From contig JAPKZB010000004.1 of assembly GCA_026393985.1 (NCBI GenBank), positions 62,001-126,000 on the forward strand: a stretch of DNA of 64,000 nt, read 5' to 3'. Positions 1 to 64,000 of the stretch are shown here, piece by piece (the stretch's first letter is position 1; the number at the start of each line of letters is the position of its first letter). Below the pieces are notes generated by a model. The model saw nothing but the letters and a program-made list of their open reading frames with translations. It was not told where the DNA came from and searched no databases. Source of the DNA: Acidobacteriota bacterium (lineage in GTDB: Bacteria; Acidobacteriota; Terriglobia; Bryobacterales; Bryobacteraceae). A program made the translations under genes and the position numbers.

Positions 1-2388
1 GCCGCCCTCGGCGACCCCCTCCCCGGTCTCGATGACGACGACACCCGCGAGCTCGACCTCCCCTTCCCCTTCCCCTTCTACGGCGCCACCTACAACAAAA
101 TCCACCTCAACTCCGACGGCAACCTCACCTTCGGCGAAGGCGACGTCAGTACGAGCTCCCGCAGCCTCGGCCGCTTTAACGCCGGCCCGCCCCGCATCGC
201 CGGCCTCTTTGCCGACCTCGACCCCTCCGCCTCCGGCGAAGGCGTCCGCGTCCTCCGCTCCCCCACCCGCTTCACCGTCACCTGGCTCCGCGTCCGCGAG
301 TACAGCAACTCCGGCTTCGGCCAGCCCCAGACCTTTCAGATCACCCTCACCCCCGACGGCGGCATCACCCTCTCCTGGGCCCAGGTCAACATCGGCGCCG
401 CCGTCGTCGGCATCACCCCCGGCGCTTCATCCGGACCCTCCACCCTCGTCAGCTTCAACGACGGCAGCGACCGTACCTTCCCCGGTGCCGTCGCCGAAAG
501 CTTCGGCAACGCAACGGCCGTCGACCTCGTCACCGCCTCCCAAAAAGTCTACGCATCCCAGGACGACGCCTTCGACTACCTCGCCTTCTTCAACAACAGC
601 GGCATCTCCCCCGGCAGCGGCGTCATCGCCTTTCAAGTCACCGTCCGTGGCCGCCGCAAAGGCATCGGCGACTCGCTGCTCGACGCCGGCCGCGACTACG
701 GCTCCGCCAACCGCCTCCAGGCCGTCCTCAACCTCGGCCCCCTCACCCAATACCCGGAAGACCCCCACGCCCCCATGCCCTCCCGCGCCTCCACCGGCGA
801 CACCGGCCTCACCGTGGTCGCCCACGAAGCCGGACACCTGTTCCTCGCCTTCGCCTCCAACCGCGAAGGCAGCAACCTCCCCCTCCTCGGCCGCCAAACC
901 GCCCACTGGGCCTTCACCTTCAACTCGGAAGCCTCCCTCCTCGAAGGCAACCGCATCGAGGATTCCGGCGAAGCCGCCTCCCCCCGCTTCCGCACCGTCG
1001 CCACCGTCGAAGGCTTCTCGCCCCTCGACCAGTACCTCATGGGCCTCCGCCCCCCCGCCGAGGTCCCCCCCACCTTCTACGTCCAGAACTCCGGCCTCTC
1101 CCCCACCCTCACCGCCCCCCGCGTCGGCGCTACCTTCAACGGCACCCGCCGCAACATCGGCGTCGAAGAGCTCATCGCCGCCGAAGGCCGCCGCATCCCC
1201 GACCACACCGTCGAACAGCGCCGCTACCGCATCGGCTTCGTCCTCATCGTACCCGCCGGCTCCACGCCCACCGCCCAGGAACTCGCCAAAGTCGATCTCT
1301 ACCGCCGCGAACTCGAAGCCGCCTGGCCCCGCTACTCCGGCGGCCGCGCCAGCCTCGATACCTCCTTCCGCCGCAACCTCCGCCTCAGCGTCGAACCCGC
1401 CGCCGGCCTCCTCGCCGGCCGCTCCGCCACCGCCACCGTCTCCCTCGACCGCCCCCGCCCCACCCCCCTCACCGTCACCCTCCGCGCCGCCGCCGGCCAC
1501 GTCACCGCCCCCGCCGGCGTCCTCATCCCCGCCGGCCAGACCAGCGCCCCCTTCGAACTCACCGCCCTCCGCCCTGGCGTCGACGTCCTGTACGCCGAAG
1601 GCCCTGACGAGTTCACCCCGGCCGAAGCCCGCCTCCAGGTGCTGCCCGCCTCGGGCGCCGGCCTCAGCCTCGTCCCCGTCTCGAGCCCCGGCGCCAACCC
1701 CGTCTTCCGCGCCCAGGACAGCAACGAACTCCCCTACCCCTCGCTCCCCCTCGCCGCCGGCAACACCGTCGTCACCACCAACGCAAACGGCCTCGCCACC
1801 CTCCCCCCCGGCTCCCAACAGGTCACCCTCCCGGGCACCACCATCACCGGCGCCGTCGACCGCCCTCCCGCCCTCTCCGCCAACGGCGTCGGCAACGCGG
1901 CCTCCTTCCGCCCCGGTATCGTCCCCGGCGGCATCGCCACCGCCTTCGGCGCCAACCTCCGCGGCGCGCAGCTCACCCTCGACGGCGCGCCCCTCGTCGT
2001 CTTCTTCAGCAACGATACCCAGGCCAACTTCGCCGTCCCCACCGGCCTCACCCGCCCCACCGCCGAAATCGCCGCCGGCAACACCGCCGGCCGCGCCACG
2101 CTCTCCGTCCCCGTCCTCGCCGCCCAACCCGGCATCTTCTTCGATGCCGCCTCCGGCCGCGCCGCCGCCATCCCCCGCGGCGGCGGCGTCTATGAGGTCT
2201 ACGGCACCGGCTTCGGCCGCGGCGCCGTCTCCGCCCGCAGCGGTAGCCGCTCCCTCGAAGTCCTCTTCTCCGGCCCCGCGCCCGGCTTCATCGGCCTCCA
2301 GCAGATCAACATCCGCGGCGGCAGCCCCGGCGACGCCCTCACGCTCCTCGTCGACGGCGTCGAATCCAATACGGCGGGGTTACCATGA
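1..2388 (+). CDS. Secreted metalloprotease-like protein with TIGR03437 C-terminus (5' truncated)
   Basis: The frame is open from the first base, so the true start lies upstream; 795 codons are visible. The first ~100 codons (FPFPFYG, LNSDGNLTF, RIAGLFADLDP) resemble a nidogen-like extracellular beta-sandwich. Codons 275-279 read HEAGH, a zinc-metallopeptidase HExxH motif, followed by SPLDQYLMGL around codon 341, a segment that often accompanies it. From about codon 628 (GVGNAASFRPG) to the end is a TIGR03437 domain, common in secreted Solibacter-type proteins. Domain order is seen; peptidase activity is inferred, because the third zinc ligand is not obvious. The stop lies 3 nt before the next start, so it probably shares a transcript with the GH63-like gene. 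Codon use is extremely C-ending. Confidence 0.75.
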   Translation, partial: AALGDPLPGLDDDDTRELDLPFPFPFYGATYNKIHLNSDGNLTFGEGDVSTSSRSLGRFNAGPPRIAGLFADLDPSASGEGVRVLRSPTRFTVTWLRVREYSNSGFGQPQTFQITLTPDGGITLSWAQVNIGAAVVGITPGASSGPSTLVSFNDGSDRTFPGAVAESFGNATAVDLVTASQKVYASQDDAFDYLAFFNNSGISPGSGVIAFQVTVRGRRKGIGDSLLDAGRDYGSANRLQAVLNLGPLTQYPEDPHAPMPSRASTGDTGLTVVAHEAGHLFLAFASNREGSNLPLLGRQTAHWAFTFNSEASLLEGNRIEDSGEAASPRFRTVATVEGFSPLDQYLMGLRPPAEVPPTFYVQNSGLSPTLTAPRVGATFNGTRRNIGVEELIAAEGRRIPDHTVEQRRYRIGFVLIVPAGSTPTAQELAKVDLYRRELEAAWPRYSGGRASLDTSFRRNLRLSVEPAAGLLAGRSATATVSLDRPRPTPLTVTLRAAAGHVTAPAGVLIPAGQTSAPFELTALRPGVDVLYAEGPDEFTPAEARLQVLPASGAGLSLVPVSSPGANPVFRAQDSNELPYPSLPLAAGNTVVTTNANGLATLPPGSQQVTLPGTTITGAVDRPPALSANGVGNAASFRPGIVPGGIATAFGANLRGAQLTLDGAPLVVFFSNDTQANFAVPTGLTRPTAEIAAGNTAGRATLSVPVLAAQPGIFFDAASGRAAAIPRGGGVYEVYGTGFGRGAVSARSGSRSLEVLFSGPAPGFIGLQQINIRGGSPGDALTLLVDGVESNTAGLP

Positions 2389-2391
2389 AAC

Positions 2392-5019
2392 ATGGACCCG
2401 GAACGCCTTCGCCTCATCGAAACCGATAAACGCGAACGCCACTGGCGCCGCTGGGGACCCTACCTCAGCGACCGCGCCTGGGGCACCGTCCGCGAAGACT
2501 ACTCGGAAACGGGCACCGCCTGGGACTACTTCCCCTTTGAACACGCCCATCTGCGCGCCTATCGCTGGAGCGAAGACGGCCTGCTCGGCATCTGCGACAA
2601 CCACCAGCGCCTCTGCTTCGGCCTGGCGCTGTGGAACGGGAAAGATCCCATCCTCAAAGAGCGCCTCTACGGCCTCGGCGGACCGCAGGGCAATCACTCC
2701 GAAGACGTCAAAGAACTCTACTACTACCTCGACTCCACCCCCACCCACTCCTACATGAAGGCGCTCTACAAGTACCCCCAGGCCGCCTTCCCCTATCAAC
2801 ACCTCCGCGAAGTCAACCAGCAGCGCAGCCGCCACGAACGCGAATACGAACTCCTCGACACCGGCATCTTCGACGAAGATCGCTACTTCGACATCCAGAT
2901 CGAATACGCCAAAGCCGACATCGACGACATCGTCATCGAAATCACCGCCACCAACCGCGGCCCCGACCCCGCCCCCCTCACCATCCTCCCGCAGCTCTGG
3001 TTCCGCAACACCTGGACCTGGGGCCGCTCCCACTCCCCCAAGCCCGTCCTCTATCGCATCAACGATCGCACCATCGCCTGCAAACACCAGGACCTCGGCC
3101 ACTACGTCTTCACCTTCGCCGAACCCACCCAACTCCTGTTCACCGAAAACAACGGCGACAACGAAAGGCTCTGGGGCAGCCCCAACGCGGGCTACGTCAA
3201 AAGCGCCTTCCATCGCTATCTCCTCGAACGCCAGACCAACGCCGTCAACCCCGCCCACTCCGGCACCAAAGCCGCCGGCCTGTTCTCCTTCACCCTCGCC
3301 CCCGGCGAGTCCCGCACCATCACCGCCCGCCTCACCGGCCTCAAAGACGACGCCGACCTCCCCGCCACCATCTACCCCGACGAGGTCCTCGCCAACCGAC
3401 GCGCCGAAGCCGACCGCTTCTTTAAAGGCGTCCACAGCGTCCCGCTCTCCGAAGACGGCAACCGCATCTTCCGCCAGGCCATGGCGGGCCTCCTCTGGAC
3501 CAAACAGTTCTACCACTTCGTCATTGAAGATTGGTTGAAGGGCGACCCCAACACCCCGCCCCCGCCCGAACGCCGCAAGCACGGCCGCAACGCGGAATGG
3601 GGGCACCTGTTCAACGACGACATCATCTCCATGCCCGACAAATGGGAGTACCCGTGGTATGCCGCCTGGGATTCGGCCTTCCACATGATCCCCATGGCGA
3701 TGATCGACCCCGGCTTCGCCAAAAGCCAGCTGAAGCTCTTCCTGCGCGAGTGGTACATGCACCCCAACGGCCAGATCCCGGCCTACGAATGGGCCTTCGG
3801 CGATGTCAACCCGCCCGTCCACGCCTGGGCCGTCCATCGCGTCTTCCAGATCGACGCCCGCCTCACCGGCCACCGCGACTACGCCTTCCTCGAACGCTGC
3901 TTCCACAAGCTCCTCATGAACTTCACCTGGTGGGTCAACCGCAAAGACACCACCGGCAACAACGTCTTTGAAGGTGGCTTCCTCGGCCTCGACAACATCG
4001 GCGTCTTCGACCGCTCCTCCCCCCTCCCCACCGGCGGCACCATCGAACAGTCCGACGGCACCAGTTGGATGGCCATGTACTGCCTGAACATGCTCACCAT
4101 CGCCCTCGACCTCGCCGAACACAACCGCGCCTACGAGGACATCGCCAGCAAGTTCTTCGAACACTTCCTCTACATCGCGAGCGCCATGAACAAGCCCGGC
4201 GCCGAGAGCCTCTGGGATGAACAGGACGGCTTCTACTACGACCTGCTCCGCGTCCCAAACCGCGAACCCTTCCGCATGCGCATCCGCAGCATGGTCGGCA
4301 TCATCCCCCTGTTCGCCGTCACCACCATCGACGCAACGCAAATCGCCAACCTCCACGGCTTCCGCCATCGCATGCAGTGGTTCATGCGCCACCGTCCGGA
4401 CCTGTGCCACAACATCGCCTCGCTGTTCGACCGCGGCCAGCACGAACGAGTCCTGCTCTCGGTGGTCACCCCCGACAAGCTCCGCCGCATCCTCCGCCGC
4501 CTCGTCGACCCCAACGAGTTCCTCTCCGACTTCGGCATCCGGGCCCTCTCGAAGTTCCATAAGGACAGCCCGTTTGAACTGCACGTCAACCAGGACGTCT
4601 ACCGCGTCAGCTACGAACCCGCCGAGTCCACCACCTACCTGTTCGGCGGCAACTCCAACTGGCGCGGCCCCATCTGGTTCCCCGTCAACTACCTCCTCAT
4701 CGAGTCGCTCCAGAAATTTCATTTCTACTTCGGCGACAACTTCACGGTCGACTACCCGCTCGGCACCGGCGACCGCGTCAACCTCTGGGAGCTCGCCCAG
4801 GCGCTCTCCCACCGCCTCACCAATCTGTTCACCCGCGACGCCCAGGGCCACCGCCCGGTCTTCGGTCCCTATCCCAAACACCAGACCGATCCCGAGTTCA
4901 AGGATCATCTCCTCTTCTTTGAGTACTTCAACGGCGACACCGGCGAAGGGCTCGGCGCCAGCCACCAGACGGGCTGGACCGCGCTCATCGCCAAGCTGAT
5001 CGCGCAAAACGGAGAGTAA
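2392..5019 (+). CDS. GH63-like glucosidase (MGH1-type glycoside hydrolase)
   Basis: An 875-residue protein without a signal peptide, probably cytoplasmic. It has the (alpha/alpha)6 barrel layout of the GH63/mannosylglycerate-hydrolase group: an N-terminal beta domain (about 1-340), then [13 protein letters not shown] with D427 at the position of the expected general acid, and a C-terminal [19 protein letters not shown] with E852 as candidate base. These assignments come from family knowledge; the substrate (an alpha-glucoside or oligosaccharide) is inferred. Its ATG comes 3 nt after the stop of the upstream gene, and the next gene starts 4 nt after its stop, so it is in an operon with a secreted amidohydrolase, an alcohol dehydrogenase and a beta-propeller. 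Confidence 0.88.
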
Positions 5020-5022
5020 CCA

Positions 5023-6447
5023 GTGCGCCTGCTCGTATTCCTGCTCCTGCTCGCCCTGTCCGCCGCCGCCCAGCCCCAGCACGGCGTCCGCCCCACCCGC
5101 ATGATCATCCAGGGAGCCACGGTCGTCGAAGGCACCGGCACCCCGGCCCAGGGCCCGCTCGATATCACCATCGAAAACGGCCTCATCACCCAGATCGCCC
5201 GCGGCGCCCAGCCTCGCCCCGGCGACACCATCGTCGACGCCCGCGGCAAGTACGTCATCCCCGGACTCATCAACATGCACGGCCACCTCCACCAGGAGCG
5301 CGGCGGCGTCCCCATGGACCCGAACTACGTCCTCAAGCTGTGGCTCGCCTGCGGCATCACCACGGTCCGAGACGTCGGCAGCGCGCTCCAGTTCACCCTC
5401 GACGCCAAAGCCAAATCCGAACGCGGCGAAATCGCCGCTCCCCGCCTGTTCGTCTATCCCATGCTCGGCCGCCCCGGCACACCCGAAGCCGCCGTCAACC
5501 GCGTCAAAGAGCTCAAGGCCCGCGGCGCCGACGGCATGAAGATCGTCGGCGCCTGGCGCAACACCTTCGACGCCGCCGCCCGGGAAGCCAAAGCCGCCAG
5601 TCTGCCCATCGCCATCCACATCGGCGTTGAGGAGACCAACGCCACCGACGCCATTCGCAACCAGGTCGCCACCATCGAACATTGGTACGGCATCCCCGAC
5701 GCCGCCCTCCCCGCCGGCGTCCAAAACTTCCCCTCAAGCTACAACTACCTCAACGAAGCCGACCGCTTCCGCTACGCCGGCCGCCTCTGGCGCGAAGCCG
5801 ACCCCCAAAAGCTCGGCGCCGTCCTCGACGCCATGGTCGCTCAAGGCGTCGCCTGGGACCCGACGCTCGAAATCTACGAAGCCTCCCGCGACCTGCAGCG
5901 CGCCCAAAATCAACCCTGGTTCCGCGACTACCTCCACCCCGCGCTGGGTTCGTTTTTCACCCCCAACCTTGAAAACCACGGCAGCTACTTCATCAACTGG
6001 TCGAGCACCGACGAAGCCTTCTGGAAAGAAAACTACCGTCTCTGGTTCGCCGCCGTCCGCGACTTTGAAGCCCGCGGCGGCACTCTCACCATGGGCGAAG
6101 ACGCCGGCTACATCTATCAGATGTATGGCTTCGGCATGCTCCGCAATCTCGAACTCCACCAGGAGGCCGGCTTCCATCCGCTCCGCGTCCTCCGCCACGC
6201 CACCGTCAACGGCGCCCGGGTGCTGCGCGCGGAAAACACGATCGGCCGCGTCCGCGCCGGCTGGTCGGCCGACCTGCTCATCGTCAACGGCAACCCGCTC
6301 GAAGACTTCAAGGTCCTCTACCCGGTCTCGCCCAACGCCGGCACCCGCACCGGCATCGAATGGACCATCAAGGCCGGCTTCCCCTACCACGTCCCCCGGC
6401 TTCTGTCCGAAGTGAAGTCCCTCGTCGAACAGGCACGCAAGCCATGA
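5023..6447 (+). CDS. Secreted amidohydrolase family protein
   Basis: A 474-residue protein starting at GTG, preceded by GGAGAG about 9 nt upstream. Residues 1-16 form a signal peptide ending AAA-Q. It carries the full set of amidohydrolase metal ligands: H86 and H88 (MHGHLH), K173 (MKIVG, possible carboxylated lysine), H199 (AIHIG), H220 (IEHWYG) and D360 (MGEDAG). The closest recognisable group is imidazolonepropionase/prolidase-like hydrolases, but the substrate cannot be read from sequence. An export signal on a dinuclear-metal hydrolase suggests periplasmic action. It overlaps the following gene by the classic ATGA, supporting translational coupling. Confidence 0.88.
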   Translation: MRLLVFLLLLALSAAAQPQHGVRPTRMIIQGATVVEGTGTPAQGPLDITIENGLITQIARGAQPRPGDTIVDARGKYVIPGLINMHGHLHQERGGVPMDPNYVLKLWLACGITTVRDVGSALQFTLDAKAKSERGEIAAPRLFVYPMLGRPGTPEAAVNRVKELKARGADGMKIVGAWRNTFDAAAREAKAASLPIAIHIGVEETNATDAIRNQVATIEHWYGIPDAALPAGVQNFPSSYNYLNEADRFRYAGRLWREADPQKLGAVLDAMVAQGVAWDPTLEIYEASRDLQRAQNQPWFRDYLHPALGSFFTPNLENHGSYFINWSSTDEAFWKENYRLWFAAVRDFEARGGTLTMGEDAGYIYQMYGFGMLRNLELHQEAGFHPLRVLRHATVNGARVLRAENTIGRVRAGWSADLLIVNGNPLEDFKVLYPVSPNAGTRTGIEWTIKAGFPYHVPRLLSEVKSLVEQARKP

Positions 6448-7505
6448 ACCCGCCTCCTCCTCTTCTGTATGGCCCCGGCGCGCTCGCGCAGGTCGGCGAT
6501 CTGGCCCGCCGCCTCGGCTTCCGCCGCACCCTCGTCGTCGCCGACCACGGCATGGAGCAGGCCGGCCACATCGGCGCGCTCGTCGCCACGCTCTCCACCG
6601 CCGGCGTCGAATGCACCCCCTGGTCCTGCTTCAGCGCCAATCCCGATTCGGCCATGATCGAACACGGCCGCGCCTTCGCCGCCCAACTCGGCATCGACTC
6701 CCTCATCGGCCTCGGCGGCGGCAGCTCGCTCGACGCCGCCAAGGGCATCAACTTCGTCCTCACCAACGGCGGGACCATGAAGGACTACTGGGGCTACGGC
6801 AAGGCCACGCAACCGCTGCTGCCCATGCTCGGGATCCCGGCCACCACCGGCACCGGCAGCGAAGCGCAATCTTACGCCCTCATCAGCGACCCCGAAACCC
6901 ACGTCAAAATGGCCTGCGGCGACCCCATGGCTTCGTTTCGCTACGCCGTGCTCGACCCGCTGCTGACGCTCTCGCAGCCCCCGGCTGTCCGCGCCGCCGC
7001 CGGCTACGATGCCTTGAGTCACGCCGTCGAAAGTTACGTCACGACGAAACGAACCCAAGCCTCCCAGCTGTTCGCCCGCCAGGCCTGGAGCCTGCTGCAC
7101 GAAAGCTACGCCGCCCCCGCTTCGCTCGAATCAAACGCCAACCTCCAGCTCGGCGCCTGGTTCGCCGGCTGCGCCATTGAAGCCTCCATGCTTGGCGCCG
7201 CCCACGCCTGCGCCAACCCGCTCACCGCCCGCTACGGCATCACGCACGGCGTCGCCATCGCCATCCTGCTGCCCCACGTCGTCCGCTGGAACGCCTGCCC
7301 GGAGTACGCCGACCTCCACCCGGACCTGGCCGGCTACCTGGCCGAACTCGCCATCGGCCTCGCCTTGCCTCTCCGCGAATGCGGCGTCACGATGGAGGTA
7401 CTGCCCCAGCTCGCCCGCGACGCGGCGCAGCAGTGGACCGGCCGCCACAACCCGCGCCCGTTTGACGCCGCCGCCGCCCTCGAACTCTACCAATGCGCCT
7501 ACTGA
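6444..7505 (+). CDS. Iron-containing alcohol dehydrogenase
   Basis: A 353-residue protein. The start is the ATG at 6444, which overlaps the upstream stop as ATGA; a longer in-frame reading would extend into the previous gene. It shows the group III dehydrogenase pattern: GLGGGSSLDAAKG for the dinucleotide, and metal ligands D189, H193, H254 and H268 (GYDALSHAVES, AAHACANPL, GITHG), with the late HNPRPF segment near the C-terminus. It should oxidise an alcohol or reduce an aldehyde with NAD(P); substrate unknown. It ends 13 nt inside the next gene, so the cluster is tightly co-transcribed. Confidence 0.9.
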   Translation: MNPPPPLLYGPGALAQVGDLARRLGFRRTLVVADHGMEQAGHIGALVATLSTAGVECTPWSCFSANPDSAMIEHGRAFAAQLGIDSLIGLGGGSSLDAAKGINFVLTNGGTMKDYWGYGKATQPLLPMLGIPATTGTGSEAQSYALISDPETHVKMACGDPMASFRYAVLDPLLTLSQPPAVRAAAGYDALSHAVESYVTTKRTQASQLFARQAWSLLHESYAAPASLESNANLQLGAWFAGCAIEASMLGAAHACANPLTARYGITHGVAIAILLPHVVRWNACPEYADLHPDLAGYLAELAIGLALPLRECGVTMEVLPQLARDAAQQWTGRHNPRPFDAAAALELYQCAY

Positions 7506-8581
7506 TCCCCGCCCTTACCCTCCTGTCTTCCGCCCTCCTGGCGCAATGGCCCCAGTTCCGCGGCAACCCCGCGCTCACCGGCGTCGCCCCCGCCGGCGCG
7601 CCCCCGGCCCAGCTCAAACTGCTCTGGACCTGGGAGGGCGGCCAGCAGTTTGAATCCTCGCCCATTCTCGCCGACGGTGTCGTCTACATCGGCTCCGGCG
7701 CCGGCGATCTGGTCGCCATCGACCTCGCCTCCGGCAAGACCAAATGGAAGTACGCCGCCGGCAGCGAGATCGGCGAGTCGACCCCGGCCATCGCCAACGG
7801 CATCGTCTACGTCGGCGACCTCAAAGGCGTCCTCCACGCCGTCAACGCCTCCGATGGCAAAGGGCTTTGGAAGTACCAGACGGCCACGGAAATCAAATCC
7901 TCCCCGGTCGTGGCGGGTGGCCGGGTGCTCGTCGGCAGCTACGACCAGAACCTCTACGCCTTCGAGGCGCGCACCGGCAAGCTGGCCTGGAAGTATGAGA
8001 CCACCGGCCCGATCCACGGCACCCCCGCCATCAAAGACGGCGTGGCCTACGTCACCGGCTGCGACGAACACTTCCGCGCCATCCGGATCACCGATGGCAA
8101 GGAGCTCTTTGAAGTACCCAGCGGCGCCTACACCGGCGCGAGCCCGCTGCTGGCCGGCAACATGGCCTACTTCGGCACCTTCGGCAACGAGGTCTACGGC
8201 GTCGATATGGCGGCCAAGAAAATCGTTTGGCGCTACGAGCACCCCGTGCGCAAGTTCCCCTACTACTCGAGCGCGACGCTTGTCGATGGCAAAGTGATTC
8301 TCGGCGGACGCGACAAGATGGTCCACGCCATCGACGCCCGGACCGGCAAAGGCGTCTGGACTTTCACGACCCGCAGCCGCGTCGAATCGAGCCCGGCGGC
8401 GGCCGAGGGCCGCGTCTACATCGGGTCGAACGACGGCCGCTTTTATGTTCTTGAAGCCGCCACGGGCAAAAAGCTGTGGGAGTACGAGGCCGGCGCCGCG
8501 CTATCCAGCAGCCCGGCCATCGGGCAGGGCAAGGTGGTCATCGCCGCGCAGGACGGCCGCGTGTTCTGCTTCGGCGGCTGA
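7493..8581 (+). CDS. Secreted PQQ-like beta-propeller repeat protein
   Basis: A 362-residue protein with a signal peptide (1-17, ending LLAQW). The rest is a series of about eight ~40-residue blades of the type GVVYIGSGAGDLVAIDLASGKTKWKY, the pattern of PQQ-like/BamB-type beta-propellers. No PQQ-ligand or catalytic domain is evident, so this is more likely a binding or scaffold protein than a quinoprotein dehydrogenase. The ATG lies inside the 3' end of the alcohol dehydrogenase gene (13-nt overlap). Whether it works with that enzyme, for example as an electron-transfer or assembly partner, is only suggested by the coupling. Confidence 0.88.
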   Translation: MRLLIPALTLLSSALLAQWPQFRGNPALTGVAPAGAPPAQLKLLWTWEGGQQFESSPILADGVVYIGSGAGDLVAIDLASGKTKWKYAAGSEIGESTPAIANGIVYVGDLKGVLHAVNASDGKGLWKYQTATEIKSSPVVAGGRVLVGSYDQNLYAFEARTGKLAWKYETTGPIHGTPAIKDGVAYVTGCDEHFRAIRITDGKELFEVPSGAYTGASPLLAGNMAYFGTFGNEVYGVDMAAKKIVWRYEHPVRKFPYYSSATLVDGKVILGGRDKMVHAIDARTGKGVWTFTTRSRVESSPAAAEGRVYIGSNDGRFYVLEAATGKKLWEYEAGAALSSSPAIGQGKVVIAAQDGRVFCFGG

Positions 8582-8583
8582 GC

Positions 8584-9279
8584 CTACTTTTTCAGCGCGT
8601 AGATAATGGTCACGCGGGTCAACTCCGCCTCCGTGTTGACCACGATGTGGAGGGTTGCCTTATCGTCGTTCTTGGCGGCCATCATCACCGCCGATGGCCC
8701 GTCGCCGCTGTTGGATGTCGTGGTTGACTTCGTGTCGAAGCCGCCCTTGTTGATCTGCTCTTCGTACCAGGCCTTAACCTTGTTGAACTCCTCTTTCACC
8801 TCAAGCACCACCGTGCCGCCTTCCGAGTCCGGCGCGTTCGTGCTCATGACGTTGTTCTGCTTGGCGCCGGGATAGATGGGCACGAAGCCCGGCGTCTTGG
8901 CATCCACGTTGGCGCCTACCTGCACGGTCCCTTCGTCCGTTTGTACTTCGAGTTTGCCCTGTTTCAAATCGTCGATCGAGATGGTAACGGTCTTGCCGGA
9001 CTCCTTGTCCTTGATCGTTACTTTGCCAGTGGCTTCATCGATGCCCAATACCTCGATGTTCGGGCTGGCCATGGCGGCGATCTTAGCCAGCGCCGCCGTT
9101 GGGTTATCGGCCGCGTCCTTGGCCTGCTTATAAATGAATACCCCCGTGGCGACCACCGCAATACCCGCCAGCAGGAACAGACCCAGCACCCCGGCAAGAA
9201 TCCAGACCCAGATCGGAATCGCTTTCTTGGCGGGCGGCGGCACGGGAGGGGGCAAGGGCTGAGGGTTCATGCCAAGCAT
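8584..9279 (-). CDS. Single-pass membrane protein, function unknown
   Basis: A 231-residue protein (222 if the second ATG at 9270 is used; neither start has a clear ribosome site). Residues 4-19 are proline-rich (PQPLPPPVPPPAKK), followed by one transmembrane helix (about 22-50), then a soluble domain with IKDKESGKTVTISIDDLKQGKLEV and YPGAK segments. The layout suggests an inner-membrane anchor with an exported C-terminal domain. I do not recognise the family. It is convergent with the beta-propeller gene and divergent from the DUF1549/DUF1553 gene, sharing a 32-bp intergenic region. Confidence 0.75.
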   Translation of the reverse strand: MLGMNPQPLPPPVPPPAKKAIPIWVWILAGVLGLFLLAGIAVVATGVFIYKQAKDAADNPTAALAKIAAMASPNIEVLGIDEATGKVTIKDKESGKTVTISIDDLKQGKLEVQTDEGTVQVGANVDAKTPGFVPIYPGAKQNNVMSTNAPDSEGGTVVLEVKEEFNKVKAWYEEQINKGGFDTKSTTTSNSGDGPSAVMMAAKNDDKATLHIVVNTEAELTRVTIIYALKK

Positions 9280-9299
9280 TCTGGCACAAATAGCAGAGG

Positions 9300-9305
9300 T
9301 AGAAT
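9300..9305 (+). promoter_or_regulatory. Putative leaderless -10 hexamer
   Basis: TAGAAT followed by 6 nt and then the ATG at 9312. The expected transcription start coincides with the start codon and no properly spaced Shine-Dalgarno is present. No good -35 is visible. Confidence 0.45.
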
Positions 9306-9311
9306 AGGGGC

Positions 9312-11747
9312 ATGCGTAGGCTGCTCCTGACCCTGTCCGTCGCCGCCGGGGCGATGGCGCAAGCTCCCGTTGACTTTGCCCGGGACATCGAGCCCATCTT
9401 CAAACGCTCCTGTCTCGGCTGCCACGGCCCGGCCGTGCAAACCAACGGCCTGCGTTTCGACGACGGCGAAAGCGCGCTGAAGGGCGGCTACGGCGGCCCG
9501 ATCATCCTGCCCGGCAAGGCAACCGAGTCGGAGCTGATCCGCCGGGTGATGAGCGACAAGTCCAGCATCGTCATGCCGCCCACTGGCCCCCGGCTGAGCA
9601 ACGACGAAATCAGCCTTTTGCAGGCGTGGATCAACGCCGGAGCCGTCTGGCCGCAACGGGCCAAGCCCGTCGCCAAGCGCCGCGGCAGCTCCCATTGGGC
9701 CTTCCAGCCCGTCCAGCGCCAGACCGGCTCCGTCGACAGCTACGTCCTCGCCCGCCTGCAAAAAGAGGGGCTCACTCCCTCGCCCCGCGCCGGCCGGCCG
9801 CAACTGATCCGCCGGCTGAAGCTCGACCTGCTCGGCCTGCCCCCCACCCCGGAAGAGGTCGCCGCGTTCGTGTCCGACCCGCGGACGGACGCCTACGAAC
9901 GGATCGTCGACAGCTATCTGGCCTCCCCGCACTACGGCGAAAAATGGGCCCGCCAATGGCTCGACCTCGCCCGCTACGCCGACTCGGACGGCTACGAGAA
10001 AGATCAGCCCCGGCCCCACGCCTGGCGCTACCGCCAGTGGGTGATCAACGCCCTCAACGCCGACATGCCCTTCGACCGGTTCACCATTGAGCAGATCGCC
10101 GGCGACCTGCTGCCGAACCCGACCACCGAGCAGCGCGTGGCCACCGGGTTCCATCGCAACGTACTCGTCAACCGCGAGGCCGGCGTCGACCGCGCCGAGG
10201 CCCGCTTCGAGCAGCTCATCAACCGGACCAACACCGTCACCACCACTTGGCTGGGCCTCACCGCCGGCTGCGCCCAGTGCCACGACCATAAGTACGATCC
10301 GATCTCGCAAAAGGAGTACTACCAGCTCTTCAGCTTCTTCAACAGCGCCGACGACGTCGACATCGACGCCCCGCTGGCTGGCGAGATGGGACCCTATCTC
10401 CGCGCTCTGCCCGAGTACCGCAAACGCCGGCAGGCCCTGATCGAAGAAAACAACATCCCCGCCATGCTCGCCGGCTGGGAAGAGAAGATGCGCGCCGCCT
10501 GGGCCAACCCCGGCAAGGACCCGGAGTTCGACTTCTGGGTCACCTCCATGTCGGCCATGTTCGACCACGCCCGGCGGGTCGTGCACACGCCTTTTGCGAA
10601 ACGAAGCCAACGCGACCAGGACCGGCTGATCAACTACTTCGTCGCCAACCCCGGCCCGCAGTACCGCGATAACAAAGAGGTCACCGAGAAGCTGAAGCAG
10701 CTGCGCGCCAAGCTGCAGGAGCTCGACGCCGGCTTCCCCGCCCTGACGCAGGCCTATACGATCGCCGCCCACCCCGAAGCGCCGGTCACGAAGATCGCCA
10801 TCCGTGGTGACTACAAAAACCTCGGCATCCCGGTCGAGCCGGGGACGCTAGCCATCCTCCCCGCCATGCAGGAGCCGGGGCGGCTGGGCTTTGCCCGCTG
10901 GCTCGCCTCGCGCGAAAATCCGCTCACGGCCCGCGTCATCGCCAACCGCGCCTGGCAGGAGTTCTTTGGCCGCGGCCTCGTGAAGACCTCCGAGGACTTC
11001 GGCACGCAGGGCGAGAAGCCTTCGCACCCGGAGCTGCTCGACGCGCTGGCCACCAGCTTCATCGACAACGGCTGGAGCATGAAGAAGCTCCACCGGCTCA
11101 TTGTCACCACGGCCACCTACCAGCAGAGTTCGAAGTACCGGCCTGAAGTGGCCGAGAAAGACCCCGAGAACATGCTGCTCGCGCGGCAGAGCCGTCTGCG
11201 CCTGCCGGCCGAGCAGATTCGCGATGCCGCGCTGTTTGCCGGCGAGATCCTGAGCCTCGAAATCGGGGGCAAGTCCATCAAGCCGCCGCTGCCCAAGGGC
11301 GTCGCCGAACTCGGCTACGGCAACAGCGTGAAGTGGGCCGAAAGCAACGGCGCCGAACGCTACCGCCGCGGGCTCTACGTGCACTATCAGCGCACGACGC
11401 CCTACCCGCAACTCGTTAACTTTGATGCACCCGATTCAAACGTCGCCTGCTCGCGCCGCCGCACCTCCAACACCCCGCTGCAAGCGCTGAACCTGCTCAA
11501 CGACCCCGTGTTCCTCGAAGCCGCCCACGGCCTGGCCGTCCGCACGGCCGCCGAGCCCAACCGGATCGACCGCATGTTTGCCATCGCCCTGGGCCGCCCG
11601 CCGGCCGCAAGCGAACGGGAGTCGCTCGCGCGCTATCTCGACCGGCAGATCGGCATTCTGCAGGCCGAAGGGCGCCCGGCCGAGGAGGCCTGGACCGGCG
11701 TGGCCCGCGTGCTGCTCAACACCGACGAATTTATCAACCGGAACTAG
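9312..11747 (+). CDS. DUF1549/DUF1553 protein with N-terminal cytochrome-c-like domain (PSCyt1-PSCyt2-PSD1)
   Basis: An 811-residue exported protein (signal 1-16, AMA-Q). Residues 34-38 read CLGCH, a haem-c attachment motif in a planctomycete-type cytochrome domain (about 17-110). DUF1549 follows (about 140-350) with a second CxxCH at 320-324 (CAQCHDH), then DUF1553 (about 510-800). The family is abundant in Planctomycetes, Verrucomicrobia and Acidobacteria and nearly always sits next to a DUF1501 gene, as here (2-nt gap). Biochemistry is unknown; periplasmic electron transfer linked to polymer breakdown is a common guess only. A second, frameshifted member lies at 55981. Confidence 0.93.
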   Translation: MRRLLLTLSVAAGAMAQAPVDFARDIEPIFKRSCLGCHGPAVQTNGLRFDDGESALKGGYGGPIILPGKATESELIRRVMSDKSSIVMPPTGPRLSNDEISLLQAWINAGAVWPQRAKPVAKRRGSSHWAFQPVQRQTGSVDSYVLARLQKEGLTPSPRAGRPQLIRRLKLDLLGLPPTPEEVAAFVSDPRTDAYERIVDSYLASPHYGEKWARQWLDLARYADSDGYEKDQPRPHAWRYRQWVINALNADMPFDRFTIEQIAGDLLPNPTTEQRVATGFHRNVLVNREAGVDRAEARFEQLINRTNTVTTTWLGLTAGCAQCHDHKYDPISQKEYYQLFSFFNSADDVDIDAPLAGEMGPYLRALPEYRKRRQALIEENNIPAMLAGWEEKMRAAWANPGKDPEFDFWVTSMSAMFDHARRVVHTPFAKRSQRDQDRLINYFVANPGPQYRDNKEVTEKLKQLRAKLQELDAGFPALTQAYTIAAHPEAPVTKIAIRGDYKNLGIPVEPGTLAILPAMQEPGRLGFARWLASRENPLTARVIANRAWQEFFGRGLVKTSEDFGTQGEKPSHPELLDALATSFIDNGWSMKKLHRLIVTTATYQQSSKYRPEVAEKDPENMLLARQSRLRLPAEQIRDAALFAGEILSLEIGGKSIKPPLPKGVAELGYGNSVKWAESNGAERYRRGLYVHYQRTTPYPQLVNFDAPDSNVACSRRRTSNTPLQALNLLNDPVFLEAAHGLAVRTAAEPNRIDRMFAIALGRPPAASERESLARYLDRQIGILQAEGRPAEEAWTGVARVLLNTDEFINRN

Positions 11748-11749
11748 CC

Positions 11750-13168
11750 ATGGAACAACTGAACACCTTTCGCCGCCGTCAGTTTTTGAAGAATTGGGCC
11801 TATGGTTTGGGTTCGATGGCCCTCGGTGATCTGCTGGTGCGCGATGGCTACGCCGCCGCGCCGAATCCGCTCGCGCCCAGGAAGCCGCACTTCCCCGGCA
11901 AGGCCAAGAGCGTGATCTTCCTGTTCATGGAAGGCGGCCCGAGCCAGATGGACCTGTACGACCCCAAGCCGGCGCTGGCGAAGTACCACGGCAAGCCGCT
12001 GCCGACTGAGTATACGAAAGACCTGAAGCTGGCCTTCACCAAGCCCACCGCCGCGGCGCTGGCGAGCCCGCGCGTGTTCCGGCCGTGCGGCCAGAGCGGC
12101 ATCCTGATGTCGGACTACATTCCGCACATGCACGAGGTGGCCGACGATATCTGCCTGGTCCGGTCGATGCACACCGAGGCGGTGAACCATCACCCGGGGC
12201 AGCTGTTTCTGTTCACCGGCTCCATCCAGTTTGGCCGGCCCACGATGGGGGCCTGGAGCGTGTACGGGCTGGGGAGCGAGTCGCAGAACCTGCCCGGCTT
12301 TGTCGTGCTTTCAAGCGGCGTCGGCACCTCGGGCGGAGCGTCGAACTTCATGAGCGGCTTTCTGCCTTCCACCTACCAGGGCACGCAGTTCCGCAGCGGC
12401 GGCGAGCCGATTCTGTACCTGGCCAACCCGGAAGGGATCAGCGCGGCAACGCAGCGGGCCGGGCTCGACGCGATCAAAGAGCTCAACGAGGCCCACCTGG
12501 CCGACGTGGGCGACCCGGAGATTGCGGCCCGCATTCAGAGCTACGAGCTGGCCTACCGGATGCAGAGTTCGGCGCCGGAGCTGCTTGACTTCTCAAAGGA
12601 GTCGCCCGAAACGCTGGCCATGTACGGCGTTGGAAAGGAACCCACCAATCAGTACGCCACCAATGCGCTGCTCGCGCGCCGGATGGTGGAGCGCGGCGTC
12701 CGGTTCGTTTTGATGATGGACGCCTCGTGGGATACGCACACCAACCTGAACAGCGCGCTCAAGAAGAAGACGATGGCGACCGACCAGCCGGTGGCGGCGC
12801 TGCTCAAGGACCTGAAGCAGCGGGGCCTGCTCGACGAGACGCTCGTCGTCTGGGGCGGCGAGTTTGGCCGCACTCCGATTTCGGAGGTCCGCAATACGTC
12901 GGACCCGGACAACGCCGGGCGCGACCATCACCCGAGCGGCTATTCGATGTGGCTCGCCGGCGGGGGCATCAAGGGCGGGCAGGTGATCGGCGAGACCGAT
13001 GAACTCGGCTTTACGATTACGCGGGACAAGGTGGAGGTGCATGACCTGCAGGCCACCATCCTCCACTGCCTGGGCTTCGACCACACGCGGCTGACCTACC
13101 GGCACATGGGACGCGACTTCCGCCTCACCGACGTGCACGGCAACGTCGTGAAGGCGATGCTGGCTTAG
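11750..13168 (+). CDS. DUF1501 family protein (Tat-exported, sulfatase-fold relative)
   Basis: A 472-residue protein beginning MEQLNTFRRRQFLKNW, a twin-arginine-type leader, so export in folded form is likely. The body carries typical DUF1501 segments: FLFMEGGPSQMDLYDPKP, MHTEAVNHHPGQ, WDTHTNL, VVWGGEFGRTP and GRDHHPSGYSMWLAGGG, which resemble alkaline-phosphatase-superfamily metal-binding elements. It starts 2 nt after the DUF1549/DUF1553 gene and is probably translated from the same mRNA. Its 3' end overlaps the convergent monooxygenase gene by 4 nt. Substrate and activity are not known. Confidence 0.93.
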   Translation: MEQLNTFRRRQFLKNWAYGLGSMALGDLLVRDGYAAAPNPLAPRKPHFPGKAKSVIFLFMEGGPSQMDLYDPKPALAKYHGKPLPTEYTKDLKLAFTKPTAAALASPRVFRPCGQSGILMSDYIPHMHEVADDICLVRSMHTEAVNHHPGQLFLFTGSIQFGRPTMGAWSVYGLGSESQNLPGFVVLSSGVGTSGGASNFMSGFLPSTYQGTQFRSGGEPILYLANPEGISAATQRAGLDAIKELNEAHLADVGDPEIAARIQSYELAYRMQSSAPELLDFSKESPETLAMYGVGKEPTNQYATNALLARRMVERGVRFVLMMDASWDTHTNLNSALKKKTMATDQPVAALLKDLKQRGLLDETLVVWGGEFGRTPISEVRNTSDPDNAGRDHHPSGYSMWLAGGGIKGGQVIGETDELGFTITRDKVEVHDLQATILHCLGFDHTRLTYRHMGRDFRLTDVHGNVVKAMLA

Positions 13169-13461
13169 CCGATCCGGTCGAGAATCTGCACCCAGTTGGG
13201 CCCGGCGAGCTTGCCGGCCACGCGGGGCCGTCCGGCGGCCAGGTGGGGCGATTGCGAGTGCTTCTGCAGGGCTTCAATAGAGCTCCACTCTTCGATGAAG
13301 GTGAACTTGCAGGGGTTGCTCTGGTCGACGAACAGGTCGTAACGCAGGCAGCCTTCTTCAAGCCGCGTGGGGGCGATGTAGCTTTCGAGCACCTCGCGCA
13401 CAAGCGCTTCTTCGCCGGGCAGCGCCTCGATGTGGGCGACGACATCAATTTTCTGACTCAT
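13165..13461 (-). CDS. Antibiotic biosynthesis monooxygenase (ABM) domain protein
   Basis: A 98-residue protein with the dimeric alpha+beta barrel signature of YgiN-type proteins: DVVAHIEALPGEEALVREVLES, EEGCLRYDLFVDQSNPCKFTFIEEWSS and LQKHSQSPHL. Family members are cofactor-free quinol monooxygenases or stress-related proteins; the real substrate is undetermined. It converges on the DUF1501 gene with a 4-nt overlap and is divergent from the CpaF gene across a 35-bp gap. Confidence 0.88.
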   Translation of the reverse strand: MSQKIDVVAHIEALPGEEALVREVLESYIAPTRLEEGCLRYDLFVDQSNPCKFTFIEEWSSIEALQKHSQSPHLAAGRPRVAGKLAGPNWVQILDRIG

Positions 13462-13472
13462 TTGGCTAAGGG

Positions 13473-13478
13473 TACACT
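13473..13478 (+). promoter_or_regulatory. Putative -10 element of cpaF
   Basis: TACACT lies 18 nt before the ATG at 13497, in the short gap between divergent genes. A -35 is not convincing, so this is a weak call. Confidence 0.3.
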
Positions 13479-13496
13479 AGATTGAGTTCACGCCCT

Positions 13497-14942
13497 ATGT
13501 CGACCGACCCGAACCTTCCTCCCCGGCCCGCCCGGCCGAGCCTGGCGCAACTGATGGCTGCGCAATCCGGTGCGCCCAAGGCCGCTGCGGCGAAAACCGC
13601 GGCGGAGAAGGCCGCGCCGCCGCGAGAGCGGCCGGTGGCCGCCGGGCCGGGTGGAGCGCGGTCGGCCGACCGGATGTTTGAGATCAAGAGCGAGATCCAT
13701 CGCAAGCTGATCGGCGTCCTGAACCTCGACCAGGTCTCCTCGATTCCGAAAGACCGCATCCGCAGCGAGATCGGCCGCGTGGTCGAGCGCCTGCTTGATG
13801 AAGAGCGCGTGCCGATGACGACGGCCGAGCAGAACCGGATTGTCGAGGAGGTGCTTGACGAGGTGCTCGGCCTCGGGCCGCTTGAGCCGCTGCTTAAGGA
13901 AGCGTCGATCTCCGATATTCTCGTCAACGGCTACGACAAGGTCTTCATCGAACGGCAGGGCAAGCTGCAGCGGACACCGGTGCGGTTCAAAGACAACGCG
14001 CACCTGCTGCACATTATTGAAAAGATCGTCGCGCAGGTGGGACGCCGCGTGGACGAAGCGCAGCCGATTGTCGACGCGCGCCTCAAGGACGGCTCGCGTG
14101 TGAACGCGATCATCTCGCCGCTGTCGCTCGATGGCCCTTCGCTGTCCATCCGCCGTTTCGGGCGGCACGTGATCACCAGCGATGAGATGGTCGCCTACCA
14201 GACGATCATGCCGGCCATGCTGCAGTTTCTGGCGGCGTGCGTGCAGGCCAAGACCACGATTCTGATTTCGGGCGGCACGGGCTCGGGCAAGACAACGACG
14301 TTGAACGCGCTGTCGCGCTTTATTCCAGAAGACGAGCGGATTGTCACTATCGAGGACACGGCCGAGCTGCAGCTGCAACAGCGGCATCTGGTGAAGTTTG
14401 AAACGCGGCCGGCGAATCTGAACAAAGAGGGCGGCATCAACCAGCGGGTGCTGGTGCGGACGGCGCTGCGCATGCGGCCGGACCGGATTGTGGTGGGCGA
14501 GTGCCGCGGTCCGGAGGCGCTCGATATGCTACAGGCGATGAACACGGGCGTCGAGGGCTCGATGACCACGATTCACGCGAATACGCCGAAGGACGCCTTT
14601 TCCCGTCTCGAAGCGATGATCCTGATGGCCGAGCTGCAGATTCCAACGCGGGTGATTCAGCAGCAGCTCGCCAGCGCCATCAAGATGGTGGTGCAGGTGA
14701 CGCGTCTGCAGGACGGCTCGCGCAAGATCATCAACATCTCCGAGGTGGTGGGGCAGGAGGGCGACCACATTGAGGTGCAGGACGTGTTTGCCTTTGAGCG
14801 GGTGGGGCTGAGCGAGGCGGGCAAGGTGCAGGGCCGGTTCCGGTGCTTCAACCGGAAGCCGAAGATCCTCGACCGGCTGCGGGTTTACGGCATCAAGCTG
14901 CCCGAGGGTATCTTTGACGAGGTGATGGAAGTTAACCTGTAA
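13497..14942 (+). CDS. cpaF: CpaF/TadA-type secretion ATPase
   Basis: A 481-residue ATPase of the type II/IV secretion superfamily, tad/Flp-pilus class. The N-terminal ~65 residues are Ala/Pro/Lys-rich and disordered-looking. The core has SISDILVNGYDKVFIE, the Walker A GGTGSGKTT (259-267, K265), an Asp box (TIEDTAELQLQQ) and a Walker B-like region (RMRPDRIVVGECRG), then TIHANTPKDAF, diagnostic of CpaF. The ATG at 13497 is preferred to the in-frame TTG at 13482. No other tad genes (rcpA, tadB/C, prepilin) appear nearby, so it is an orphan in this window, followed 2 nt later by a membrane microprotein. Confidence 0.95.
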   Translation: MSTDPNLPPRPARPSLAQLMAAQSGAPKAAAAKTAAEKAAPPRERPVAAGPGGARSADRMFEIKSEIHRKLIGVLNLDQVSSIPKDRIRSEIGRVVERLLDEERVPMTTAEQNRIVEEVLDEVLGLGPLEPLLKEASISDILVNGYDKVFIERQGKLQRTPVRFKDNAHLLHIIEKIVAQVGRRVDEAQPIVDARLKDGSRVNAIISPLSLDGPSLSIRRFGRHVITSDEMVAYQTIMPAMLQFLAACVQAKTTILISGGTGSGKTTTLNALSRFIPEDERIVTIEDTAELQLQQRHLVKFETRPANLNKEGGINQRVLVRTALRMRPDRIVVGECRGPEALDMLQAMNTGVEGSMTTIHANTPKDAFSRLEAMILMAELQIPTRVIQQQLASAIKMVVQVTRLQDGSRKIINISEVVGQEGDHIEVQDVFAFERVGLSEAGKVQGRFRCFNRKPKILDRLRVYGIKLPEGIFDEVMEVNL

Positions 14943-14944
14943 GC

Positions 14945-15061
14945 ATGTACATCATCATGGGCCTGACTCTTTTGGGAGTCCTGCTGATCACCCTGTTAGT
15001 GACGCCGCCTACGGCCTGGGTGGATTGGCTGAAGGGTAAATCGGAAGGGAAAGAAGAATAG
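14945..15061 (+). CDS. 38-residue membrane microprotein downstream of cpaF
   Basis: The ATG comes 2 nt after the cpaF stop. The product begins MYIIMGLTLLGVLLITLLV, one hydrophobic helix (about residues 2-20), followed by PPTAWVDWLKGKSEGKEE, an amphipathic and then charged tail. The helix/tail organisation and the placement behind cpaF are consistent with a small membrane anchor or regulator of the ATPase, but it could be a chance frame. It lacks the Flp prepilin cleavage site (G-FxxxE), so I do not call it a pilin. Confidence 0.5.
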   Translation: MYIIMGLTLLGVLLITLLVTPPTAWVDWLKGKSEGKEE

Positions 15062-15064
15062 CGA

Positions 15065-15070
15065 TAGAAT
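15065..15070 (+). promoter_or_regulatory. Putative leaderless -10 hexamer
   Basis: TAGAAT, then 6 nt (CGCGGC), then the ATG at 15077. Same hexamer and spacing as at 9300. No Shine-Dalgarno is visible. Confidence 0.45.
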
Positions 15071-15076
15071 CGCGGC

Positions 15077-16222
15077 ATGAAGCGATTCACGCGGAGACAA
15101 CTGGGAGCAGCGGCGCTGCTGGCGGCGCCCATGGAAGCGGCCGAACCGGCCTACACCGGAGCCCTGGACGGATTGGAGGCCAAAGTGCCGCTGGCGAAGT
15201 TCGATCCGGTGGATTGGACGCTGCGGCGCTACGAGGAGATGCCGCGGCAACTGCGGTTCCGGGCCGAGAACCGGAAGGCGGCCGAGGCGTGGCAGAAGAA
15301 GCTGCGGGCGAAGGTGGTCGAACTGCTGGGCGGGTTCCCCGCGGCGCGGACGCCGCTGGCGCCGCAGGCGCTCGAAGTAAGAACCTTTCCGGGCTACCGG
15401 CGGGAGAAGTTCGTCATCGAAACGCGGCCGGGCATGATGTCGCTCGGCTATCTGCTGACGCCGGCGACGGGCCAGGGGCCGTGGCCGGTGGTGCTTTGCG
15501 TGCCGGGGCACGGGCGGGGCGTCGACGACATTGTGGGCATTGACGCCAAGGGCAAGCCGCGGACGGACAAGGACGGCTATCAGCATGACTTCGCGATTCA
15601 GGCCGTCGAGGCCGGCCTGGCGGCGATTGCGGTGGAGCCGATGGGCTTTGGCTGCCGCCGGGACGCGCGGACAAAGAAGCGGGGCCTGGGCAATTCGGCC
15701 TGCCAGCCAACGGCCGGGGCGGCGCTGCTGTTTGGCGAGACGATGATCGCGTGGCGCGTCTACGACCTGATGCGGACGATTGACTGGATTGAGACCCGGC
15801 CGGAACTGGACGCCAAACGGGTTGGCTGCATGGGCATCAGCGGGGGCGGCACCTGCACGACGTTTGCGGCCGCCGTCGAACCGCGCATCCGGGCGGCGAT
15901 GGTGAGCGGCTATCTGAACAGCTTCCGGGATTCGATTCTGTCGCTGGCGCACTGCATCGACAACTATGTTCCAGGGATTCTGCAGTGGGCCGAGATGGCG
16001 GATGTGGCGGGGCTGATTGCGCCGCGGCCATTGTTCCTCGAGTCCGGCGACCGCGATGACATCTTTCCGGTGGCGGCGAGCCGGCAGTGCTTCGTGGACC
16101 TGCAAATGATCTATAGCACTTTCGGGGCGAAGGAGCGGGTGGAGCACGAGGTCTTCGCCGGGGAGCACAGTTTTCATGGGGTCCGCGGGATTCCGTTTCT
16201 CAAGAAAGCACTGACGGCGTAA
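15077..16222 (+). CDS. Exported alpha/beta hydrolase (acetyl-xylan-esterase/dienelactone-hydrolase-like)
   Basis: A 381-residue protein with a Tat-like N-terminus (MKRFTRRQLGAAALLAAP). The alpha/beta-hydrolase fold shows the oxyanion region VPGHGRG (143-149), the nucleophile elbow GISGGG with S255, an acidic residue in ESGDRDD (about D325-D328) and a histidine in GEHSFHG (H364 or H367). This arrangement fits large secreted carboxylesterases acting on sugar esters. The MFS carrier and enolase-superfamily enzyme downstream suggest a role in release and uptake of a sugar acid; that link is inferred from position only. Confidence 0.85.
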   Translation: MKRFTRRQLGAAALLAAPMEAAEPAYTGALDGLEAKVPLAKFDPVDWTLRRYEEMPRQLRFRAENRKAAEAWQKKLRAKVVELLGGFPAARTPLAPQALEVRTFPGYRREKFVIETRPGMMSLGYLLTPATGQGPWPVVLCVPGHGRGVDDIVGIDAKGKPRTDKDGYQHDFAIQAVEAGLAAIAVEPMGFGCRRDARTKKRGLGNSACQPTAGAALLFGETMIAWRVYDLMRTIDWIETRPELDAKRVGCMGISGGGTCTTFAAAVEPRIRAAMVSGYLNSFRDSILSLAHCIDNYVPGILQWAEMADVAGLIAPRPLFLESGDRDDIFPVAASRQCFVDLQMIYSTFGAKERVEHEVFAGEHSFHGVRGIPFLKKALTA

Positions 16223-16250
16223 GCCCGAGTTGTGAAAGAATAAAGGCCCT

Positions 16251-17528
16251 ATGCCCTATCGCTACCGGATGCTCGGCCTGCTTTTTCTGCTGTCGATGAT
16301 TACCTACCTCGACCGTGTCTGCATCTCCGTCCTGGGAGTGCGCATGCAGGACGACCTCGGGTTGACCCCCAAGATGTGGGGCTGGGTGGTGGGGCTCTTT
16401 ACGCTCTCTTACGCGCTATTCGAGATCCCGACCGGGGCGTGGGGCGACAAGTACGGTCCGCGCAAGACGGTTACCCGAATCGTGTTGTGGTGGTCAGGGT
16501 TCACGATGATCACCGGGGCGGTGGCCAATTACTACGTTTTGCTGGTGGTGCGCTTTCTATTCGGCGCCGGCGAGGCCGGGGCTTATCCGAATATCGCGGT
16601 GAGCATATCGCGCTGGTTCCCGCCGGTGGAAAGGGCCAAGGCGTCCGGGATTAGCTGGATGGCGGCGCGGTTGGGCGGCGCGTTGGCCCCGATGCTTACG
16701 ATCTGGATTGCCGCGCAGTATGGCTGGCGGACCGCTTTCTACATTTACGGTGCGCTGGGCGCCTTGTGGTGCCTGCTCTGGTGGTCGTATTTCCGGGACA
16801 ACCCGCGGGAAAAGGCCGGTATCTCGGCCGAAGAGCTGGCACTGATCGGCACGCCGAAGGTCGCCGAGGCGCATCATGGCCTGCCGTGGGGCCAGGTGCT
16901 CAAGTCCCGTAATTTCATCACGCTGCTGCTGATGTACCACACCTACTGCTGGGGCTCTTACTTCTATTTGAGCTGGCTCTCCACTTACTTGCAGAAAGGC
17001 CGCGGGTTCTCGGAAAGCGAAATGACCCTCTGGGCGACGCTGCCGTTTCTGGTCGGGGCATCCGGGAACTTCTTCGGGGGTTGGCTGAGTGACCGGCTGG
17101 TCCAGTCCAAAGGGCTCAAGATCGGCCGTTGCGCCATCGGCGCCACGGGGCTCGCGCTTTCGGGCATCTGCATGATCTCGGCCACGCAGGTGACCGACCG
17201 GCAGACCTGCGCGCTACTGCTGGCGATGGGCTATGGCTGCATGGATTGTATGCTGCCGGTTTCCTGGGCGATCTGCATGGACATTGGCCGGAAGTATTCG
17301 GGCGCGGTGAGCGGCAGCATGAACATGGCGGGGCAGTTGGGGAGCTTTTTGAGTTCGGTGCTGTTTGGTTATCTGGTCGGCTGGATGGGTGGTGATTACA
17401 ACAAGGCGCTGCTGCCGCTGGCGAGTATGTTATTAATCAGCGCGTATCTCTATACGCGGATCAATCCGAACGAACTGCTCGTGCCCGAGCGCGCTCCCGC
17501 GCCCGAGCCCGAACCGGTTGCGGCCTAA
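16251..17528 (+). CDS. MFS transporter, anion:cation symporter-like (sugar-acid carrier)
   Basis: A 425-residue, 12-helix major facilitator. TM1 has ITYLDRVCISV, and the loop between TM2 and TM3 has the motif A variant GDKYGPRKTVTR; both are typical of the ACS family that moves hexuronates, glucarate/galactarate and related acids. RFLFGAGEAGAYPNIAVSISRWFP in TM4-5 also matches that family. The neighbouring enolase-superfamily enzyme on the other strand supports a sugar-acid substrate. The stop overlaps the convergent small gene by 3 nt. Confidence 0.9.
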   Translation: MPYRYRMLGLLFLLSMITYLDRVCISVLGVRMQDDLGLTPKMWGWVVGLFTLSYALFEIPTGAWGDKYGPRKTVTRIVLWWSGFTMITGAVANYYVLLVVRFLFGAGEAGAYPNIAVSISRWFPPVERAKASGISWMAARLGGALAPMLTIWIAAQYGWRTAFYIYGALGALWCLLWWSYFRDNPREKAGISAEELALIGTPKVAEAHHGLPWGQVLKSRNFITLLLMYHTYCWGSYFYLSWLSTYLQKGRGFSESEMTLWATLPFLVGASGNFFGGWLSDRLVQSKGLKIGRCAIGATGLALSGICMISATQVTDRQTCALLLAMGYGCMDCMLPVSWAICMDIGRKYSGAVSGSMNMAGQLGSFLSSVLFGYLVGWMGGDYNKALLPLASMLLISAYLYTRINPNELLVPERAPAPEPEPVAA

Positions 17529-17839
17529 GAGTGGTGCTGGTGGAGCATGCGCTCCTCCAGCACATCGAGAGTGGACTGGGAGGTCGAGGGGTTCAAGCGG
17601 CCGAGCAGGGTCCGGAGACTGGAATCGAGCTCGTCCATTTTCTGATCGATGGTCGATAGACGAATCTTGAGGAGTCCCTCCTGTTCATTCGCGCCGCCAA
17701 AGGTACTCAGCACGGCCGACCGGGCGAAATCAGAGATGCTGCGGGCTCCACCTGACAGGCAAGCTTCACGCAGATTTTGAAATTCTTCTTCGCTCACCCG
17801 GAAGTTGACCAACCGGTTGCGAGGCTTAGTGACAGCCAT
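17525..17839 (-). CDS. Small ribbon-helix-helix-like protein with coiled coil
   Basis: 104 residues. Residues 9-44 (RLVNFRVSEEEFQNLREACLSGGARSISDFARSAVL) look like a ribbon-helix-helix DNA-binding unit: a short beta strand followed by two helices, as in MobC-like or CopG-like proteins. Residues 54-98 are predicted helical and may form a coiled coil (KIRLSTIDQKMDELDSSLRTLLGRL). No toxin partner or relaxase is adjacent, so neither an antitoxin nor a mobilisation role is supported. Confidence 0.65.
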   Translation of the reverse strand: MAVTKPRNRLVNFRVSEEEFQNLREACLSGGARSISDFARSAVLSTFGGANEQEGLLKIRLSTIDQKMDELDSSLRTLLGRLNPSTSQSTLDVLEERMLHQHHS

Positions 17840-17892
17840 ATGTTATACCGGGTAGTGCGGTTATCGTTACGAAGCTCTCACAAAACGTGATC

Positions 17893-19011
17893 TCAGAGAA
17901 TACGGAGGCGGTTGACGGCGTCTTCGTCGAGGTCGATGCCGAGGCCGGGTTCCTGCGGAACAGGGAGAAAGCCATCGACGGCGCGCAGCTTTTGGCGGGT
18001 GATCTGCTCGCGTAGATTAGTGGCTTCCTGGGCGACGAACTCGCAGATGAGGGCGTTGGGAACGGCGTTGAGCCAGTGGAGGGCGGCGGCGACGTTGAGG
18101 TACGTGGAGAAGCCGTGGTTGGCCACGGGCAGGCCGCGGTCGTAGGCGAGTGAGGCGATCTTCATGGCTTCGGTGAAGCCGCCGCAGCGGGTGAGGTCGA
18201 CCTGGACGACGTCCACCCGGCCCTGGTCCATGAGGTTCTGATAGCTCTGGCGGTCGCTTTCGTGTTCGCCGGCGGCGATGCGGACCGGGGTGGAGGCGGC
18301 GAGTTTGGCGTAGCCGATGTAGTCGTTTTCGCGCAGGGGCTCTTCGAGCCAGAAGATATCTTCGGCGGCGAAGGCGTTGGCGCGCTGGAGGGCGGTTTTC
18401 GCGTCCCAGACGAGGCCGGCGTCGATGAGGAGGTCGGCCTGGGGACCAACGCCGCGGCGGCCGGCGCGGACGAGCGCTTCGTCCAACTCGCGCGATTCGC
18501 CCATGGGGTGCCAGCCGAACTTGACGGCGCCGAAGCCCTGATCGACGAGGCGGCGCCCGATGGCTTCGGTTTCGGCCGGGGTGCGGCCGAACAGGGTGGA
18601 GGCGTAGCAGCGGATTTTTTGATGGAAGCCGCCGCCGAGGAGCTTCCAGACCGGCACGCCGAGCGCCTTGCCCTTGATGTCCCAGAGGGCGAGATCGATG
18701 CCGCTGATGGCGTGCATGAGAATGCCGCGGCGGGCGCAGTAGGAGTTGGCCTTCACCATCTTGTACCAGAGGTACTCGGTGGCCATGGGGTCTTCGCCGA
18801 GGAGAAGATGCTGGAGGCCGCTGGTGATGGAGTGCGAGTAGGGGCCTTCGACGATGCCGCGGATGGCGAGCGGGGCCGAATCGACTTCGCCGAGGCCGGT
18901 GATGCCGGCGTCGGTTTCGATGCGAATGATGACGGCGTCCTGGCCGCTGTCGCACTGGTCTTTGACTTCGGGCTGGCGCAGATAGAGCGCCTCGACTTTT
19001 GTAATCTTCAT
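17893..19011 (-). CDS. Mandelate racemase/muconate lactonizing enzyme family protein (sugar-acid dehydratase-like)
   Basis: A 372-residue enolase-superfamily enzyme. Metal ligands are visible as D197 (LLIDAGLVWD), E223 or E224 (WLEEPL) and E249 (AAGEHES). Catalytic candidates are K164 (AVKFGW) and the D272/H299 pair (VDLTRCGG, VANHG), the arrangement of the mandelate-racemase subgroup that includes acid-sugar dehydratases. The exact sugar acid cannot be assigned. The MFS carrier nearby fits uptake of the substrate. The ATG is preceded by TATGAT with 6-nt spacing and no Shine-Dalgarno. Confidence 0.9.
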   Translation of the reverse strand: MKITKVEALYLRQPEVKDQCDSGQDAVIIRIETDAGITGLGEVDSAPLAIRGIVEGPYSHSITSGLQHLLLGEDPMATEYLWYKMVKANSYCARRGILMHAISGIDLALWDIKGKALGVPVWKLLGGGFHQKIRCYASTLFGRTPAETEAIGRRLVDQGFGAVKFGWHPMGESRELDEALVRAGRRGVGPQADLLIDAGLVWDAKTALQRANAFAAEDIFWLEEPLRENDYIGYAKLAASTPVRIAAGEHESDRQSYQNLMDQGRVDVVQVDLTRCGGFTEAMKIASLAYDRGLPVANHGFSTYLNVAAALHWLNAVPNALICEFVAQEATNLREQITRQKLRAVDGFLPVPQEPGLGIDLDEDAVNRLRIL

Positions 19012-19017
19012 CTCGCT

Positions 19018-19023
19018 ATCATA
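19018..19023 (-). promoter_or_regulatory. Putative leaderless -10 hexamer
   Basis: On the minus strand TATGAT is followed by AGCGAG (6 nt) and the ATG at 19011. Confidence 0.45.
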
Positions 19024-19058
19024 ATGATTTCGGGGGCGTTCTTATTCTCAAGTTCTGC

Positions 19059-19814
19059 GTGCTGGCGTCATCCAGTTCCGGCAATTCGATTTTCGTCGGA
19101 ACCGACCGGGCGCGGGTGCTGATCGACGCCGGTTTAAGTCGGCGGGAGATCGAGTCCCGCCTGTTTGCGATCGGGGAGGACCCGTCGATGCTGGACGCGG
19201 TGCTGGTGACGCACGAGCACAGCGACCACGTGAGCGGCTTGGGCGTGCTGCTGCGCAAGTACAAGAAGCCGGTCTACCTGACGCACCTGACCGAGACGGC
19301 GATCGACTGGGAGGGGATTCCGGCGCCGCGGCAGACCTTTCAGGCGGGGATGGGCTTCACGATCGGCGACCTGGAGATTGGCTCGTTCACGATTCCGCAC
19401 GATGCGATTGACCCGGTGGGGTATGTGGTGCGGTCGCAGGGGGTGAGCTGCGCGGTGGTGACCGACCTCGGCTACATGCCGGACTCGATCAAGATGCATC
19501 TGCGGGGCGTGGATGCGCTGCTGCTCGAATCGAACCACAATCTGGAGATGCTGAAGGTGGGGCCTTACCCGTGGTCGCTCAAGCAGCGCATCATGGGCCG
19601 GAAGGGTCACCTGTCGAACGAAGCCGCCTTTGAGTTCATTACCAACGACATGGATGCGAGCGTTTCGACGCTGATTCTGGGCCATCTGAGCGAACACAAC
19701 AACTACCCGACGCTGGTGCAGCAGATGGCGGAGGAGGCGCTCGGCCAGCGCGGCTTGCGGCCACGCCTGCACGTGGCCGAGCCTGGGGTGGCCAGCGGCG
19801 TCTTCGAGTATTGA
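19059..19814 (+). CDS. MBL-fold metallohydrolase, YycJ/WalJ-like
   Basis: A 251-residue (from GTG) metallo-beta-lactamase-fold hydrolase. THEHSDH supplies the HxHxDH zinc motif. Other typical parts are FTIPHDAIDPVGYVV, TDLGYMPDSI and LLESNHNLEML. WalJ-type proteins are probable DNA exonucleases of the RNase J-related superfamily. Start choice: homologues begin with a first beta strand before ASGSSGN, and here the in-frame codons before the GTG read ILKFC. An ATT at 19044, 8 nt after GGGGG (about 19031-19035), would restore that strand, so the gene may start at a rare ATT codon. I give the GTG as the conservative start. Confidence 0.88.
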   Translation: MLASSSSGNSIFVGTDRARVLIDAGLSRREIESRLFAIGEDPSMLDAVLVTHEHSDHVSGLGVLLRKYKKPVYLTHLTETAIDWEGIPAPRQTFQAGMGFTIGDLEIGSFTIPHDAIDPVGYVVRSQGVSCAVVTDLGYMPDSIKMHLRGVDALLLESNHNLEMLKVGPYPWSLKQRIMGRKGHLSNEAAFEFITNDMDASVSTLILGHLSEHNNYPTLVQQMAEEALGQRGLRPRLHVAEPGVASGVFEY

Positions 19815-19815
19815 C

Positions 19816-20442
19816 CTACCTCTCGAAGGCCAGGGTGACCTTGCCGGCCGGGCCTTCGTAGAGGAGTTCCAGCTTTTCGATGCTGGTGTCTTTGCCGCGA
19901 TAGGGGAAGAAGATCAGGCCGGCCTGGGGCAGCGGCCGTTCCCCTTCGGCCATGGCGGAACGGCGGGCCCGCTGCTCCATGGCGCGGCGGAGCGGCAGGG
20001 GCATTTTGGGCGGCTCGGGCTTGGGTTCACCGGGGGCGCTGCCGCCGCCGCTCAGTCCGCCTTTTGATTTGCTGCCTTCGGGCGGCTCCGGCGGAATCCA
20101 TTCCGGATCCTTAAGGCCCTTCAGGGCCATACCGATGGGGACGGCCGGGGTGGGCATCTTCTTGCCGTTGATGCGGAGGGAGAAGTGCTCCCAGGAAAGC
20201 GTCGTCTTTGCTTCGGGGGGGCCGAAGAAGGCCACCTCGACGGCGACGTGATCTTCGGAGTTCAAGGGGCCTTCCATGGTGGGAATGGCGTGGGCGACGA
20301 AATCGGCCGCGATGGTGAGGTCGCCGGCTTTGGCCTGTACCTGGTATTCCGAGGGCGCAGCGCGGGCCGGCAAAGCACCTTGCGTTTGCGCGAAAGCGAC
20401 CGTGCTGACGACGAGCCCGGCCATCCAAAACTGCAATCTCAT
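19816..20442 (-). CDS. Secreted proline-rich protein, function unknown
   Basis: 208 residues from the ATG at 20442, chosen because AGGAGAG sits about 7 nt upstream; a longer in-frame reading to 20493 lacks one. Residues 1-19 are a signal peptide (VAFA-Q). The middle has a Pro/Gly/Ser-rich linker (WIPPEPPEGSKSKGGLSGGGSAPGEPKPEPPKMPLP) between two beta-rich parts, FVAHAIPTMEGPLNSEDHVAVEVAFFGP and FFPYRGKDTSIEKLELLYEGPAGKVTLAF. No catalytic motif or known domain is recognised. It converges on the MBL gene with a 1-nt gap. Confidence 0.75.
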   Translation of the reverse strand: MRLQFWMAGLVVSTVAFAQTQGALPARAAPSEYQVQAKAGDLTIAADFVAHAIPTMEGPLNSEDHVAVEVAFFGPPEAKTTLSWEHFSLRINGKKMPTPAVPIGMALKGLKDPEWIPPEPPEGSKSKGGLSGGGSAPGEPKPEPPKMPLPLRRAMEQRARRSAMAEGERPLPQAGLIFFPYRGKDTSIEKLELLYEGPAGKVTLAFER

Positions 20443-20548
20443 GCCCAAATCTCTCCTGCTAACTTCGGTTGCGCTTCCTTCAAGATACCGCATCGTTCCC
20501 TTCGGTTCCGGCGCTTGGTATCCTGACCCTTTCTTGAGGAGTTTTTAA

Positions 20549-21859
20549 TTGATTCAACGGTATACCCGCCCGGCCATGGGCGCGATTTGGAATGATGAGA
20601 ACAAGTACCAGTGCTGGCTGGCCGTAGAACTGGCCGCCAGCGAGGCGCTGGCCGAACTGGGCGATGTACCGGCCGAGGCCGCGCAGGCGCTGCGGGCGCA
20701 CGCGGCGGTGGACGTCGAGAGGCTGTTTGCGATTGAGCGCGAGGTGAAGCACGATGTGATCGCCTTCACGACCACCGTCGCTGAGAAGATGGCTGCAGCG
20801 GGGGCGGCGGAGGCTTCGCGCTGGTTCCACTACGGCATGACGTCGAACGACGTGGTGGATACGGCGCAGGCGCTGCAGGTGAAGCAGTCGGCGGCGCTGC
20901 TGCTGACGGCGACCGATGAACTGCTGGCCGTGCTGCGACGCCGGGCTTACGAGTTCAAAGACACGGTGCAGATGGGGCGCACGCACGGCATCCACGCCGA
21001 ACCGTACACGTTTGGCCTGAAGCTGGCGCTGTGGTTCGACGAACTGAGCCGGAACCGGGCGCGCCTGGCCGCCGCGGCCGAGGATATGCGGGCGGGTAAG
21101 ATTTCGGGCGCGGTTGGCACCTTTGGCCACATCGGCCCGGAAGCCGAGGAGAAGATCTGTGCGCGACTCGGGCTGAAGTCGGCCGCCATTGCCTCGCAGG
21201 TGATCTCGCGGGATTCGCACGCGGCCTTTATCGGCGCTCTGGCGTTGGTGGCCGCCACCTGCGAGAAGGTTGCGCTCGAAGTGCGCCATCTGCAGCGAAC
21301 CGAGGTCCGCGAGGCCGAAGAACCGTTTGCGCCCGGCCAGAAGGGCTCTTCGGCGATGCCGCATAAGCGAAACCCGGTGACGTGCGAGCAGATCTCGGGG
21401 TTGGCGCGGGTGGTGCGGTCGAACGTGCAAGCGGCGTATGAAAACATCGCCTTGTGGCATGAGCGCGATATTTCGCACTCGAGTGTCGAGCGGGTGATTC
21501 TGCCGGACTCCTGCTGTCTGGTGGACTATCTGCTGGCCAAGACGATCTGGCTCGTGGACGGGATGCGCGTGAATCCGGAGCGGATGCTGCAGAACCTGCA
21601 TCTGACCCGCGGGCTGATCTTTTCCGGGCAGTTGCTGCTTGATCTGACCGCGGCCGGCATGCTGCGGGAAAAGGCGTATAAACTGGTACAGTCCCATGCC
21701 ATGAAGAGCTGGGAAGAGGACGGCGATTTCCGCGCCGCCATCGCCGCCGACCCGGAAGTCCAAGCCTGCCTGAGCCCCGAACAGCTCGAAAAATCCTTTG
21801 CGTTGGATCGCCAACTCGCCAACGTCGACAAGATTTTCGCCCGCGTTTTCGGAGGTTAA
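20549..21859 (+). CDS. purB: Adenylosuccinate lyase
   Basis: A 436-residue protein of the fumarase/aspartase superfamily. It carries the signature GSSAMPHKRNP (around residues 263-275), GMTSNDVVDTAQALQ and GRTHGIHAEPYTFGLKLA. It catalyses both fumarate-releasing steps of purine synthesis (SAICAR to AICAR, adenylosuccinate to AMP). The start is TTG, set by the GAGGAG ribosome site about 8 nt upstream and by the usual N-terminus IQRYTRPAMGAIW. The downstream aminotransferase follows 4 nt after the stop. Confidence 0.96.
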   Translation: MIQRYTRPAMGAIWNDENKYQCWLAVELAASEALAELGDVPAEAAQALRAHAAVDVERLFAIEREVKHDVIAFTTTVAEKMAAAGAAEASRWFHYGMTSNDVVDTAQALQVKQSAALLLTATDELLAVLRRRAYEFKDTVQMGRTHGIHAEPYTFGLKLALWFDELSRNRARLAAAAEDMRAGKISGAVGTFGHIGPEAEEKICARLGLKSAAIASQVISRDSHAAFIGALALVAATCEKVALEVRHLQRTEVREAEEPFAPGQKGSSAMPHKRNPVTCEQISGLARVVRSNVQAAYENIALWHERDISHSSVERVILPDSCCLVDYLLAKTIWLVDGMRVNPERMLQNLHLTRGLIFSGQLLLDLTAAGMLREKAYKLVQSHAMKSWEEDGDFRAAIAADPEVQACLSPEQLEKSFALDRQLANVDKIFARVFGG

Positions 21860-21863
21860 TTCC

Positions 21864-23021
21864 ATGTCTTTATCCCGGCGCTCTCTGCTCACCGCCGCGG
21901 CGGTGCGGCCGCTGGTGGCTCTCGATAGGAGTCTGATCTACATGAACGCCGCCAACATCGCCCCGTGCGGCAAGGCGGCGCTGGCTGAGTATCTGAAGCA
22001 GCTGCAGGACTTTCAGCAGAACCCGGCGTTTCAGAACCGGGAGGTGTACAAGCCGCTCTCGGAGAGCGTCCGCGCGCGCCTCGCCAAACTGCTGGGCGCC
22101 GCGCCGCCCGAAATCGCGCTCACGCGCAACGCGAGCGAAGGCAACAATCTGATTGCGCAGGGCCTGCGCCTGCGGCCGGGCGATGAGATTCTGATCACGG
22201 CGCACAATCACCCGTCCAACACGCAGAGCTGGCAGTTGCGGGCCCGGCAGGCGGGCGCGGCGGTGGTGACGGCGGAGGTGCCGATTTACGCCAAAACGGC
22301 CGAGGAGTTGCTGGGGACTATAGCGCGCAAGGTGACGGCGCGGACGCGCGTTATCGCTTTGTCGCACTTGACGAACACGACGGGCCTGCTCTATCCCATC
22401 GCGGCGATTGCCGAGCTGGCACATCAGAAAAATGCCTGGTGCCACGTCGATGGAGCGCAGTCGTTTGGCTGGATGAACCTCAATCTGCCGGCGCTGCGGA
22501 TCGACTCATTCACCGGAAGCTTCCACAAGTGGCCGATGGGGCCGCTCGAAAGCGGACTGTTGTATGTCCGGGAGGGACGGCTCGAGGAGTTGACGCCGGC
22601 GATTTTGAGCGTCGACTACTGGTCGGATAAGCCGACCGGAGCCCGGAAGTTTGAAACGCTGGGGCAGCGGGACGATCCGAAGCTGCGGGGCCTCGAAAAG
22701 ACGATCGAGTTCCTGGAGACGACCGGAATGGCCGCGATTGAACGCCGGGCGCTGGCGATTGCGGAGCGGTTGCGGCAGGGATTGGCCGGGGTGCCCGGGG
22801 CCAAGTTAAAAGGCAGCGGCGAGGCGGCGGTCTCCGGACCCGTGGTGAAGGTCGACTTTCCGGGCCAGGACCTGATGGCGATCTACAACCGGTTGTGGAC
22901 AAAACACCGCATTGCGATCGCCAAAACCGATGCGGGCGACGCGGCGGGACTACGGTTTTCGCCCCATATCTACAACACCGAAGCCGAGGTGGATCGGGTT
23001 GTGCGCGCCGTGCGCCTATAA
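21864..23021 (+). CDS. Class V aminotransferase (cysteine desulfurase/isopenicillin-N epimerase-like)
   Basis: 385 residues from the ATG at 21864, which has GGAGG about 8 nt upstream (inside the end of purB). The N-terminus SLSRRSLLTAAAV looks like a weak twin-arginine leader, unusual for a PLP enzyme. PLP fold features are ALTRNASEGNN, SHLTNTTGLLYPIAAI, HVDGAQSFGW and the Schiff-base lysine K222 in TGSFHKWPMGP. No conserved desulfurase cysteine is evident, so an epimerase- or lyase-like member is more likely. Substrate unknown. Confidence 0.88.
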   Translation: MSLSRRSLLTAAAVRPLVALDRSLIYMNAANIAPCGKAALAEYLKQLQDFQQNPAFQNREVYKPLSESVRARLAKLLGAAPPEIALTRNASEGNNLIAQGLRLRPGDEILITAHNHPSNTQSWQLRARQAGAAVVTAEVPIYAKTAEELLGTIARKVTARTRVIALSHLTNTTGLLYPIAAIAELAHQKNAWCHVDGAQSFGWMNLNLPALRIDSFTGSFHKWPMGPLESGLLYVREGRLEELTPAILSVDYWSDKPTGARKFETLGQRDDPKLRGLEKTIEFLETTGMAAIERRALAIAERLRQGLAGVPGAKLKGSGEAAVSGPVVKVDFPGQDLMAIYNRLWTKHRIAIAKTDAGDAAGLRFSPHIYNTEAEVDRVVRAVRL

Positions 23022-23046
23022 CTTGAGCGGGTTAGTAATACCCAAT

Positions 23047-23096
23047 ATGGGCCATGCAGTACCACCGTCTGCCGGGCAGGCCAGCTAAGGGCCCAT
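23047..23096. repeat. Small inverted repeat in the purB-aminotransferase/receiver intergenic region
   Basis: ATGGGCC and GGCCCAT are separated by about 35 nt in the 150-bp gap downstream of the aminotransferase. It could be a weak transcript-end hairpin, but there is no T-tract. Confidence 0.2.
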
Positions 23097-23172
23097 CCGC
23101 ACCCAACCGCAAGCAAACAGAAGCTTTACAAGAACAACACTGCTTTAGCGGAGCGCCGATTGAAATTGGTAC

Positions 23173-23200
23173 TTGGATATTTCTGCATTTCCCTTACACT
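23173..23200 (+). promoter_or_regulatory. Putative sigma-70-type promoter of the receiver gene
   Basis: TTGGAT (23173-23178) and TACACT (23195-23200) are 16 bp apart, with a purine-rich GGAAAAGAGA before the ATG at 23221. The TTG of the -35 begins an in-frame extension, but that would put the promoter inside the gene, so I prefer the ATG. Confidence 0.4.
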
Positions 23201-23220
23201 GGAAAAGAGACTTTAATGTA

Positions 23221-23661
23221 ATGGCATCCGCAAAGTGCGAACCTACCCCAACCTTTCATCTTCTCGAATTGGCGCGTGTGCTGTTAGTGGACGACGACCC
23301 GGCGGCGCGGTTGACTCTGCGGACGGTTTTGCAGGCGGGCGGCTACGGAGTCGACACGGCGGCAACGGCTATTGAAGCGATTGGCATGCTCGACAGCGAA
23401 GAGTACTCTTTGGTCTTGAGCGACTTGCACATGGAGTCGCCCGATGCTGGTTTGCAAGTGATTTCCCACGCCCGGATGATGGCTTACCGGCCGGCGACCG
23501 CGTTGATTACCTCATGGCGGGAGCAGACGGAGACCCTTCGCAGTCCCGGAACGATGTTGGTGGAGCCGGAGAACGTGCCGGAGCTGCTCGAACAGGTGGC
23601 CGACATGATTGGCGAGCGGGCATCGCGGCAACTGGTGCGCGAGATGCGCCACCGGAACTGA
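23221..23661 (+). CDS. Stand-alone response-regulator receiver protein (atypical)
   Basis: 146 residues: a receiver domain only, with no output domain. The acidic cluster is VDDD (24-26) and the phospho-acceptor is D68 (LVLSDLH). The conserved lysine of the KP motif is replaced: the sequence reads LVEPEN (E115). Loss of this lysine normally weakens the phosphorylation-induced switch, so the protein may work by a different mechanism. There is no histidine kinase nearby. Confidence 0.85.
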   Translation: MASAKCEPTPTFHLLELARVLLVDDDPAARLTLRTVLQAGGYGVDTAATAIEAIGMLDSEEYSLVLSDLHMESPDAGLQVISHARMMAYRPATALITSWREQTETLRSPGTMLVEPENVPELLEQVADMIGERASRQLVREMRHRN

Positions 23662-23687
23662 TCGCTTTACACGGATCGCTTTACACG
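23660..23687. repeat. Tandem 14-bp duplication
   Basis: GATCGCTTTACACG occurs twice head to tail between two convergent genes. The second copy contains the stop codon of the minus-strand hydrolase. Confidence 0.8.
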
Positions 23688-24313
23688 GTTTGACCGGCCC
23701 GGACGACCGCGGCTTCGAATTCGTCGAGGGCATCGGCGAAGAAGTGGTCTTTAGCCGGGACAAATTCGACGTCCGGCGGCCCGGAGAGCGATTTCGTTAA
23801 CTCGACCAGGTCCACCATGGGTCCATGGACGTCGATGGTGGAGTGAAGGAAGGTTCGCGGGACAGTGCAGGGTTCGAGGTAGCCGTTGTCCGGGTACTTG
23901 GTGGGGAAACCGACGGCGATGGCGCGGGCCATGGATGGGATTTCGCTCGCGAGTTGTAAGGCGATACGTGAGCCGAAGCTGAAGCCGGCGGCGACGAAGG
24001 GCAGGGCGGGGTAACGGTCACGGAGAAGCGCGAGGCAGGCGCGGGCGTCCTCGAGTTCGCCGAGGCCGTCGGCGTAGACGCCTTCGCTGAGATTCACGCC
24101 GCGGTAGTTGAAGCGCAGGACAACGGCTCCGGTTTGGCGCAGACCGCGGGCGAGGCGGTAGACCACTTTATTGTGCATGGTGCCGCCGTGCTGGGGATGC
24201 GGGTGGCAGACGAGGGCCACGTAGCGGGGCTCGCCGTCCTCGGGCTCTTCGAGCAGAGCCTCCAGGCGACCGGCGGGTCCCGGGACAAAGAGCGTTTCGA
24301 TGCGCCGGGCCAT
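23681..24313 (-). CDS. Alpha/beta hydrolase (serine hydrolase)
   Basis: A 210-residue protein with LVCHPHPQHGGTMHNKVV near the N-terminus, FNYRGVNLSEG, the nucleophile elbow GFSFGS (S112) and a late AKDHFF histidine (about 188). This set matches small dienelactone-hydrolase-like proteins. It is the last gene of the minus-strand operon from ispG, 2 nt after yajQ. The substrate is unknown. Confidence 0.88.
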   Translation of the reverse strand: MARRIETLFVPGPAGRLEALLEEPEDGEPRYVALVCHPHPQHGGTMHNKVVYRLARGLRQTGAVVLRFNYRGVNLSEGVYADGLGELEDARACLALLRDRYPALPFVAAGFSFGSRIALQLASEIPSMARAIAVGFPTKYPDNGYLEPCTVPRTFLHSTIDVHGPMVDLVELTKSLSGPPDVEFVPAKDHFFADALDEFEAAVVRAGQTV

Positions 24314-24315
24314 GG

Positions 24316-24813
24316 CTAGTTCCGGTAGTTGGTGAACTGCATGTCGATGCCGAGGTCGGAGCGCTTGAGCAGGGCGATGACCTCCTGCAGGGAGTCGCGG
24401 TCCTTGCCCGAGACGCGGACCATGTCGCCGTTGATGGCGGCCTGGACCTTAATCTTAGCGTCCTTGATGATCTTGACGATCTCTTTGGCCTTTTCGATAG
24501 GAATGCCGGCCTGCAGGGTGATCTCCTGACGGACGCTCATGCCGGAGGCGGGCTGGATGGGCCCGTAGGTGAGCGCCTGGAGCGAGATGCCGCGCTTGTT
24601 GAGCTTCGATTGGAGGATGTCGACGACGGCGCCGAGTTTGTATTCGTCAGCCGAGGCCATCAGGACCTTGTGGTCCTTTTCCTTCAATTCGATCGAGGAT
24701 TTGGAATCTTTGAGATCGTAGCGGGTGCCAATTTCTTTGAGCGCCTGCTGGATTGCGTTGTTTACTTCGGGCATCTCCACTTTGGAGACGATGTCAAAAC
24801 TGTTATCAGCCAT
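24316..24813 (-). CDS. yajQ: YajQ family nucleotide-binding protein (putative cyclic-di-GMP binder)
   Basis: A 165-residue, full-length YajQ protein: SFDIVSKVEMPEVNNAIQQALKEIGTRYDLKDSKSSIEL at the N-terminus and IVKIIKDAKIKVQAAINGDMVRVSGKDRDSLQEVIALL at the C-terminus, the two similar alpha/beta halves of the family. Some members bind cyclic-di-GMP and act as transcription co-factors. GAGG lies 5 nt before the ATG. It sits between a receiver protein and a hydrolase in the bamD operon. Confidence 0.95.
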   Translation of the reverse strand: MADNSFDIVSKVEMPEVNNAIQQALKEIGTRYDLKDSKSSIELKEKDHKVLMASADEYKLGAVVDILQSKLNKRGISLQALTYGPIQPASGMSVRQEITLQAGIPIEKAKEIVKIIKDAKIKVQAAINGDMVRVSGKDRDSLQEVIALLKRSDLGIDMQFTNYRN

Positions 24814-24829
24814 AGCAACCTCGATAATG

Positions 24830-25372
24830 TCAGGCTGGACGCAGATTGCGCAACACTTCGCGCGTAATCAGTTCCACCATCTGCGGCATGGCTTCGTCGA
24901 GCGCGACCGTGACGGCGGCACGGATGCGCTCCTCATCCGCAACGGGGATCACGGGCAGGGGTGGGGCGTCGGCGCCGAACTCGCCGGCGAGACGGCGTTC
25001 GGCGACGCGGTCGAGCAGCGCCGTCAGGGCTTCGAGCAGCGAGGCAACGCTGAAGGGTTTTTGGACGATGCCGTCGGCCCCGGCAGCGGAGGCTTTTTCG
25101 GCGTCGACCGGTTCGGTGATGCTGCCGCTCAACAGAACGCCGATGTGGCGGTGGACCAGGGTTTCGCGGATGAACTGCGCGAGTTCAAAGCCAGAGCGTT
25201 TGGGCAGGAAGGCGTCGGCGATAAGGACATCGGGACCGACGTCGGCGAGGCGGAGCAGGGCTGTCTCTCCGTCGGTCACCGAGACGACTTCAAAGCCCTC
25301 TTCGCGTAACATTCGCTCGCCGAGGCGCTGCGCGATGGCGCTGTCGTCGGCGAGCAGGATCCGGGCGGCCAC
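24830..25372 (-). CDS. Receiver-domain protein with C-terminal helical extension
   Basis: 180 residues. The receiver domain (4-120) is canonical: D9/D10, phospho-acceptor D53 (LIADAFLPKRSG), S/T position in LLSGS and K105 in VQKPF. Residues ~120-180 form an Ala/Leu/Glu-rich extension with no known output domain. The GTG start overlaps the bamD stop by one base, so the two are translationally coupled. Linkage to bamD and yajQ hints at envelope or second-messenger signalling, but no kinase is nearby. Confidence 0.88.
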   Translation of the reverse strand: MAARILLADDSAIAQRLGERMLREEGFEVVSVTDGETALLRLADVGPDVLIADAFLPKRSGFELAQFIRETLVHRHIGVLLSGSITEPVDAEKASAAGADGIVQKPFSVASLLEALTALLDRVAERRLAGEFGADAPPLPVIPVADEERIRAAVTVALDEAMPQMVELITREVLRNLRPA

Positions 25373-26607
25373 TAGTTCTTGACCTTAGCCTTTTTCTCTT
25401 TCTTCTGCTTTTTGCCGACAGGCACCTGACGGTTGGCCGGGGGTGGGACGGGAGCGGCTTCGGCCGCCGGGGGGGCGGCCGGGGAAGCGGCGGCCGGGGC
25501 GGGACTACCGGCGCCACCGGGCTGCTGGGCGCTGAGGCGGGCGTCATCCTTTCTATCGAGCGCGGTCTCACCGGTCAGGACTTGGCCGCCAACGTCATTG
25601 ACGCCGGTCGCCGCGCCCACCGGCAGCGGGATCGAAGCAGGGAGGGTGGGCCGCATGGACTCCATGGACGGGGAGCCGCTCTTGGCGGCGGCGATGGTAT
25701 CGGGGCTCTTGCTGAAAACGCCCCAGAAGTTGTGCATCATGCCGGGTTTGGTGCGGTTTTCGTCCTCGTACTTCATGCGGGCGACGGCGACGGGATCGGC
25801 CTCGGGAACCTGCATCTCCATCTCTTTGAGCTTGTCGACGGCCTGTTTGGCGAGAGGGGAGAGCGGATAGTCCCGCACGAGGCGCTGGTAGGCCTGGCCG
25901 GCCTTGGCTTTGAAGCGGGGGCCCATCTTCGAATAGCTGTCGGCGAGTAGCCAAAGGTCCATGTCGGCCTTCGAGTAGAGCGGCCACTGGTCGACCACGT
26001 TTTGCAGACGGTTACTGGCGGCCGGGTTCGAGCCTTTGGAGTTATAGAACGAGCCGACGCGGAACTCTTTTTCGGCCAGAACCTCCTGGATGTTGCGGAG
26101 CAGTTGCTGGGTCTGGGGCGCGAACCTCGAGTTGGGGAACTGAGTGAGCAGGGTCCGGCACTCCTCTTCGGATTTGTAGGTGTGGCGGTCGTCACGGTCC
26201 GGCTTCTCCATCTGCTTATAGTGGATCATGCAGACCTTTTGCTGGGCTTCGGCGGCCTCCTCCATGGTGGGGTAGAAGAGGATGAAGTCCTTGTATTCAG
26301 CTTCGGCCTGGGCCATGCCGTTCGAGCCTCCTTCGCGCATCCAGCTATCGGCGATGGCGAGTTTCGCCTTGGCCAGATACTCGGAGGTGTCGTAGGTGTT
26401 CATGAGGGTATTCAGGGTGATGCGGGCCACTTCGTAGCGGCCGCGCTCGATATCCCTGACCGCCTTGTCGAACAGGACCTTGTCCGGCTGCTGGGTATCT
26501 TTCGAAATCGGGTTCTCGTACTTCTTTTTCCGGAAGCAGCTCGAGAGCGAGGGAATCGCCAAGGCTGTCACCATCAGAACCGCTATCATTTTGCGCGAAA
26601 GAAACAT
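25372..26607 (-). CDS. bamD: Outer membrane assembly lipoprotein BamD-like
   Basis: 411 residues from the ATG at 26607 (an in-frame GTG at 26622 is the alternative). A lipoprotein signal ends in SLSSC with C24 as the lipidated cysteine. TPR-type repeats follow (about 45-270): DKAVRDIERGRYEVARITLNTLMNTYDTSEYLAKAKLAIADSW and QAEAEYKDFILFYPTMEEAAEAQQKV. BamD works with BamA in outer-membrane protein insertion. The C-terminal ~130 residues are Ala/Pro-rich, ending in a Lys-rich tail, an extension beyond the usual ~250-residue BamD. Confidence 0.88.
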   Translation of the reverse strand: MFLSRKMIAVLMVTALAIPSLSSCFRKKKYENPISKDTQQPDKVLFDKAVRDIERGRYEVARITLNTLMNTYDTSEYLAKAKLAIADSWMREGGSNGMAQAEAEYKDFILFYPTMEEAAEAQQKVCMIHYKQMEKPDRDDRHTYKSEEECRTLLTQFPNSRFAPQTQQLLRNIQEVLAEKEFRVGSFYNSKGSNPAASNRLQNVVDQWPLYSKADMDLWLLADSYSKMGPRFKAKAGQAYQRLVRDYPLSPLAKQAVDKLKEMEMQVPEADPVAVARMKYEDENRTKPGMMHNFWGVFSKSPDTIAAAKSGSPSMESMRPTLPASIPLPVGAATGVNDVGGQVLTGETALDRKDDARLSAQQPGGAGSPAPAAASPAAPPAAEAAPVPPPANRQVPVGKKQKKEKKAKVKN

Positions 26608-26638
26608 AATTCCAAATCTCACTTGCTTAGACTCTGGC

Positions 26639-27307
26639 CTAGACTAGGGATCCGACGCTCGCGGCCTGCCGCAGCGAGCGAACGGCGGCGCCGGAATCCG
26701 ACGCTCCAAACACACTGGAGCCCGCAACGAGCCATTCGGCGCCGGCGCGGGCAATGGCGGCCGCGTTTTCGACAACCACGCCGCCATCAATTTCGATTTT
26801 GAAGCCCAGGCCCTGCCGGGTCCGGCGCTCGACCAACTGTTCGATTTTCCGGAGCGAACCGGGCAGGAAACGCTGCCCGCCGAAGCCCGGATTGACGCTC
26901 ATGATCAGCACAAAGTCGACGAAGTCGAGCACTTCGTCCAACGTCGCCACGGGGGTGGCGGGATTGAGTACGACCCCGGCCAGTGCGCCTTCGGCCTGAA
27001 TCAGGCGGAGGGTGCGGTCGAGATGGGGACAGGCTTCCTGGTGCACCGAGACGCTGTCGGCGCCCGCTTCGATGAAGACGGGGGCGAAGCGGTCGGCGTC
27101 GGTAATCATGAGATGGACGTCGAGGTGCGCTTTGGTAATCTTGCGCAGGGATTTGACGACAGGGGGCCCCATTGTCAGATTCGGGACAAAATGCCCATCC
27201 ATCACGTCGACGTGCAGCATCGACACGCCCGCCTGTTCGACGCGCGCGATCTCCTCACCCAGCCGGGCAAAGTCCGCAGCTAGTAACGATGGCAGAATCT
27301 CGACCAT
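26639..27307 (-). CDS. rpe: Ribulose-phosphate 3-epimerase
   Basis: A 222-residue TIM-barrel enzyme interconverting ribulose-5-phosphate and xylulose-5-phosphate. Motifs: ILPSLLAADF, HVDVMDGHFVPNLTMGP (metal and catalytic Asp/His), LDVHLMI, VLIMSVNPGFGGQRF and KIEIDGG. The length is normal. It lies in the operon between rsmB (13-nt gap upstream) and bamD. Confidence 0.95.
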   Translation of the reverse strand: MVEILPSLLAADFARLGEEIARVEQAGVSMLHVDVMDGHFVPNLTMGPPVVKSLRKITKAHLDVHLMITDADRFAPVFIEAGADSVSVHQEACPHLDRTLRLIQAEGALAGVVLNPATPVATLDEVLDFVDFVLIMSVNPGFGGQRFLPGSLRKIEQLVERRTRQGLGFKIEIDGGVVVENAAAIARAGAEWLVAGSSVFGASDSGAAVRSLRQAASVGSLV

Positions 27308-27320
27308 GGGAACGCAGTCT

Positions 27321-28349
27321 TCATGCTATCACGGCATGCCAAAAGCCGTCCCCGGGTTCCTGGCCGGGCAGCCGGTATCCGGCTTCGACGATGCGGCCGG
27401 GGCAGACGGCGGCTACGACCGCTTCGTTCTCCTCCTTTTCGAGGGAGCAGGTGGAGTAGACGAGGCGGCCGCCGGGCGCCAGAACGCCCAGGGCGCTGCG
27501 CAAAATGGCGCGTTGGCGGGCGGCGAGGTCGTCGAGATCGGCGGGGGTAATTCGCCATTTGATCTCCGGATTTCTCCCCAGGGTGCCGGTGCCGCTGCAG
27601 GGGGCGTCGACCAGAATCCGTTCGAACGTTTTTACAAACGGCAACGGGGCGGTGGCGTCAAGCACCACGCGGTCGGCCACGTCCACCAACCGCAGGCGGT
27701 GCCCATAGCGGTCGGCGGCGACGACGCGGCCGCCGGCGGCGACCAGCTGCCGGGTCTTGTTGCCGGGCGCGGCGCACAGGTCGAGGACGGACATGCCGGG
27801 GGCGACGTCGAGCAGAGGCACAATGGCGGCGGCGCCCGGGTCCTGGCCCGGCGCGGCGGGCGGGGCGAGAAAGGCCCGGGCGATGCCGGCGGCTTGTTCG
27901 GGGCCGAAAGCGGCCTGCCAGCGGGCCAGCAGCCAGGCGGGTACGGCCAGTTCGACCTCGGCGTCGGGCCAGGCGACCGGGGCGCGGTTCACTTTGCGCA
28001 GCACCGCGTTGACGAATCCCATGGCCGAGCGCTTGCGGGCGCGACGGACCAGATCGACGGAGGCCGAAACGGCGGCGTGGGGCGGGATCCGGTCGAGATA
28101 GCGCAGCTGATAGATGCCCAGGCGCAGGGCGAGACGGACCTCGGGATCGAGCTTACCGGTTTTGCCGGAGTAGAGGCGGATAAGGTAGTCGAGCTGCGAC
28201 TGCACGCGCAAGGGGCCGAGCACGAGCTCCCAGGCCAGGTCGGCGTCGCGCGGGTCCAGACCGGCCACGGCCCCCCGCAGGACCTCCTCGGCCCAGGCGC
28301 CGTTTTCGACGCGGAGGGCGGCGTCGAAGGCGATCTCGCGGGCGGTCAT
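27321..28349 (-). CDS. rsmB: 16S rRNA m5C methyltransferase, RsmB/Sun-like
   Basis: 342 residues with an N-terminal NusB-like domain (about 1-125) and a SAM-dependent m5C methyltransferase domain: LDLCAAPGNKT (SAM site), DAPCSGTGTLGRNPEIKW with C251, and YSTCSLEKEEN with C301, the two-cysteine catalytic pair. Typical RsmB is about 420-440 residues. Here the ~60-residue subdomain between NusB and the SAM fold is almost absent: the sequence runs from LAPPAAPGQ directly to DPGAAAIVPLLDVAPGMSVLDL. The deletion is in frame, so activity is likely but RNA recognition may differ. Confidence 0.9.
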   Translation of the reverse strand: MTAREIAFDAALRVENGAWAEEVLRGAVAGLDPRDADLAWELVLGPLRVQSQLDYLIRLYSGKTGKLDPEVRLALRLGIYQLRYLDRIPPHAAVSASVDLVRRARKRSAMGFVNAVLRKVNRAPVAWPDAEVELAVPAWLLARWQAAFGPEQAAGIARAFLAPPAAPGQDPGAAAIVPLLDVAPGMSVLDLCAAPGNKTRQLVAAGGRVVAADRYGHRLRLVDVADRVVLDATAPLPFVKTFERILVDAPCSGTGTLGRNPEIKWRITPADLDDLAARQRAILRSALGVLAPGGRLVYSTCSLEKEENEAVVAAVCPGRIVEAGYRLPGQEPGDGFWHAVIA

Positions 28350-28351
28350 TC

Positions 28352-29578
28352 TTACGCGGTCACGGGACCGTAGTGCGATTCGACGTAGTCGTTCAACATC
28401 GTGATGAACTCGGCGACGATATGATCGCCGCGTAGCGTCCGGACGAGTTTGCCATCCACGTAGACGGGCGCCACGGGCTCTTCAAACGTGCCGGGCAGAG
28501 AGATGCCGATGTTGGCGTGCTTTGATTCACCGGGGCCGTTGACGATGCAGCCCATCACGGCCACCTTCATCTCCTCCACCCCGGGATGGTTCGCCCCCCA
28601 TACCGGCATCTGCTCCCGCAGGTAGGTTTGAATCTGGTCGGCCATGTCCTGGAAGAAGGTGGACGTGGTGCGGCCGCAGCCCGGGCAGGCGGTGACCTGC
28701 GGGGTGAAGCTGCGGAGTTCGAGTGATTGGAGAATCTGCTGGCAGACGAGCACCTCTTCGGTGCGGTCGCCGTTCGGCAGCGGGGTGAGGCTGGCGCGAA
28801 TGGTATCGCCGATGCCCTCCTGCAGGAGCACGGAGAGGGCCGCGGTGGTGGCGACAATGCCTTTCGAACCCAGGCCGGCCTCGGTGAGGCCGAGGTGCAG
28901 GGCGTAATCGCATTGCGCGGCGAGCATCCGGTTGACGGCGATGAGGTCCTGCACGCCGCTCACCTTGGCGCTGAGCAGAATCTGGTTGCGACGCAGGCCG
29001 TAGCGCTCGGCCGCCGCGGCCGCCTCGAGGGCACTGACCACCATGGCGTTCATGGTGACCTGCTTGGCGTCGAGCGGTTCGGCCAGCTTGGCGTTCTCGT
29101 CCATCATGCGGGTGAGGAGCGCGCCATCGAGCGAGCCCCAGTTGACGCCGATGCGGACCGGCTTCTGGTGTTCGACAGCGACTTCGATCATCGCCCGGAA
29201 GTTATCGTCGTGCTTCTTGCCGATGTTGACGTTGCCGGGGTTGATCCGGTACTTAGCGAGCGTGCGGGCGCACTCCGGGTACTTCTTGAGCAGCAGGTGG
29301 CCGTTGTAGTGGAAATCCCCGACCATGGGCACGCGGCAGTCATAAAGCATCAGCGTGTCGACGATCTTCGGGACGGCGCGGGCGGCCTCTTCCGTGTTCA
29401 CAGTGATGCGCACGATCTCCGAACCGGCCTTGGCGAGAGCGAGAACCTGATTGGCGGTACCCGTGACGTCCGCCGTATCGGTGTTCGTCATGGACTGCAC
29501 CACAATCGGGTTGTCCCCTCCCACCATCACCCCGCCGACATTTACCGGCACCGACTTTCGACGCGCAACCACAGGCAT
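28352..29578 (-). CDS. ispG: 4-hydroxy-3-methylbut-2-enyl diphosphate synthase (IspG)
   Basis: 408 residues from the ATG at 29578 ([21 protein letters not shown]), the usual N-terminus; the frame is open further upstream but that part is not IspG-like. A TIM-barrel domain ([46 protein letters not shown]) is followed by the 4Fe-4S domain with ACPGCGRT and [17 protein letters not shown], giving the three cluster cysteines. It converts MEcPP to HMBPP in the MEP isoprenoid pathway. It is the first gene of a seven-gene minus-strand operon. Confidence 0.96.
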
Positions 29579-29585
29579 AACCGTT

Positions 29586-29594
29586 ATTGTACCA
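29586..29594 (-). promoter_or_regulatory. Extended -10 promoter, probably leaderless, for the ispG operon
   Basis: On the minus strand TGGTACAAT (TGn extension plus TACAAT) is followed by 7 nt and the ispG ATG. The start of transcription is predicted within 1-2 nt of the start codon. No Shine-Dalgarno is present and the -35 is weak, as expected for an extended -10. Confidence 0.5.
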
Positions 29595-29763
29595 ACCGCA
29601 CAGGAGTAGCTTTGAATCGTAACCATAAGATTTTTCGATTGGATCGCCGGAGGACGGTCCGGTACCGTAAGGTTAGGCGTGGCATCCCTCCCGGTTCGAT
29701 TTTGGTGCGGCGCATTCTCCGGGTTCGAGAGTAGACCAAGGTTGACGGCTTCAAAAGGACGGC

Positions 29764-30132
29764 ATGTGCCCGCGAATACTGCTTTATGGCTTATCCCCTG
29801 AACTCTCACGCGAACTGCGCGACGTCCTGATCACCACCCACCACGTCCCGGAAATCGACGATGAGATGCGCGCCGGCGGACTTTGCTGGTCGGAGACCGA
29901 CCTGGTCTTTTGCCCGGCTGACCCTTCGGCACTTGCCAAAGTGCTGACGGCGACCGCGGCGCAGCAGCCCCGCCTGCGGGTGATCGCCACGAGCCGGCTT
30001 CCGGAGACGGCCGAGTGGCTGGACGCGGTGGAGGCCGGTGCGGCCGACTACTGTGCTGCTCCGTTTGAGGCGACCCAGATCCGCTGGCTTCTGGCGGCGC
30101 ACCTTTCGCGACTGAAACCGGTAGCCGCCTGA
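29764..30132 (+). CDS. Degenerate receiver-like protein
   Basis: 122 residues with the alpha/beta outline of a CheY receiver ([49 protein letters not shown]), but every catalytic position is altered. The acidic pair after strand 1 is missing, strand 3 ends LVFCPADP without the phospho-acceptor aspartate, and the conserved lysine of KP is alanine (A99). It is therefore a pseudo-receiver that cannot be phosphorylated in the normal way. An AAGGA ribosome site precedes the ATG. It is divergent from ispG across about 185 bp. Confidence 0.75.
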
Positions 30133-30218
30133 GCACGGAGGCACCGAGGCATCCTGAAGCGCTCGCCGGGCATCGAACAGCTATACTTGAAAAAGGAAGC
30201 GTTATTCTGGTTCCGCGT

Positions 30219-31220
30219 ATGTCTTTGCGTCATTTTTTCCGTCTCGTCACTCACACTCAACTCCTGCCGGTGCTCGAAAGCGGCGAGGAGACCCTCGTCG
30301 GCGGCCAGGCCGTCATGGAAGGGGTGATGATGCGGGCGCCGCACAGCTACTGTGTGGCCGTGCGCCGGGCCAACGGAGAGATTGCCACCGAACAGTCGCC
30401 GCTGCCGCGGGTGAGCGAAAAGTATCCGTTGTTCAAACTGCCCGTCTTGCGCGGCATTGGCACGCTGGGCCAGGCGATGTCGTTGGGAGTAAAGGCGCTG
30501 CGGTTTTCCACCAACATCGCCATGGAGGAAGAGAACGCGGCCAAGGGCAAGCCGGAGGCCTCCTCGGAAGTACCCGCCTGGATGATGACGCTTAACCTGG
30601 TCTTCTCTGTCGGCTTCTTCATCCTGATGTACAAAGTTCTGCCCGCCTTTGCCACCGGGCAGTTGACGAACTACTTTCCGGTGTTGCAACAGGGCGCGCT
30701 GTTCAGCCTCGTCGACGGGGTGATTCGTCTCTGTATCTTCCTGGCCTTTCTTTACGGTATTTCGCGGTACAAGGACATTCACCGGGTTTTTGAGTACCAC
30801 GGCGCCGAGCACAAAGTGGTTTACAATTTCGAGTCCGGCCAGCCGGTAACGATCGCCAACGCGCAGAGCTTTACCACCCTCCATCCCCGCTGCGGCACCA
30901 GCTTTCTGCTGGTGGTGATGCTGATTTCGATGGTGACTTACATGGTGGTGGATCCGTTGTTTGGCTTGAACACGTTGCCCGCCAAGATCGCTTCGCGGGT
31001 GATTCTGATTCCGGTGATTGCCGGCCTGAGTTACGAACTGATTCGTTTTGCCGCCCGCCGCCGCGGGTCTTTGCTGGCCGCCATGACCATCCCCGGTCTG
31101 TGGCTCCAGAAGATTACCACCCAACCGCCCGCGGACGACCAGACCGCCATTGCGATTCATGCCCTTGAAGGGGCCATGGAGCTCGAAAAGAAGCAGGGCG
31201 GGCAGCTAGTCATCGCTTAA
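30219..31220 (+). CDS. DUF1385 membrane protein (YqhQ-like)
   Basis: A 333-residue protein with the DUF1385 hallmarks [24 protein letters not shown] at the N-terminus and [42 protein letters not shown] in the middle. About four membrane helices are visible (two around 125-190, two to three around 230-285). The family is a conserved polytopic membrane protein of unknown biochemical role. It starts the operon DUF1385-prfA-prmC, with prfA beginning 1 nt after its stop, an order seen in many bacteria. Confidence 0.93.
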
Positions 31221-31221
31221 C

Positions 31222-32313
31222 ATGCAATACGCCGATAAGTTGGACGCGCTCGAAGCGCGCTTTGAAGAGTTGAGCCGGGCCATGGCGGATCCGGATATAA
31301 TCACCGATCCGGAGGCTTACCGGAAGACCGCCAAGGCGCATCGCGACATGGAAGAGGTGGTCAACAAGTACCGCGAGTGGAAGCAGGCCAACGATGCGCT
31401 CGCGCAGGCCAAGAGCATGTCGCAGGATACCGATCCGGAGATGCGCGAGATGGCGCTGGCCGAGATCGCCGACCTCGAACCGGCCATGACCAGGCTAGAA
31501 GAGGAGCTGATGATCTTCCTGCTGCCGAAGGACCCGAACGATGATAAGAACATCGTGCTCGAAATCCGGGCCGGCACGGGCGGCGACGAGGCGACGCTGT
31601 TTGCGGCCGAGTTGTGGCGGATGTATACGCGTTACTTTGAAACGCAACGGTGGAAAGTGGATATCACCGACCTGAGCGATTCCTCGGTGGGGGGCATTAA
31701 AGAAGTCATTGCGCTCATCAGCGGGGATAAGGTCTACAGCAAGCTGAAGTATGAGTCGGGCGTCCACCGGGTACAGCGCGTGCCGCAGACCGAGACGCAG
31801 GGACGGGTGCACACCTCCGCCGTCACGGTTGCGGTGCTGCCGGAGGCCGAGGATGTGGACATCCACATTGAAGCCAAAGACATCCGGATAGACACCTTCT
31901 GCTCGTCCGGCCCGGGCGGACAGAGCGTGAACACGACCTACTCAGCCATCCGCATTACGCACCTGGCGACCGGGGTCGTGGTGAGCTGCCAGGACGAGAA
32001 GTCGCAGATCAAGAATCGCGATAAGGCGATGCGGGTGCTCCGGTCGCGGCTCTACGAGTTGGAACTGGAAAAGCAGCAGGCCGCCATTGGCGCCGAGCGG
32101 AAGAAGATGGTGGGTTCGGGCGACCGCAGCGAGAAGATCCGCACTTACAACTTTCCGCAGAACCGCGTGACCGATCACCGGATTGGCCTTACCCTACATC
32201 AGCTCGATCTAGTCATGGAGGGGCGCATTGAGGCGATTATCGACGGGCTAGTCACCTTCTACCAGGCCGAGAAGTTGAAGGAACAGGCTGGAGATGGCCA
32301 GCGAGCCGCCTAA
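31222..32313 (+). CDS. prfA: Peptide chain release factor 1
   Basis: A 363-residue RF1. The peptidyl-tRNA hydrolysis motif GGQ is at 232-234 ([18 protein letters not shown]), and the stop-codon-recognition tripeptide is P-Q-T in [23 protein letters not shown], the RF1-type PxT that reads UAA and UAG. It overlaps prmC by 20 nt. Length and domain order are normal. Confidence 0.97.
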
Positions 32314-33130
32314 TCTGACCCTCGGGGAAGCCTTACGGCAGGCGATTCGTTTTCTGAGCGAGCACGGCATCGAAAGTCCGCGGCTGACGGCCGAGGTACT
32401 GCTGAGCCGGGCGCTCGGCCGGGACCGCGTGTATCTGTACGCTCATCCGGAAGCCCCGCTGCCGGAGTTGGCCTGGATCCACTTCGGCCGCTGGCTGCAC
32501 GAACGGACGCAGGGCAAGCCGCTGCAGTACATCACCCGGGAGCAGGAGTTCTACGGGCGCCGCTTCGCGGTGGCCCCGGGCGTGCTGATTCCCCGCCCCG
32601 AGACCGAACTGATCGTCGAACTCGCTTTGCGAAACGAAGCCACCACGTTGCTCGACATCGGCACGGGTTCGGGGATTCTGGCCATCACCCTGGCGCTTGA
32701 ATGGGAGCGCCCTGCGGTGGCGACCGATCTTTCGGCCGAGGCGCTGCAGATTGCGCGGGCCAACGCCGCGGCACTGGGGGCGCCGGTGCAGTTTGTGCAG
32801 GCTGACCTGGCCGCCGCCTTCGCGGGCCACTCGTTCGGCGCGATTGTGACCAATCCGCCGTATGTGCCGGCGGGCGACGGGCCGGGGCTGCAGCGGGAGG
32901 TGCGCGATTGGGAGCCGCCGACCGCGCTCTTCAGCGGCCCGGACGGCCTCGACCACTACCGCCGCCTCGAACCGTTGTGCCGGCGCCTGCTCCGGCCGGG
33001 CGGCTGGCTGCTGGGCGAGTTCGGCTACGGGCAGGCGGCCGCCATCGCCGAGTTGTTTCGCGGCTGGCGGGAGGTGGAACTCCATGCCGACCTGGCCGGG
33101 ACGCCCCGCGTGCTGGCCGCCCGCACTTGA
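32294..33130 (+). CDS. prmC: Release factor glutamine methyltransferase
   Basis: 278 residues. An N-terminal helical domain (about 5-80) binds the release factor; the SAM-dependent domain has [30 protein letters not shown] and the NPPY motif ([13 protein letters not shown]) that holds the glutamine amide. It methylates the glutamine of GGQ in release factors, consistent with its 20-nt overlap with prfA. Confidence 0.96.
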
Positions 33131-33167
33131 CTCTCCCCCCGCAAACATGAAATAACCTTCTCTAATC

Positions 33168-34253
33168 ATGCGACGCCGTGAACTCTTTCAAGGCGCGGCT
33201 CTGGCCGCCGCCGCTCAACTCCCCGCCTCCGCCGCCAAATCGAAAAGCCAGGGTAAACCGGTTCTGATGAAGGCCGGCCATCAGCACGCCGACGACCCGG
33301 AAACGCTCAACGCGCTGGCCGCGTTTGGCGTCAACAACATCTGCTCCGGCCTGCCCTCCCGCAAGCTCGACGAGAAGTGGAGCGTGGATGGCCTAAAGGC
33401 GCTGCGCGACCGCGTCAACCAGCATGGCATCACCCTCGAGATGGTGCCGCTGCCGCTCAGTTCGGCCTACATCACCCGCGCCGAGTACCCGGCGATCATG
33501 ATGGGCAAGTCGCCGGACCGCGACCGCGCCATTGACGAGATCTGCCAGATGATCAAGAACGTGAAGGAAGCCGGCATCCCCGCCGTCAAATACAACATGT
33601 CGATCCTTGGCGTCGTCTCCACCGAGCCGACCAAGGGCCGGGGCGGGGCCGTTCAGCGCAGCTTCAAGTACGCCGGCGCCAAGCAGGACCCGCCGCTCAC
33701 TGAAGCCGGCGCCGTTTCCGAAGACATCTACTGGGAGCGGATCACCTACTTCCTCGATCGCGTCGTGCCGGTCGCCAACGAGTACAAGATCCGCCTTGCG
33801 TGCCACCCGCACGACCCGGCCATGCCCAAGAACAAGGGCTGGCGCGGCTGCGAAACCGTCCTGAGCCCGGAGGGACTCAAGAAGTTCGTCTCCATCCGGG
33901 AGAGCCCGTACCACGGCCTCAACTTCTGCCAGGGGACGATCAGCGAAGGGCTGGTGGATCCGAACAAACAGATCCACGACTACATCCGCTACTTCGGCAC
34001 GCGCAAGAAGATATTCAACGTGCACTTCCGCAACATCGAAGGCGGCTACCTGGACTTCAAAGAGACCTTCCCGGACAACGGGTCGGTGAACATGCTCGAA
34101 GCGCTGCGGACCTATAAAGAAGTCGGCTACGACGGCATGGTGATGCCCGACCACGTGCCCCGCGTCGAAGGCGACCCGGGCGGCAAGAAGAGCTTTGCAT
34201 TCTGCTTCGGCTACATCCAGGCCGGGATTCAGATGCTGAAGATGGAAGGCTGA
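33168..34253 (+). CDS. Exported TIM-barrel protein, mannonate-dehydratase (UxuA)-like
   Basis: 361 residues with a Tat-like leader ([22 protein letters not shown]). The barrel shows UxuA-type metal and substrate segments: [33 protein letters not shown] and [11 protein letters not shown]. Mannonate dehydratase removes water from D-mannonate in hexuronate catabolism, but it is normally cytoplasmic, so the leader is odd and a different sugar acid is possible. A strong terminator follows. Confidence 0.85.
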
Positions 34254-34293
34254 GGTTTCCCGCCCTCCGGCGGTAGTGACCTGCGACAATATG

Positions 34294-34340
34294 GGGGAGT
34301 TGGCTTCGTTTCGCGAAGTCCGGCTCCCCGTTTTCTTTTT
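34294..34340 (+). terminator. Strong intrinsic terminator / possible attenuator before tex
   Basis: GGGGAG (34294-34299) pairs with CTCCCC (34324-34329) and GGCTTCG (34302-34308) with CGAAGTC (34314-34320), leaving a five-base loop TTTCG. TTTTCTTTTT (34331-34340) follows. It ends 10 nt before the tex ATG, so it also sits in the expected tex leader. The inner stem contains one copy of the recurrent 13-mer GGCTTCGTTTCGC. Confidence 0.8.
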
Positions 34341-34350
34341 ACTAAGCCTA

Positions 34351-36585
34351 ATGGATCTGAAAGCACTTCCTACCCCCGTCCTCCTGCACATTGCGAAACT
34401 CCTGGAGATTTCGCTCCAAAGCCTGGTGGCGACCATCGCCCTGTTTGACGAAGGCGGCACCGTTCCCTTCATCGCCCGCTACCGTAAGGAAGCGACGGGC
34501 AACCTGGATGAGGTCAAAATTCTCGCCATCCAGGAAAAACTCGAATACTTCCGCGAACTGGAAGACCGCCGCGCCACCGTGCTGGCCTCGATTGCCGAGC
34601 AGGGCAAGTTGACCCCGGAGCTCCAGGCGAAAATCGAAAAGACGCTCGATAAGTCCGAGCTCGAAGACCTCTACCTGCCCTACAAGCCCAAGCGCAAGAC
34701 CAAGGCGAGCGTGGCGCGCGAGAAGGGTTTCGAGCCGCTGGCGCTCTACCTTTGGGAGCAGATTCCCAACGGGCAGCCGCTGGTCGAGTACGCCGCCACC
34801 TTCGGCGACCCCCAGGAGGCGCTCGAAGGCGCCCGCCATATAATCTCCGAAATGGTCGCAGAAAACGCGGACTTCCGGAAGGCCGTGCGCGCCATGATGG
34901 CCGAAAAAGGCATCGTGGTCTCGAAGGCCATCGAAGGCGTGCCCGACCCGGAAGGCAAGTTCCACATGTACGCCGACTTCTCCGAACCGGTCGCCAAGAT
35001 CCCGTCCCACCGCATGCTGGCCATCCGCCGCGGCGCCAAAGAGGGCATTCTGCACTTTGAGATTGAACTGAACCGTGATGAGGTTTGCGCGTGGCTGCGG
35101 GCGAAGGTTTGCCGCGAAGCCGGGGAGTGGCAGACGCATCTGCACGAAGCCATCGAAGACGGCTACGACCGGCTGCTGAACCCTTCGATTCAGACCGAAA
35201 TCCGCCTCGATCTCAAAGACCGCTCCGATGAGGAGGCCATCAAGGTCTTCCGCGAGAATCTTGAAAACCTGCTGCTGTCGCCGCCGGCGGGCGCGCTGAC
35301 GGTAATCGGGGTCGACCCGGGTATCCGCACCGGCTGCAAATTGGCGGTGGTGGATGACACGGGCAAGATGCTTGAGCATACGGTGATCTATCCACTCGAG
35401 CCGAAGAACGACGTCGCCGGGTCGATTCGGACGCTGTCGCGGCTGATTCAGCAGCACAAGGTGCAGGCCTTCGCCATCGGCAACGGGACCGGGTCGCGCG
35501 AGGTGGCCGAGATCATTAAGCAGGCTAACCTGGGGCCGTTTTCGGTGGTGGTCTCCGAGGCCGGCGCGTCGGTCTACTCGGCCTCGGACGTGGCGCGGCA
35601 GGAGTTCCCGGACCTGGATCTGACCGTTCGAGGCGCCATCTCCATCGCCCGGCGGTTGCAGGACCCGCTGGCCGAACTCGTCAAGGTGGACCCGAAGTCG
35701 ATTGGCGTCGGGCAGTATCAACACGACGTCGACCAGCGGCGTTTGAAGCAGGGCCTTGAACAGACGGTGGAAAGCTGCGTGAACCGCGTGGGCGTGGATT
35801 TGAACACCGCCTCGGCGCCGCTGCTGAAGCAGGTGGCAGGGTTGAGTGAACGCGTGGCGCAGAAGATCGTCGAGTTCCGCAATGAGAACGGCCGGTTCAA
35901 GAGCCGCGTGCAGCTGCTGGCGGTCTCCGGCTTCGGGCCGAAGACGTTTGAGCAGGCGGCTGGCTTTCTGCGGATCCGCAACGGGGAGAATCCGCTCGAT
36001 ATGACGGCGGTACATCCGGAATCGTACCCGGTGGTGGAGGCGATTGCGGCGTCACTGCAGGTTTCGGTGCCGGAGCTGATCGCCAAACCGGATCTGGTGG
36101 AGAAGGTCAAGATCGAAGGCTTCAAGACCGAGAAGGTGGGCATCTACACGCTCAACGACATTCGCGAGGAGCTGCGGAAGCCGGGGCGCGACCCGCGCGA
36201 GAAGTTTGTGGTGCCGAACTTCCGGGACGATGTGAAGGAGGTGAAGGACGTCGCGGTGGGGATGGTGCTCGAAGGGGTGGTCACCAACGTCACCAAGTTC
36301 GGTGCGTTTGTCGATATTGGCGTGCATCAGGACGGGCTGGTCCACGTGAGCGAGATCAGCCACCGGTATATTACCGATCCGGCCGAGGCGCTCAAGGCGG
36401 GGCAGATCGTGAAGGTTTCGGTGCTGGCGGTCGATCTGAAGTCCAAGCGGATTGCATTGTCGATCAAGGCACTGGAGCCGAAGCCCGCCGGGGGCGGGCG
36501 TCCGCAGCCGCGGCAGCAGCAGGCGCCGCAGCCGTCGGTGCAGGACAAGCTAGCCGCGCTCTCCGGGAAGTTCCGCACCCGGTAG
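34351..36585 (+). CDS. tex: Tex-like RNA-binding transcriptional accessory protein
   Basis: 744 residues from the ATG at 34351; a longer frame to 34276 would translate through the terminator hairpin and is rejected. Domains: helical N-terminus with GTVPFIARYRKEATGNLDE, the YqgF/RuvX-like domain (VIGVDPGIRTGCKLAVVDD, about 337 on), helix-hairpin-helix regions (VNRVGVDLNTASAPLLKQVAGLS, LLAVSGFGPKTFEQAAGFLRI), and a C-terminal S1 RNA-binding domain (VGMVLEGVVTNVTKFGAFVDIGVHQDGLVHVSEIS, about 635-705). Tex interacts with RNA polymerase and nucleic acids. Its last 36 nt overlap the convergent DinB gene. Confidence 0.95.
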   Translation: MDLKALPTPVLLHIAKLLEISLQSLVATIALFDEGGTVPFIARYRKEATGNLDEVKILAIQEKLEYFRELEDRRATVLASIAEQGKLTPELQAKIEKTLDKSELEDLYLPYKPKRKTKASVAREKGFEPLALYLWEQIPNGQPLVEYAATFGDPQEALEGARHIISEMVAENADFRKAVRAMMAEKGIVVSKAIEGVPDPEGKFHMYADFSEPVAKIPSHRMLAIRRGAKEGILHFEIELNRDEVCAWLRAKVCREAGEWQTHLHEAIEDGYDRLLNPSIQTEIRLDLKDRSDEEAIKVFRENLENLLLSPPAGALTVIGVDPGIRTGCKLAVVDDTGKMLEHTVIYPLEPKNDVAGSIRTLSRLIQQHKVQAFAIGNGTGSREVAEIIKQANLGPFSVVVSEAGASVYSASDVARQEFPDLDLTVRGAISIARRLQDPLAELVKVDPKSIGVGQYQHDVDQRRLKQGLEQTVESCVNRVGVDLNTASAPLLKQVAGLSERVAQKIVEFRNENGRFKSRVQLLAVSGFGPKTFEQAAGFLRIRNGENPLDMTAVHPESYPVVEAIAASLQVSVPELIAKPDLVEKVKIEGFKTEKVGIYTLNDIREELRKPGRDPREKFVVPNFRDDVKEVKDVAVGMVLEGVVTNVTKFGAFVDIGVHQDGLVHVSEISHRYITDPAEALKAGQIVKVSVLAVDLKSKRIALSIKALEPKPAGGGRPQPRQQQAPQPSVQDKLAALSGKFRTR

Positions 36586-37125
36586 CGGCGGCAATTGGGT
36601 GAAGTGCCTCCGCCCGTGGGCTGCCATGGCCAGCAACGCGCAGCCCAGCGGAGGCTTGAGCAGGGCATTGGCGGGCGAGGCGACCTTGACGCGTTCGAGG
36701 TCGTAGCCGACCGCGCGGTGGATCCGTTCGATGAGCGCATCGTGGGCGGCGAGGAATCCGGCGAGGGTGACATCCACCGCCGGATTCTCGCCGGGCGCGA
36801 AGGCTTTGGGGGCCCGGAAGCGTTGCTTGATGGGCGGTTCGAGGGTGCGCAGAAACAGGCGCCAGCCCCAGCCGTAATTCGGCTCACCGGGTGGCGACGC
36901 GGTTTTTTCGGCCCGGGCGAGCGCGGCGTCGATGGCCGGCAGATACTGCTCGACGGTGCGGCGCAGGTGATCGAGAATCTCGACGGGACTCCAGGCTTCC
37001 GGCGACGGCCGTTCGCGCATCTGCCCGGCGGTCAAGCGTGCGGAGAGCGCCAGGGCGCGGGCTTTGAGCGTCTCGATCTGCCGTCGGTAGTCTTCGAGCA
37101 CGGGCGGCAGGGGGCCGTTGGTCAC
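36550..37125 (-). CDS. DinB superfamily protein
   Basis: 191 residues. The four-helix bundle and histidines of DinB/YfiT-type metalloproteins are present: EAWSPVEILDHLRRTVEQYL, GFLAAHDALIERIHR and LLAMAAHGRRHFTQLPPLP. Members bind a divalent metal and several act as thiol-dependent S-transferases; the substrate here is unknown. It overlaps tex by 36 nt at its 3' end and the DUF2721 gene by 4 nt (ATGA) at its start, so it is coupled to DUF2721. Confidence 0.88.
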   Translation of the reverse strand: MTNGPLPPVLEDYRRQIETLKARALALSARLTAGQMRERPSPEAWSPVEILDHLRRTVEQYLPAIDAALARAEKTASPPGEPNYGWGWRLFLRTLEPPIKQRFRAPKAFAPGENPAVDVTLAGFLAAHDALIERIHRAVGYDLERVKVASPANALLKPPLGCALLAMAAHGRRHFTQLPPLPGAELPGERG

Positions 37126-37655
37126 GCCGACTCCTGGTGTTTTTCCGCGCCGCGTTCCATGAACTCGATCTCCCAGTGCAGACCCTGGGCCGACATGCGG
37201 GCTTCAAAAATCAGGCGGAAGGTGCCGTAGGCCAGAAAGCAGGCGCCGCCGAGGCCCATGGTGATGGGCATCCAACTCAGGCGCTTGAGAAAGACCGAGG
37301 CGATGCCGATGGAGACGCTGGTACCGACGAACATGGCCGCCGCCAGATAGAGCACCTGCATGACCTGAATGAGCAGGCGGGCGCGGCGGCCGAGGATCTC
37401 TACCTGGCCAAGCAGCATCTGTTTGCGGTCGGGGTTGATCCGGGTTTCGTGGGTGGGATCGAAGTCGTTTTCGAGCAGATCGGAGATCTTCCGGATCCGG
37501 TCGATGCAGCGACCGAGGCGGGTGGAGGTGGAAAGAATGAACGTACCGGTGGCGGACAGGAGCAGGGCCGGCGTAATCATCGACGTGAGTACGGCGAGCC
37601 CCGCGGATAGAGTAAAGAACTCCGGATTGTTGAAAATCGGAGGAAGCGGGAACAC
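37122..37655 (-). CDS. DUF2721 membrane protein
   Basis: 177 residues starting at GTG. The pattern is that of DUF2721: an N-terminal helix (FFTLSAGLAVLTSMITPALLLSATGTFILST), then TRLGRCIDRIRKISDLL, then two or three more helices. Function unknown. A TAACCT hexamer stands 6 nt before the GTG, suggesting its own leaderless promoter inside the short gap to the next upstream gene. Confidence 0.88.
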   Translation of the reverse strand: MFPLPPIFNNPEFFTLSAGLAVLTSMITPALLLSATGTFILSTSTRLGRCIDRIRKISDLLENDFDPTHETRINPDRKQMLLGQVEILGRRARLLIQVMQVLYLAAAMFVGTSVSIGIASVFLKRLSWMPITMGLGGACFLAYGTFRLIFEARMSAQGLHWEIEFMERGAEKHQESA

Positions 37656-37661
37656 CCTTTC

Positions 37662-37667
37662 AGGTTA
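37662..37667 (-). promoter_or_regulatory. Putative leaderless -10 hexamer
   Basis: Minus-strand TAACCT, then GAAAGG (6 nt), then the GTG at 37655. It is a poorer match to the -10 consensus than the others. Confidence 0.3.
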
Positions 37668-38510
37668 GTCGTTCTTCTTGTCGATCCGCATCCGCTGCAT
37701 GATCACGGGCCCGTTTTGATCGCCGGAGGCCAGGGTGTAATCCGGAGGCATTTCAAAGAGGAGCCGCGACGGTTCGCCCTTGCGCAGATTGGTGAGCCGG
37801 TAGGTGGTTTCCCCGGTGCGGGGGTCCTTGCGCGTCGAGAGCACCACGGTCTTCAACTCGATGGACACCCAGCGTTCGCTGATGGTGACGAGGGGAAGGT
37901 CGTTGCCGACGGACCCGGCCGGGACAGTGACGGTGGTGCGGGTTCCTTCGGACTCGGTGCCTTCGATCATGCGCTTGCCGAGCGGTTCGGTTTTGGTATC
38001 GAAGGGCGATTTGTCGCCGGCCGGGCTGGCGGTCCGCGCAAACCGGATGACATCGGGCGCGGGGCCGCCGGGCGGCGGGGCCATGGTGGTGAAAAACATC
38101 ACGTTTTTGCCCTGGGCCCCGGGCGGAAGCTCCGGTAGCGCGATTTTCCGAGCGGTTTTCTTTTGGTTCTCGAGGATCAGATCGACCTTGGCGACGGGAT
38201 CGTGGATAAACGTGACCGGCCCCATCTCGCGGCGGGTACGGCCCTCGGCATCGCGCGCGTAGATCTCGCTGCGCTTTGACGTGATGCGGTTGCCGTCGGG
38301 CAACTGCTGCAAGGTTTCGGTGACGAACTCGCCAGAAAACGGCGCACCCTTGACGAGAGTCATCTCGATCGAAACTTCCGGACCGATGTTCCAGGCCGGG
38401 CCGGCTTGGCCGATCTCAATCCGCTCAGCGTGTACCCCGCCGGACGGCAGGGGCGACTGCCCCTGGGCCAACACTCCCGCGATCAGTCCGAGTCCCAAAA
38501 CATTTTTCAT
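37665..38510 (-). CDS. Secreted protein, function unknown
   Basis: 281 residues. MKNVLGLGLIAGVLAQGQ is a short signal peptide. The rest is a beta-rich chain: FVTETLQQLPDGNRITSKRSEIYARDAEGRTRREMGPVTFIHDPVAKVDLILENQKKTARKIALP and TVTVPAGSVGNDLPLVTISERWVSIELKTVVLSTRKDPRTGETTYRLTNLRKGEPSRLLFEMPPDY. This has the style of Acidobacteriota periplasmic proteins that track outer-membrane lipid or reporter data, but I cannot name a family. A good ribosome site (AAGGAGAAAGGG) precedes the ATG. Confidence 0.78.
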   Translation of the reverse strand: MKNVLGLGLIAGVLAQGQSPLPSGGVHAERIEIGQAGPAWNIGPEVSIEMTLVKGAPFSGEFVTETLQQLPDGNRITSKRSEIYARDAEGRTRREMGPVTFIHDPVAKVDLILENQKKTARKIALPELPPGAQGKNVMFFTTMAPPPGGPAPDVIRFARTASPAGDKSPFDTKTEPLGKRMIEGTESEGTRTTVTVPAGSVGNDLPLVTISERWVSIELKTVVLSTRKDPRTGETTYRLTNLRKGEPSRLLFEMPPDYTLASGDQNGPVIMQRMRIDKKND

Positions 38511-38528
38511 ATTCCCTTTCTCCTTCTG

Positions 38529-38773
38529 AATTATTACACCGACGAGACCAGACGAATGGGCCCGAAGGTTCCGGCTCGTCAGCCGGTCCCGTTCCTACCG
38601 GCATCCCGTATCCGGCCAAGGTCATCCGCGGAACAGCAGCCCGGAAAATGCCTGCCCGTTGCATCGGCCCAACGGCGAGGGCCCGGCCGGGATGAAGGGC
38701 TGCGGCGCCGGCTCGGCGTAGCTCATCTCTTCGACCAGACACAGCAGAAGGGACTCACCTTCGGCGCTCGCGA
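38529..38773. other. Non-coding stretch, no gene recognised
   Basis: Frames are open on both strands, but no domain, start/ribosome-site pair or codon bias supports a gene. It borders the inverted-repeat element, and may contain decayed sequence. Confidence 0.4.
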
Positions 38774-38988
38774 GAAATGACCCACCCCTGCTCACCAAAA
38801 GTTGACCACCAGTCAGGACCGGATTCCGCGATATCTGCGCCGAGTGAGGTCTCGTGGCGCGCGGCCGCGCCGCGCGGATGAGAGCGCCCCCGCGCACCCG
38901 TGCCGTGCCACGTGGCGACGGGTGTTTTCGACGTGGTCAACTCTATCCGAGCAGAAGTGGTCAACTTTTGGTGAGCGCCGAGGCTCAC
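38774..38988. mobile_element. Mobile-element relic with 20-bp perfect inverted repeats (MITE- or IS21-end-like)
   Basis: GCTCACCAAAAGTTGACCAC at 38791-38810 is perfectly inverted at 38957-38976, framing 186 bp. Additional copies of the core are nearby: GTGGTCAACT at 38933-38942, and TGACCCACC just outside the left arm. A GTGAGC/GCTCAC hairpin sits at 38971-38988. Repeated GGTCA-type ends are typical of IS21-family termini, but no transposase or IstB gene is present and no target-site duplication is obvious. It could be a non-autonomous element or the joined ends of a deleted IS. The inside is very GC-rich and has no convincing gene. Confidence 0.5.
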
Positions 38989-39145
38989 GGAGCTCGGTCG
39001 GCAGGGTGGGGGTGAGCATCCGCAACTGGCCGGGCAGATCAGCCTGCTGTCGATCCTGGCGTGGATCGACGGCGACCTCCACCTCGTCTTCCGGAATGGC
39101 TTTGTATCGTCGGTCGACGGCGGCGTGCTTGGTTTCCGATTTTTT

Positions 39146-39694
39146 CTAGACGAGCGAGCGGCGCACGGCCCGCCGGATCGGCTCCGGCAGCAGGTACTCG
39201 TCAAAGCGGTCCACGGGACACCAGGCCGTGGCACGGACCTCATCCGATCCTGCCACGACCGCCGAAGCCGCCCGGAAGCGGAAGATCAGGTCGTGATGGA
39301 GATGGAACGGTTCTTTTTTGCGGCCCGGAATACCGTGGACGTCGAGACCGACAAGGGTCGGGCCGTTCGAGGCATCGAGTACGACGCCGGTCTCTTCAAC
39401 GGCCTCGCGGCGCGCGCTGCCGGCGATGGTGGTATCGCGATCGGCTTCGACGTGACCGCCGGGCAGCAGCCAGCGGTCCAGGCGCCGATGGTGAACGAGC
39501 AGCACGGCTGGCTCAGCCGGATGAATGACGCAGGCGGTGGCGGTCACGTGGCCAGGCGCGAACTGGTTGCGGGCAAAGGGATAGGGCGTTTCGCGCAGCA
39601 GCTGCAGAATCAGTTCGCGGCTTTTCCAGGCCTCGCCATCGCGCTCGTCCTCCCAGGCGGTGACCAGCGACTGCACGGCAAAGGGTTCGAGCAC
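39146..39694 (-). CDS. NUDIX hydrolase
   Basis: 182 residues starting at GTG directly after the stop of the upstream hydrolase gene. The Nudix box is GGHVEADRDTTIAGSARREAVEETGV, with the REAVEETG glutamates intact and a two-residue longer first half than the textbook box, a variant common in GGHVE-type members. VTATACVIHPAEPAVLLVHH precedes it. It should hydrolyse a nucleoside diphosphate derivative; substrate unknown. Confidence 0.9.
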   Translation of the reverse strand: MLEPFAVQSLVTAWEDERDGEAWKSRELILQLLRETPYPFARNQFAPGHVTATACVIHPAEPAVLLVHHRRLDRWLLPGGHVEADRDTTIAGSARREAVEETGVVLDASNGPTLVGLDVHGIPGRKKEPFHLHHDLIFRFRAASAVVAGSDEVRATAWCPVDRFDEYLLPEPIRRAVRRSLV

Positions 39695-40729
39695 CTATAG
39701 ATTCCTCTTGAGAAAATTGATGATCTGGTAGCCATCCATGAATTTGAAGGGCGATTCGCCCATCGTATAGTGGCCACAGGGCAGCGCGACCACCTTGTGC
39801 GCGATGCCGTGATCGGCAATGGCGCCGACGATCTGACGGGAAAACTCGGGTAGGAAGGTGGTGTCGTACTTGGTGTAGATAAAGAGGTTCTTTTTGTGGG
39901 AATGGGCGGCGTAGAGACGCAGGTAGTTCATCGGGCTGATGGCGCCCCATAGCGCGCGAAGCCGGTCCTGATCGAGGTGGTTTTCGAGGCCCTGGCGGAC
40001 GTGAATCGTCGACAGCCCGGTCCAGACGACATCGGCGACATAGGAGGAGCAGTGGTTGTAGACGTTGACCTTGATGCGGGGGTCGAAGGTGCTGGCCAGG
40101 AAGGCGTAGCAGGAACCCAGGCTGGTTCCGACAATCCCGATTTCGGAGTAGCCCTGGCCGATGAGCCAATCCACGCAGGCCCGGACATCAGCGACGGCTT
40201 GCCGGGTGGCTTCGATGGTGCGGCCCACGTTGGCGGAGACGGCGTAGTCGGCGCGGTGCAGTTCGGCCGGCATGCGGAAGTCGTGATAGGGCAGGCTGAG
40301 GCGTAGCGCGGAGATCCCGAACTTGGCGATTCCCTTGGCGAGGCCTACGTGCTGGGGCAGGGTGGAGTTCCAGTGGGGCAGTACGACGACAGCCTTGCCG
40401 TTTGGTCTTTCGGCGGGGCACCACAGGGCATGGACAAGGTTGTTGGCCGGGTGGGGGCTGGCGAGCGGGGTCCGGAAGCGGAGCCACCCGCCCTCAAGAC
40501 GATACTCAGTCTGCTTTTCGTAAGCAAAGAAGGCCTCGGGGGAGGCGAGGATCGACTCGTTGAGGTCCTGGAAGTAGCGTTCGGGATCACTCGGATCGGC
40601 GGCGGCTACGGGCCATCCGGCGGTCCACTCGACGCCCCACTCAAAGGGTCGCACGACCCGGTCGTTGGACCGGAAACACAGTGCGGCCTCCCGTTGCGTG
40701 ATCCAGCGTTCATACCAGTTTCGGAGCAT
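39695..40729 (-). CDS. Alpha/beta hydrolase, large ABHD18-like family
   Basis: 344 residues. AVVVLPHWNSTLPQHVGLAKGIAKFGISALRLSLPYHDFRMP, the nucleophile elbow GIVGTSLGSCYAF, and a late LPCGHYTMGESPFKFMDGYQIINF with the catalytic histidine. The layout resembles the ABHD18/DUF2048 group of alpha/beta hydrolases. No signal peptide. The NUDIX gene starts right after its stop, so they form a two-gene unit. Confidence 0.82.
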   Translation of the reverse strand: MLRNWYERWITQREAALCFRSNDRVVRPFEWGVEWTAGWPVAAADPSDPERYFQDLNESILASPEAFFAYEKQTEYRLEGGWLRFRTPLASPHPANNLVHALWCPAERPNGKAVVVLPHWNSTLPQHVGLAKGIAKFGISALRLSLPYHDFRMPAELHRADYAVSANVGRTIEATRQAVADVRACVDWLIGQGYSEIGIVGTSLGSCYAFLASTFDPRIKVNVYNHCSSYVADVVWTGLSTIHVRQGLENHLDQDRLRALWGAISPMNYLRLYAAHSHKKNLFIYTKYDTTFLPEFSRQIVGAIADHGIAHKVVALPCGHYTMGESPFKFMDGYQIINFLKRNL

Positions 40730-40980
40730 ATGACGAAAACCTTTAGTTTATCAGCCATCCGGACCGCAAGACGGGTGGGAGCGGTCTCATCGGGCCCTCG
40801 TTATTGCAGTAGCGCTCTGGCTGGAAATCCTGACACCAATGTTTACGCGGGGTGAAGCGGGCTAGGGATCGCGTTGGGTGAGTCACCGCATCGCGGGAGT
40901 CTCGCCGGGCGGCAGGTTCATAGGTAGAAACACCTAGTGTCAGGAGAATACGCACCTAAGGGGATTGAATCAGCGCGATT
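40730..40980. other. Intergenic region between divergent genes
   Basis: 251 bp with no supported gene. It must hold the promoters of the minus-strand hydrolase unit and of the zinc-finger/LamG-like gene; no clear -35/-10 pair stands out. Confidence 0.4.
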
Positions 40981-41973
40981 GTGGGCGATAATTCCATTGG
41001 GAGTGGTGCTTTGACTTGCAAGTATTGCCAAAAACCCATTGGTTTGCTGCGCAGTCTTACCGATGAGGAGTACTGCTGTAACGACCACAAGAGCGCCCAT
41101 CAGACCGGGTCTGCCCGGACCCTGCGGGATCTTAGCGAATTGCAGCCTGACACGGCAAGCTCCTGGACGATTAATGGACTGCGCGCTAATAATCAGCAAA
41201 CCGGGGAGAATTTCTGGAGTTACACGCAGACCGCGCTGCTCAGCCTGGTCGCTCTCGGCGGTATTCTTTTTCTGGCGATCCAGTTTTCCGGCAGCGACTA
41301 CCAGGGTGAGCGCCCCGAAGGCAGGTTTTCCGAATGGCTCGGCTCCCAGCTCTCGTCGCTTCTTGCCAAAGAAAAGATCGACCTCCCGCGCCTGAATTTC
41401 CACGAGGAGTTCAACAAGGCCAATCTGAGCAGGTGGACTCCAGCCAACAACGGCGCGCGCTGGAACGTCCATAACGGGCTGATTCAACCCGGCGGTCTGC
41501 GCATTTGGCAACCAACGCAAAATCTGGCCGACTACCGGTTTCAATTCGAAGGGAGCGTCGAGAACTCGTCGATCAATTGGGCCGTCCGGGCGATCGATCA
41601 CCGCAACTATCAGGCGAGCAAGGTGACGATCGGCAGCGATAAGTCCAGACCCTCCACCGATCTGGTTCGGTTCACGGTCATTGCCGGCAAAGAGATGCGC
41701 CGCATTCGAGTACCGCTTCCCGTCCGGTTGAAACAACATGCCTTTCACCACTATGAGATACGCGCCTCCGGAGATCGGCTGATGACCTTTGTTGACGGTC
41801 AGTTTGTCGACTCCTACGTTGACCCTCGCCTCGCCTCCGGGGGCGTTGGCTTTTTCAGTGAGGGTCGCGAACGCGCCTCGATTCGCTGGGTTCGGCTGTC
41901 GTCAGGTCGCGAGTTTGTTGACCAACTCCGGAGCTACTTCTCTTTTGGACTCGATTTGCCCTTCTTCAAATAA
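40981..41973 (+). CDS. Zinc-ribbon-like, single-TM protein with concanavalin-like C-terminal domain
   Basis: 330 residues from a GTG. Residues 13-36 hold CKYC and CCNDH, a small zinc-finger-like cluster. One transmembrane helix (about 83-102) follows. The C-terminal ~200 residues (LPRLNFHEEFNKANLSRWTPANNGARWNVHNGLIQPGGLRIW, YRFQFEGSVENSSINWAVRAIDHRNYQASKV, YEIRASGDRLMTFVDGQFVDSYVDPRLASGGVGFFSEG) look like a LamG/DUF1080-type beta-sandwich. This combination, a cytosolic zinc motif tied to an exported carbohydrate-binding-like fold, suggests a transmembrane sensor or anchor; that role is inferred. Confidence 0.78.
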   Translation: MGDNSIGSGALTCKYCQKPIGLLRSLTDEEYCCNDHKSAHQTGSARTLRDLSELQPDTASSWTINGLRANNQQTGENFWSYTQTALLSLVALGGILFLAIQFSGSDYQGERPEGRFSEWLGSQLSSLLAKEKIDLPRLNFHEEFNKANLSRWTPANNGARWNVHNGLIQPGGLRIWQPTQNLADYRFQFEGSVENSSINWAVRAIDHRNYQASKVTIGSDKSRPSTDLVRFTVIAGKEMRRIRVPLPVRLKQHAFHHYEIRASGDRLMTFVDGQFVDSYVDPRLASGGVGFFSEGRERASIRWVRLSSGREFVDQLRSYFSFGLDLPFFK

Positions 41974-42002
41974 AGTGTTTGGGGCCGTGCGAGAGAGGGG
42001 TA

Positions 42003-42164
42003 TCAGCGCTCACTGAAGTGGTGTCGTTTGCGTTGACGTTTTGGTTCCGCGAGGAGCCTGGAGATTTCCGCCCAGCGTTTCCGTGCCTGTTCGTGGCCCA
42101 CCTGAGGAAAGAGCGCTGCGTGAGTTTCGCGGCGAACTCGAGATTCAGTTTCCCCAGTTGTCAC
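42003..42164 (-). CDS. Possible 53-residue basic protein (doubtful)
   Basis: A GTG-started frame encoding VTTGETESRVRRETHAALF followed by a basic tail (KRWAEISRLLAEPKRQRKRHHFSER). It may be a fragment of a decayed gene rather than a gene; no ribosome site and no neighbour support it. The rest of 41974-42244 holds nothing I can recognise. Confidence 0.2.
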   Translation of the reverse strand: MTTGETESRVRRETHAALFPQVGHEQARKRWAEISRLLAEPKRQRKRHHFSER

Positions 42165-42244
42165 CAATCGTCCCCGAACGGAGAAAGCTGACCACTGGAT
42201 CCGTGAGCGCAACGACCGCCAATCACCAGGCAGACTCAACCCCG

Positions 42245-43069
42245 CTACTGCTTCTCCACCGGCAACTCCGCCATCCCGCTCCACTCCTCAAACGAGCCGT
42301 CGTACAACCGTACCTCCCGGCCGGCCAGCCGCGCCGCAAAGTACGGCACCGTGGCCTGCATCCCAATATGGCAGTAAGTCACCAGCGTCTTACCCGCCCC
42401 TAACTTACTCGCCAGCTCCCCCGTCGGCAAAAACGCCTTACCCTCCGTCAGCAGCGTCGGGTACGGCACGCTGGCCGCCCCCGGTATGTGCCCCGCCCGC
42501 GGCATATTCCCCGCGCTCGCCCCCGTATAAAACTCCGGCAGCCGCGCATCCACCATCGTCACCGCCGCATCCCCCAAATGGCCCTTCACCCAGGCCGCAT
42601 CCACAATCAGCTCCGGCCGCGGCCGCACCGTCAAACTGACCGCCGGCGTCACCGTCGGCGACTCCGTCGTTACCGGCAACCCCTTCGCCTTCCATGCCGC
42701 CAATCCCCCGTCCAGCAGCGACGCCGGCAAGCTGTGGTACTCGAGCGTAAACCAAACCCGCGTGGCCGTCTGAATCGACTCATTCCCGGCATACACCACC
42801 ACCGACGTGCCGTCCCCGATTCCCCACTGCCGCAGCCGCTCGCGCATCAACTCCGCCGGCGGCATCTCCCGCCGCAGCTTCGACTCCGGCCGCGACACAT
42901 CCGCCAGCGTCACCAGTCGCGCCCCCGCAATATGCCCCTCGGCATAGTCCTTCGCCGACCCGGCATGCAGAATCACCACATCTTTCTGGTTCGAGAGCCA
43001 CTCCGGCGTTACCAGCAGGTTCACGGAAGCCAACAGCATCGAAATCGCAAGCATCCCTCCAGTGTGCAC
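42245..43069 (-). CDS. Exported tandem-rhodanese sulfurtransferase
   Basis: 274 residues from GTG (alternative ATGs at 43054 and 43039). A hydrophobic leader (LAISMLLASVNLLV) suggests export. Two rhodanese domains: the N-terminal one has VVYAGNE with no cysteine, so it is inactive; the C-terminal one has TYCHIGMQAT with C233 as the persulfide-forming residue. AGHIPGAASVPY and LYDGSFEEWS are typical of thiosulfate/3-mercaptopyruvate sulfurtransferases. Exported members are known but less common. Confidence 0.88.
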   Translation of the reverse strand: MHTGGMLAISMLLASVNLLVTPEWLSNQKDVVILHAGSAKDYAEGHIAGARLVTLADVSRPESKLRREMPPAELMRERLRQWGIGDGTSVVVYAGNESIQTATRVWFTLEYHSLPASLLDGGLAAWKAKGLPVTTESPTVTPAVSLTVRPRPELIVDAAWVKGHLGDAAVTMVDARLPEFYTGASAGNMPRAGHIPGAASVPYPTLLTEGKAFLPTGELASKLGAGKTLVTYCHIGMQATVPYFAARLAGREVRLYDGSFEEWSGMAELPVEKQ

Positions 43070-43168
43070 AAACCCGCAACCAAATGCCCAATTCGCAGGA
43101 AAAATAACGATAATACTCCCGACATTCCGAACGAAATGTTATGAAGGATAGAAGTATTTCTTCCCGCC

Positions 43169-44632
43169 ATGCGTAACTTATCACTTTTCCTCCTCGCCGC
43201 AGCCTCCTCCTTCGCCCAGCCGGCCTCTCTGGTCGCCACCTATCCCTTCGAGAACTCCCTCGCCGCGCTCCAGCCCGGGGCACCCGCCCTCCTCGCCGTC
43301 AATCCTGGTAACGGCAACACCTTCGTCACCGATACGGTCCTCGGCCAAACCCGCACCGTCTACCAGCTCGCCGGCCTGCACCTCCGCCCGGGCGCCCTGT
43401 TGAACCCTAACTCTTACTCGATCGAAATCCTCTTCGCCTTCACCGAAGGCCCCAACGCCCGGCGCCGCATCCTCGATGTCGCCGAACGCACCTCCGACGG
43501 CGGCCTCTCCCTCAACCCCAACAAGCGCCTCGAACTCTCCCGCCTCCGCACCGGCACCTACGCCTACCCATCCGGCCAGTACGTCCATCTCGTCCTCACC
43601 GTCGCCGCCAATCAGGCCCGCCTCTACGCCAACGGCAACCTCGATATCGAGTTCGCGGCCAGCCCCCTCCACCTCGCCGGCCCCGACTCCCTGCTGCATC
43701 TCTTCCCGGACGACGCAGCGGGCAACCCTCCCGCCGCCCGCATCGCCCTCCTCCGCGTCTACTCGCACGCGTTGTCCGCTGAACAGGCCGCCACCCTCGC
43801 CGCCAACCCCTTCACCGCCAACACGGCCACCGAAGTCCCCTCCTTCACCGCCGCCGGCGTCCGCAACGGCGCCTCCTTCGGCGAAGGCAATCCCATCGCC
43901 TCCAACGCCTTCTTCTCCATCTTTGGCTCGGCCCTCTCCGACGCCACCGGCGACTGGACCGGCAAATTCTCCGGCTCCATCGCCCCAACGCTCCTCAACG
44001 GCACCCGTGTCCTGATGAACGACCGGCCGGCCTTCCTCTCCTACACCTCTCCCGGCCAGCTCAACGGCGTCGCCCCCGACGGCCTCACCGCCGGCCCCGT
44101 CTCCGTCGTCGTCGAACGCAACGGCGTCCGCAGCACCCCCGTCACCGTCCAGGCCCGCGCCGTCAACCCCGCCTTCTTCACCTTCGAACCCCGCAATCGC
44201 CGCTACGCCGCCACCCTCTCGCTCGACTTCAGCGCCTATATCGCCCCGGCCGACCTGTTCGGCGTCTCTACCATCAACAACCTCCGCATCCGCCCGGCCC
44301 GTCCCGGCGACTTCATCGGCGTCTACGGTATGGGCCTCGGGCCCACCACGCCCAACCTCCCCGCCGGCACGCTGCCCCCGGTCCTCAACGGCGGCCACCC
44401 CGCCGTCGGCCCCGTTCAACTCCGCCTCGGCGGCCAGGCCGTCACGCCCATCTACGCCGGTCTCGCCAACGCCCTGGTCGGCGTCTACACCGTCAGCTTC
44501 CAGGTCCCGACCCTGCCCTCCGGCGACCACGAACTCATCGTCACAGTCAACGGCGTCTCCTCGCCCTCAGGCGTCTTCGTCCCCGTCGTCCGCGACAACG
44601 TGGTCAGCCCCGGCCTCCCCACCCCGGATTAA
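43169..44632 (+). CDS. Secreted LamG-like + TIGR03437 protein
   Basis: 487 residues with a signal peptide (1-16, SFA-Q). Residues ~20-215 form a LamG/concanavalin-like domain (ATYPFENSLAAL, SYSIEILFAFTEG, YVHLVLTVAANQARLYANGNL, RIALLRVYSHALS). Residues ~225-487 form the TIGR03437 domain (AAGVRNGASFGEGNPIASNAFFSIFGSAL, PAFLSYTSPGQLNGVAPDGL, GDFIGVYGMGLGPTTP). Likely surface-attached and carbohydrate-binding by analogy. It heads the glycan-acquisition island. Codons are C-ending. Confidence 0.88.
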   Translation: MRNLSLFLLAAASSFAQPASLVATYPFENSLAALQPGAPALLAVNPGNGNTFVTDTVLGQTRTVYQLAGLHLRPGALLNPNSYSIEILFAFTEGPNARRRILDVAERTSDGGLSLNPNKRLELSRLRTGTYAYPSGQYVHLVLTVAANQARLYANGNLDIEFAASPLHLAGPDSLLHLFPDDAAGNPPAARIALLRVYSHALSAEQAATLAANPFTANTATEVPSFTAAGVRNGASFGEGNPIASNAFFSIFGSALSDATGDWTGKFSGSIAPTLLNGTRVLMNDRPAFLSYTSPGQLNGVAPDGLTAGPVSVVVERNGVRSTPVTVQARAVNPAFFTFEPRNRRYAATLSLDFSAYIAPADLFGVSTINNLRIRPARPGDFIGVYGMGLGPTTPNLPAGTLPPVLNGGHPAVGPVQLRLGGQAVTPIYAGLANALVGVYTVSFQVPTLPSGDHELIVTVNGVSSPSGVFVPVVRDNVVSPGLPTPD

Positions 44633-44652
44633 ATCCGTAGCATCCCAAGCAC

Positions 44653-44658
44653 TATCCT
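44653..44658 (+). promoter_or_regulatory. Putative leaderless -10 hexamer
   Basis: TATCCT, then 7 nt, then the GTG at 44666. A GGAGG lies only 2 nt from the GTG, too close for normal Shine-Dalgarno use. Confidence 0.4.
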
Positions 44659-44665
44659 GGAGGCA

Positions 44666-47299
44666 GTGCCCCCCGCCCTGCTCTGCTTCCTCCTTCCCCT
44701 CCTCGCCGCCGCGCAAACCACCCAGTCTACCGGCACCCTCCAAGGCACCGTCCGCGACCGTACCGGCGCCACCATCCCCAACGCCACCCTCACCGCCCGC
44801 AATCAGGACACCGCCGCCGAACGCCGCGCCACCACCAGCGCCGACGGCCTGTTCACCTTCCGCGCACTCCCCCCCGGAACCTACACCCTCACCGTCGCCG
44901 CCCCCGGCTTCGCCACTCTCAAAACCACCCCCTTGCCCCTCTCCGTCGGCCAGATCTTCCAGCGCGACCTCGAACTCGCCCCCGCCGGCCTCACCGAAAC
45001 CCTCGAAGTCAGCGAAACCCCGGAAGCCATCGACCCCGCCGCCTCCAGCGCCAGCGTCGCCCTCGGCAACGAACGCATCGAAGAAGCCCCCGCCCGCAGC
45101 CGCAACTACCTCAACTTCGTCCTCGCCGCCCCCGCTGTCGCCACCTCCGCCGGCAGCAGCTCCCAACGCACCATGACCGGCACCCGCACACCCATGGGCG
45201 ACAGCGGCTTCACCTCCGGCGGCATCCGCGCCCGCAACAACGCCATCCTCATCGACGGCACCGACAACCGCGACGAAACCACCGGCGGCAACCGCGTCGC
45301 CATCGGCCTCGAAATGGTCCAGGAGTTCCGCGTCGCCACCGCCGCCTTCGGCGCCGAACTCGGCGGCGCCGCCGGCGGCCTCCTCAACATGGTCACCCGC
45401 TCCGGCGTCGATATCTGGCACGGCGACCTCACCTTCTTTGCCCAAAACGAAATCACCAACGCACAGCGCGCCGAGGTCGCCGCCCCCACCCGCCCCCGCT
45501 TCCCCCGCTACCAGCCCGGCGTCTCCGCCAACGGCCCGCTCCGCCCCCATCGCACCTTCATCGCCGGCGCCATCGAATACGAGTCCGAGTCCGCCGAAGA
45601 GTGGTCCAACATCGCCGCCCCCGTCGCCGCCCTCCTCCCCAACGTCTACCGCGGCCTCTACCCCACCAGCACCCGCGGCACCGAACTCTCCCTCAAACTC
45701 AACCACCAGATCGGCGAACACGATACCTTCGCCGCCCGCTACGCCTTCTCCCGCGGACGCACCCGCGGCGAAGTCCAGGGTCCCGATAACTTCGCCGACC
45801 GCTCCGCCCAGGGCAACAGCCTCACCCAGGACCACGCCCTCGTCGCCAACTGGCTCCGCGTCCTCTCCCCCACCACCGTCAACGACCTCCGCCTCCAAAT
45901 CGCCGAACGCCGCGCCGAGCTCACCCCCAACGGCGCCGGCCCCGCCGTCGAAGTCCCCGGCGTCGTCACCTACGGCGCCTTCCCCCGCATGGACGCCGAC
46001 CGCACCGAACGCCACTACCAGCTCATCGAACATCTCAACGCCGCCCTCGGCACTCACCGCCTCAGCGCCGGTCTCGACGCCCACTGGGTCACCCTCGACT
46101 CCGCCCTTCGCCACCGCCACGCCGGCATCTTCGTCTTCCCCACCCTCAACGACCTCCTCGCCGGCCGCCCCGATCTCTACCTCCAGGCCTTCGGCAACCC
46201 CGCCACCCAGCTCACCACCCTCCCCCTCGGCCTCTGGCTCCAGGACCGCTGGCAGCTCCACCCCCGCCTCCTGCTCGAAATCGGCGCCCGCTTCGACCGC
46301 CAGCGCCTACCCGCCGGCCTCTCCCCCAGTTCGAACAACCTCGCCCCCCGCCTCGGCCTCGCCTGGCGGCCCGTCGCCGCCCGCCCCCTCGTCCTCCGCG
46401 CCGGCTTCGGCCTCTTCTACGATCGCTACCCCCTCGCCTGGCTCAACGAAGCCCTCCAGAAAAACGGCACCCAGGGCTTCGAACAGTACGGCGCCGGCCC
46501 CGACGCCGTCCGCGCCTGGCAACTGCCCCGCTCCGCCCCCGTCCCCGGCCTGCCCCGGCTCACCTACGCGACCGCCGCCCACTTCCCCTCCACCTACAGC
46601 CGCAAATGGAGCACCGGCTTCGAGTACGGCTTCGGCTCCCACACCTCCCTCAGCGTCGAAGCCAACCTCATCCGCGGCCTCCACCTCCCCCGCACCCGCC
46701 TCTACCAGCTCGAACAAACCGGCCGCTCCCAATACGCCGGCCTCGCCGCCACCCTCAACCGCCGCATCAGCAAAGAGCTCTCCTACCTCGCCACCTACAA
46801 CTGGGGCCGCACCTACGACGACGGCTCCGACTTCGACGAACAACCCAGCAACCCCTATAACATCCGCCAGGACTGGGCCCTCTCCCGCCAGCACCAGGCC
46901 CACCGCCTCGCCCTCAGCTCCCTGTTCGAACTCCCCTGGCTCATCGACAAACTCACCATCGCCCCCATCTTCACCCTCGGCTCCGGCCGCCCCCTCAACG
47001 CCCTCCTCACCACCGACCCCGCCCGCACCGGCGCCTACCCCCTCGTCGCCCGCCCCCCCGGCGTCCCCCGCAATCCCTCCTTCGGCCCCAAAACCACCAG
47101 CCTCGACCTCCGCGTCATGAAAACCATCCCCCTGCTCGACCAACGCGCCGTCCTCCAGTTCGGCGTCGAAAGCTTCAACCTCACTAACCACACCAACGCC
47201 GAACGCCTCAGCCCCTTCGCCGGCCTCCCCTCCTACGGCGCCATCCTCGAAAGCCTCCCCGCGCGACAAGTGCAGTTCATGATCCAATTCGAATACTGA
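44666..47299 (+). CDS. TonB-dependent receptor, Oar-like (877 aa)
   Basis: 877 residues from GTG. Signal peptide (1-16), then a carboxypeptidase-regulatory-like domain (TLQGTVRDRTGATIPNATLTARNQDT, about 22-105), a plug-like region (EEAPARSRNYLNFVLAAPAVATS, GGIRARNNAILIDGTDNRDE, FGAELGGAAGGLLNMVTRSG) and a long beta-barrel ending QFMIQFEY, an aromatic C-terminus typical of outer-membrane proteins. It probably imports a glycan fragment or other polymer. The next gene, a sulfatase, starts at the base shared with its stop (TGATG), so the two are coupled. Confidence 0.9.
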   Translation: MPPALLCFLLPLLAAAQTTQSTGTLQGTVRDRTGATIPNATLTARNQDTAAERRATTSADGLFTFRALPPGTYTLTVAAPGFATLKTTPLPLSVGQIFQRDLELAPAGLTETLEVSETPEAIDPAASSASVALGNERIEEAPARSRNYLNFVLAAPAVATSAGSSSQRTMTGTRTPMGDSGFTSGGIRARNNAILIDGTDNRDETTGGNRVAIGLEMVQEFRVATAAFGAELGGAAGGLLNMVTRSGVDIWHGDLTFFAQNEITNAQRAEVAAPTRPRFPRYQPGVSANGPLRPHRTFIAGAIEYESESAEEWSNIAAPVAALLPNVYRGLYPTSTRGTELSLKLNHQIGEHDTFAARYAFSRGRTRGEVQGPDNFADRSAQGNSLTQDHALVANWLRVLSPTTVNDLRLQIAERRAELTPNGAGPAVEVPGVVTYGAFPRMDADRTERHYQLIEHLNAALGTHRLSAGLDAHWVTLDSALRHRHAGIFVFPTLNDLLAGRPDLYLQAFGNPATQLTTLPLGLWLQDRWQLHPRLLLEIGARFDRQRLPAGLSPSSNNLAPRLGLAWRPVAARPLVLRAGFGLFYDRYPLAWLNEALQKNGTQGFEQYGAGPDAVRAWQLPRSAPVPGLPRLTYATAAHFPSTYSRKWSTGFEYGFGSHTSLSVEANLIRGLHLPRTRLYQLEQTGRSQYAGLAATLNRRISKELSYLATYNWGRTYDDGSDFDEQPSNPYNIRQDWALSRQHQAHRLALSSLFELPWLIDKLTIAPIFTLGSGRPLNALLTTDPARTGAYPLVARPPGVPRNPSFGPKTTSLDLRVMKTIPLLDQRAVLQFGVESFNLTNHTNAERLSPFAGLPSYGAILESLPARQVQFMIQFEY

Positions 47300-48705
47300 T
47301 GCAACGCCGCCAATTCCTCTCGCTCCTGTCGAGCCACGCGCTCGCCCAGCCCGCCCTCCCCCCGCCCAACATCGTCCTCATCCTCGCCGACGATCTCGGC
47401 TGGACCGACCTCGGCTGCTACGGCTCCGACCTCCACGAAACGCCCCGCATCGACCGCCTCGCCCGCCAATCCCTCCGCTTCTCCCACGCCCTCTCCCCCG
47501 CCCCCGTCTGCTCCCCCACCCGCGCCTCCCTCCTCACCGGCAAACATCCCGCCCGCCTCGGCATCACCATCTGGCGCGAAGGCGCTGCCCAGCCCCCCAC
47601 CCACTTCCCCCTCCTGCCCGCCCCCTCGGAAACCGACCTCCCTCACGCCGAAACCACCTTTGCCGAGCTCCTCCAGCAGGCCGGCTACTCCACCGCCCTC
47701 ATCGGCAAATGGCACCTCGGCGACGCCGATCACGCCCCGGAAACCCAGGGTTTCGAAGTCAACCTCGGCGGCACCCACTGGGGCGCCCCGCCCACGTATT
47801 TCTATCCCTACAGCGGCCGCTTCGGCAGCCAGAAAGAGCACCGCTACGTCCCCGGCCTCACCCCCGGCCCCGCCGGCGAATACCTTACCGACCGCCTCAC
47901 CACCGAAGCCCTCCGCGTCATCGACGCCTTCCACGCTCGCCAAAAACCCTTCTTCCTCTACCTCGCTCATCACGCCCCCCACACCCCCATCGAGGCCAAA
48001 CCCGCCCTCCTCGCCAAGTACGAAGCCAAACTCCCCCAAGGCGTCAACCACACCAACCCCGCCTACGCCGCCATGGTCGAATCCTTCGATCAATCCGTCG
48101 GCCGCGTCCTCGACCACCTCCGCATCCGCGGCCTCGACCGCAACACCATCTTCATCATCACCTCCGACAACGGCGGCTATCTCCAAAGCGGCAACGGCCC
48201 CCGCATCACCTCCAACGCCCCCCTCCGCTCCGGCAAAGGCTCCCTCTACGAAGGAGGCCTCCGCGTCCCCCTCATCATCCAATGGCCCGGCTTCACCCCC
48301 GCCAACGCCGTCTGCGCCGAACCCGTCGTCCTCACCGACCTCTTCCCCACCCTCTGCGCCGCCGCCCAGGTCCCCCTCCCCGCTGCCGCCACGGACGGCC
48401 TCGACCTCCGCCCGCTCCTCCGCAACCCCGCCGCCCGCCTCCCTCGCCAAGCCATCCCCTTCCATTACCCGCACTACTACCCCACCACCACCCCCGTCTC
48501 CGCCCTCCGCACTCGCGACTGGAAGCTCCTAGAGTACTTCGAGGACAACCGCCTCGAACTCTACCACCTCGCCCAGGACCCCGGCGAAAAAACCAACCTC
48601 GCCGAAAAGAACCCCACCCAGGCCCAGGCCCTCCGCGCCCAGCTCCACGCCTGGCGTCAATCCGTCAACGCCCGCCTGCCCACCCCCAACCCCCAAAAAC
48701 CATAA
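47299..48705 (+). CDS. Sulfatase (arylsulfatase family)
   Basis: 468 residues. NIVLILADDLGWTDLGCYG supplies the metal-binding aspartates, and C71 in CSPTRASLLTG is the cysteine modified to formylglycine. FGYLSDNGGY-like ITSDNGGYL and LIGKWHLGD are also present. A short leader (MQRRQFLSLLSSHALAQ) implies export. It should remove sulfate from a sulfated polysaccharide or small ester. It is translationally coupled to the TonB receptor. A formylglycine-generating or anaerobic maturase gene is not in this window. Confidence 0.94.
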   Translation: MQRRQFLSLLSSHALAQPALPPPNIVLILADDLGWTDLGCYGSDLHETPRIDRLARQSLRFSHALSPAPVCSPTRASLLTGKHPARLGITIWREGAAQPPTHFPLLPAPSETDLPHAETTFAELLQQAGYSTALIGKWHLGDADHAPETQGFEVNLGGTHWGAPPTYFYPYSGRFGSQKEHRYVPGLTPGPAGEYLTDRLTTEALRVIDAFHARQKPFFLYLAHHAPHTPIEAKPALLAKYEAKLPQGVNHTNPAYAAMVESFDQSVGRVLDHLRIRGLDRNTIFIITSDNGGYLQSGNGPRITSNAPLRSGKGSLYEGGLRVPLIIQWPGFTPANAVCAEPVVLTDLFPTLCAAAQVPLPAAATDGLDLRPLLRNPAARLPRQAIPFHYPHYYPTTTPVSALRTRDWKLLEYFEDNRLELYHLAQDPGEKTNLAEKNPTQAQALRAQLHAWRQSVNARLPTPNPQKP

Positions 48706-48788
48706 TCCTCCCCTCCTCTCGCTCCGCTGCCCGGAACTGGTAACGAACCTGCCACGCTCCTGCCATCGGATTGAAACGACCGGTTGAT

Positions 48789-48794
48789 TACGAT
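48789..48794 (+). promoter_or_regulatory. Putative leaderless -10 hexamer
   Basis: TACGAT, then AGGCTA (6 nt), then the ATG at 48801. TTGAAA lies at 48771-48776, but the spacing of 12 is too short for a normal -35. Confidence 0.45.
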
Positions 48795-48800
48795 AGGCTA

Positions 48801-51800
48801 ATGTTCCGCCAACTCGCGCTCGCCACCCTCGTGGGCCCCGGCCTGCTTGCCCAAGGTCTCTCCACCGCCTCCCTCTCCGGTCAGCTCACCGACCCCGCCA
48901 ACGCCCTCGTCCCCCGCGCTACCGTTACGCTCAAAAGCCCAACCACCGGCTGGGAGCGCGCCACTACCTCCTCCCCCGACGGTCAATACAGCTTCTCCGC
49001 TGTCCCGGTTGGCGTCTATTCCCTCACCGTGGCCGCCTCCGGCTTCTCCACCTTCTCCCAAACCGGCCTCCGCCTCAATATCAATACCGCCAGCACCCTC
49101 AACATCAAACTCACCGTCGGTTCCGTCTCCGACTCCGTCACGGTCCAAGCCGATGCGCTCATGGTCAACACCACTTCCGGCACCCTTTCCCAAACCGTCC
49201 AACAGCGCTATATCCAGGAACTGCCGCTCAACGGCCGGAACGCCGCCAACCTCGTCCGCATGGTCCCCGGGGTCGTCACCGGCGCCAGTACCACAACCGC
49301 CGGTTACGCCAACTCTGCGGACACCATCGCCATCTCCGCCAACGGCTCCCGCGGCAACGAAGTCAACTACCGCCTCGACGGCGCCACCCACATGGACAAT
49401 GTCACAAACCTGAACGCCGCCTACCCCAACCCCGATGCCGTCCAGGAGTTCACCGTCCAAACCTCAAACTTCTCGGCCCAATACGGCAATTTCTCCGGCG
49501 CCGTCGTCAACGTGGCCACCCGCTCCGGCTCCAACGAGTTCCACGGTTCCCTGTTCCACTTCACCCGCAACGGCTCTTTGAACGCCCGCAACTACTTCGC
49601 CGCCCAGGCCGACAATCTCAAACGCAACCAGTTCGGCGCCACCCTCGGCGGACCCGTCCTGCGCAACAAACTGTTCTTCCTCGGTAGCTTCCAAAACACC
49701 ATCGTTCGCAACGAAAGCTTCTCCAATCAAGCCACCGTTCCCAACCCCGCCTTCCGCGCCGGCAACTTCGCCTCCCTCCTGCCCGGGACCCCCATCCGTG
49801 ACCCCCAGAACGCAAACACCCCCTTTCCCGGCAACCTCATCCCCTCCTCCCGTCTCCGCCCCATCGCCACCAATCTCCTGGCCAAAGTGCCCACCGCCAC
49901 CACCACCAACGGCATCATCCGCTACGCCCGCCCCGACCGCTCCGACACCCTCCAGTACCTCGGCAAACTCGACTATAACCTCGGCCACCATCACCTCTCC
50001 GGCAGCGGCTTCTTCAACCGCTTTGAAGATCCCGGCTGGGACGGAGCCAACACCCTCCTCACCGTCCGCATCGGTCAGGATCAGCGTACCAACAACTGGA
50101 AACTCCAGGACTCCTGGACCCTCCGGCCCAATCTCATCAACTCCATCATTGTTTCCGGACTCATGCTCGACTCCTTCAATCTGCGTCGCAGCACCGCCTG
50201 GCTCTCCCAGTTCGGCCCCATCCAGTTCAATGAGCCCCAGGAATCAGACCGCCAACTCGAACTCGGCGTCACTGGCTTCGGCGGCTGGGGCAGCGTCACC
50301 AACTCGCCTCCCGGACAGTGGATCCGTCGCAACGTCGAAATCAACAACGTCACCACCTGGATCCATGGCCGCCACACCCTGAACTTCGGCGCCGAATACT
50401 CCCCCTGGACCGGCTTCGATTCCAGCACCAAATTCCAACAAAGCGGCAATTTCACCTTCTCCGGCCAACTCACCGGCAACGGCATCTCCGACCTCCTCCT
50501 CGGCCGCGTCGCCACCTTCGTCCAGTCCGCCGGCAAGTTCAAACAAACCCGCGGCGCCCAAATCAGCCTCTTCCTCGATGACACCTGGCGCCTCTCCCGC
50601 CAACTCACCCTCAACGCCGGCCTCCGCTGGGACCCCTACTACGCCTGGCACGACCAACTCGACCAGGTCTCCGGCTATCGCCCCGGCGCCCGCTCCCAGC
50701 GCTTCCTCAACGCTCCCCCCGGAGCCATCTTCGCCGGCGACCCCGGCTTCCCCAAGGCCGGCCAGCAGCACGACGCCGATAACTTCTCTCCCCGCTTCGG
50801 CTTCGCCTGGCAACCCCTACCCGGCAATTCCGCCACCGTCGTCCGCGGCGGCTATGGCATCTTCTACGTCCGCCCCTTCCCCCGCCTCTACAACAACTTC
50901 GTCGAATCCGCGCCCTTCTCCCCCACCCTCACCCTCAACGGCGTCGATATGCAGGACCCCTACGGCTCCGCCGGCGTTCGTAACCCCTTCCCGCCTTTTG
51001 CCCCCGTCAACCTCAACGACAAGAATATGCCCTTCTCCTTCCCCATGCCCTTCGCCTGGTTTAAAGAGGATTGGCGCGTCGGCTACTCCCAAGCCTGGAA
51101 CCTCACCGTCGAACGCCAACTCGGCGCCGACTACCTCCTTCGCGCCGCCTATGTCGCGAATAAAGGCACCAACCTGCAAACCTTCCGCGAACGCAACTGG
51201 GCTCTCTACTCACCTACCGCCACCGTCGCCAACACCAACGCCCGGCGGCCCCTCGGCCAGTTCTTCTCCTCCATGCGGGAACTGGTCGACTACGGCAACT
51301 CCCAGTATCATTCCCTGCAACTTACCCTCGACAAACGCTTCAGCCGCAACTTCTCCGTCCTCGCCTTCTACACCTGGTCTAAATCCATCGACGACGAAAG
51401 CGCCAACAACCAGTTCTCCCTCTCCAACCCCCATCCCACCGACGGACGCTTCAACCGCGGCCTCTCCGACTTCGATATCCCCCACAACTTCCGGCTCAGC
51501 GGCGTCTTCGATCTCCCCAAGCTCCAGAAAGCCAACCCACTCCTCCGCCAGCTCCTCGGCGGCTGGAGCCTGCTCAACATCCTCGACATCCGCTCCGGCC
51601 TGCCCTTCGGCCTCAGCTCCGGCCGCGACAACTCCTTCTCCGGCATCGGCCTCGACCGCGCCGACCTCCGCGGCAATCCCGTTCTTCCCGCCGGCCGCTC
51701 CCGCAACGACTACCTCAACTCCTTCTTCGATCGCTCGCAGGTCACCTTCAATGCCGTCGGTACCTACGGAAACTCTCCCCGTAACTTCCTCCGCTCTCCC

Positions 51801-52010
51801 GGCGCCGTCAACCTCGACCTCACCGTGCAAAAGACCTTCCCCATCCGCGAACGCATCCAGCTCAACCTCCGCGGCGAGTTCTTCAATGCCCTCAACAAGG
51901 CAAACTTCGCCGCCCCCGGCAACAACGTCAGCGCCGCCGCCAACTTCGGCGTCATCACCAGTGCCGCCGATCCCCGCATCCTCCAAGTCGGTGCCCGCCT
52001 CACGTTCTAA
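48801..52010 (+). CDS. TonB-dependent receptor, Oar-like (1069 aa)
   Basis: 1069 residues. Start at 48801 (MFRQLALATLVGPGLLAQG, signal peptide); the in-frame codons before it do not look like protein. A carboxypeptidase-regulatory-like domain (SLSGQLTDPANALVPRATVTLKS, about 20-105) precedes the plug (ELPLNGRNAANLVRMVPGVVTG, YRLDGATHMDNV, AQYGNFSGAVVNVATRSGSNEFHGSLF) and a barrel ending ILQVGARLTF. Less extremely C-ending than the 44666 receptor and clearly not a recent duplicate of it. Confidence 0.92.
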   Translation: MFRQLALATLVGPGLLAQGLSTASLSGQLTDPANALVPRATVTLKSPTTGWERATTSSPDGQYSFSAVPVGVYSLTVAASGFSTFSQTGLRLNINTASTLNIKLTVGSVSDSVTVQADALMVNTTSGTLSQTVQQRYIQELPLNGRNAANLVRMVPGVVTGASTTTAGYANSADTIAISANGSRGNEVNYRLDGATHMDNVTNLNAAYPNPDAVQEFTVQTSNFSAQYGNFSGAVVNVATRSGSNEFHGSLFHFTRNGSLNARNYFAAQADNLKRNQFGATLGGPVLRNKLFFLGSFQNTIVRNESFSNQATVPNPAFRAGNFASLLPGTPIRDPQNANTPFPGNLIPSSRLRPIATNLLAKVPTATTTNGIIRYARPDRSDTLQYLGKLDYNLGHHHLSGSGFFNRFEDPGWDGANTLLTVRIGQDQRTNNWKLQDSWTLRPNLINSIIVSGLMLDSFNLRRSTAWLSQFGPIQFNEPQESDRQLELGVTGFGGWGSVTNSPPGQWIRRNVEINNVTTWIHGRHTLNFGAEYSPWTGFDSSTKFQQSGNFTFSGQLTGNGISDLLLGRVATFVQSAGKFKQTRGAQISLFLDDTWRLSRQLTLNAGLRWDPYYAWHDQLDQVSGYRPGARSQRFLNAPPGAIFAGDPGFPKAGQQHDADNFSPRFGFAWQPLPGNSATVVRGGYGIFYVRPFPRLYNNFVESAPFSPTLTLNGVDMQDPYGSAGVRNPFPPFAPVNLNDKNMPFSFPMPFAWFKEDWRVGYSQAWNLTVERQLGADYLLRAAYVANKGTNLQTFRERNWALYSPTATVANTNARRPLGQFFSSMRELVDYGNSQYHSLQLTLDKRFSRNFSVLAFYTWSKSIDDESANNQFSLSNPHPTDGRFNRGLSDFDIPHNFRLSGVFDLPKLQKANPLLRQLLGGWSLLNILDIRSGLPFGLSSGRDNSFSGIGLDRADLRGNPVLPAGRSRNDYLNSFFDRSQVTFNAVGTYGNSPRNFLRSPGAVNLDLTVQKTFPIRERIQLNLRGEFFNALNKANFAAPGNNVSAAANFGVITSAADPRILQVGARLTF

Positions 52011-52016
52011 ATCGGC

Positions 52017-52022
52017 TAGGCT
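52017..52022 (+). promoter_or_regulatory. Putative leaderless -10 hexamer
   Basis: TAGGCT, then ACCAAC (6 nt), then the ATG at 52029. No Shine-Dalgarno. Confidence 0.4.
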
Positions 52023-52028
52023 ACCAAC

Positions 52029-53585
52029 ATGCGCCCCGTGCTCCTGTTGGTAGCCCTCTCCGCCCTCCTCCCCGCCCAACCCAACACCCTCACCCCCGCC
52101 GAAATCCAGGCCGGTTGGCAGCTCCTGTTCAACGGCCACTCCCTCGCCGGCTGGCGCTGGACCTCCCAATCCCCCGCCCCCACCCCCTCCTGGCAGGTCG
52201 CCGACGGCGCCCTCGTCACCACCCCCGGCCGCGGCAAACCCGTCTACCTCCTCACCGAAGCCTCCTTCACCGACTTCGAACTCACCTTCTCGTGGCGCGC
52301 CGCCCCCGGCGCCAACTCCGGCATCAAGTACCGCATCCAGTCCCTCACCGAAAAAGACCGCCTCGAACCCACCGGCCCCGAATACCAGATCACCGACGAC
52401 CTCGCCAGCCCCGACTCCCTCTCCACCCCCCGCCACTCCTCCGGCGCGCTCTACGACTACGTCGCCCCCCGCCGCTCCGCCCCCGCCGCCCCCAACGTCT
52501 GGCACCAGGCCCGCATCCTCGTCCACGGCCTCCACGTCGAACACTGGCTCGACGGCGAAAAAATCATCGACGTCGACCTCGACTCCCCCGCCGCCGCAGC
52601 CTCCTTCGCCCAAAGCAAACGCACCGAAAGCAAAGTCACCCTCCGCCGCCAGGCCCGCCGCCTCTCCCCCCTCGCCCTCCAGATCCACGACGGCGTCGTC
52701 GCCTTCCGCGACCTCAAAATCCGCCCCCTCCCCCTCACCGCCCAACTCGCCGTCTCTCAGCTCGCCGCTACCATCGGCGCCAACGCCCTCGCCGGCGACC
52801 ACCGCGCCGGCTACAACGGCGTCTTCGCCCTCTCCACCCCCACCCGCCCCGCCAACCCCTTCGTCCCCGCCTACGCCGGCCTCAACCTCGAACACTACTT
52901 CGACGGCCGCCCCCGCCCCACCGACCCCCGCGTCTTCTTCGAACCCCGCCACGCCCCCATGGCCCTCCGCCAGCTCTCTCCCGCCGCCGCCGAACTCACC
53001 CAGGGCCCCACCCCCGTCTTCGGCGTCGCCAGCACCACCCGCTTTGAACTCAAAGAGCCCTACTATCTCGACATCGCCTACCGCGCCACCCCCACCCACA
53101 CGAACTTCACCAACAACTTCCTCGGCATCTTCTGGGCCTCCTATATGAATGCGCCCGAGGACAAGAGCATCTACTTCCGCGGCCCCCAGGGACAGTGGCG
53201 CCAGTTCGCCACCCAGCTGCACGGCCGCGATGCGACGATTCTCGCCGCGGACGCCCCGCCCCCGCCCGCTGCGACGGAGGACCCCGCCTCGCTCTTCCGC
53301 AATCTCTCCCCCCTCCGCTACGCCGAGCCGTTTTTCTACGGCCGCCTCGGCGACATGGTGCTGATTTACATCTTCCGACCCAACCCGTATCTCCGCTTCG
53401 CCCAGTCTCCCTCCGGCGGCGGCAACACCCCCGCCGGCGACGACACCAACCCCGCCTGGGACTTCCAACTCGTCATCCCCAACCCCGAAGCCAACCGCAC
53501 TTACCCCCTCGACCTCCGCGTCGTCTACAAACCCTGGGCCGGCCGCGCCGATGTCCTCCGCGAAGTGAAAAACTACCTCCCCTAA
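52029..53585 (+). CDS. DUF1080 (3-keto-disaccharide hydrolase fold) secreted protein
   Basis: 518 residues with a signal peptide (1-15, LPA-Q). Residues ~28-240 are a DUF1080 concanavalin-like domain (GWQLLFNGHSLAGWRW, FELTFSWRAAPGANSGIKYRIQ, LQIHDGVVAFRDLKIRPL). The C-terminal half (about 250-518) contains a second beta-rich segment (PYYLDIAYRATPTHTNFTNNFLGIFWASYMNAPEDKSIYFRGP) with no family that I recognise. Family members hydrolyse 3-keto-glycosides or bind sugars. A codon-usage patch with many G-ending codons lies at about 53155-53380. Confidence 0.88.
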   Translation: MRPVLLLVALSALLPAQPNTLTPAEIQAGWQLLFNGHSLAGWRWTSQSPAPTPSWQVADGALVTTPGRGKPVYLLTEASFTDFELTFSWRAAPGANSGIKYRIQSLTEKDRLEPTGPEYQITDDLASPDSLSTPRHSSGALYDYVAPRRSAPAAPNVWHQARILVHGLHVEHWLDGEKIIDVDLDSPAAAASFAQSKRTESKVTLRRQARRLSPLALQIHDGVVAFRDLKIRPLPLTAQLAVSQLAATIGANALAGDHRAGYNGVFALSTPTRPANPFVPAYAGLNLEHYFDGRPRPTDPRVFFEPRHAPMALRQLSPAAAELTQGPTPVFGVASTTRFELKEPYYLDIAYRATPTHTNFTNNFLGIFWASYMNAPEDKSIYFRGPQGQWRQFATQLHGRDATILAADAPPPPAATEDPASLFRNLSPLRYAEPFFYGRLGDMVLIYIFRPNPYLRFAQSPSGGGNTPAGDDTNPAWDFQLVIPNPEANRTYPLDLRVVYKPWAGRADVLREVKNYLP

Positions 53586-53972
53586 CCCGCCCGAGATTTC
53601 CTGGAAATCGACCTTTACAAACTACCCCCTTTGTCGTAATTCATCAGCGCAGCAATCGTGATTTACGAGCGCCGGACCGACCCTCCGCCCGCCCTTTCTC
53701 TCCGTCGCTGCGCAGGGCCTTGCAAAAATTGGTTTACGTATGGGCGTACTGGCCACCAGCGCCGGGTTCTTTCGAGTGATGGCCTAAGTTCCCTGTGGTT
53801 CGGTAATGCGTGCGTATTCAATACCGATTTGCTGCGGACATCACGGCGTCGTCCCAATTGCACCGGCCCGCCCATCGACCTGCGTTTTCGGTTTGCATCC
53901 GCAAGCGGTTCACGCGCGCCCGGCCAACCAGCCCAATCGTCACCCTCCGGTTCCGGCATCGCCCCCAACCTT
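53586..53972. other. Non-coding stretch with open but unsupported frames
   Basis: 387 bp lacking the C-ending codon bias of its neighbours. A long open frame runs through it but has no recognisable domain; it is most likely decayed sequence linked to the RHS-like debris that follows. Confidence 0.4.
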
Positions 53973-54243
53973 CGCTGGACCAAATACGTCATCGACGGCT
54001 TCGGTCGCAACCTCGAAGTCACCAAATGGCTACCCGTACTCCATGTTTCCATGCCCAACTCCACCTACACCGCGCCATTCCACCGGGCTACCTACTCTTT
54101 ACGAGCACGGCGGCACGACGGTGGAAACCATCGACCCGAAGGGCAAATGGAAGAAGTTTGCAATCGACGCCCTCGGCAGCCGGATTCGCGTCTGGGAACC
54201 CCACCCCGGCAAAGGACTGAACCCGGACACCGTCAACCTAGTC
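53973..54243 (+). pseudogene. RHS/YD-repeat protein fragment, frameshifted
   Basis: Two pieces of YD-repeat style are in different frames: RWTKYVIDGFGRNLEVTKW (53973 onward) and TTVETIDPKGKWKKFAIDALGSRIRVWEP (about 54115-54205, the other frame). The DGFGR and DALGS cores are the YD-repeat pattern of secreted RHS proteins. A frame change between them, no start and no continuation on either side mark it as a relic. Confidence 0.6.
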
Positions 54244-54302
54244 CACGCCCCCGCGATTCGCCACGAACAGCTCCACCGCCACCCGCAAGCAAGGACTACA
54301 AA

Positions 54303-54794
54303 CTAGTCCAATTCGGCGAAAAGCGCGTCCAGCGGCACCGCCACATCGCCCGCCGACAGAGCGGTCGCCACCCGCACGGGCTCGCTGCCGGAGTGATATT
54401 CCCAAGCCGTCCGCTTTTCCGGATCAATCACCCAGCAATACGGAACACCCCAAGCGTGGTAATCCTCGCACTTGGCAAGCATCGCGCCCAGTCGGTCACC
54501 GGGCGACAGGATCTCGCAACAGAGCCGAACGGGCTCCGTCGGATAAGAGCCAGGAAACGCGTCCCCCGCGATTACGTCTGGAACAAGGTACGTCCTCTCG
54601 GAGATCCGCACCGTTACTTCCGCATAAGCCCGCCACCCCTGCGCCCGCAGCAGAACTTGCAAGGCAAACTGAATGATCGCATGCAGCTTCGTGGGCCTCG
54701 CCTTTGCCGTCACCACCCCGTCCCGGTATTCTCCAGTAGGTTTCTTGCTCGATCGCAAGAACTCTTCCACCGTCGTCAGAACCGCGACGCTCAT
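54303..54794 (-). CDS. Uma2 family endonuclease-fold protein
   Basis: 163 residues with the Uma2/DUF820 PD-(D/E)xK-like core: GEYRDGVVTAKARPTKLHAIIQFAL, TYLVPDVIAGDAF, RLCCEILSPGDR and YHAWGVPYCWVIDPEKRTAWEY. Uma2 proteins are frequent in Acidobacteriota, Cyanobacteria and Chloroflexi, often as scattered orphans near mobile DNA; the function is not settled. Here it lies between two gene fragments, consistent with insertion into a decaying locus. Confidence 0.88.
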   Translation of the reverse strand: MSVAVLTTVEEFLRSSKKPTGEYRDGVVTAKARPTKLHAIIQFALQVLLRAQGWRAYAEVTVRISERTYLVPDVIAGDAFPGSYPTEPVRLCCEILSPGDRLGAMLAKCEDYHAWGVPYCWVIDPEKRTAWEYHSGSEPVRVATALSAGDVAVPLDALFAELD

Positions 54795-54800
54795 GACCTC

Positions 54801-54806
54801 AGTCTA
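54801..54806 (-). promoter_or_regulatory. Putative leaderless -10 hexamer
   Basis: Minus-strand TAGACT, then GAGGTC (6 nt), then the ATG at 54794. The GAGG is too close to the ATG to be a normal Shine-Dalgarno. Confidence 0.4.
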
Positions 54807-54927
54807 CCCCAATCCTCCCACCCCCAACCTTCCAATATCGCCCCAATATCGCCAAGGAAACACTCCTTTTCTAACCTGCCTCATCCCATCGGAAAACCCT
54901 TCTCGCCGTTTGCTCTACACCACTCGC

Positions 54928-54993
54928 CACTTCCCCCTCGCCCTCCATCTCCACGACGGCGTCGTCACCTTCCGCGACCTCAAAATCCACCCC
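54928..54993 (+). pseudogene. DUF1080 gene fragment
   Basis: The 22-codon piece HFPLALHLHDGVVTFRDLKIHP matches the SPLALQIHDGVVAFRDLKIRP segment of the intact gene at about 52665-52730, with nearly the same DNA. No start, no signal peptide and no continuation surround it. The remainder of 54795-55180 shows nothing else that I recognise. Confidence 0.65.
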
Positions 54994-55180
54994 ACCGCCA
55001 CTCCTCTTCGAAATCCAGGCCCTCTTCAGGCACCCTGCCCCATTTGAGCCTCCCCGCCTCCCTGCCCTCCTACCATCCACCCCACACAATCAAACACTTA
55101 GCCGCCCGACCCACTCTGGCATCCGAATTGCCAATGAAGCTGAGACCCGACCGGTTTCGGCTCCTCTCACCAAACAATCT

Positions 55181-55885
55181 ATGAAATGGTCCGCACTCTT
55201 CCTGGCCACTCTCCTCACCGCCCACGCCCAGCAAGCCATCGTAAACATGCCCTCAGCCGACATCACCCCCAAAGGCCAGGGCTTCCTCATGCACGAAACC
55301 CAACTCCGTCCCTACCAGGCCGGGGCCTACCGTTATTGGTACGCCACCAACTTCTTCACCTATGGCGTCGGCCGCAACACCGAACTCGCCCTCACCACCT
55401 ATAACGCCGGGGCTCCCAGCACCAAGAACCAGAACGTCGGCTTTGGCTTCAAATCCGCCATCCCCCTCGCCCCGGACTCCCGCGAACGCCAGATCACCAT
55501 CGGATCCATGGGCCTGTGGAACTACCGCGGCCAGGGCGTCGGCAACTTCTCCTACGCCCACTACAGTTGGCGTCTCCCCCAGGCCCGCACCCGTCTCACC
55601 ATGGGCGGCTGGTTCGGCACCGAAGAACTCTTCAAGAAGAACTCCGGCAACGTCCTCGCCGGCCTCGAACACCCCGTCAACAAACGCTTCATCCTGCTCG
55701 CCGAATGGTTCGCCGGCAACCACGATCTCGGCTTCTTCGTCCCCGGCGTACTCTTCCATCCCACCCCCCGCCAGATCGTCGTCGTCGGCTACAAGATCGC
55801 CAACAACCCCCGCAACGGCGCCGGCGGATTCGTTGTCGAGTACGGTTTCTTCTTCGGCGGCAAATCCAAGGGCGGCCATCACTGA
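55181..55885 (+). CDS. Predicted outer-membrane beta-barrel-like protein
   Basis: 234 residues with a signal peptide (1-16, AHAQQ). Alternating hydrophobic/aromatic strands (YRYWYATNFFTYGVGRNTELALTTY, NVGFGFKSAIPL, ITIGSMGLWNYRGQGVGNFSYAHYSW, RLTMGGWFGTEELF, RFILLAEWFAGNHDLGFFVPGVLFHP, FVVEYGFFFGG) indicate a small barrel of about ten strands. The family is unrecognised. There is no visible ribosome site or leaderless hexamer. Confidence 0.78.
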   Translation: MKWSALFLATLLTAHAQQAIVNMPSADITPKGQGFLMHETQLRPYQAGAYRYWYATNFFTYGVGRNTELALTTYNAGAPSTKNQNVGFGFKSAIPLAPDSRERQITIGSMGLWNYRGQGVGNFSYAHYSWRLPQARTRLTMGGWFGTEELFKKNSGNVLAGLEHPVNKRFILLAEWFAGNHDLGFFVPGVLFHPTPRQIVVVGYKIANNPRNGAGGFVVEYGFFFGGKSKGGHH

Positions 55886-55980
55886 CGCGTCATCCTATGT
55901 GTCACGATCCCGACCACCCGCTCCCCGCCCCCACCTTTGAGCCCGAAACGCCAATTTGATAAAGTGTCCCCCAGATTCCC

Positions 55981-58489
55981 GTGCGCACCAAACCTCTCCT
56001 CCTCGCCCTGTGGGTCGCCGCCTCCCTCCCCGCCGCCGGCGCCGTCCGCGTTGAAATCTTCGAAGACCTCGCCCCCACCCGCGACCTCCAACTCCCCACC
56101 GCCACCCCCGTCGACGCCTACTCCGAACCCGCCTTCGCCTTTCCCCACACCCCCACCAAATTCACCCCCACCGCCGCCCCCGCCGACCGCTCCACCCCCT
56201 TCTACCTCCGCGCCACCTACCAACGCTCCTTCCCCGCCGGCACCTACCAGTTCCGCCTCCGCGCCCGCGGCGCCGCCCGCCTCTCCATCGACGGCAAACT
56301 CGTCGCCTCCACCAAACCCCAAAAACCCAACACCTCCAGCGACGACCCCGTCCCCCAACCCGTCGAACGCGGCAACACCCCCCTCCGCCCCGCCGCCTAC
56401 CCCCACCAGGACCAAACCGTCACCCTCGAACTCTCCCCCGGCCCTCACTCCTTCGAACTCATCGCCGCCGTCGGCGGCAAAGGCCTCTACCCCTCCACCG
56501 GCGAACTCGCCGTCAGCCTCGCCCGCCCCGGCGAACTCGACCGCCTCCTCGGCCCCGACAACGCCCCCCTTCTCACCGACGCCGCCTGGGAATCCTACGT
56601 CGCCGCCTCCTTCGCCCGCCACACCGCCGCCGACCGCGATCGCCGCCGCGCCGCCAGCCGCGAAGTCGCCGCCGCCTGGAACCAACGCCACCTCTCCCTC
56701 CGCAACCGCCTCACCCCGCCCACCCCCGGCGCTTCCCCCGGCGCCTCCATAGACGCCTTCCTCGACGCCAAACTCCGCGCCGCCTCCGTCCCCCCCGCGC
56801 CCCCCCTCTCCGACCTCGAATTCCTCCGCCGCGTCACCCTCGACACCACCGGCCTCATCCCCACCCCCGCCCAAGTCCAGGCCTTCCTCCGCGACCAACC
56901 CGCCACCCGCCGCGCCAACGCCATCGAACGCCTCCTCCAGGACCCCTCCTGGGCCGACCATTGGGTCGCCTACTGGCAGGACGTCCTCGCCGAAAATCCC
57001 GGCATCCTCAAGCCCGATCTCAACAACACCGGCCCCTTCCGCTGGTGGATGCACGACGCCTTCTCCGACAACATCCCCTTCGATCGCTTCGTCGCCGAAC
57101 TCGTCCAGATGGACGGCTCCCCCACCCTCGGCGGCCCCGCCTCCTTCGGCCTCGCCACCCTCAACGACGCCCCCATGGCCGCCAAAGCCGACATCATCGG
57201 CCAAGCCTTCCTCGGCCAAAAACTCAGCTGCGCCCGCTGCCACGACGCCCCCTTCCACCCTTATAAGCAACAGGATCTCTTCTCCATGGCCGCCATGCTC
57301 AACGGCGGCGCCGTCAAACTCCCCGTCACCAGCACCGTGCCCCAGGGCGAGGGCGGCCGCAAGCCCAACGTCGTCTCCGCCCTCAAACCCGGCGAAACCA
57401 TCGCCCCCGCCTGGCCCTTCGCCAAACTCGCCGCCCACGCCGCCACCGGCGACCTCCCCCCCTCGAACTCGCCAGAAACCCGCCGCGAACTCGCCGCCTA
57501 CCTCGTCTCCCCCGAAAACGAACGCTTCGCCCAGGTCATCGCCAACCGCGTCTGGCGCCGCTACATGGGCATCGGCATCTTCGAACCCGTCGACGACTGG
57601 GCCCGCGGCCGCGCCTCCCACCCCGAACTCCTCGCCTTCCTCGCCCAGCAGTTCGCCTACTCCGGCTACGACCTCAAACATCTCGCCCGCCTCATCCTCA
57701 ACTCCCGCGCCTACCAGCGCCGCGCCGTCGGCACCCCCGCCGACCAATTGAACTCCGCCAAACGCCTCTTCGCCGGCCCCGCCCACCGCAACCTCACCGC
57801 CGAACAGCTCGTCGACTCCCTCCACCTCGCCGCCGGCAAAACCTTCGACTGCGAACCCATGAACCTCAACCCCGCCGGCGACCGCACCGCCAAGCAGTTC
57901 CTCGACCTCGGCAGCCCCACCCGCGCCTGGATGATGACCGCCCTCTCCAACGAACGCGACCGCCCCGCCCTCGCCCTCCCCATCGCCCAGTCCATCGTCG
58001 ACGTCATGACCACCTACGGCTGGCGCCAGTCCCGCCAAAGCCCAGCCACCGACCGCGACGACGCCCCCTCCCCCATGCAAACCCTCATCCTCGCCAACGG
58101 CGTCCTCGGCACCCGCATGGCCCGCCTCTCCGACGACTCCTGGTTCACCGCCCGCGCCCTCGCCGCCCCCCGCCCCGAAACCCTCATCGACGAAACCTTC
58201 CTCCGCATCCTCTCCCGCCCGCACGCAGTTCGCCAACCTCCTCACCCCCGTCTTCGCCAACCGCATCGTCGCCGGCGCCCCCGTCCGCGCCTCCCGCCGC
58301 GAAACCGACGGCCGCGTCTCCTGGTCCAACCACCTCAGCGCCGAAGCCAGCCTCATCCGCATGGAAGAGGAGCGCAAGCTCCGCTTCGGCGACCAGCCCA
58401 CCGCCCGGCTCACCAAAGAGTTCCGCGAACGCTACGAAGACATGCTCTGGGCCCTCATGAATTCGCCCGAGTTTGCCATGGTGCCCTAA
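55981..58489 (+). pseudogene. DUF1549/DUF1553 protein with PA14-like N-terminus, single-base frameshift
   Basis: Begins at GTG with a signal peptide. Residues ~60-175 look like a PA14-type beta-sandwich (YLRATYQRSFPAGTYQFRLRARGAARLSIDGKLV, HSFELIAAVGGKGLYPSTGE), in place of the cytochrome domain seen in the 9312 gene. DUF1549 has C417/C420/H421 (CARCHDAPFHPYKQQD). DUF1553 follows, but after LRILSRP (to 58221) the frame is wrong; skipping one base (C58222) restores TQFANLLTPVFANR and later MNSPEFAMVP, ending at the TAA 58487-58489. Repaired length would be 835 residues, close to the 811 of the sister gene. Either a real recent mutation or a sequencing/assembly error. Confidence 0.82.
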
Positions 58490-59727
58490 TGCTGCTCACC
58501 CGCCGCGCTTTTACCCAAATGGCGGCCGCCGCCGCCCTCCCCAAGGGCAAGGCCGACGCCTGCATCCTCCTCTGGCTCGGCGGCGGCGCCGCCCAGATCG
58601 ATACCTTCGACCCCAAACGCCGCGGCGACGGCAAAAAGGTCCCCGGGTCGTACTACAACGCCATCAACACCGCCATCCGCGGCGTCCAACTCACCGAGCA
58701 CCTCGCCAAAACCGCCCCCCTGCTCGACCGCTGCGTCCTCCTCCGCTCCATCACCCACTCCATCGTCAGCGAGCACGCCGCCGCCGCCAACCTCGTCCAT
58801 ACCGGTCGCATGCCCTCCGGCACCCTCCAGTACCCCTCCATCGGCTCCGTCGTCTCCCACCAACTCGGCCCCAAGACCGAGGAGGTGCCGAGCTACGTCG
58901 TCATGGGCTACCCCAACATCACCCGCGACCCCGGCTTCCTCGGCGCCAAGTACGGCTACATCTACCTCACCCAGGTCGACATCGGCCCCAACGGCCTCGT
59001 CCGCCCCCCCGACGTCGACGCCTCCCGCCAGGATCGCCGCGAAACCCTCCTCGCCGCCCTCCGCGAAGGCCACCAGCAGCGCCACCCCGCCGACCCCGTC
59101 GTCCAGGCCCAGGCCGACGTCTCCCGCCAGGCCTTCCGCCTCGCCGGCCCCCGGTTTCTCAACGTGTTCGACCTCAACCGCGAAAGCGCCACCCTGCGCC
59201 AGGCCTACGGCAGCGAGTTCGGCCAGCGCTGCCTCCTCGCCCGCCGTCTCGTCCAGTCCGGTGTCCGCTTCGTCGAGGTGTCCTACAATCTCAACTTCCT
59301 GAACGGCAGCGGCTGGGACACGCACAACGACGGCCAGCGGAACCAGCACCTCCTGATCCAGGACCTCGACCAGTCCTTCGCCACGCTCCTCCAGGATCTC
59401 GAACGCAACCGCCTGCTCGACACGACCCTGGTAGTGATCGCCACCGAGTTTGGCCGTCCCCCGGAGTTCGACGCGGGAGGCGGCCGCGGTCATCAATCGG
59501 AAGCGTTCAGCGTTCTGCTCGCCGGTGGCGGGTTGAAGACGGGCCAGGCGATCGGCACGACGGATGAGTTGAGCAAGCGGGTGGTGGACCGCCCCGTCAC
59601 GGTCCCCGACCTCCACGCCACCATCCACCGCGCCCTCGGCATCGACCCCCACAAAAACCTCTACGCCGGCGACCGCCCCGTCCCCATCACCGACCAGGGC
59701 AAACCCGTCACCGAAGCCTTCTCCTGA
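58489..59727 (+). CDS. DUF1501 family protein (second copy)
   Basis: 412 residues from the ATG that overlaps the upstream TAA (TAATG). Leader MLLTRRAFTQMAAAAALP, weakly Tat-like. DUF1501 segments: LLWLGGGAAQIDTFDPKR, LLRSITHSIVSEHAAAANLVHTGR, GWDTHNDGQRNQHLLIQDLDQSFATLL, VVIATEFGRPPEFDAGGGRGHQSEAFSVLLAGGG. It is the partner of the frameshifted gene at 55981 and the second such pair in the window. Because the shifted upstream frame is the same as this gene's frame, an artificial 1248-residue fusion is possible in automatic annotation. A G-ending codon patch occurs at about 59460-59590. Confidence 0.9.
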   Translation: MLLTRRAFTQMAAAAALPKGKADACILLWLGGGAAQIDTFDPKRRGDGKKVPGSYYNAINTAIRGVQLTEHLAKTAPLLDRCVLLRSITHSIVSEHAAAANLVHTGRMPSGTLQYPSIGSVVSHQLGPKTEEVPSYVVMGYPNITRDPGFLGAKYGYIYLTQVDIGPNGLVRPPDVDASRQDRRETLLAALREGHQQRHPADPVVQAQADVSRQAFRLAGPRFLNVFDLNRESATLRQAYGSEFGQRCLLARRLVQSGVRFVEVSYNLNFLNGSGWDTHNDGQRNQHLLIQDLDQSFATLLQDLERNRLLDTTLVVIATEFGRPPEFDAGGGRGHQSEAFSVLLAGGGLKTGQAIGTTDELSKRVVDRPVTVPDLHATIHRALGIDPHKNLYAGDRPVPITDQGKPVTEAFS

Positions 59728-59899
59728 CCCCCGGCCCCGGCCATCCGCCCCACGCGACCGAGGCATCCCGCCCGCCCTTGCCGAACCCGGCAATCCGCTT
59801 CCAAACACGGGCCGCCCACCGCGCCACCCGCCACAAGCAGTTCCCCGGAGCCGCCGCCCGTGATTTCTGTACCGATTCAGTCGACTCCGGTCAGGCAGT

Positions 59900-60583
59900 T
59901 CAAAGAGATCTAGCCACCGCCCACATAACCCAGAGCAAGGCAACTCCCACCCCTGAGAGAGCTGTCTGATAAACGCCCGTTGGCCGATGCCGAACGACCA
60001 AATTTTGCGATCGATCCCACGTAGTTGAACCGGTGCTGATCAGAGTGGATCGAGCGGAACGGAGAGTAATTAGCATCACCAGCGGCAGGCCAAGAGCTAA
60101 TCCCTTGAGCCACACCTTGAATTCCCGTTGGAGTGCGGCACGGATGCCGATAGGAGCAAGATCTGCGCCAAGAACCCGAACACCAAAGAACCACTTACCC
60201 AGAGTACATCCGGTCAGCCCAATCAAGATCGCATCCAACGGAATGGCGAAAAAAGACGCAAAGAGACTACTCATAATTTTGTTCTCTGACGCGTACCCCA
60301 AGAATCGCTCTGCCACCTTTTCGTCGATGAATGCCCACAGTGAAGCAACAATCAGCCCAGTAATCGAACCGTTGAGGGAGAGGTCAAGCGATCGAGCAAA
60401 GTATCGCCGCCATGGATGTGGTGAGTCGTCCGCCCAACTGACCGAGTTCGTCTCGGACTGTGCAACAAAGGATACTTTTGCGACTTCCGGCACGTAACCG
60501 GCACTCACGGCTCCAACACCCGCACTGCCAACGAAGCCACTGCTGTCCGGAGCAGCGGGCAACAGTTCACGCGGATCCTGCAC
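59900..60583 (-). CDS. RDD family membrane protein
   Basis: 227 residues from GTG. PWRRYFARSLDLSLNG holds the RDD-type Arg...Asp motif in the first membrane helix, followed by helices at SITGLIVASLWAFI, LFASFFAIPLDAILIGL and GLALGLPLVMLITL; TLGKWFFGVRV is also typical. The N-terminal ~55 residues are a soluble Ser/Gly/Val-rich linker. RDD proteins are poorly characterised; some are ion exchangers. Codon use is much less biased than in the island upstream. Confidence 0.8.
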   Translation of the reverse strand: MQDPRELLPAAPDSSGFVGSAGVGAVSAGYVPEVAKVSFVAQSETNSVSWADDSPHPWRRYFARSLDLSLNGSITGLIVASLWAFIDEKVAERFLGYASENKIMSSLFASFFAIPLDAILIGLTGCTLGKWFFGVRVLGADLAPIGIRAALQREFKVWLKGLALGLPLVMLITLRSARSTLISTGSTTWDRSQNLVVRHRPTGVYQTALSGVGVALLWVMWAVARSL

Positions 60584-60646
60584 GACATCAAGCGCGCAGC
60601 CCCGACGCGAAATGTGACTGAACGGCTATAGGCAAGCTCAGCAAAG

Positions 60647-61840
60647 CTAGTGGTGACCGCTTGCTGGAACCGCTGCTCGGATCCGCCGGAAGGGCTGCCA
60701 TTGTCCTTTGCTGAATGAGCGGAGCAGCCACTCATCCGGGCCGAGCAGGAACCAGCGGGGGTAGTAAACGCTGACGATCCCTTGCACGAGGAACCAACCG
60801 GCCGCGATCAAAAACAAGTGTGCCGGTCCGAAGCGTCCCAGTTGGCCCAAACCCCAACCGCAGAAGAGGAAGCAACCGAAGAGATTCTGACAAAAGTAGT
60901 TGCTTAGGGAGAGGCGTCCGGCACTCTCGAGCGGAGCCGTGTGTGCCGGCCAGCGGAAGTGTAGCCAGGCCAGTCCATACAGATAGGCAAACGACAGACA
61001 GACGGCGGAGGCGGGACTAAGAGCAATCGAGAAAAACCCCACCCAAATGCCGACCGACCGATCCGTGACGGCAAAGGCGAAGAGCAAGTTGGCAGGCAGA
61101 CCGATAGCCAAACACATTCGGGCACGGCTGCCGTGCCGGCTTAAGAATTCGGAGATGTCTTCAAAGGCGCCCGTCTTGGCAGCAGCAAGTCCCCAGCAGA
61201 ACATGCCAAAAGCCGGCAGCCAGTTTGTGATCGCCAGAAAAGGCAGAACAAGCAGAAGGTCACCAGCCCGTTGAATCGCCCCCTGCCAAAAGGAACCAGC
61301 GTAAGCCTTTGTTGCCTGCTCCAGAATCTCCTTCGAAGGGGAAAGATCGTCGCCGCCCATGGCAACAATTGCGCAGCCGTAAATGAGGATGGCCAGCAGA
61401 AAAGCGCCCAGGCCCATGCGCCAAAGTCTGCGCGGTGGGGACCACCGCACCTTGAGCAGCAAAACCCCAAGCAGAGCATAGGAAGTCAAGATGTCACCCA
61501 CGAAGAGAAAAACGCCGTCCAACAGGCCAAAGGCGAACAGCCCAGTGAGGCGGCGCCGGAAGGCTTGGATCTTCGATGGCTCTTCTCGTTCAGACTCGAT
61601 TTGCAAACCAAAGCTATAGCCGAATACGAACGAAAAGAGGAGATAGAACTTGAGTTGGAAGAGTGCGGAAACGAGGAGGGTCACGAAACGGTCGATCCAG
61701 CCGAGCGAGGCCAGTTGCGGTTCGTGATAGATGGTGTTCGCCATGAAGGGCAGATTGACTACGAAGATGCCAAAGAGGCCAAAGCCGCGAATCAGATCCA
61801 AAAGGCGAAGCCTGGGTGCAGTTCTTATCTTGGTTGACAA
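60647..61840 (-). CDS. DUF418 membrane protein
   Basis: 397 residues starting at TTG, with AAAGGGA about 7 nt upstream. RLRLLDLIRGFGLFGIFVVNLPF, LFSFVFGYSFGLQ, GLLDGVFLFVGDILTSYALLG and GRLSLSNYFCQNLFGCFLF are DUF418 hallmarks; about ten membrane helices. Such proteins are thought to be transporters or acyltransferase-like membrane proteins. It is divergent from a TetR regulator, which probably controls it. Confidence 0.9.
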   Translation of the reverse strand: MSTKIRTAPRLRLLDLIRGFGLFGIFVVNLPFMANTIYHEPQLASLGWIDRFVTLLVSALFQLKFYLLFSFVFGYSFGLQIESEREEPSKIQAFRRRLTGLFAFGLLDGVFLFVGDILTSYALLGVLLLKVRWSPPRRLWRMGLGAFLLAILIYGCAIVAMGGDDLSPSKEILEQATKAYAGSFWQGAIQRAGDLLLVLPFLAITNWLPAFGMFCWGLAAAKTGAFEDISEFLSRHGSRARMCLAIGLPANLLFAFAVTDRSVGIWVGFFSIALSPASAVCLSFAYLYGLAWLHFRWPAHTAPLESAGRLSLSNYFCQNLFGCFLFCGWGLGQLGRFGPAHLFLIAAGWFLVQGIVSVYYPRWFLLGPDEWLLRSFSKGQWQPFRRIRAAVPASGHH

Positions 61841-61865
61841 GTGAGATCCCTTTCAATACTATACT
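61834..61865 (+). promoter_or_regulatory. Promoter of the tetR gene
   Basis: A perfect TTGACA (61834-61839) with TACTAT (61857-61862) at 17-bp spacing; TATACT (61860-61865) is also present 6 nt before the ATG at 61872. The -35 overlaps the TTG start codon of the divergent DUF418 gene. The mRNA would begin within a few bases of the ATG, i.e. leaderless. Confidence 0.55.
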
Positions 61866-61877
61866 ATACGTATGGTA
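61862..61877. promoter_or_regulatory. Candidate TetR operator palindrome
   Basis: TACTATACGTATGGTA is a 16-bp palindrome with one mismatched pair, lying over the promoter and the start codon of tetR and next to the DUF418 start. Its place between divergent regulator and target fits autoregulation. Confidence 0.5.
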
Positions 61878-62420
61878 CAGAAATTAAGGCGGCCCAGCAA
61901 GAAAAATCAACTGCTCGAAGCTGCGATTCATGTCGCCGCACAGGGCGGTATCGAGGCACTGACGATTGAGTCTTTGGCTGCGGCGGCTGGTGTGACCAAA
62001 GGCGGCGTGCAGTATCACTTCCGCTCCAAAGATGTTCTCTATGAGGAACTGCTTGACTATGCCTTGCGCCTATTCGATCTGGCGTTGGAGGAAAAGGCAC
62101 CGCGTGGGTCGAAGCCCGGAACGTGGCTGCACGCCTACGTGGATTTGAGCCTTGGATCGACCACCGACTACGACAAGGCCGTGGCGACTCTGCTTGCGGG
62201 AATCCCGGTGAATGACGAACGAGCCGGACCGTACCGCCGCTTTGCCGCGAGATGGAAAGAACGTGCAAATGCCGATGGCCGGGACGCGGCGACGAATACG
62301 ATCGTGCGCCTTGCCGCCGACTCGGTGTGGATGGAACGAGCCTATCTTTCGGCCTCGTCCACCGAAATCGCAAAACTCAAGCAGAGGCTGCACCAGTTGA
62401 TCGATGAGGCCCAACAATGA
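61872..62420 (+). CDS. TetR family transcriptional regulator
   Basis: 182 residues. The N-terminal HTH (about 12-58) has LLEAAIHVAAQGGIEALTIESLAAAAGVTKGGVQYHFRSKDVLYEELLDY. The C-terminal ligand-binding part is helical. A DUF2141 gene overlaps its stop as ATGA. Divergent placement to DUF418 suggests that it represses both that gene and its own. Ligand unknown. Confidence 0.95.
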   Translation: MVQKLRRPSKKNQLLEAAIHVAAQGGIEALTIESLAAAAGVTKGGVQYHFRSKDVLYEELLDYALRLFDLALEEKAPRGSKPGTWLHAYVDLSLGSTTDYDKAVATLLAGIPVNDERAGPYRRFAARWKERANADGRDAATNTIVRLAADSVWMERAYLSASSTEIAKLKQRLHQLIDEAQQ

Positions 62421-62839
62421 ACATCCGTTTCTGGACGCTGTTTGCCGCGATGCGGTGCTGGGCGACCGAGCCCGCGAATCTCGAGGTTGCCGTCAAGGAC
62501 GAGCGGCGATCGAACTGCCAAGTCTACGTGGCAGTCTATCGCGACCCGCGCACATGGCTGAGTGAAAATCCATATCGGTTCGAGAAAGGTGAAATGAAGG
62601 CAGGAGCCGGAACGGTGCAAATCATGAACTTGCCTCCCGGCAAGTTCGCGATCCTGGCCTACTGCGACAAAAATGGCAACGGCAAGCTCGATGAGAATCT
62701 CCTTGGAGTTCCCAAGGAACCCTATGGGTTCTCCAACGGCAAGCCTGGACAGTATGAACTCCGCTTCGCCGAAGCGGCATTCGAGGTGTCGCCGAATGCA
62801 ACCAAGAGTAAACAAGAGATCACGCTACTCTCGCCATAG
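62417..62839 (+). CDS. DUF2141 secreted protein
   Basis: 140 residues. A weak N-terminal leader (MNIRFWTLFAAMRCWA) precedes the domain: NLEVAVKDERRSNCQVYVAVYRDPRTWL, VQIMNLPPGKFAILAYCDKNGNGKLDENLLGVPKEPYGFSNG. DxNxNGKLD is a calcium-loop-like feature typical of DUF2141. Function unknown. It overlaps tetR by 4 nt, so it is under the same promoter. Confidence 0.9.
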   Translation: MNIRFWTLFAAMRCWATEPANLEVAVKDERRSNCQVYVAVYRDPRTWLSENPYRFEKGEMKAGAGTVQIMNLPPGKFAILAYCDKNGNGKLDENLLGVPKEPYGFSNGKPGQYELRFAEAAFEVSPNATKSKQEITLLSP

Positions 62840-63164
62840 CCGTCTGCCAGTGTTCACGCAGCATTCAGAAATGGCGAGAGTCTGGCGCAACCTGGAATTG
62901 AAGGCTCTGGCTGTAAATAAGGCTGTGACGCCTGAGAAATGGCATAGCGTTTGCGAGTCGTGTCCGGTTGGTCGGCGATCCGTCAATTGGCGAATCTCGC
63001 GTCAGCCAGGCGAGATAGCGCAACACGGCGCGACTGGTCACGGATTTTCTGTACAAATTAATCGCGGTGCAAACGACGCTTTGGCGCCGTCATGGTCAAA
63101 CAGCTTGTTGCGTAATGTTGCAGGCACGGAGGAATTCGGCACAAGAAACACTCGCCGGTCGCAT
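62840..63164. other. Non-coding stretch, nothing recognised
   Basis: 325 bp with short open frames in both directions but no domain, start signal or codon bias. It appears to be decayed DNA continuing into the pseudogenes downstream. Confidence 0.4.
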
Positions 63165-63497
63165 TCAGGCACTCTTTGGCCTGTCGAAAAAGCACCCATT
63201 CCACAAATCGCGCCAGCCGACCGACAGGTCCAGGACCGCCCAGTCTCGGTCAGCAATCGAGAGTTGGCCACCGTAAGGCGAGCTCGGGCAATCGTCATCA
63301 AAATCCAAAAGGATGACGACCAAACCGTGCCGGCCAACCCGCTCCGCCGCCAGCGCCAGATCCCCTTCCGGTTCGTGCTCCATCAGCAGTTTGTCACGGC
63401 TCCTCCGACTCGGCGAATGCGCCACAATCGAGAGATCGGGAGCAAACTGAGCAGCCAAGCGGCGCAACAGGACAGCGAGGGACAGCCTTCCCCCCAT
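63165..63497 (-). pseudogene. DUF4276-like gene fragment
   Basis: Minus-strand reading from 63497: [65 protein letters not shown]. The VLLRRLA and ILLDxDDDCP motifs match DUF4276, a TOPRIM-like protein often paired with an AAA ATPase. After DDCP the expected family sequence is lost; a one-base shift restores PELA. No start context (it is fused to the sialidase fragment) and no ATPase partner are present. Confidence 0.55.
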
Positions 63498-64000
63498 AAT
63501 GCGGATCACCCCATCCACGCTTTGCTGGCCGTCGGGATAGGAGACACCAGACCTTTCGTCGAGCAGCAGCCCGCCAATCCAGTTGCGGCCGTCGTCTTTG
63601 AAAACATTTGCCGTCAGATGCGAGCGCCCTCCGGGCTAGTCCATCGGACCGTGCTTGATCGGCAGCAGATTGCCCGTCAGCGAGCCGCCGGATAAGAAAT
63701 CGCGACGCCGTGTGCGGAATCGCCGCAGGTTTCACTTCCTGCCAGGTGGCGCCACCATCGGTGCTCACGCTCTCGCCAAGGCCGTATTTCGTCCGCGCCA
63801 GAAGCCATCAGGATCCGCCTCGCCGCTTCCAGGTCTTGCCCTCGTCGACCGAAACGATCCTCTGCGCGCTGGTGTCGTGCTCTTTCCACTTCGAGACGGG
63901 CAGCACCCATTCTCCCGATAACACCACGAGCGGCTTGCCCATCATCACACCGTCGCCAACACGGCGCGACTGGGACCACACCGGCCGCGCCGCGTCCGGC
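63498..64000 (-). pseudogene. Exo-sialidase/BNR-repeat protein fragment, multiply mutated
   Basis: The gene enters from beyond base 64000. VWSQSRRVGDGVMMGKPLVVLSGEWVLPVSKWKEHDTSAQRIVSVDEGKTWKRRGGS (sialidase Asp-box segment) meets a TGA at 63810-63808. The same frame continues WLLARTKYGLGESVSTDGGATWQEVKP and RFLIRRLADG, with about 20 residues missing. A frame change follows, then GNLLPIKHGPMD, a TAG, and [43 protein letters not shown]. An internal deletion, a one-base shift in a G run and a nonsense codon show decay. Confidence 0.7.

Follow-up and report, generated by a model that had tools for sequence, protein, structure and literature searches.

A gene-less element within a sigma factor gene remnant

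Within the window (the whole 64-kb stretch of DNA analysed here), the remnant of an ECF-type sigma factor gene lies at positions 38622–39145 on the reverse strand, beside a NUDIX gene, and is interrupted by a 225-bp MITE at 38759–38983 (given, with its ends, arms and hairpin, on the forward strand). 'ECF' is our own label for the combination of Sigma70_r2 and r4 domains, and, apart from the interruption, the window gene is itself a remnant, lacking its N-terminal part and having a diverged C-terminal part. The MITE sits directly between two copies of CTCAC (38754–38758 and 38984–38988), which comparison of the flanks identifies as a 5-bp target duplication. Its ends were set by this duplication and by the points at which likeness to a second copy, on contig C74 of the source genome, stops: the similarity spans approximately CTTCGGCGCTC to GAGCGCCGAGG, with none beyond. 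At 225 bp and without a transposase gene, the unit lies within the length of less than about 500 bp that applies to MITEs.

The element carries a pair of perfect 20-bp inverted arms, GCTCACCAAAAGTTGACCAC at 38790–38809 and GTGGTCAACTTTTGGTGAGC at 38957–38976, separated by a spacer of 147 nt. They form the sole perfect 20-bp inverted repeat with a spacer of up to 300 bp in the 64-kb window, and 30 dinucleotide shuffles contained no inverted repeat of 16 bp or longer. The original prediction had placed these arms at 38791–38976, around a 186-bp unit; the perfect repeat is confirmed, but its start was given one base late, the real extent of the unit is 225 bp and the register of the arms needs correcting. 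On the left, GGTCAA-type repeats begin at 38778 (L1) and 38802 (L2); their right-hand counterparts begin at 38933 (R2) and 38957 (R1). We name them by analogy with IS21, and they are spaced by 24 bp at either end. From these positions, the perfect arms pair the inner left repeat, around L2, with the outer right repeat, around R1. In register, the left end (38759–38811) and the right end (38931–38983) form a terminal inverted repeat with 36 of 53 positions identical, reported by a repeat-finding search as 49 nt at 71%, and the element therefore reaches 31 bp to the left and 7 bp to the right of the 20-bp arms. The left end resembles those of full-length IS21-type elements, and the right end was delimited by the repeat search, the register and comparison with full-length ends. 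The extra partial copies noticed earlier inside and outside the arms are indeed present, GTGGTCAACT at 38933–38942 and TGACCCACC from 38778, and are parts of the MITE ends.

As had been predicted, no recognisable gene lies within the MITE; the frames that cross it overrun its ends and are taken as chance. Rfam gave no match in the window at gathering scores, a tRNA scan of the window found nothing and no sigma-70-consensus promoter is present in 38400–39300. The interior holds a GC-rich hairpin followed by GATGA (38858–38881), identified by its fold and by alignment to the first of the hairpins in full-length tails, and a palindrome, GCCACGTGGC (38907–38916).

The NUDIX gene adjoining the MITE locus is present in 18 of the 19 genomes of the genus, the source genome included, and at 11 of the 17 relatives' loci it stands beside an uninterrupted sigma factor ORF; the intact ORF at one of them, L104, carries the Sigma70_r2 and r4 domains. 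At six loci (L104–L108 and L111), the two flanks of the MITE align to near-adjacent residues, with identities of 56–61% upstream and 52–61% downstream. The single residue left between the aligned flanks begins the downstream piece and falls outside the local alignment, so that, with the duplicated target bases counted once, no sequence has been lost or gained at the site. A motif search found no sigma factor ORF at the other six of the 17 loci; the L110 locus looks damaged, and at L109 and L120 the place is taken by other genes. The original prediction had named a regulatory hairpin conserved in place among relatives as an outcome that would speak against it, and the 11 uninterrupted loci instead read through without the unit.

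Dispersed copies and their flanks

The other outcome named as contrary was an arm unique in the genome. The arm sequence occurs in the source genome at three exact places and at two more with one mismatch. The second full copy of the MITE, on C74, aligns with 223 matches, 2 mismatches and one 31-bp gap, and is flanked by an exact 8-bp duplication, ATCTGGAA; judged by this near-identical copy, the insertion in the window is probably recent. MITE-matching DNA was found in at least 27 of 121 genomes, the source included (the best six candidates per genome being scored). When nine genomes were rescanned with a copy from genome G016 as the query, G016 gave 22 matches, which fall at about 20 distinct places and include 6 of near full length, G012 gave 19 and the remaining genomes gave 2–8 each. 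These matches are pieces, sometimes less than whole copies, and since several in G016 are cut by contig ends, its whole copies may number fewer. Copies at unrelated sites in the source genome and in G016, G004, G012, G006 and G013 align over the entire unit, including the junction.

We gathered 26 MITE-like elements by means of their ends, of which 24 have flanking sequence on both sides, L060 and L085 having been dropped because a contig end cuts the flank. An exact duplication of at least 5 bp flanks 14 of these 24, as against 2 of 552 crossed pairs of left and right flanks; among the remaining ten, four have 8 bp with one mismatch, one has 4 bp and five have no duplication. The exact duplications are 5–9 bp long, the longest including a base that possibly belongs to the element, and the 5 bp of the window copy compares with 7–9 bp in most copies. 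A separate count over 13 copies, in which one mismatch in 8 or 9 was accepted as a hit, found duplications in 10 of 13 versus 1 of 156 crossed pairs. G006_C552 and G015_C160 (left end unrecognised) and G066_C115 (right end unrecognised) were omitted before this second count, and G016_C110, with a 5-base flank, was left out of it. Flanks for the duplication counts were transcribed by hand. The end pattern missed further known places (for example, four in G013, and C345 and C553 in G012), so the 24 elements represent a sample with well-kept ends. Because the short unit is multi-copy and its copies mostly carry target duplications, it moves as a unit, which bears out the first of two readings in the original prediction, that of a non-autonomous mobile element.

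Five of the 26 elements (L043, L045, L048, L071 and L102, from G018, G066, G021 and G008) have the same kind of outer ends with different interiors, and are 167–349 bp long.

Full-length relatives with istA and istB

Genomes of the same bacterial family contain full-length elements whose ends are of the same kind, most of them 3.95–4.1 kb long and carrying istA and istB. They include L064 (4106 bp, a whole contig), L144 (4056 bp), L231 (3963 bp, in the three-contig genome G264), L232 (4094 bp), L235 (4055 bp), L236 (3961 bp) and L238 (4008 bp), along with two that are longer than most, L146 (4384 bp) and L233 (4647 bp). An exact 8-bp duplication, GCTGAAGG, flanks L231, and the duplications of L232 and L238 are AGTATG and GTCTAT, respectively. 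Overall, three of the seven full-length elements with both flanks have a duplication of at least 6 bp and four have none of 5 bp or more; L146 (G019_C247) and the decayed L063 (G043_C10) are likewise without one.

The genes are arranged in the order small CxxC-type ORF, ParB-like gene, istA, istB and tail ORF, although not every gene was found in each element, and istA and istB lie between such ends in, for example, L231, L232 and L238. The IstA of L064 matches the IS21 transposase model NF033546 at 178 bits (cut-off 160), and its IstB matches NF038214 at 231 bits (cut-off 200). The ParB-like protein of L064 scores 59.1 against TIGR00180 (cut-off 58.45) and falls under the Pfam cut-offs for ParB_N and HTH_ParB, the latter of which is exceeded by its relative in L075 (35.5 versus 22.6). 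For the CxxC-type and tail ORFs, neither Pfam nor NCBIfam models gave a match. A ParB-like gene of this kind occurs in at least 39 of 237 genomes of the family (the best eight candidates per genome being scored), and among 30 ParB-like loci, the stretch examined includes istA in 25 and the CxxC ORF in 20.

The ends of the ~4-kb group are CTTCGGCGC...GCGCCGAAG. The body of the MITE corresponds to the left end plus the 3′ tail of these elements, its interior aligning with the 3′ tail of four of them. The termini of the MITE and of the full-length elements are similar, not identical, reading CTTCGG...CCGAGG on the window MITE and CTTCGG...CCGAAG on full-length relatives whose proteins score above the IS21 model cut-offs. 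The terminal dinucleotides TG...CA, usual for the IS21 family, are absent from the ends of both. Target duplications in the IS21 family range from 4 to 8 bp, and those of the window copy (5 bp) and of the C74 copy (8 bp) fall within this range. Our IS21 assignment concerns the origin of the ends; the gene-less unit in the window is not itself classed as an IS21 element. In its anatomy it matches an IS21-type element stripped of genes, which also upholds the second reading of the original prediction, the fused ends of a deleted IS21-type element; the two readings are compatible. The search for the arm in the genome and its relatives, put forward with that prediction as a check, led both to a multi-copy unit with defined ends and to full IS21-type elements with like ends.

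Deletion derivatives of full elements occur as well. One in the source genome, L153 (G000:C64:129777-130708), has the start of istA fused to the tail ORF and adjoins another IstA-like frame; others are found in G043.

Hairpins of the 3′ tail and a palindrome of the MITEs

The tails of 19 full-length elements contain 37 hairpins of the form CNCGCC-TNC-GGCGNG-GATGA, with one to three per tail, against a mean of 0.3 and a maximum of 3 in 200 simple letter shuffles. The second pair of the hairpin alternates among A-T, G-C and C-G, being paired in 26 of 31 units with a three-base loop and unpaired in five. The window copy keeps the first tail hairpin, and the 31-bp gap relative to C74 removes the second. 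As side observations, the hairpin loops are three or four bases long and mostly of the TNC type, the trailing motif extends to GATGAT, and the alternating second pair amounts to compensatory changes at one pair. With up to one mismatch allowed, the source genome yielded the hairpin motif at a single place, on C75, which was rejected as part of an element because no recognisable element lies there.

The palindrome GCCACGTGGC recurs in MITEs and in none of the 19 full-length tails. CACGTGG, inside TGCCACGTGGCA, is present in 16 of the 26 MITE-like elements versus 0 of the 19 tails. The combination of GCCACGTGGC with GGTCAACT 8–28 bases downstream occurs in 4 of the 19 genomes of the genus (12 places in G016, two each in the source genome and G012, and one in G010), and a reversed control pattern in none of the 19. 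This distribution suggests that the MITEs form a lineage with its own history, rather than being re-made from present parents.

Traces of a partner in the source genome

Three contigs of the source genome (C91, C22 and C80) begin inside the left ends of full-type elements, and right ends are found on C4 and C64. On C91, the one contig of the three that was tested for it, the CxxC ORF is represented by its first 21 residues. The outer ends of the full elements in this genome differ from those of the MITE at a few positions (TTTTCGTTAGCGCC versus TTTTGGTGAGCGCC). The IstA of the ~4-kb group has no match at 1e-30 in the source assembly, a lack that fits collapsed repeats. With no IstA of the group in the assembly, we infer the mobilising enzyme from the ends at contig edges and from the relatives: it would be the IstAB of full-length elements, still working in the source species.

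A profile search of the source genome with PF00665 pointed to three places, the best of which was set aside, looking by eye like an IS3-type frame; the other two were recorded as ORFs. PF01695 gave four places, three of them above the cut-off at 26–44 bits (the IstB of L064 scores 206). Contigs C27 and C35, which match the outer left motif with one mismatch, and C49, which matches the arm with three, were set aside, no element end being visible there by eye.

Origin of the element

We consider it very likely that the unit in the window is a MITE of IS21 origin, moved in trans by the IstA/IstB-type proteins of a full-length relative, and that this copy inserted into an ECF-type sigma factor gene or what remained of one. 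The proteins of the relative would recognise each end by its two spaced repeats and would move the gene-less unit in trans, duplicating approximately 5–8 bp of target; the window copy lies between codons that adjoin each other in relatives. This reading draws on features observed in the sequences compared, namely the ends, the duplication, the copies elsewhere, the uninterrupted sites of relatives and the full-length relatives with like ends. Counting against it are the lack of an IstA match in the source assembly, the five of 24 elements without a duplication and the one with 4 bp, the four of seven full-length elements without one of at least 5 bp, the likewise unduplicated L146 and L063, the 5-bp length of the window duplication, and the few positions at which the full-element ends of the source genome are unlike those of the MITE.

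The body of the unit matches what an internal deletion leaves, and deletion derivatives exist (the istA start joined to the tail ORF on C64 of the source genome, and those in G043), as would be expected if a full IS21-type element had lost its genes in place and the remaining unit had never moved. Such a one-off relic is nevertheless very improbable given the copies of the whole unit, junction included, at unrelated sites in the source genome, G016, G004, G012, G006 and G013, the duplications that most collected copies have of their own and the near identity of the window copy to that on C74.

The strand has a better fold than its shuffled versions (z = −4.8, with none of 200 as good), which could be taken to indicate a conserved hairpin that serves the neighbouring genes as a regulatory element or terminator; yet this fold is expected from the inverted ends, no terminator-like site lies within the unit, 11 of the 17 relatives' loci read through without it, and it has both a target duplication and a copy elsewhere. 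The internal GC-rich hairpin with its GATGA tail, a motif of the parental tails, also recalls a REP/BIME-type intergenic repeat moved by a RAYT (IS200/IS605-like) protein. REP/BIME repeats are palindromic units without target duplication, whereas duplications are present here, the ends are defined and hold two repeats at a spacing of 24 bp, ends of this kind also occur on elements with istA and istB, and the tail hairpin motif is confined to that one place in the source genome (up to one mismatch). On the strength of the uninterrupted loci, the duplications and the IS21-type ends, we reject both the regulatory hairpin and the REP-like repeat, giving either of them next to no chance.

As a MITE of IS21 origin, what looked like an odd hairpin becomes a mobile unit with exact ends. 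It suggests that MITEs can be amplified through IS21-type transposition, in which an ATPase partner and doubled end repeats are used, and the extra ParB-like gene in this IS21 group raises the question of the role of a partition-type protein in a transposon. More tentatively, and in our estimate rather unlikely when taken as a whole, a distinct, cross-phylum IS21 subgroup with a ParB-like protein and two further ORFs may have bred long-lived MITE lineages. These would keep the hairpin tail from the parental 3′ end and share a conserved palindrome, TGCCACGTGGCA, which lies 75 bp from the right end and has no parental counterpart. This palindrome would hint at a site for a DNA-binding protein of the host or the element, perhaps the ParB-like one, that aids the movement or tolerance of the MITEs.

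Comparison with known systems

For IS21-type ends, two direct repeats with 23 bp between them are described, each of which IstA requires, along with insertions that have 5-bp duplications (PMC10122671); a table of IS21 members from Paracoccus gives duplications of 7–8 bp (PMC3281130). The window MITE, like the IS21 family, has two spaced repeats per end, 24 bp apart here versus 23 bp (PMC10122671). Its full-length relatives, mostly 3.95–4.1 kb, contrast with the 1962–2572 bp of the IS21-family elements in two tables (PMC3189936, PMC3281130), and they have three extra ORFs (CxxC-type, ParB-like and tail) where family members have two CDSs in the entries that list them (PMC3189936). The window unit, unlike IS21-family elements, is without genes. 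In this it resembles MITEPsy1, MITEPsy2 and MITEAba12, which are likewise short, gene-less and multi-copy, with inverted ends, and are thought to depend on a related IS. The parent of MITEPsy1 is tabulated as 'IS5?' and that of MITEPsy2 as unknown (PMC3189936), whereas the parent here would be of the IS21 type.

The word IS21 is absent from the main text of a 2024 review of prokaryotic MITEs (PMC10969869). Among the titles and abstract openings listed for open-licence PMC articles, neither an IS21-derived MITE nor a ParB-carrying IS21 element was found, which is weak evidence in both cases. The MITE family of IS21 origin is ordinary in kind and, within those same titles and abstract openings, apparently undescribed.

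A counterpart of the full-length elements is found in another phylum. An element on plasmid pHRM2a of Desulforapulum autotrophicum (NC_012109; L230, approximately 3195–7931) has, in this order, a small ORF, ParB, IstA, IstB and a further small ORF, like the acidobacterial elements. Compared with L064, its IstA is 31%, its IstB 33% and its ParB 24% identical; the first small ORF is 24% alike (E = 0.001), and the last one, a CHC2 zinc finger, is unmatched to the acidobacterial tail ORF. By eye, its ends read CTATGGCGCTC...GAGCGCCATAG, have two repeats 24 bp apart and are flanked by an 8-bp duplication, GTGGAGGC. Given this likeness in gene order and end anatomy, the ~4-kb ParB group seems to extend across phyla.
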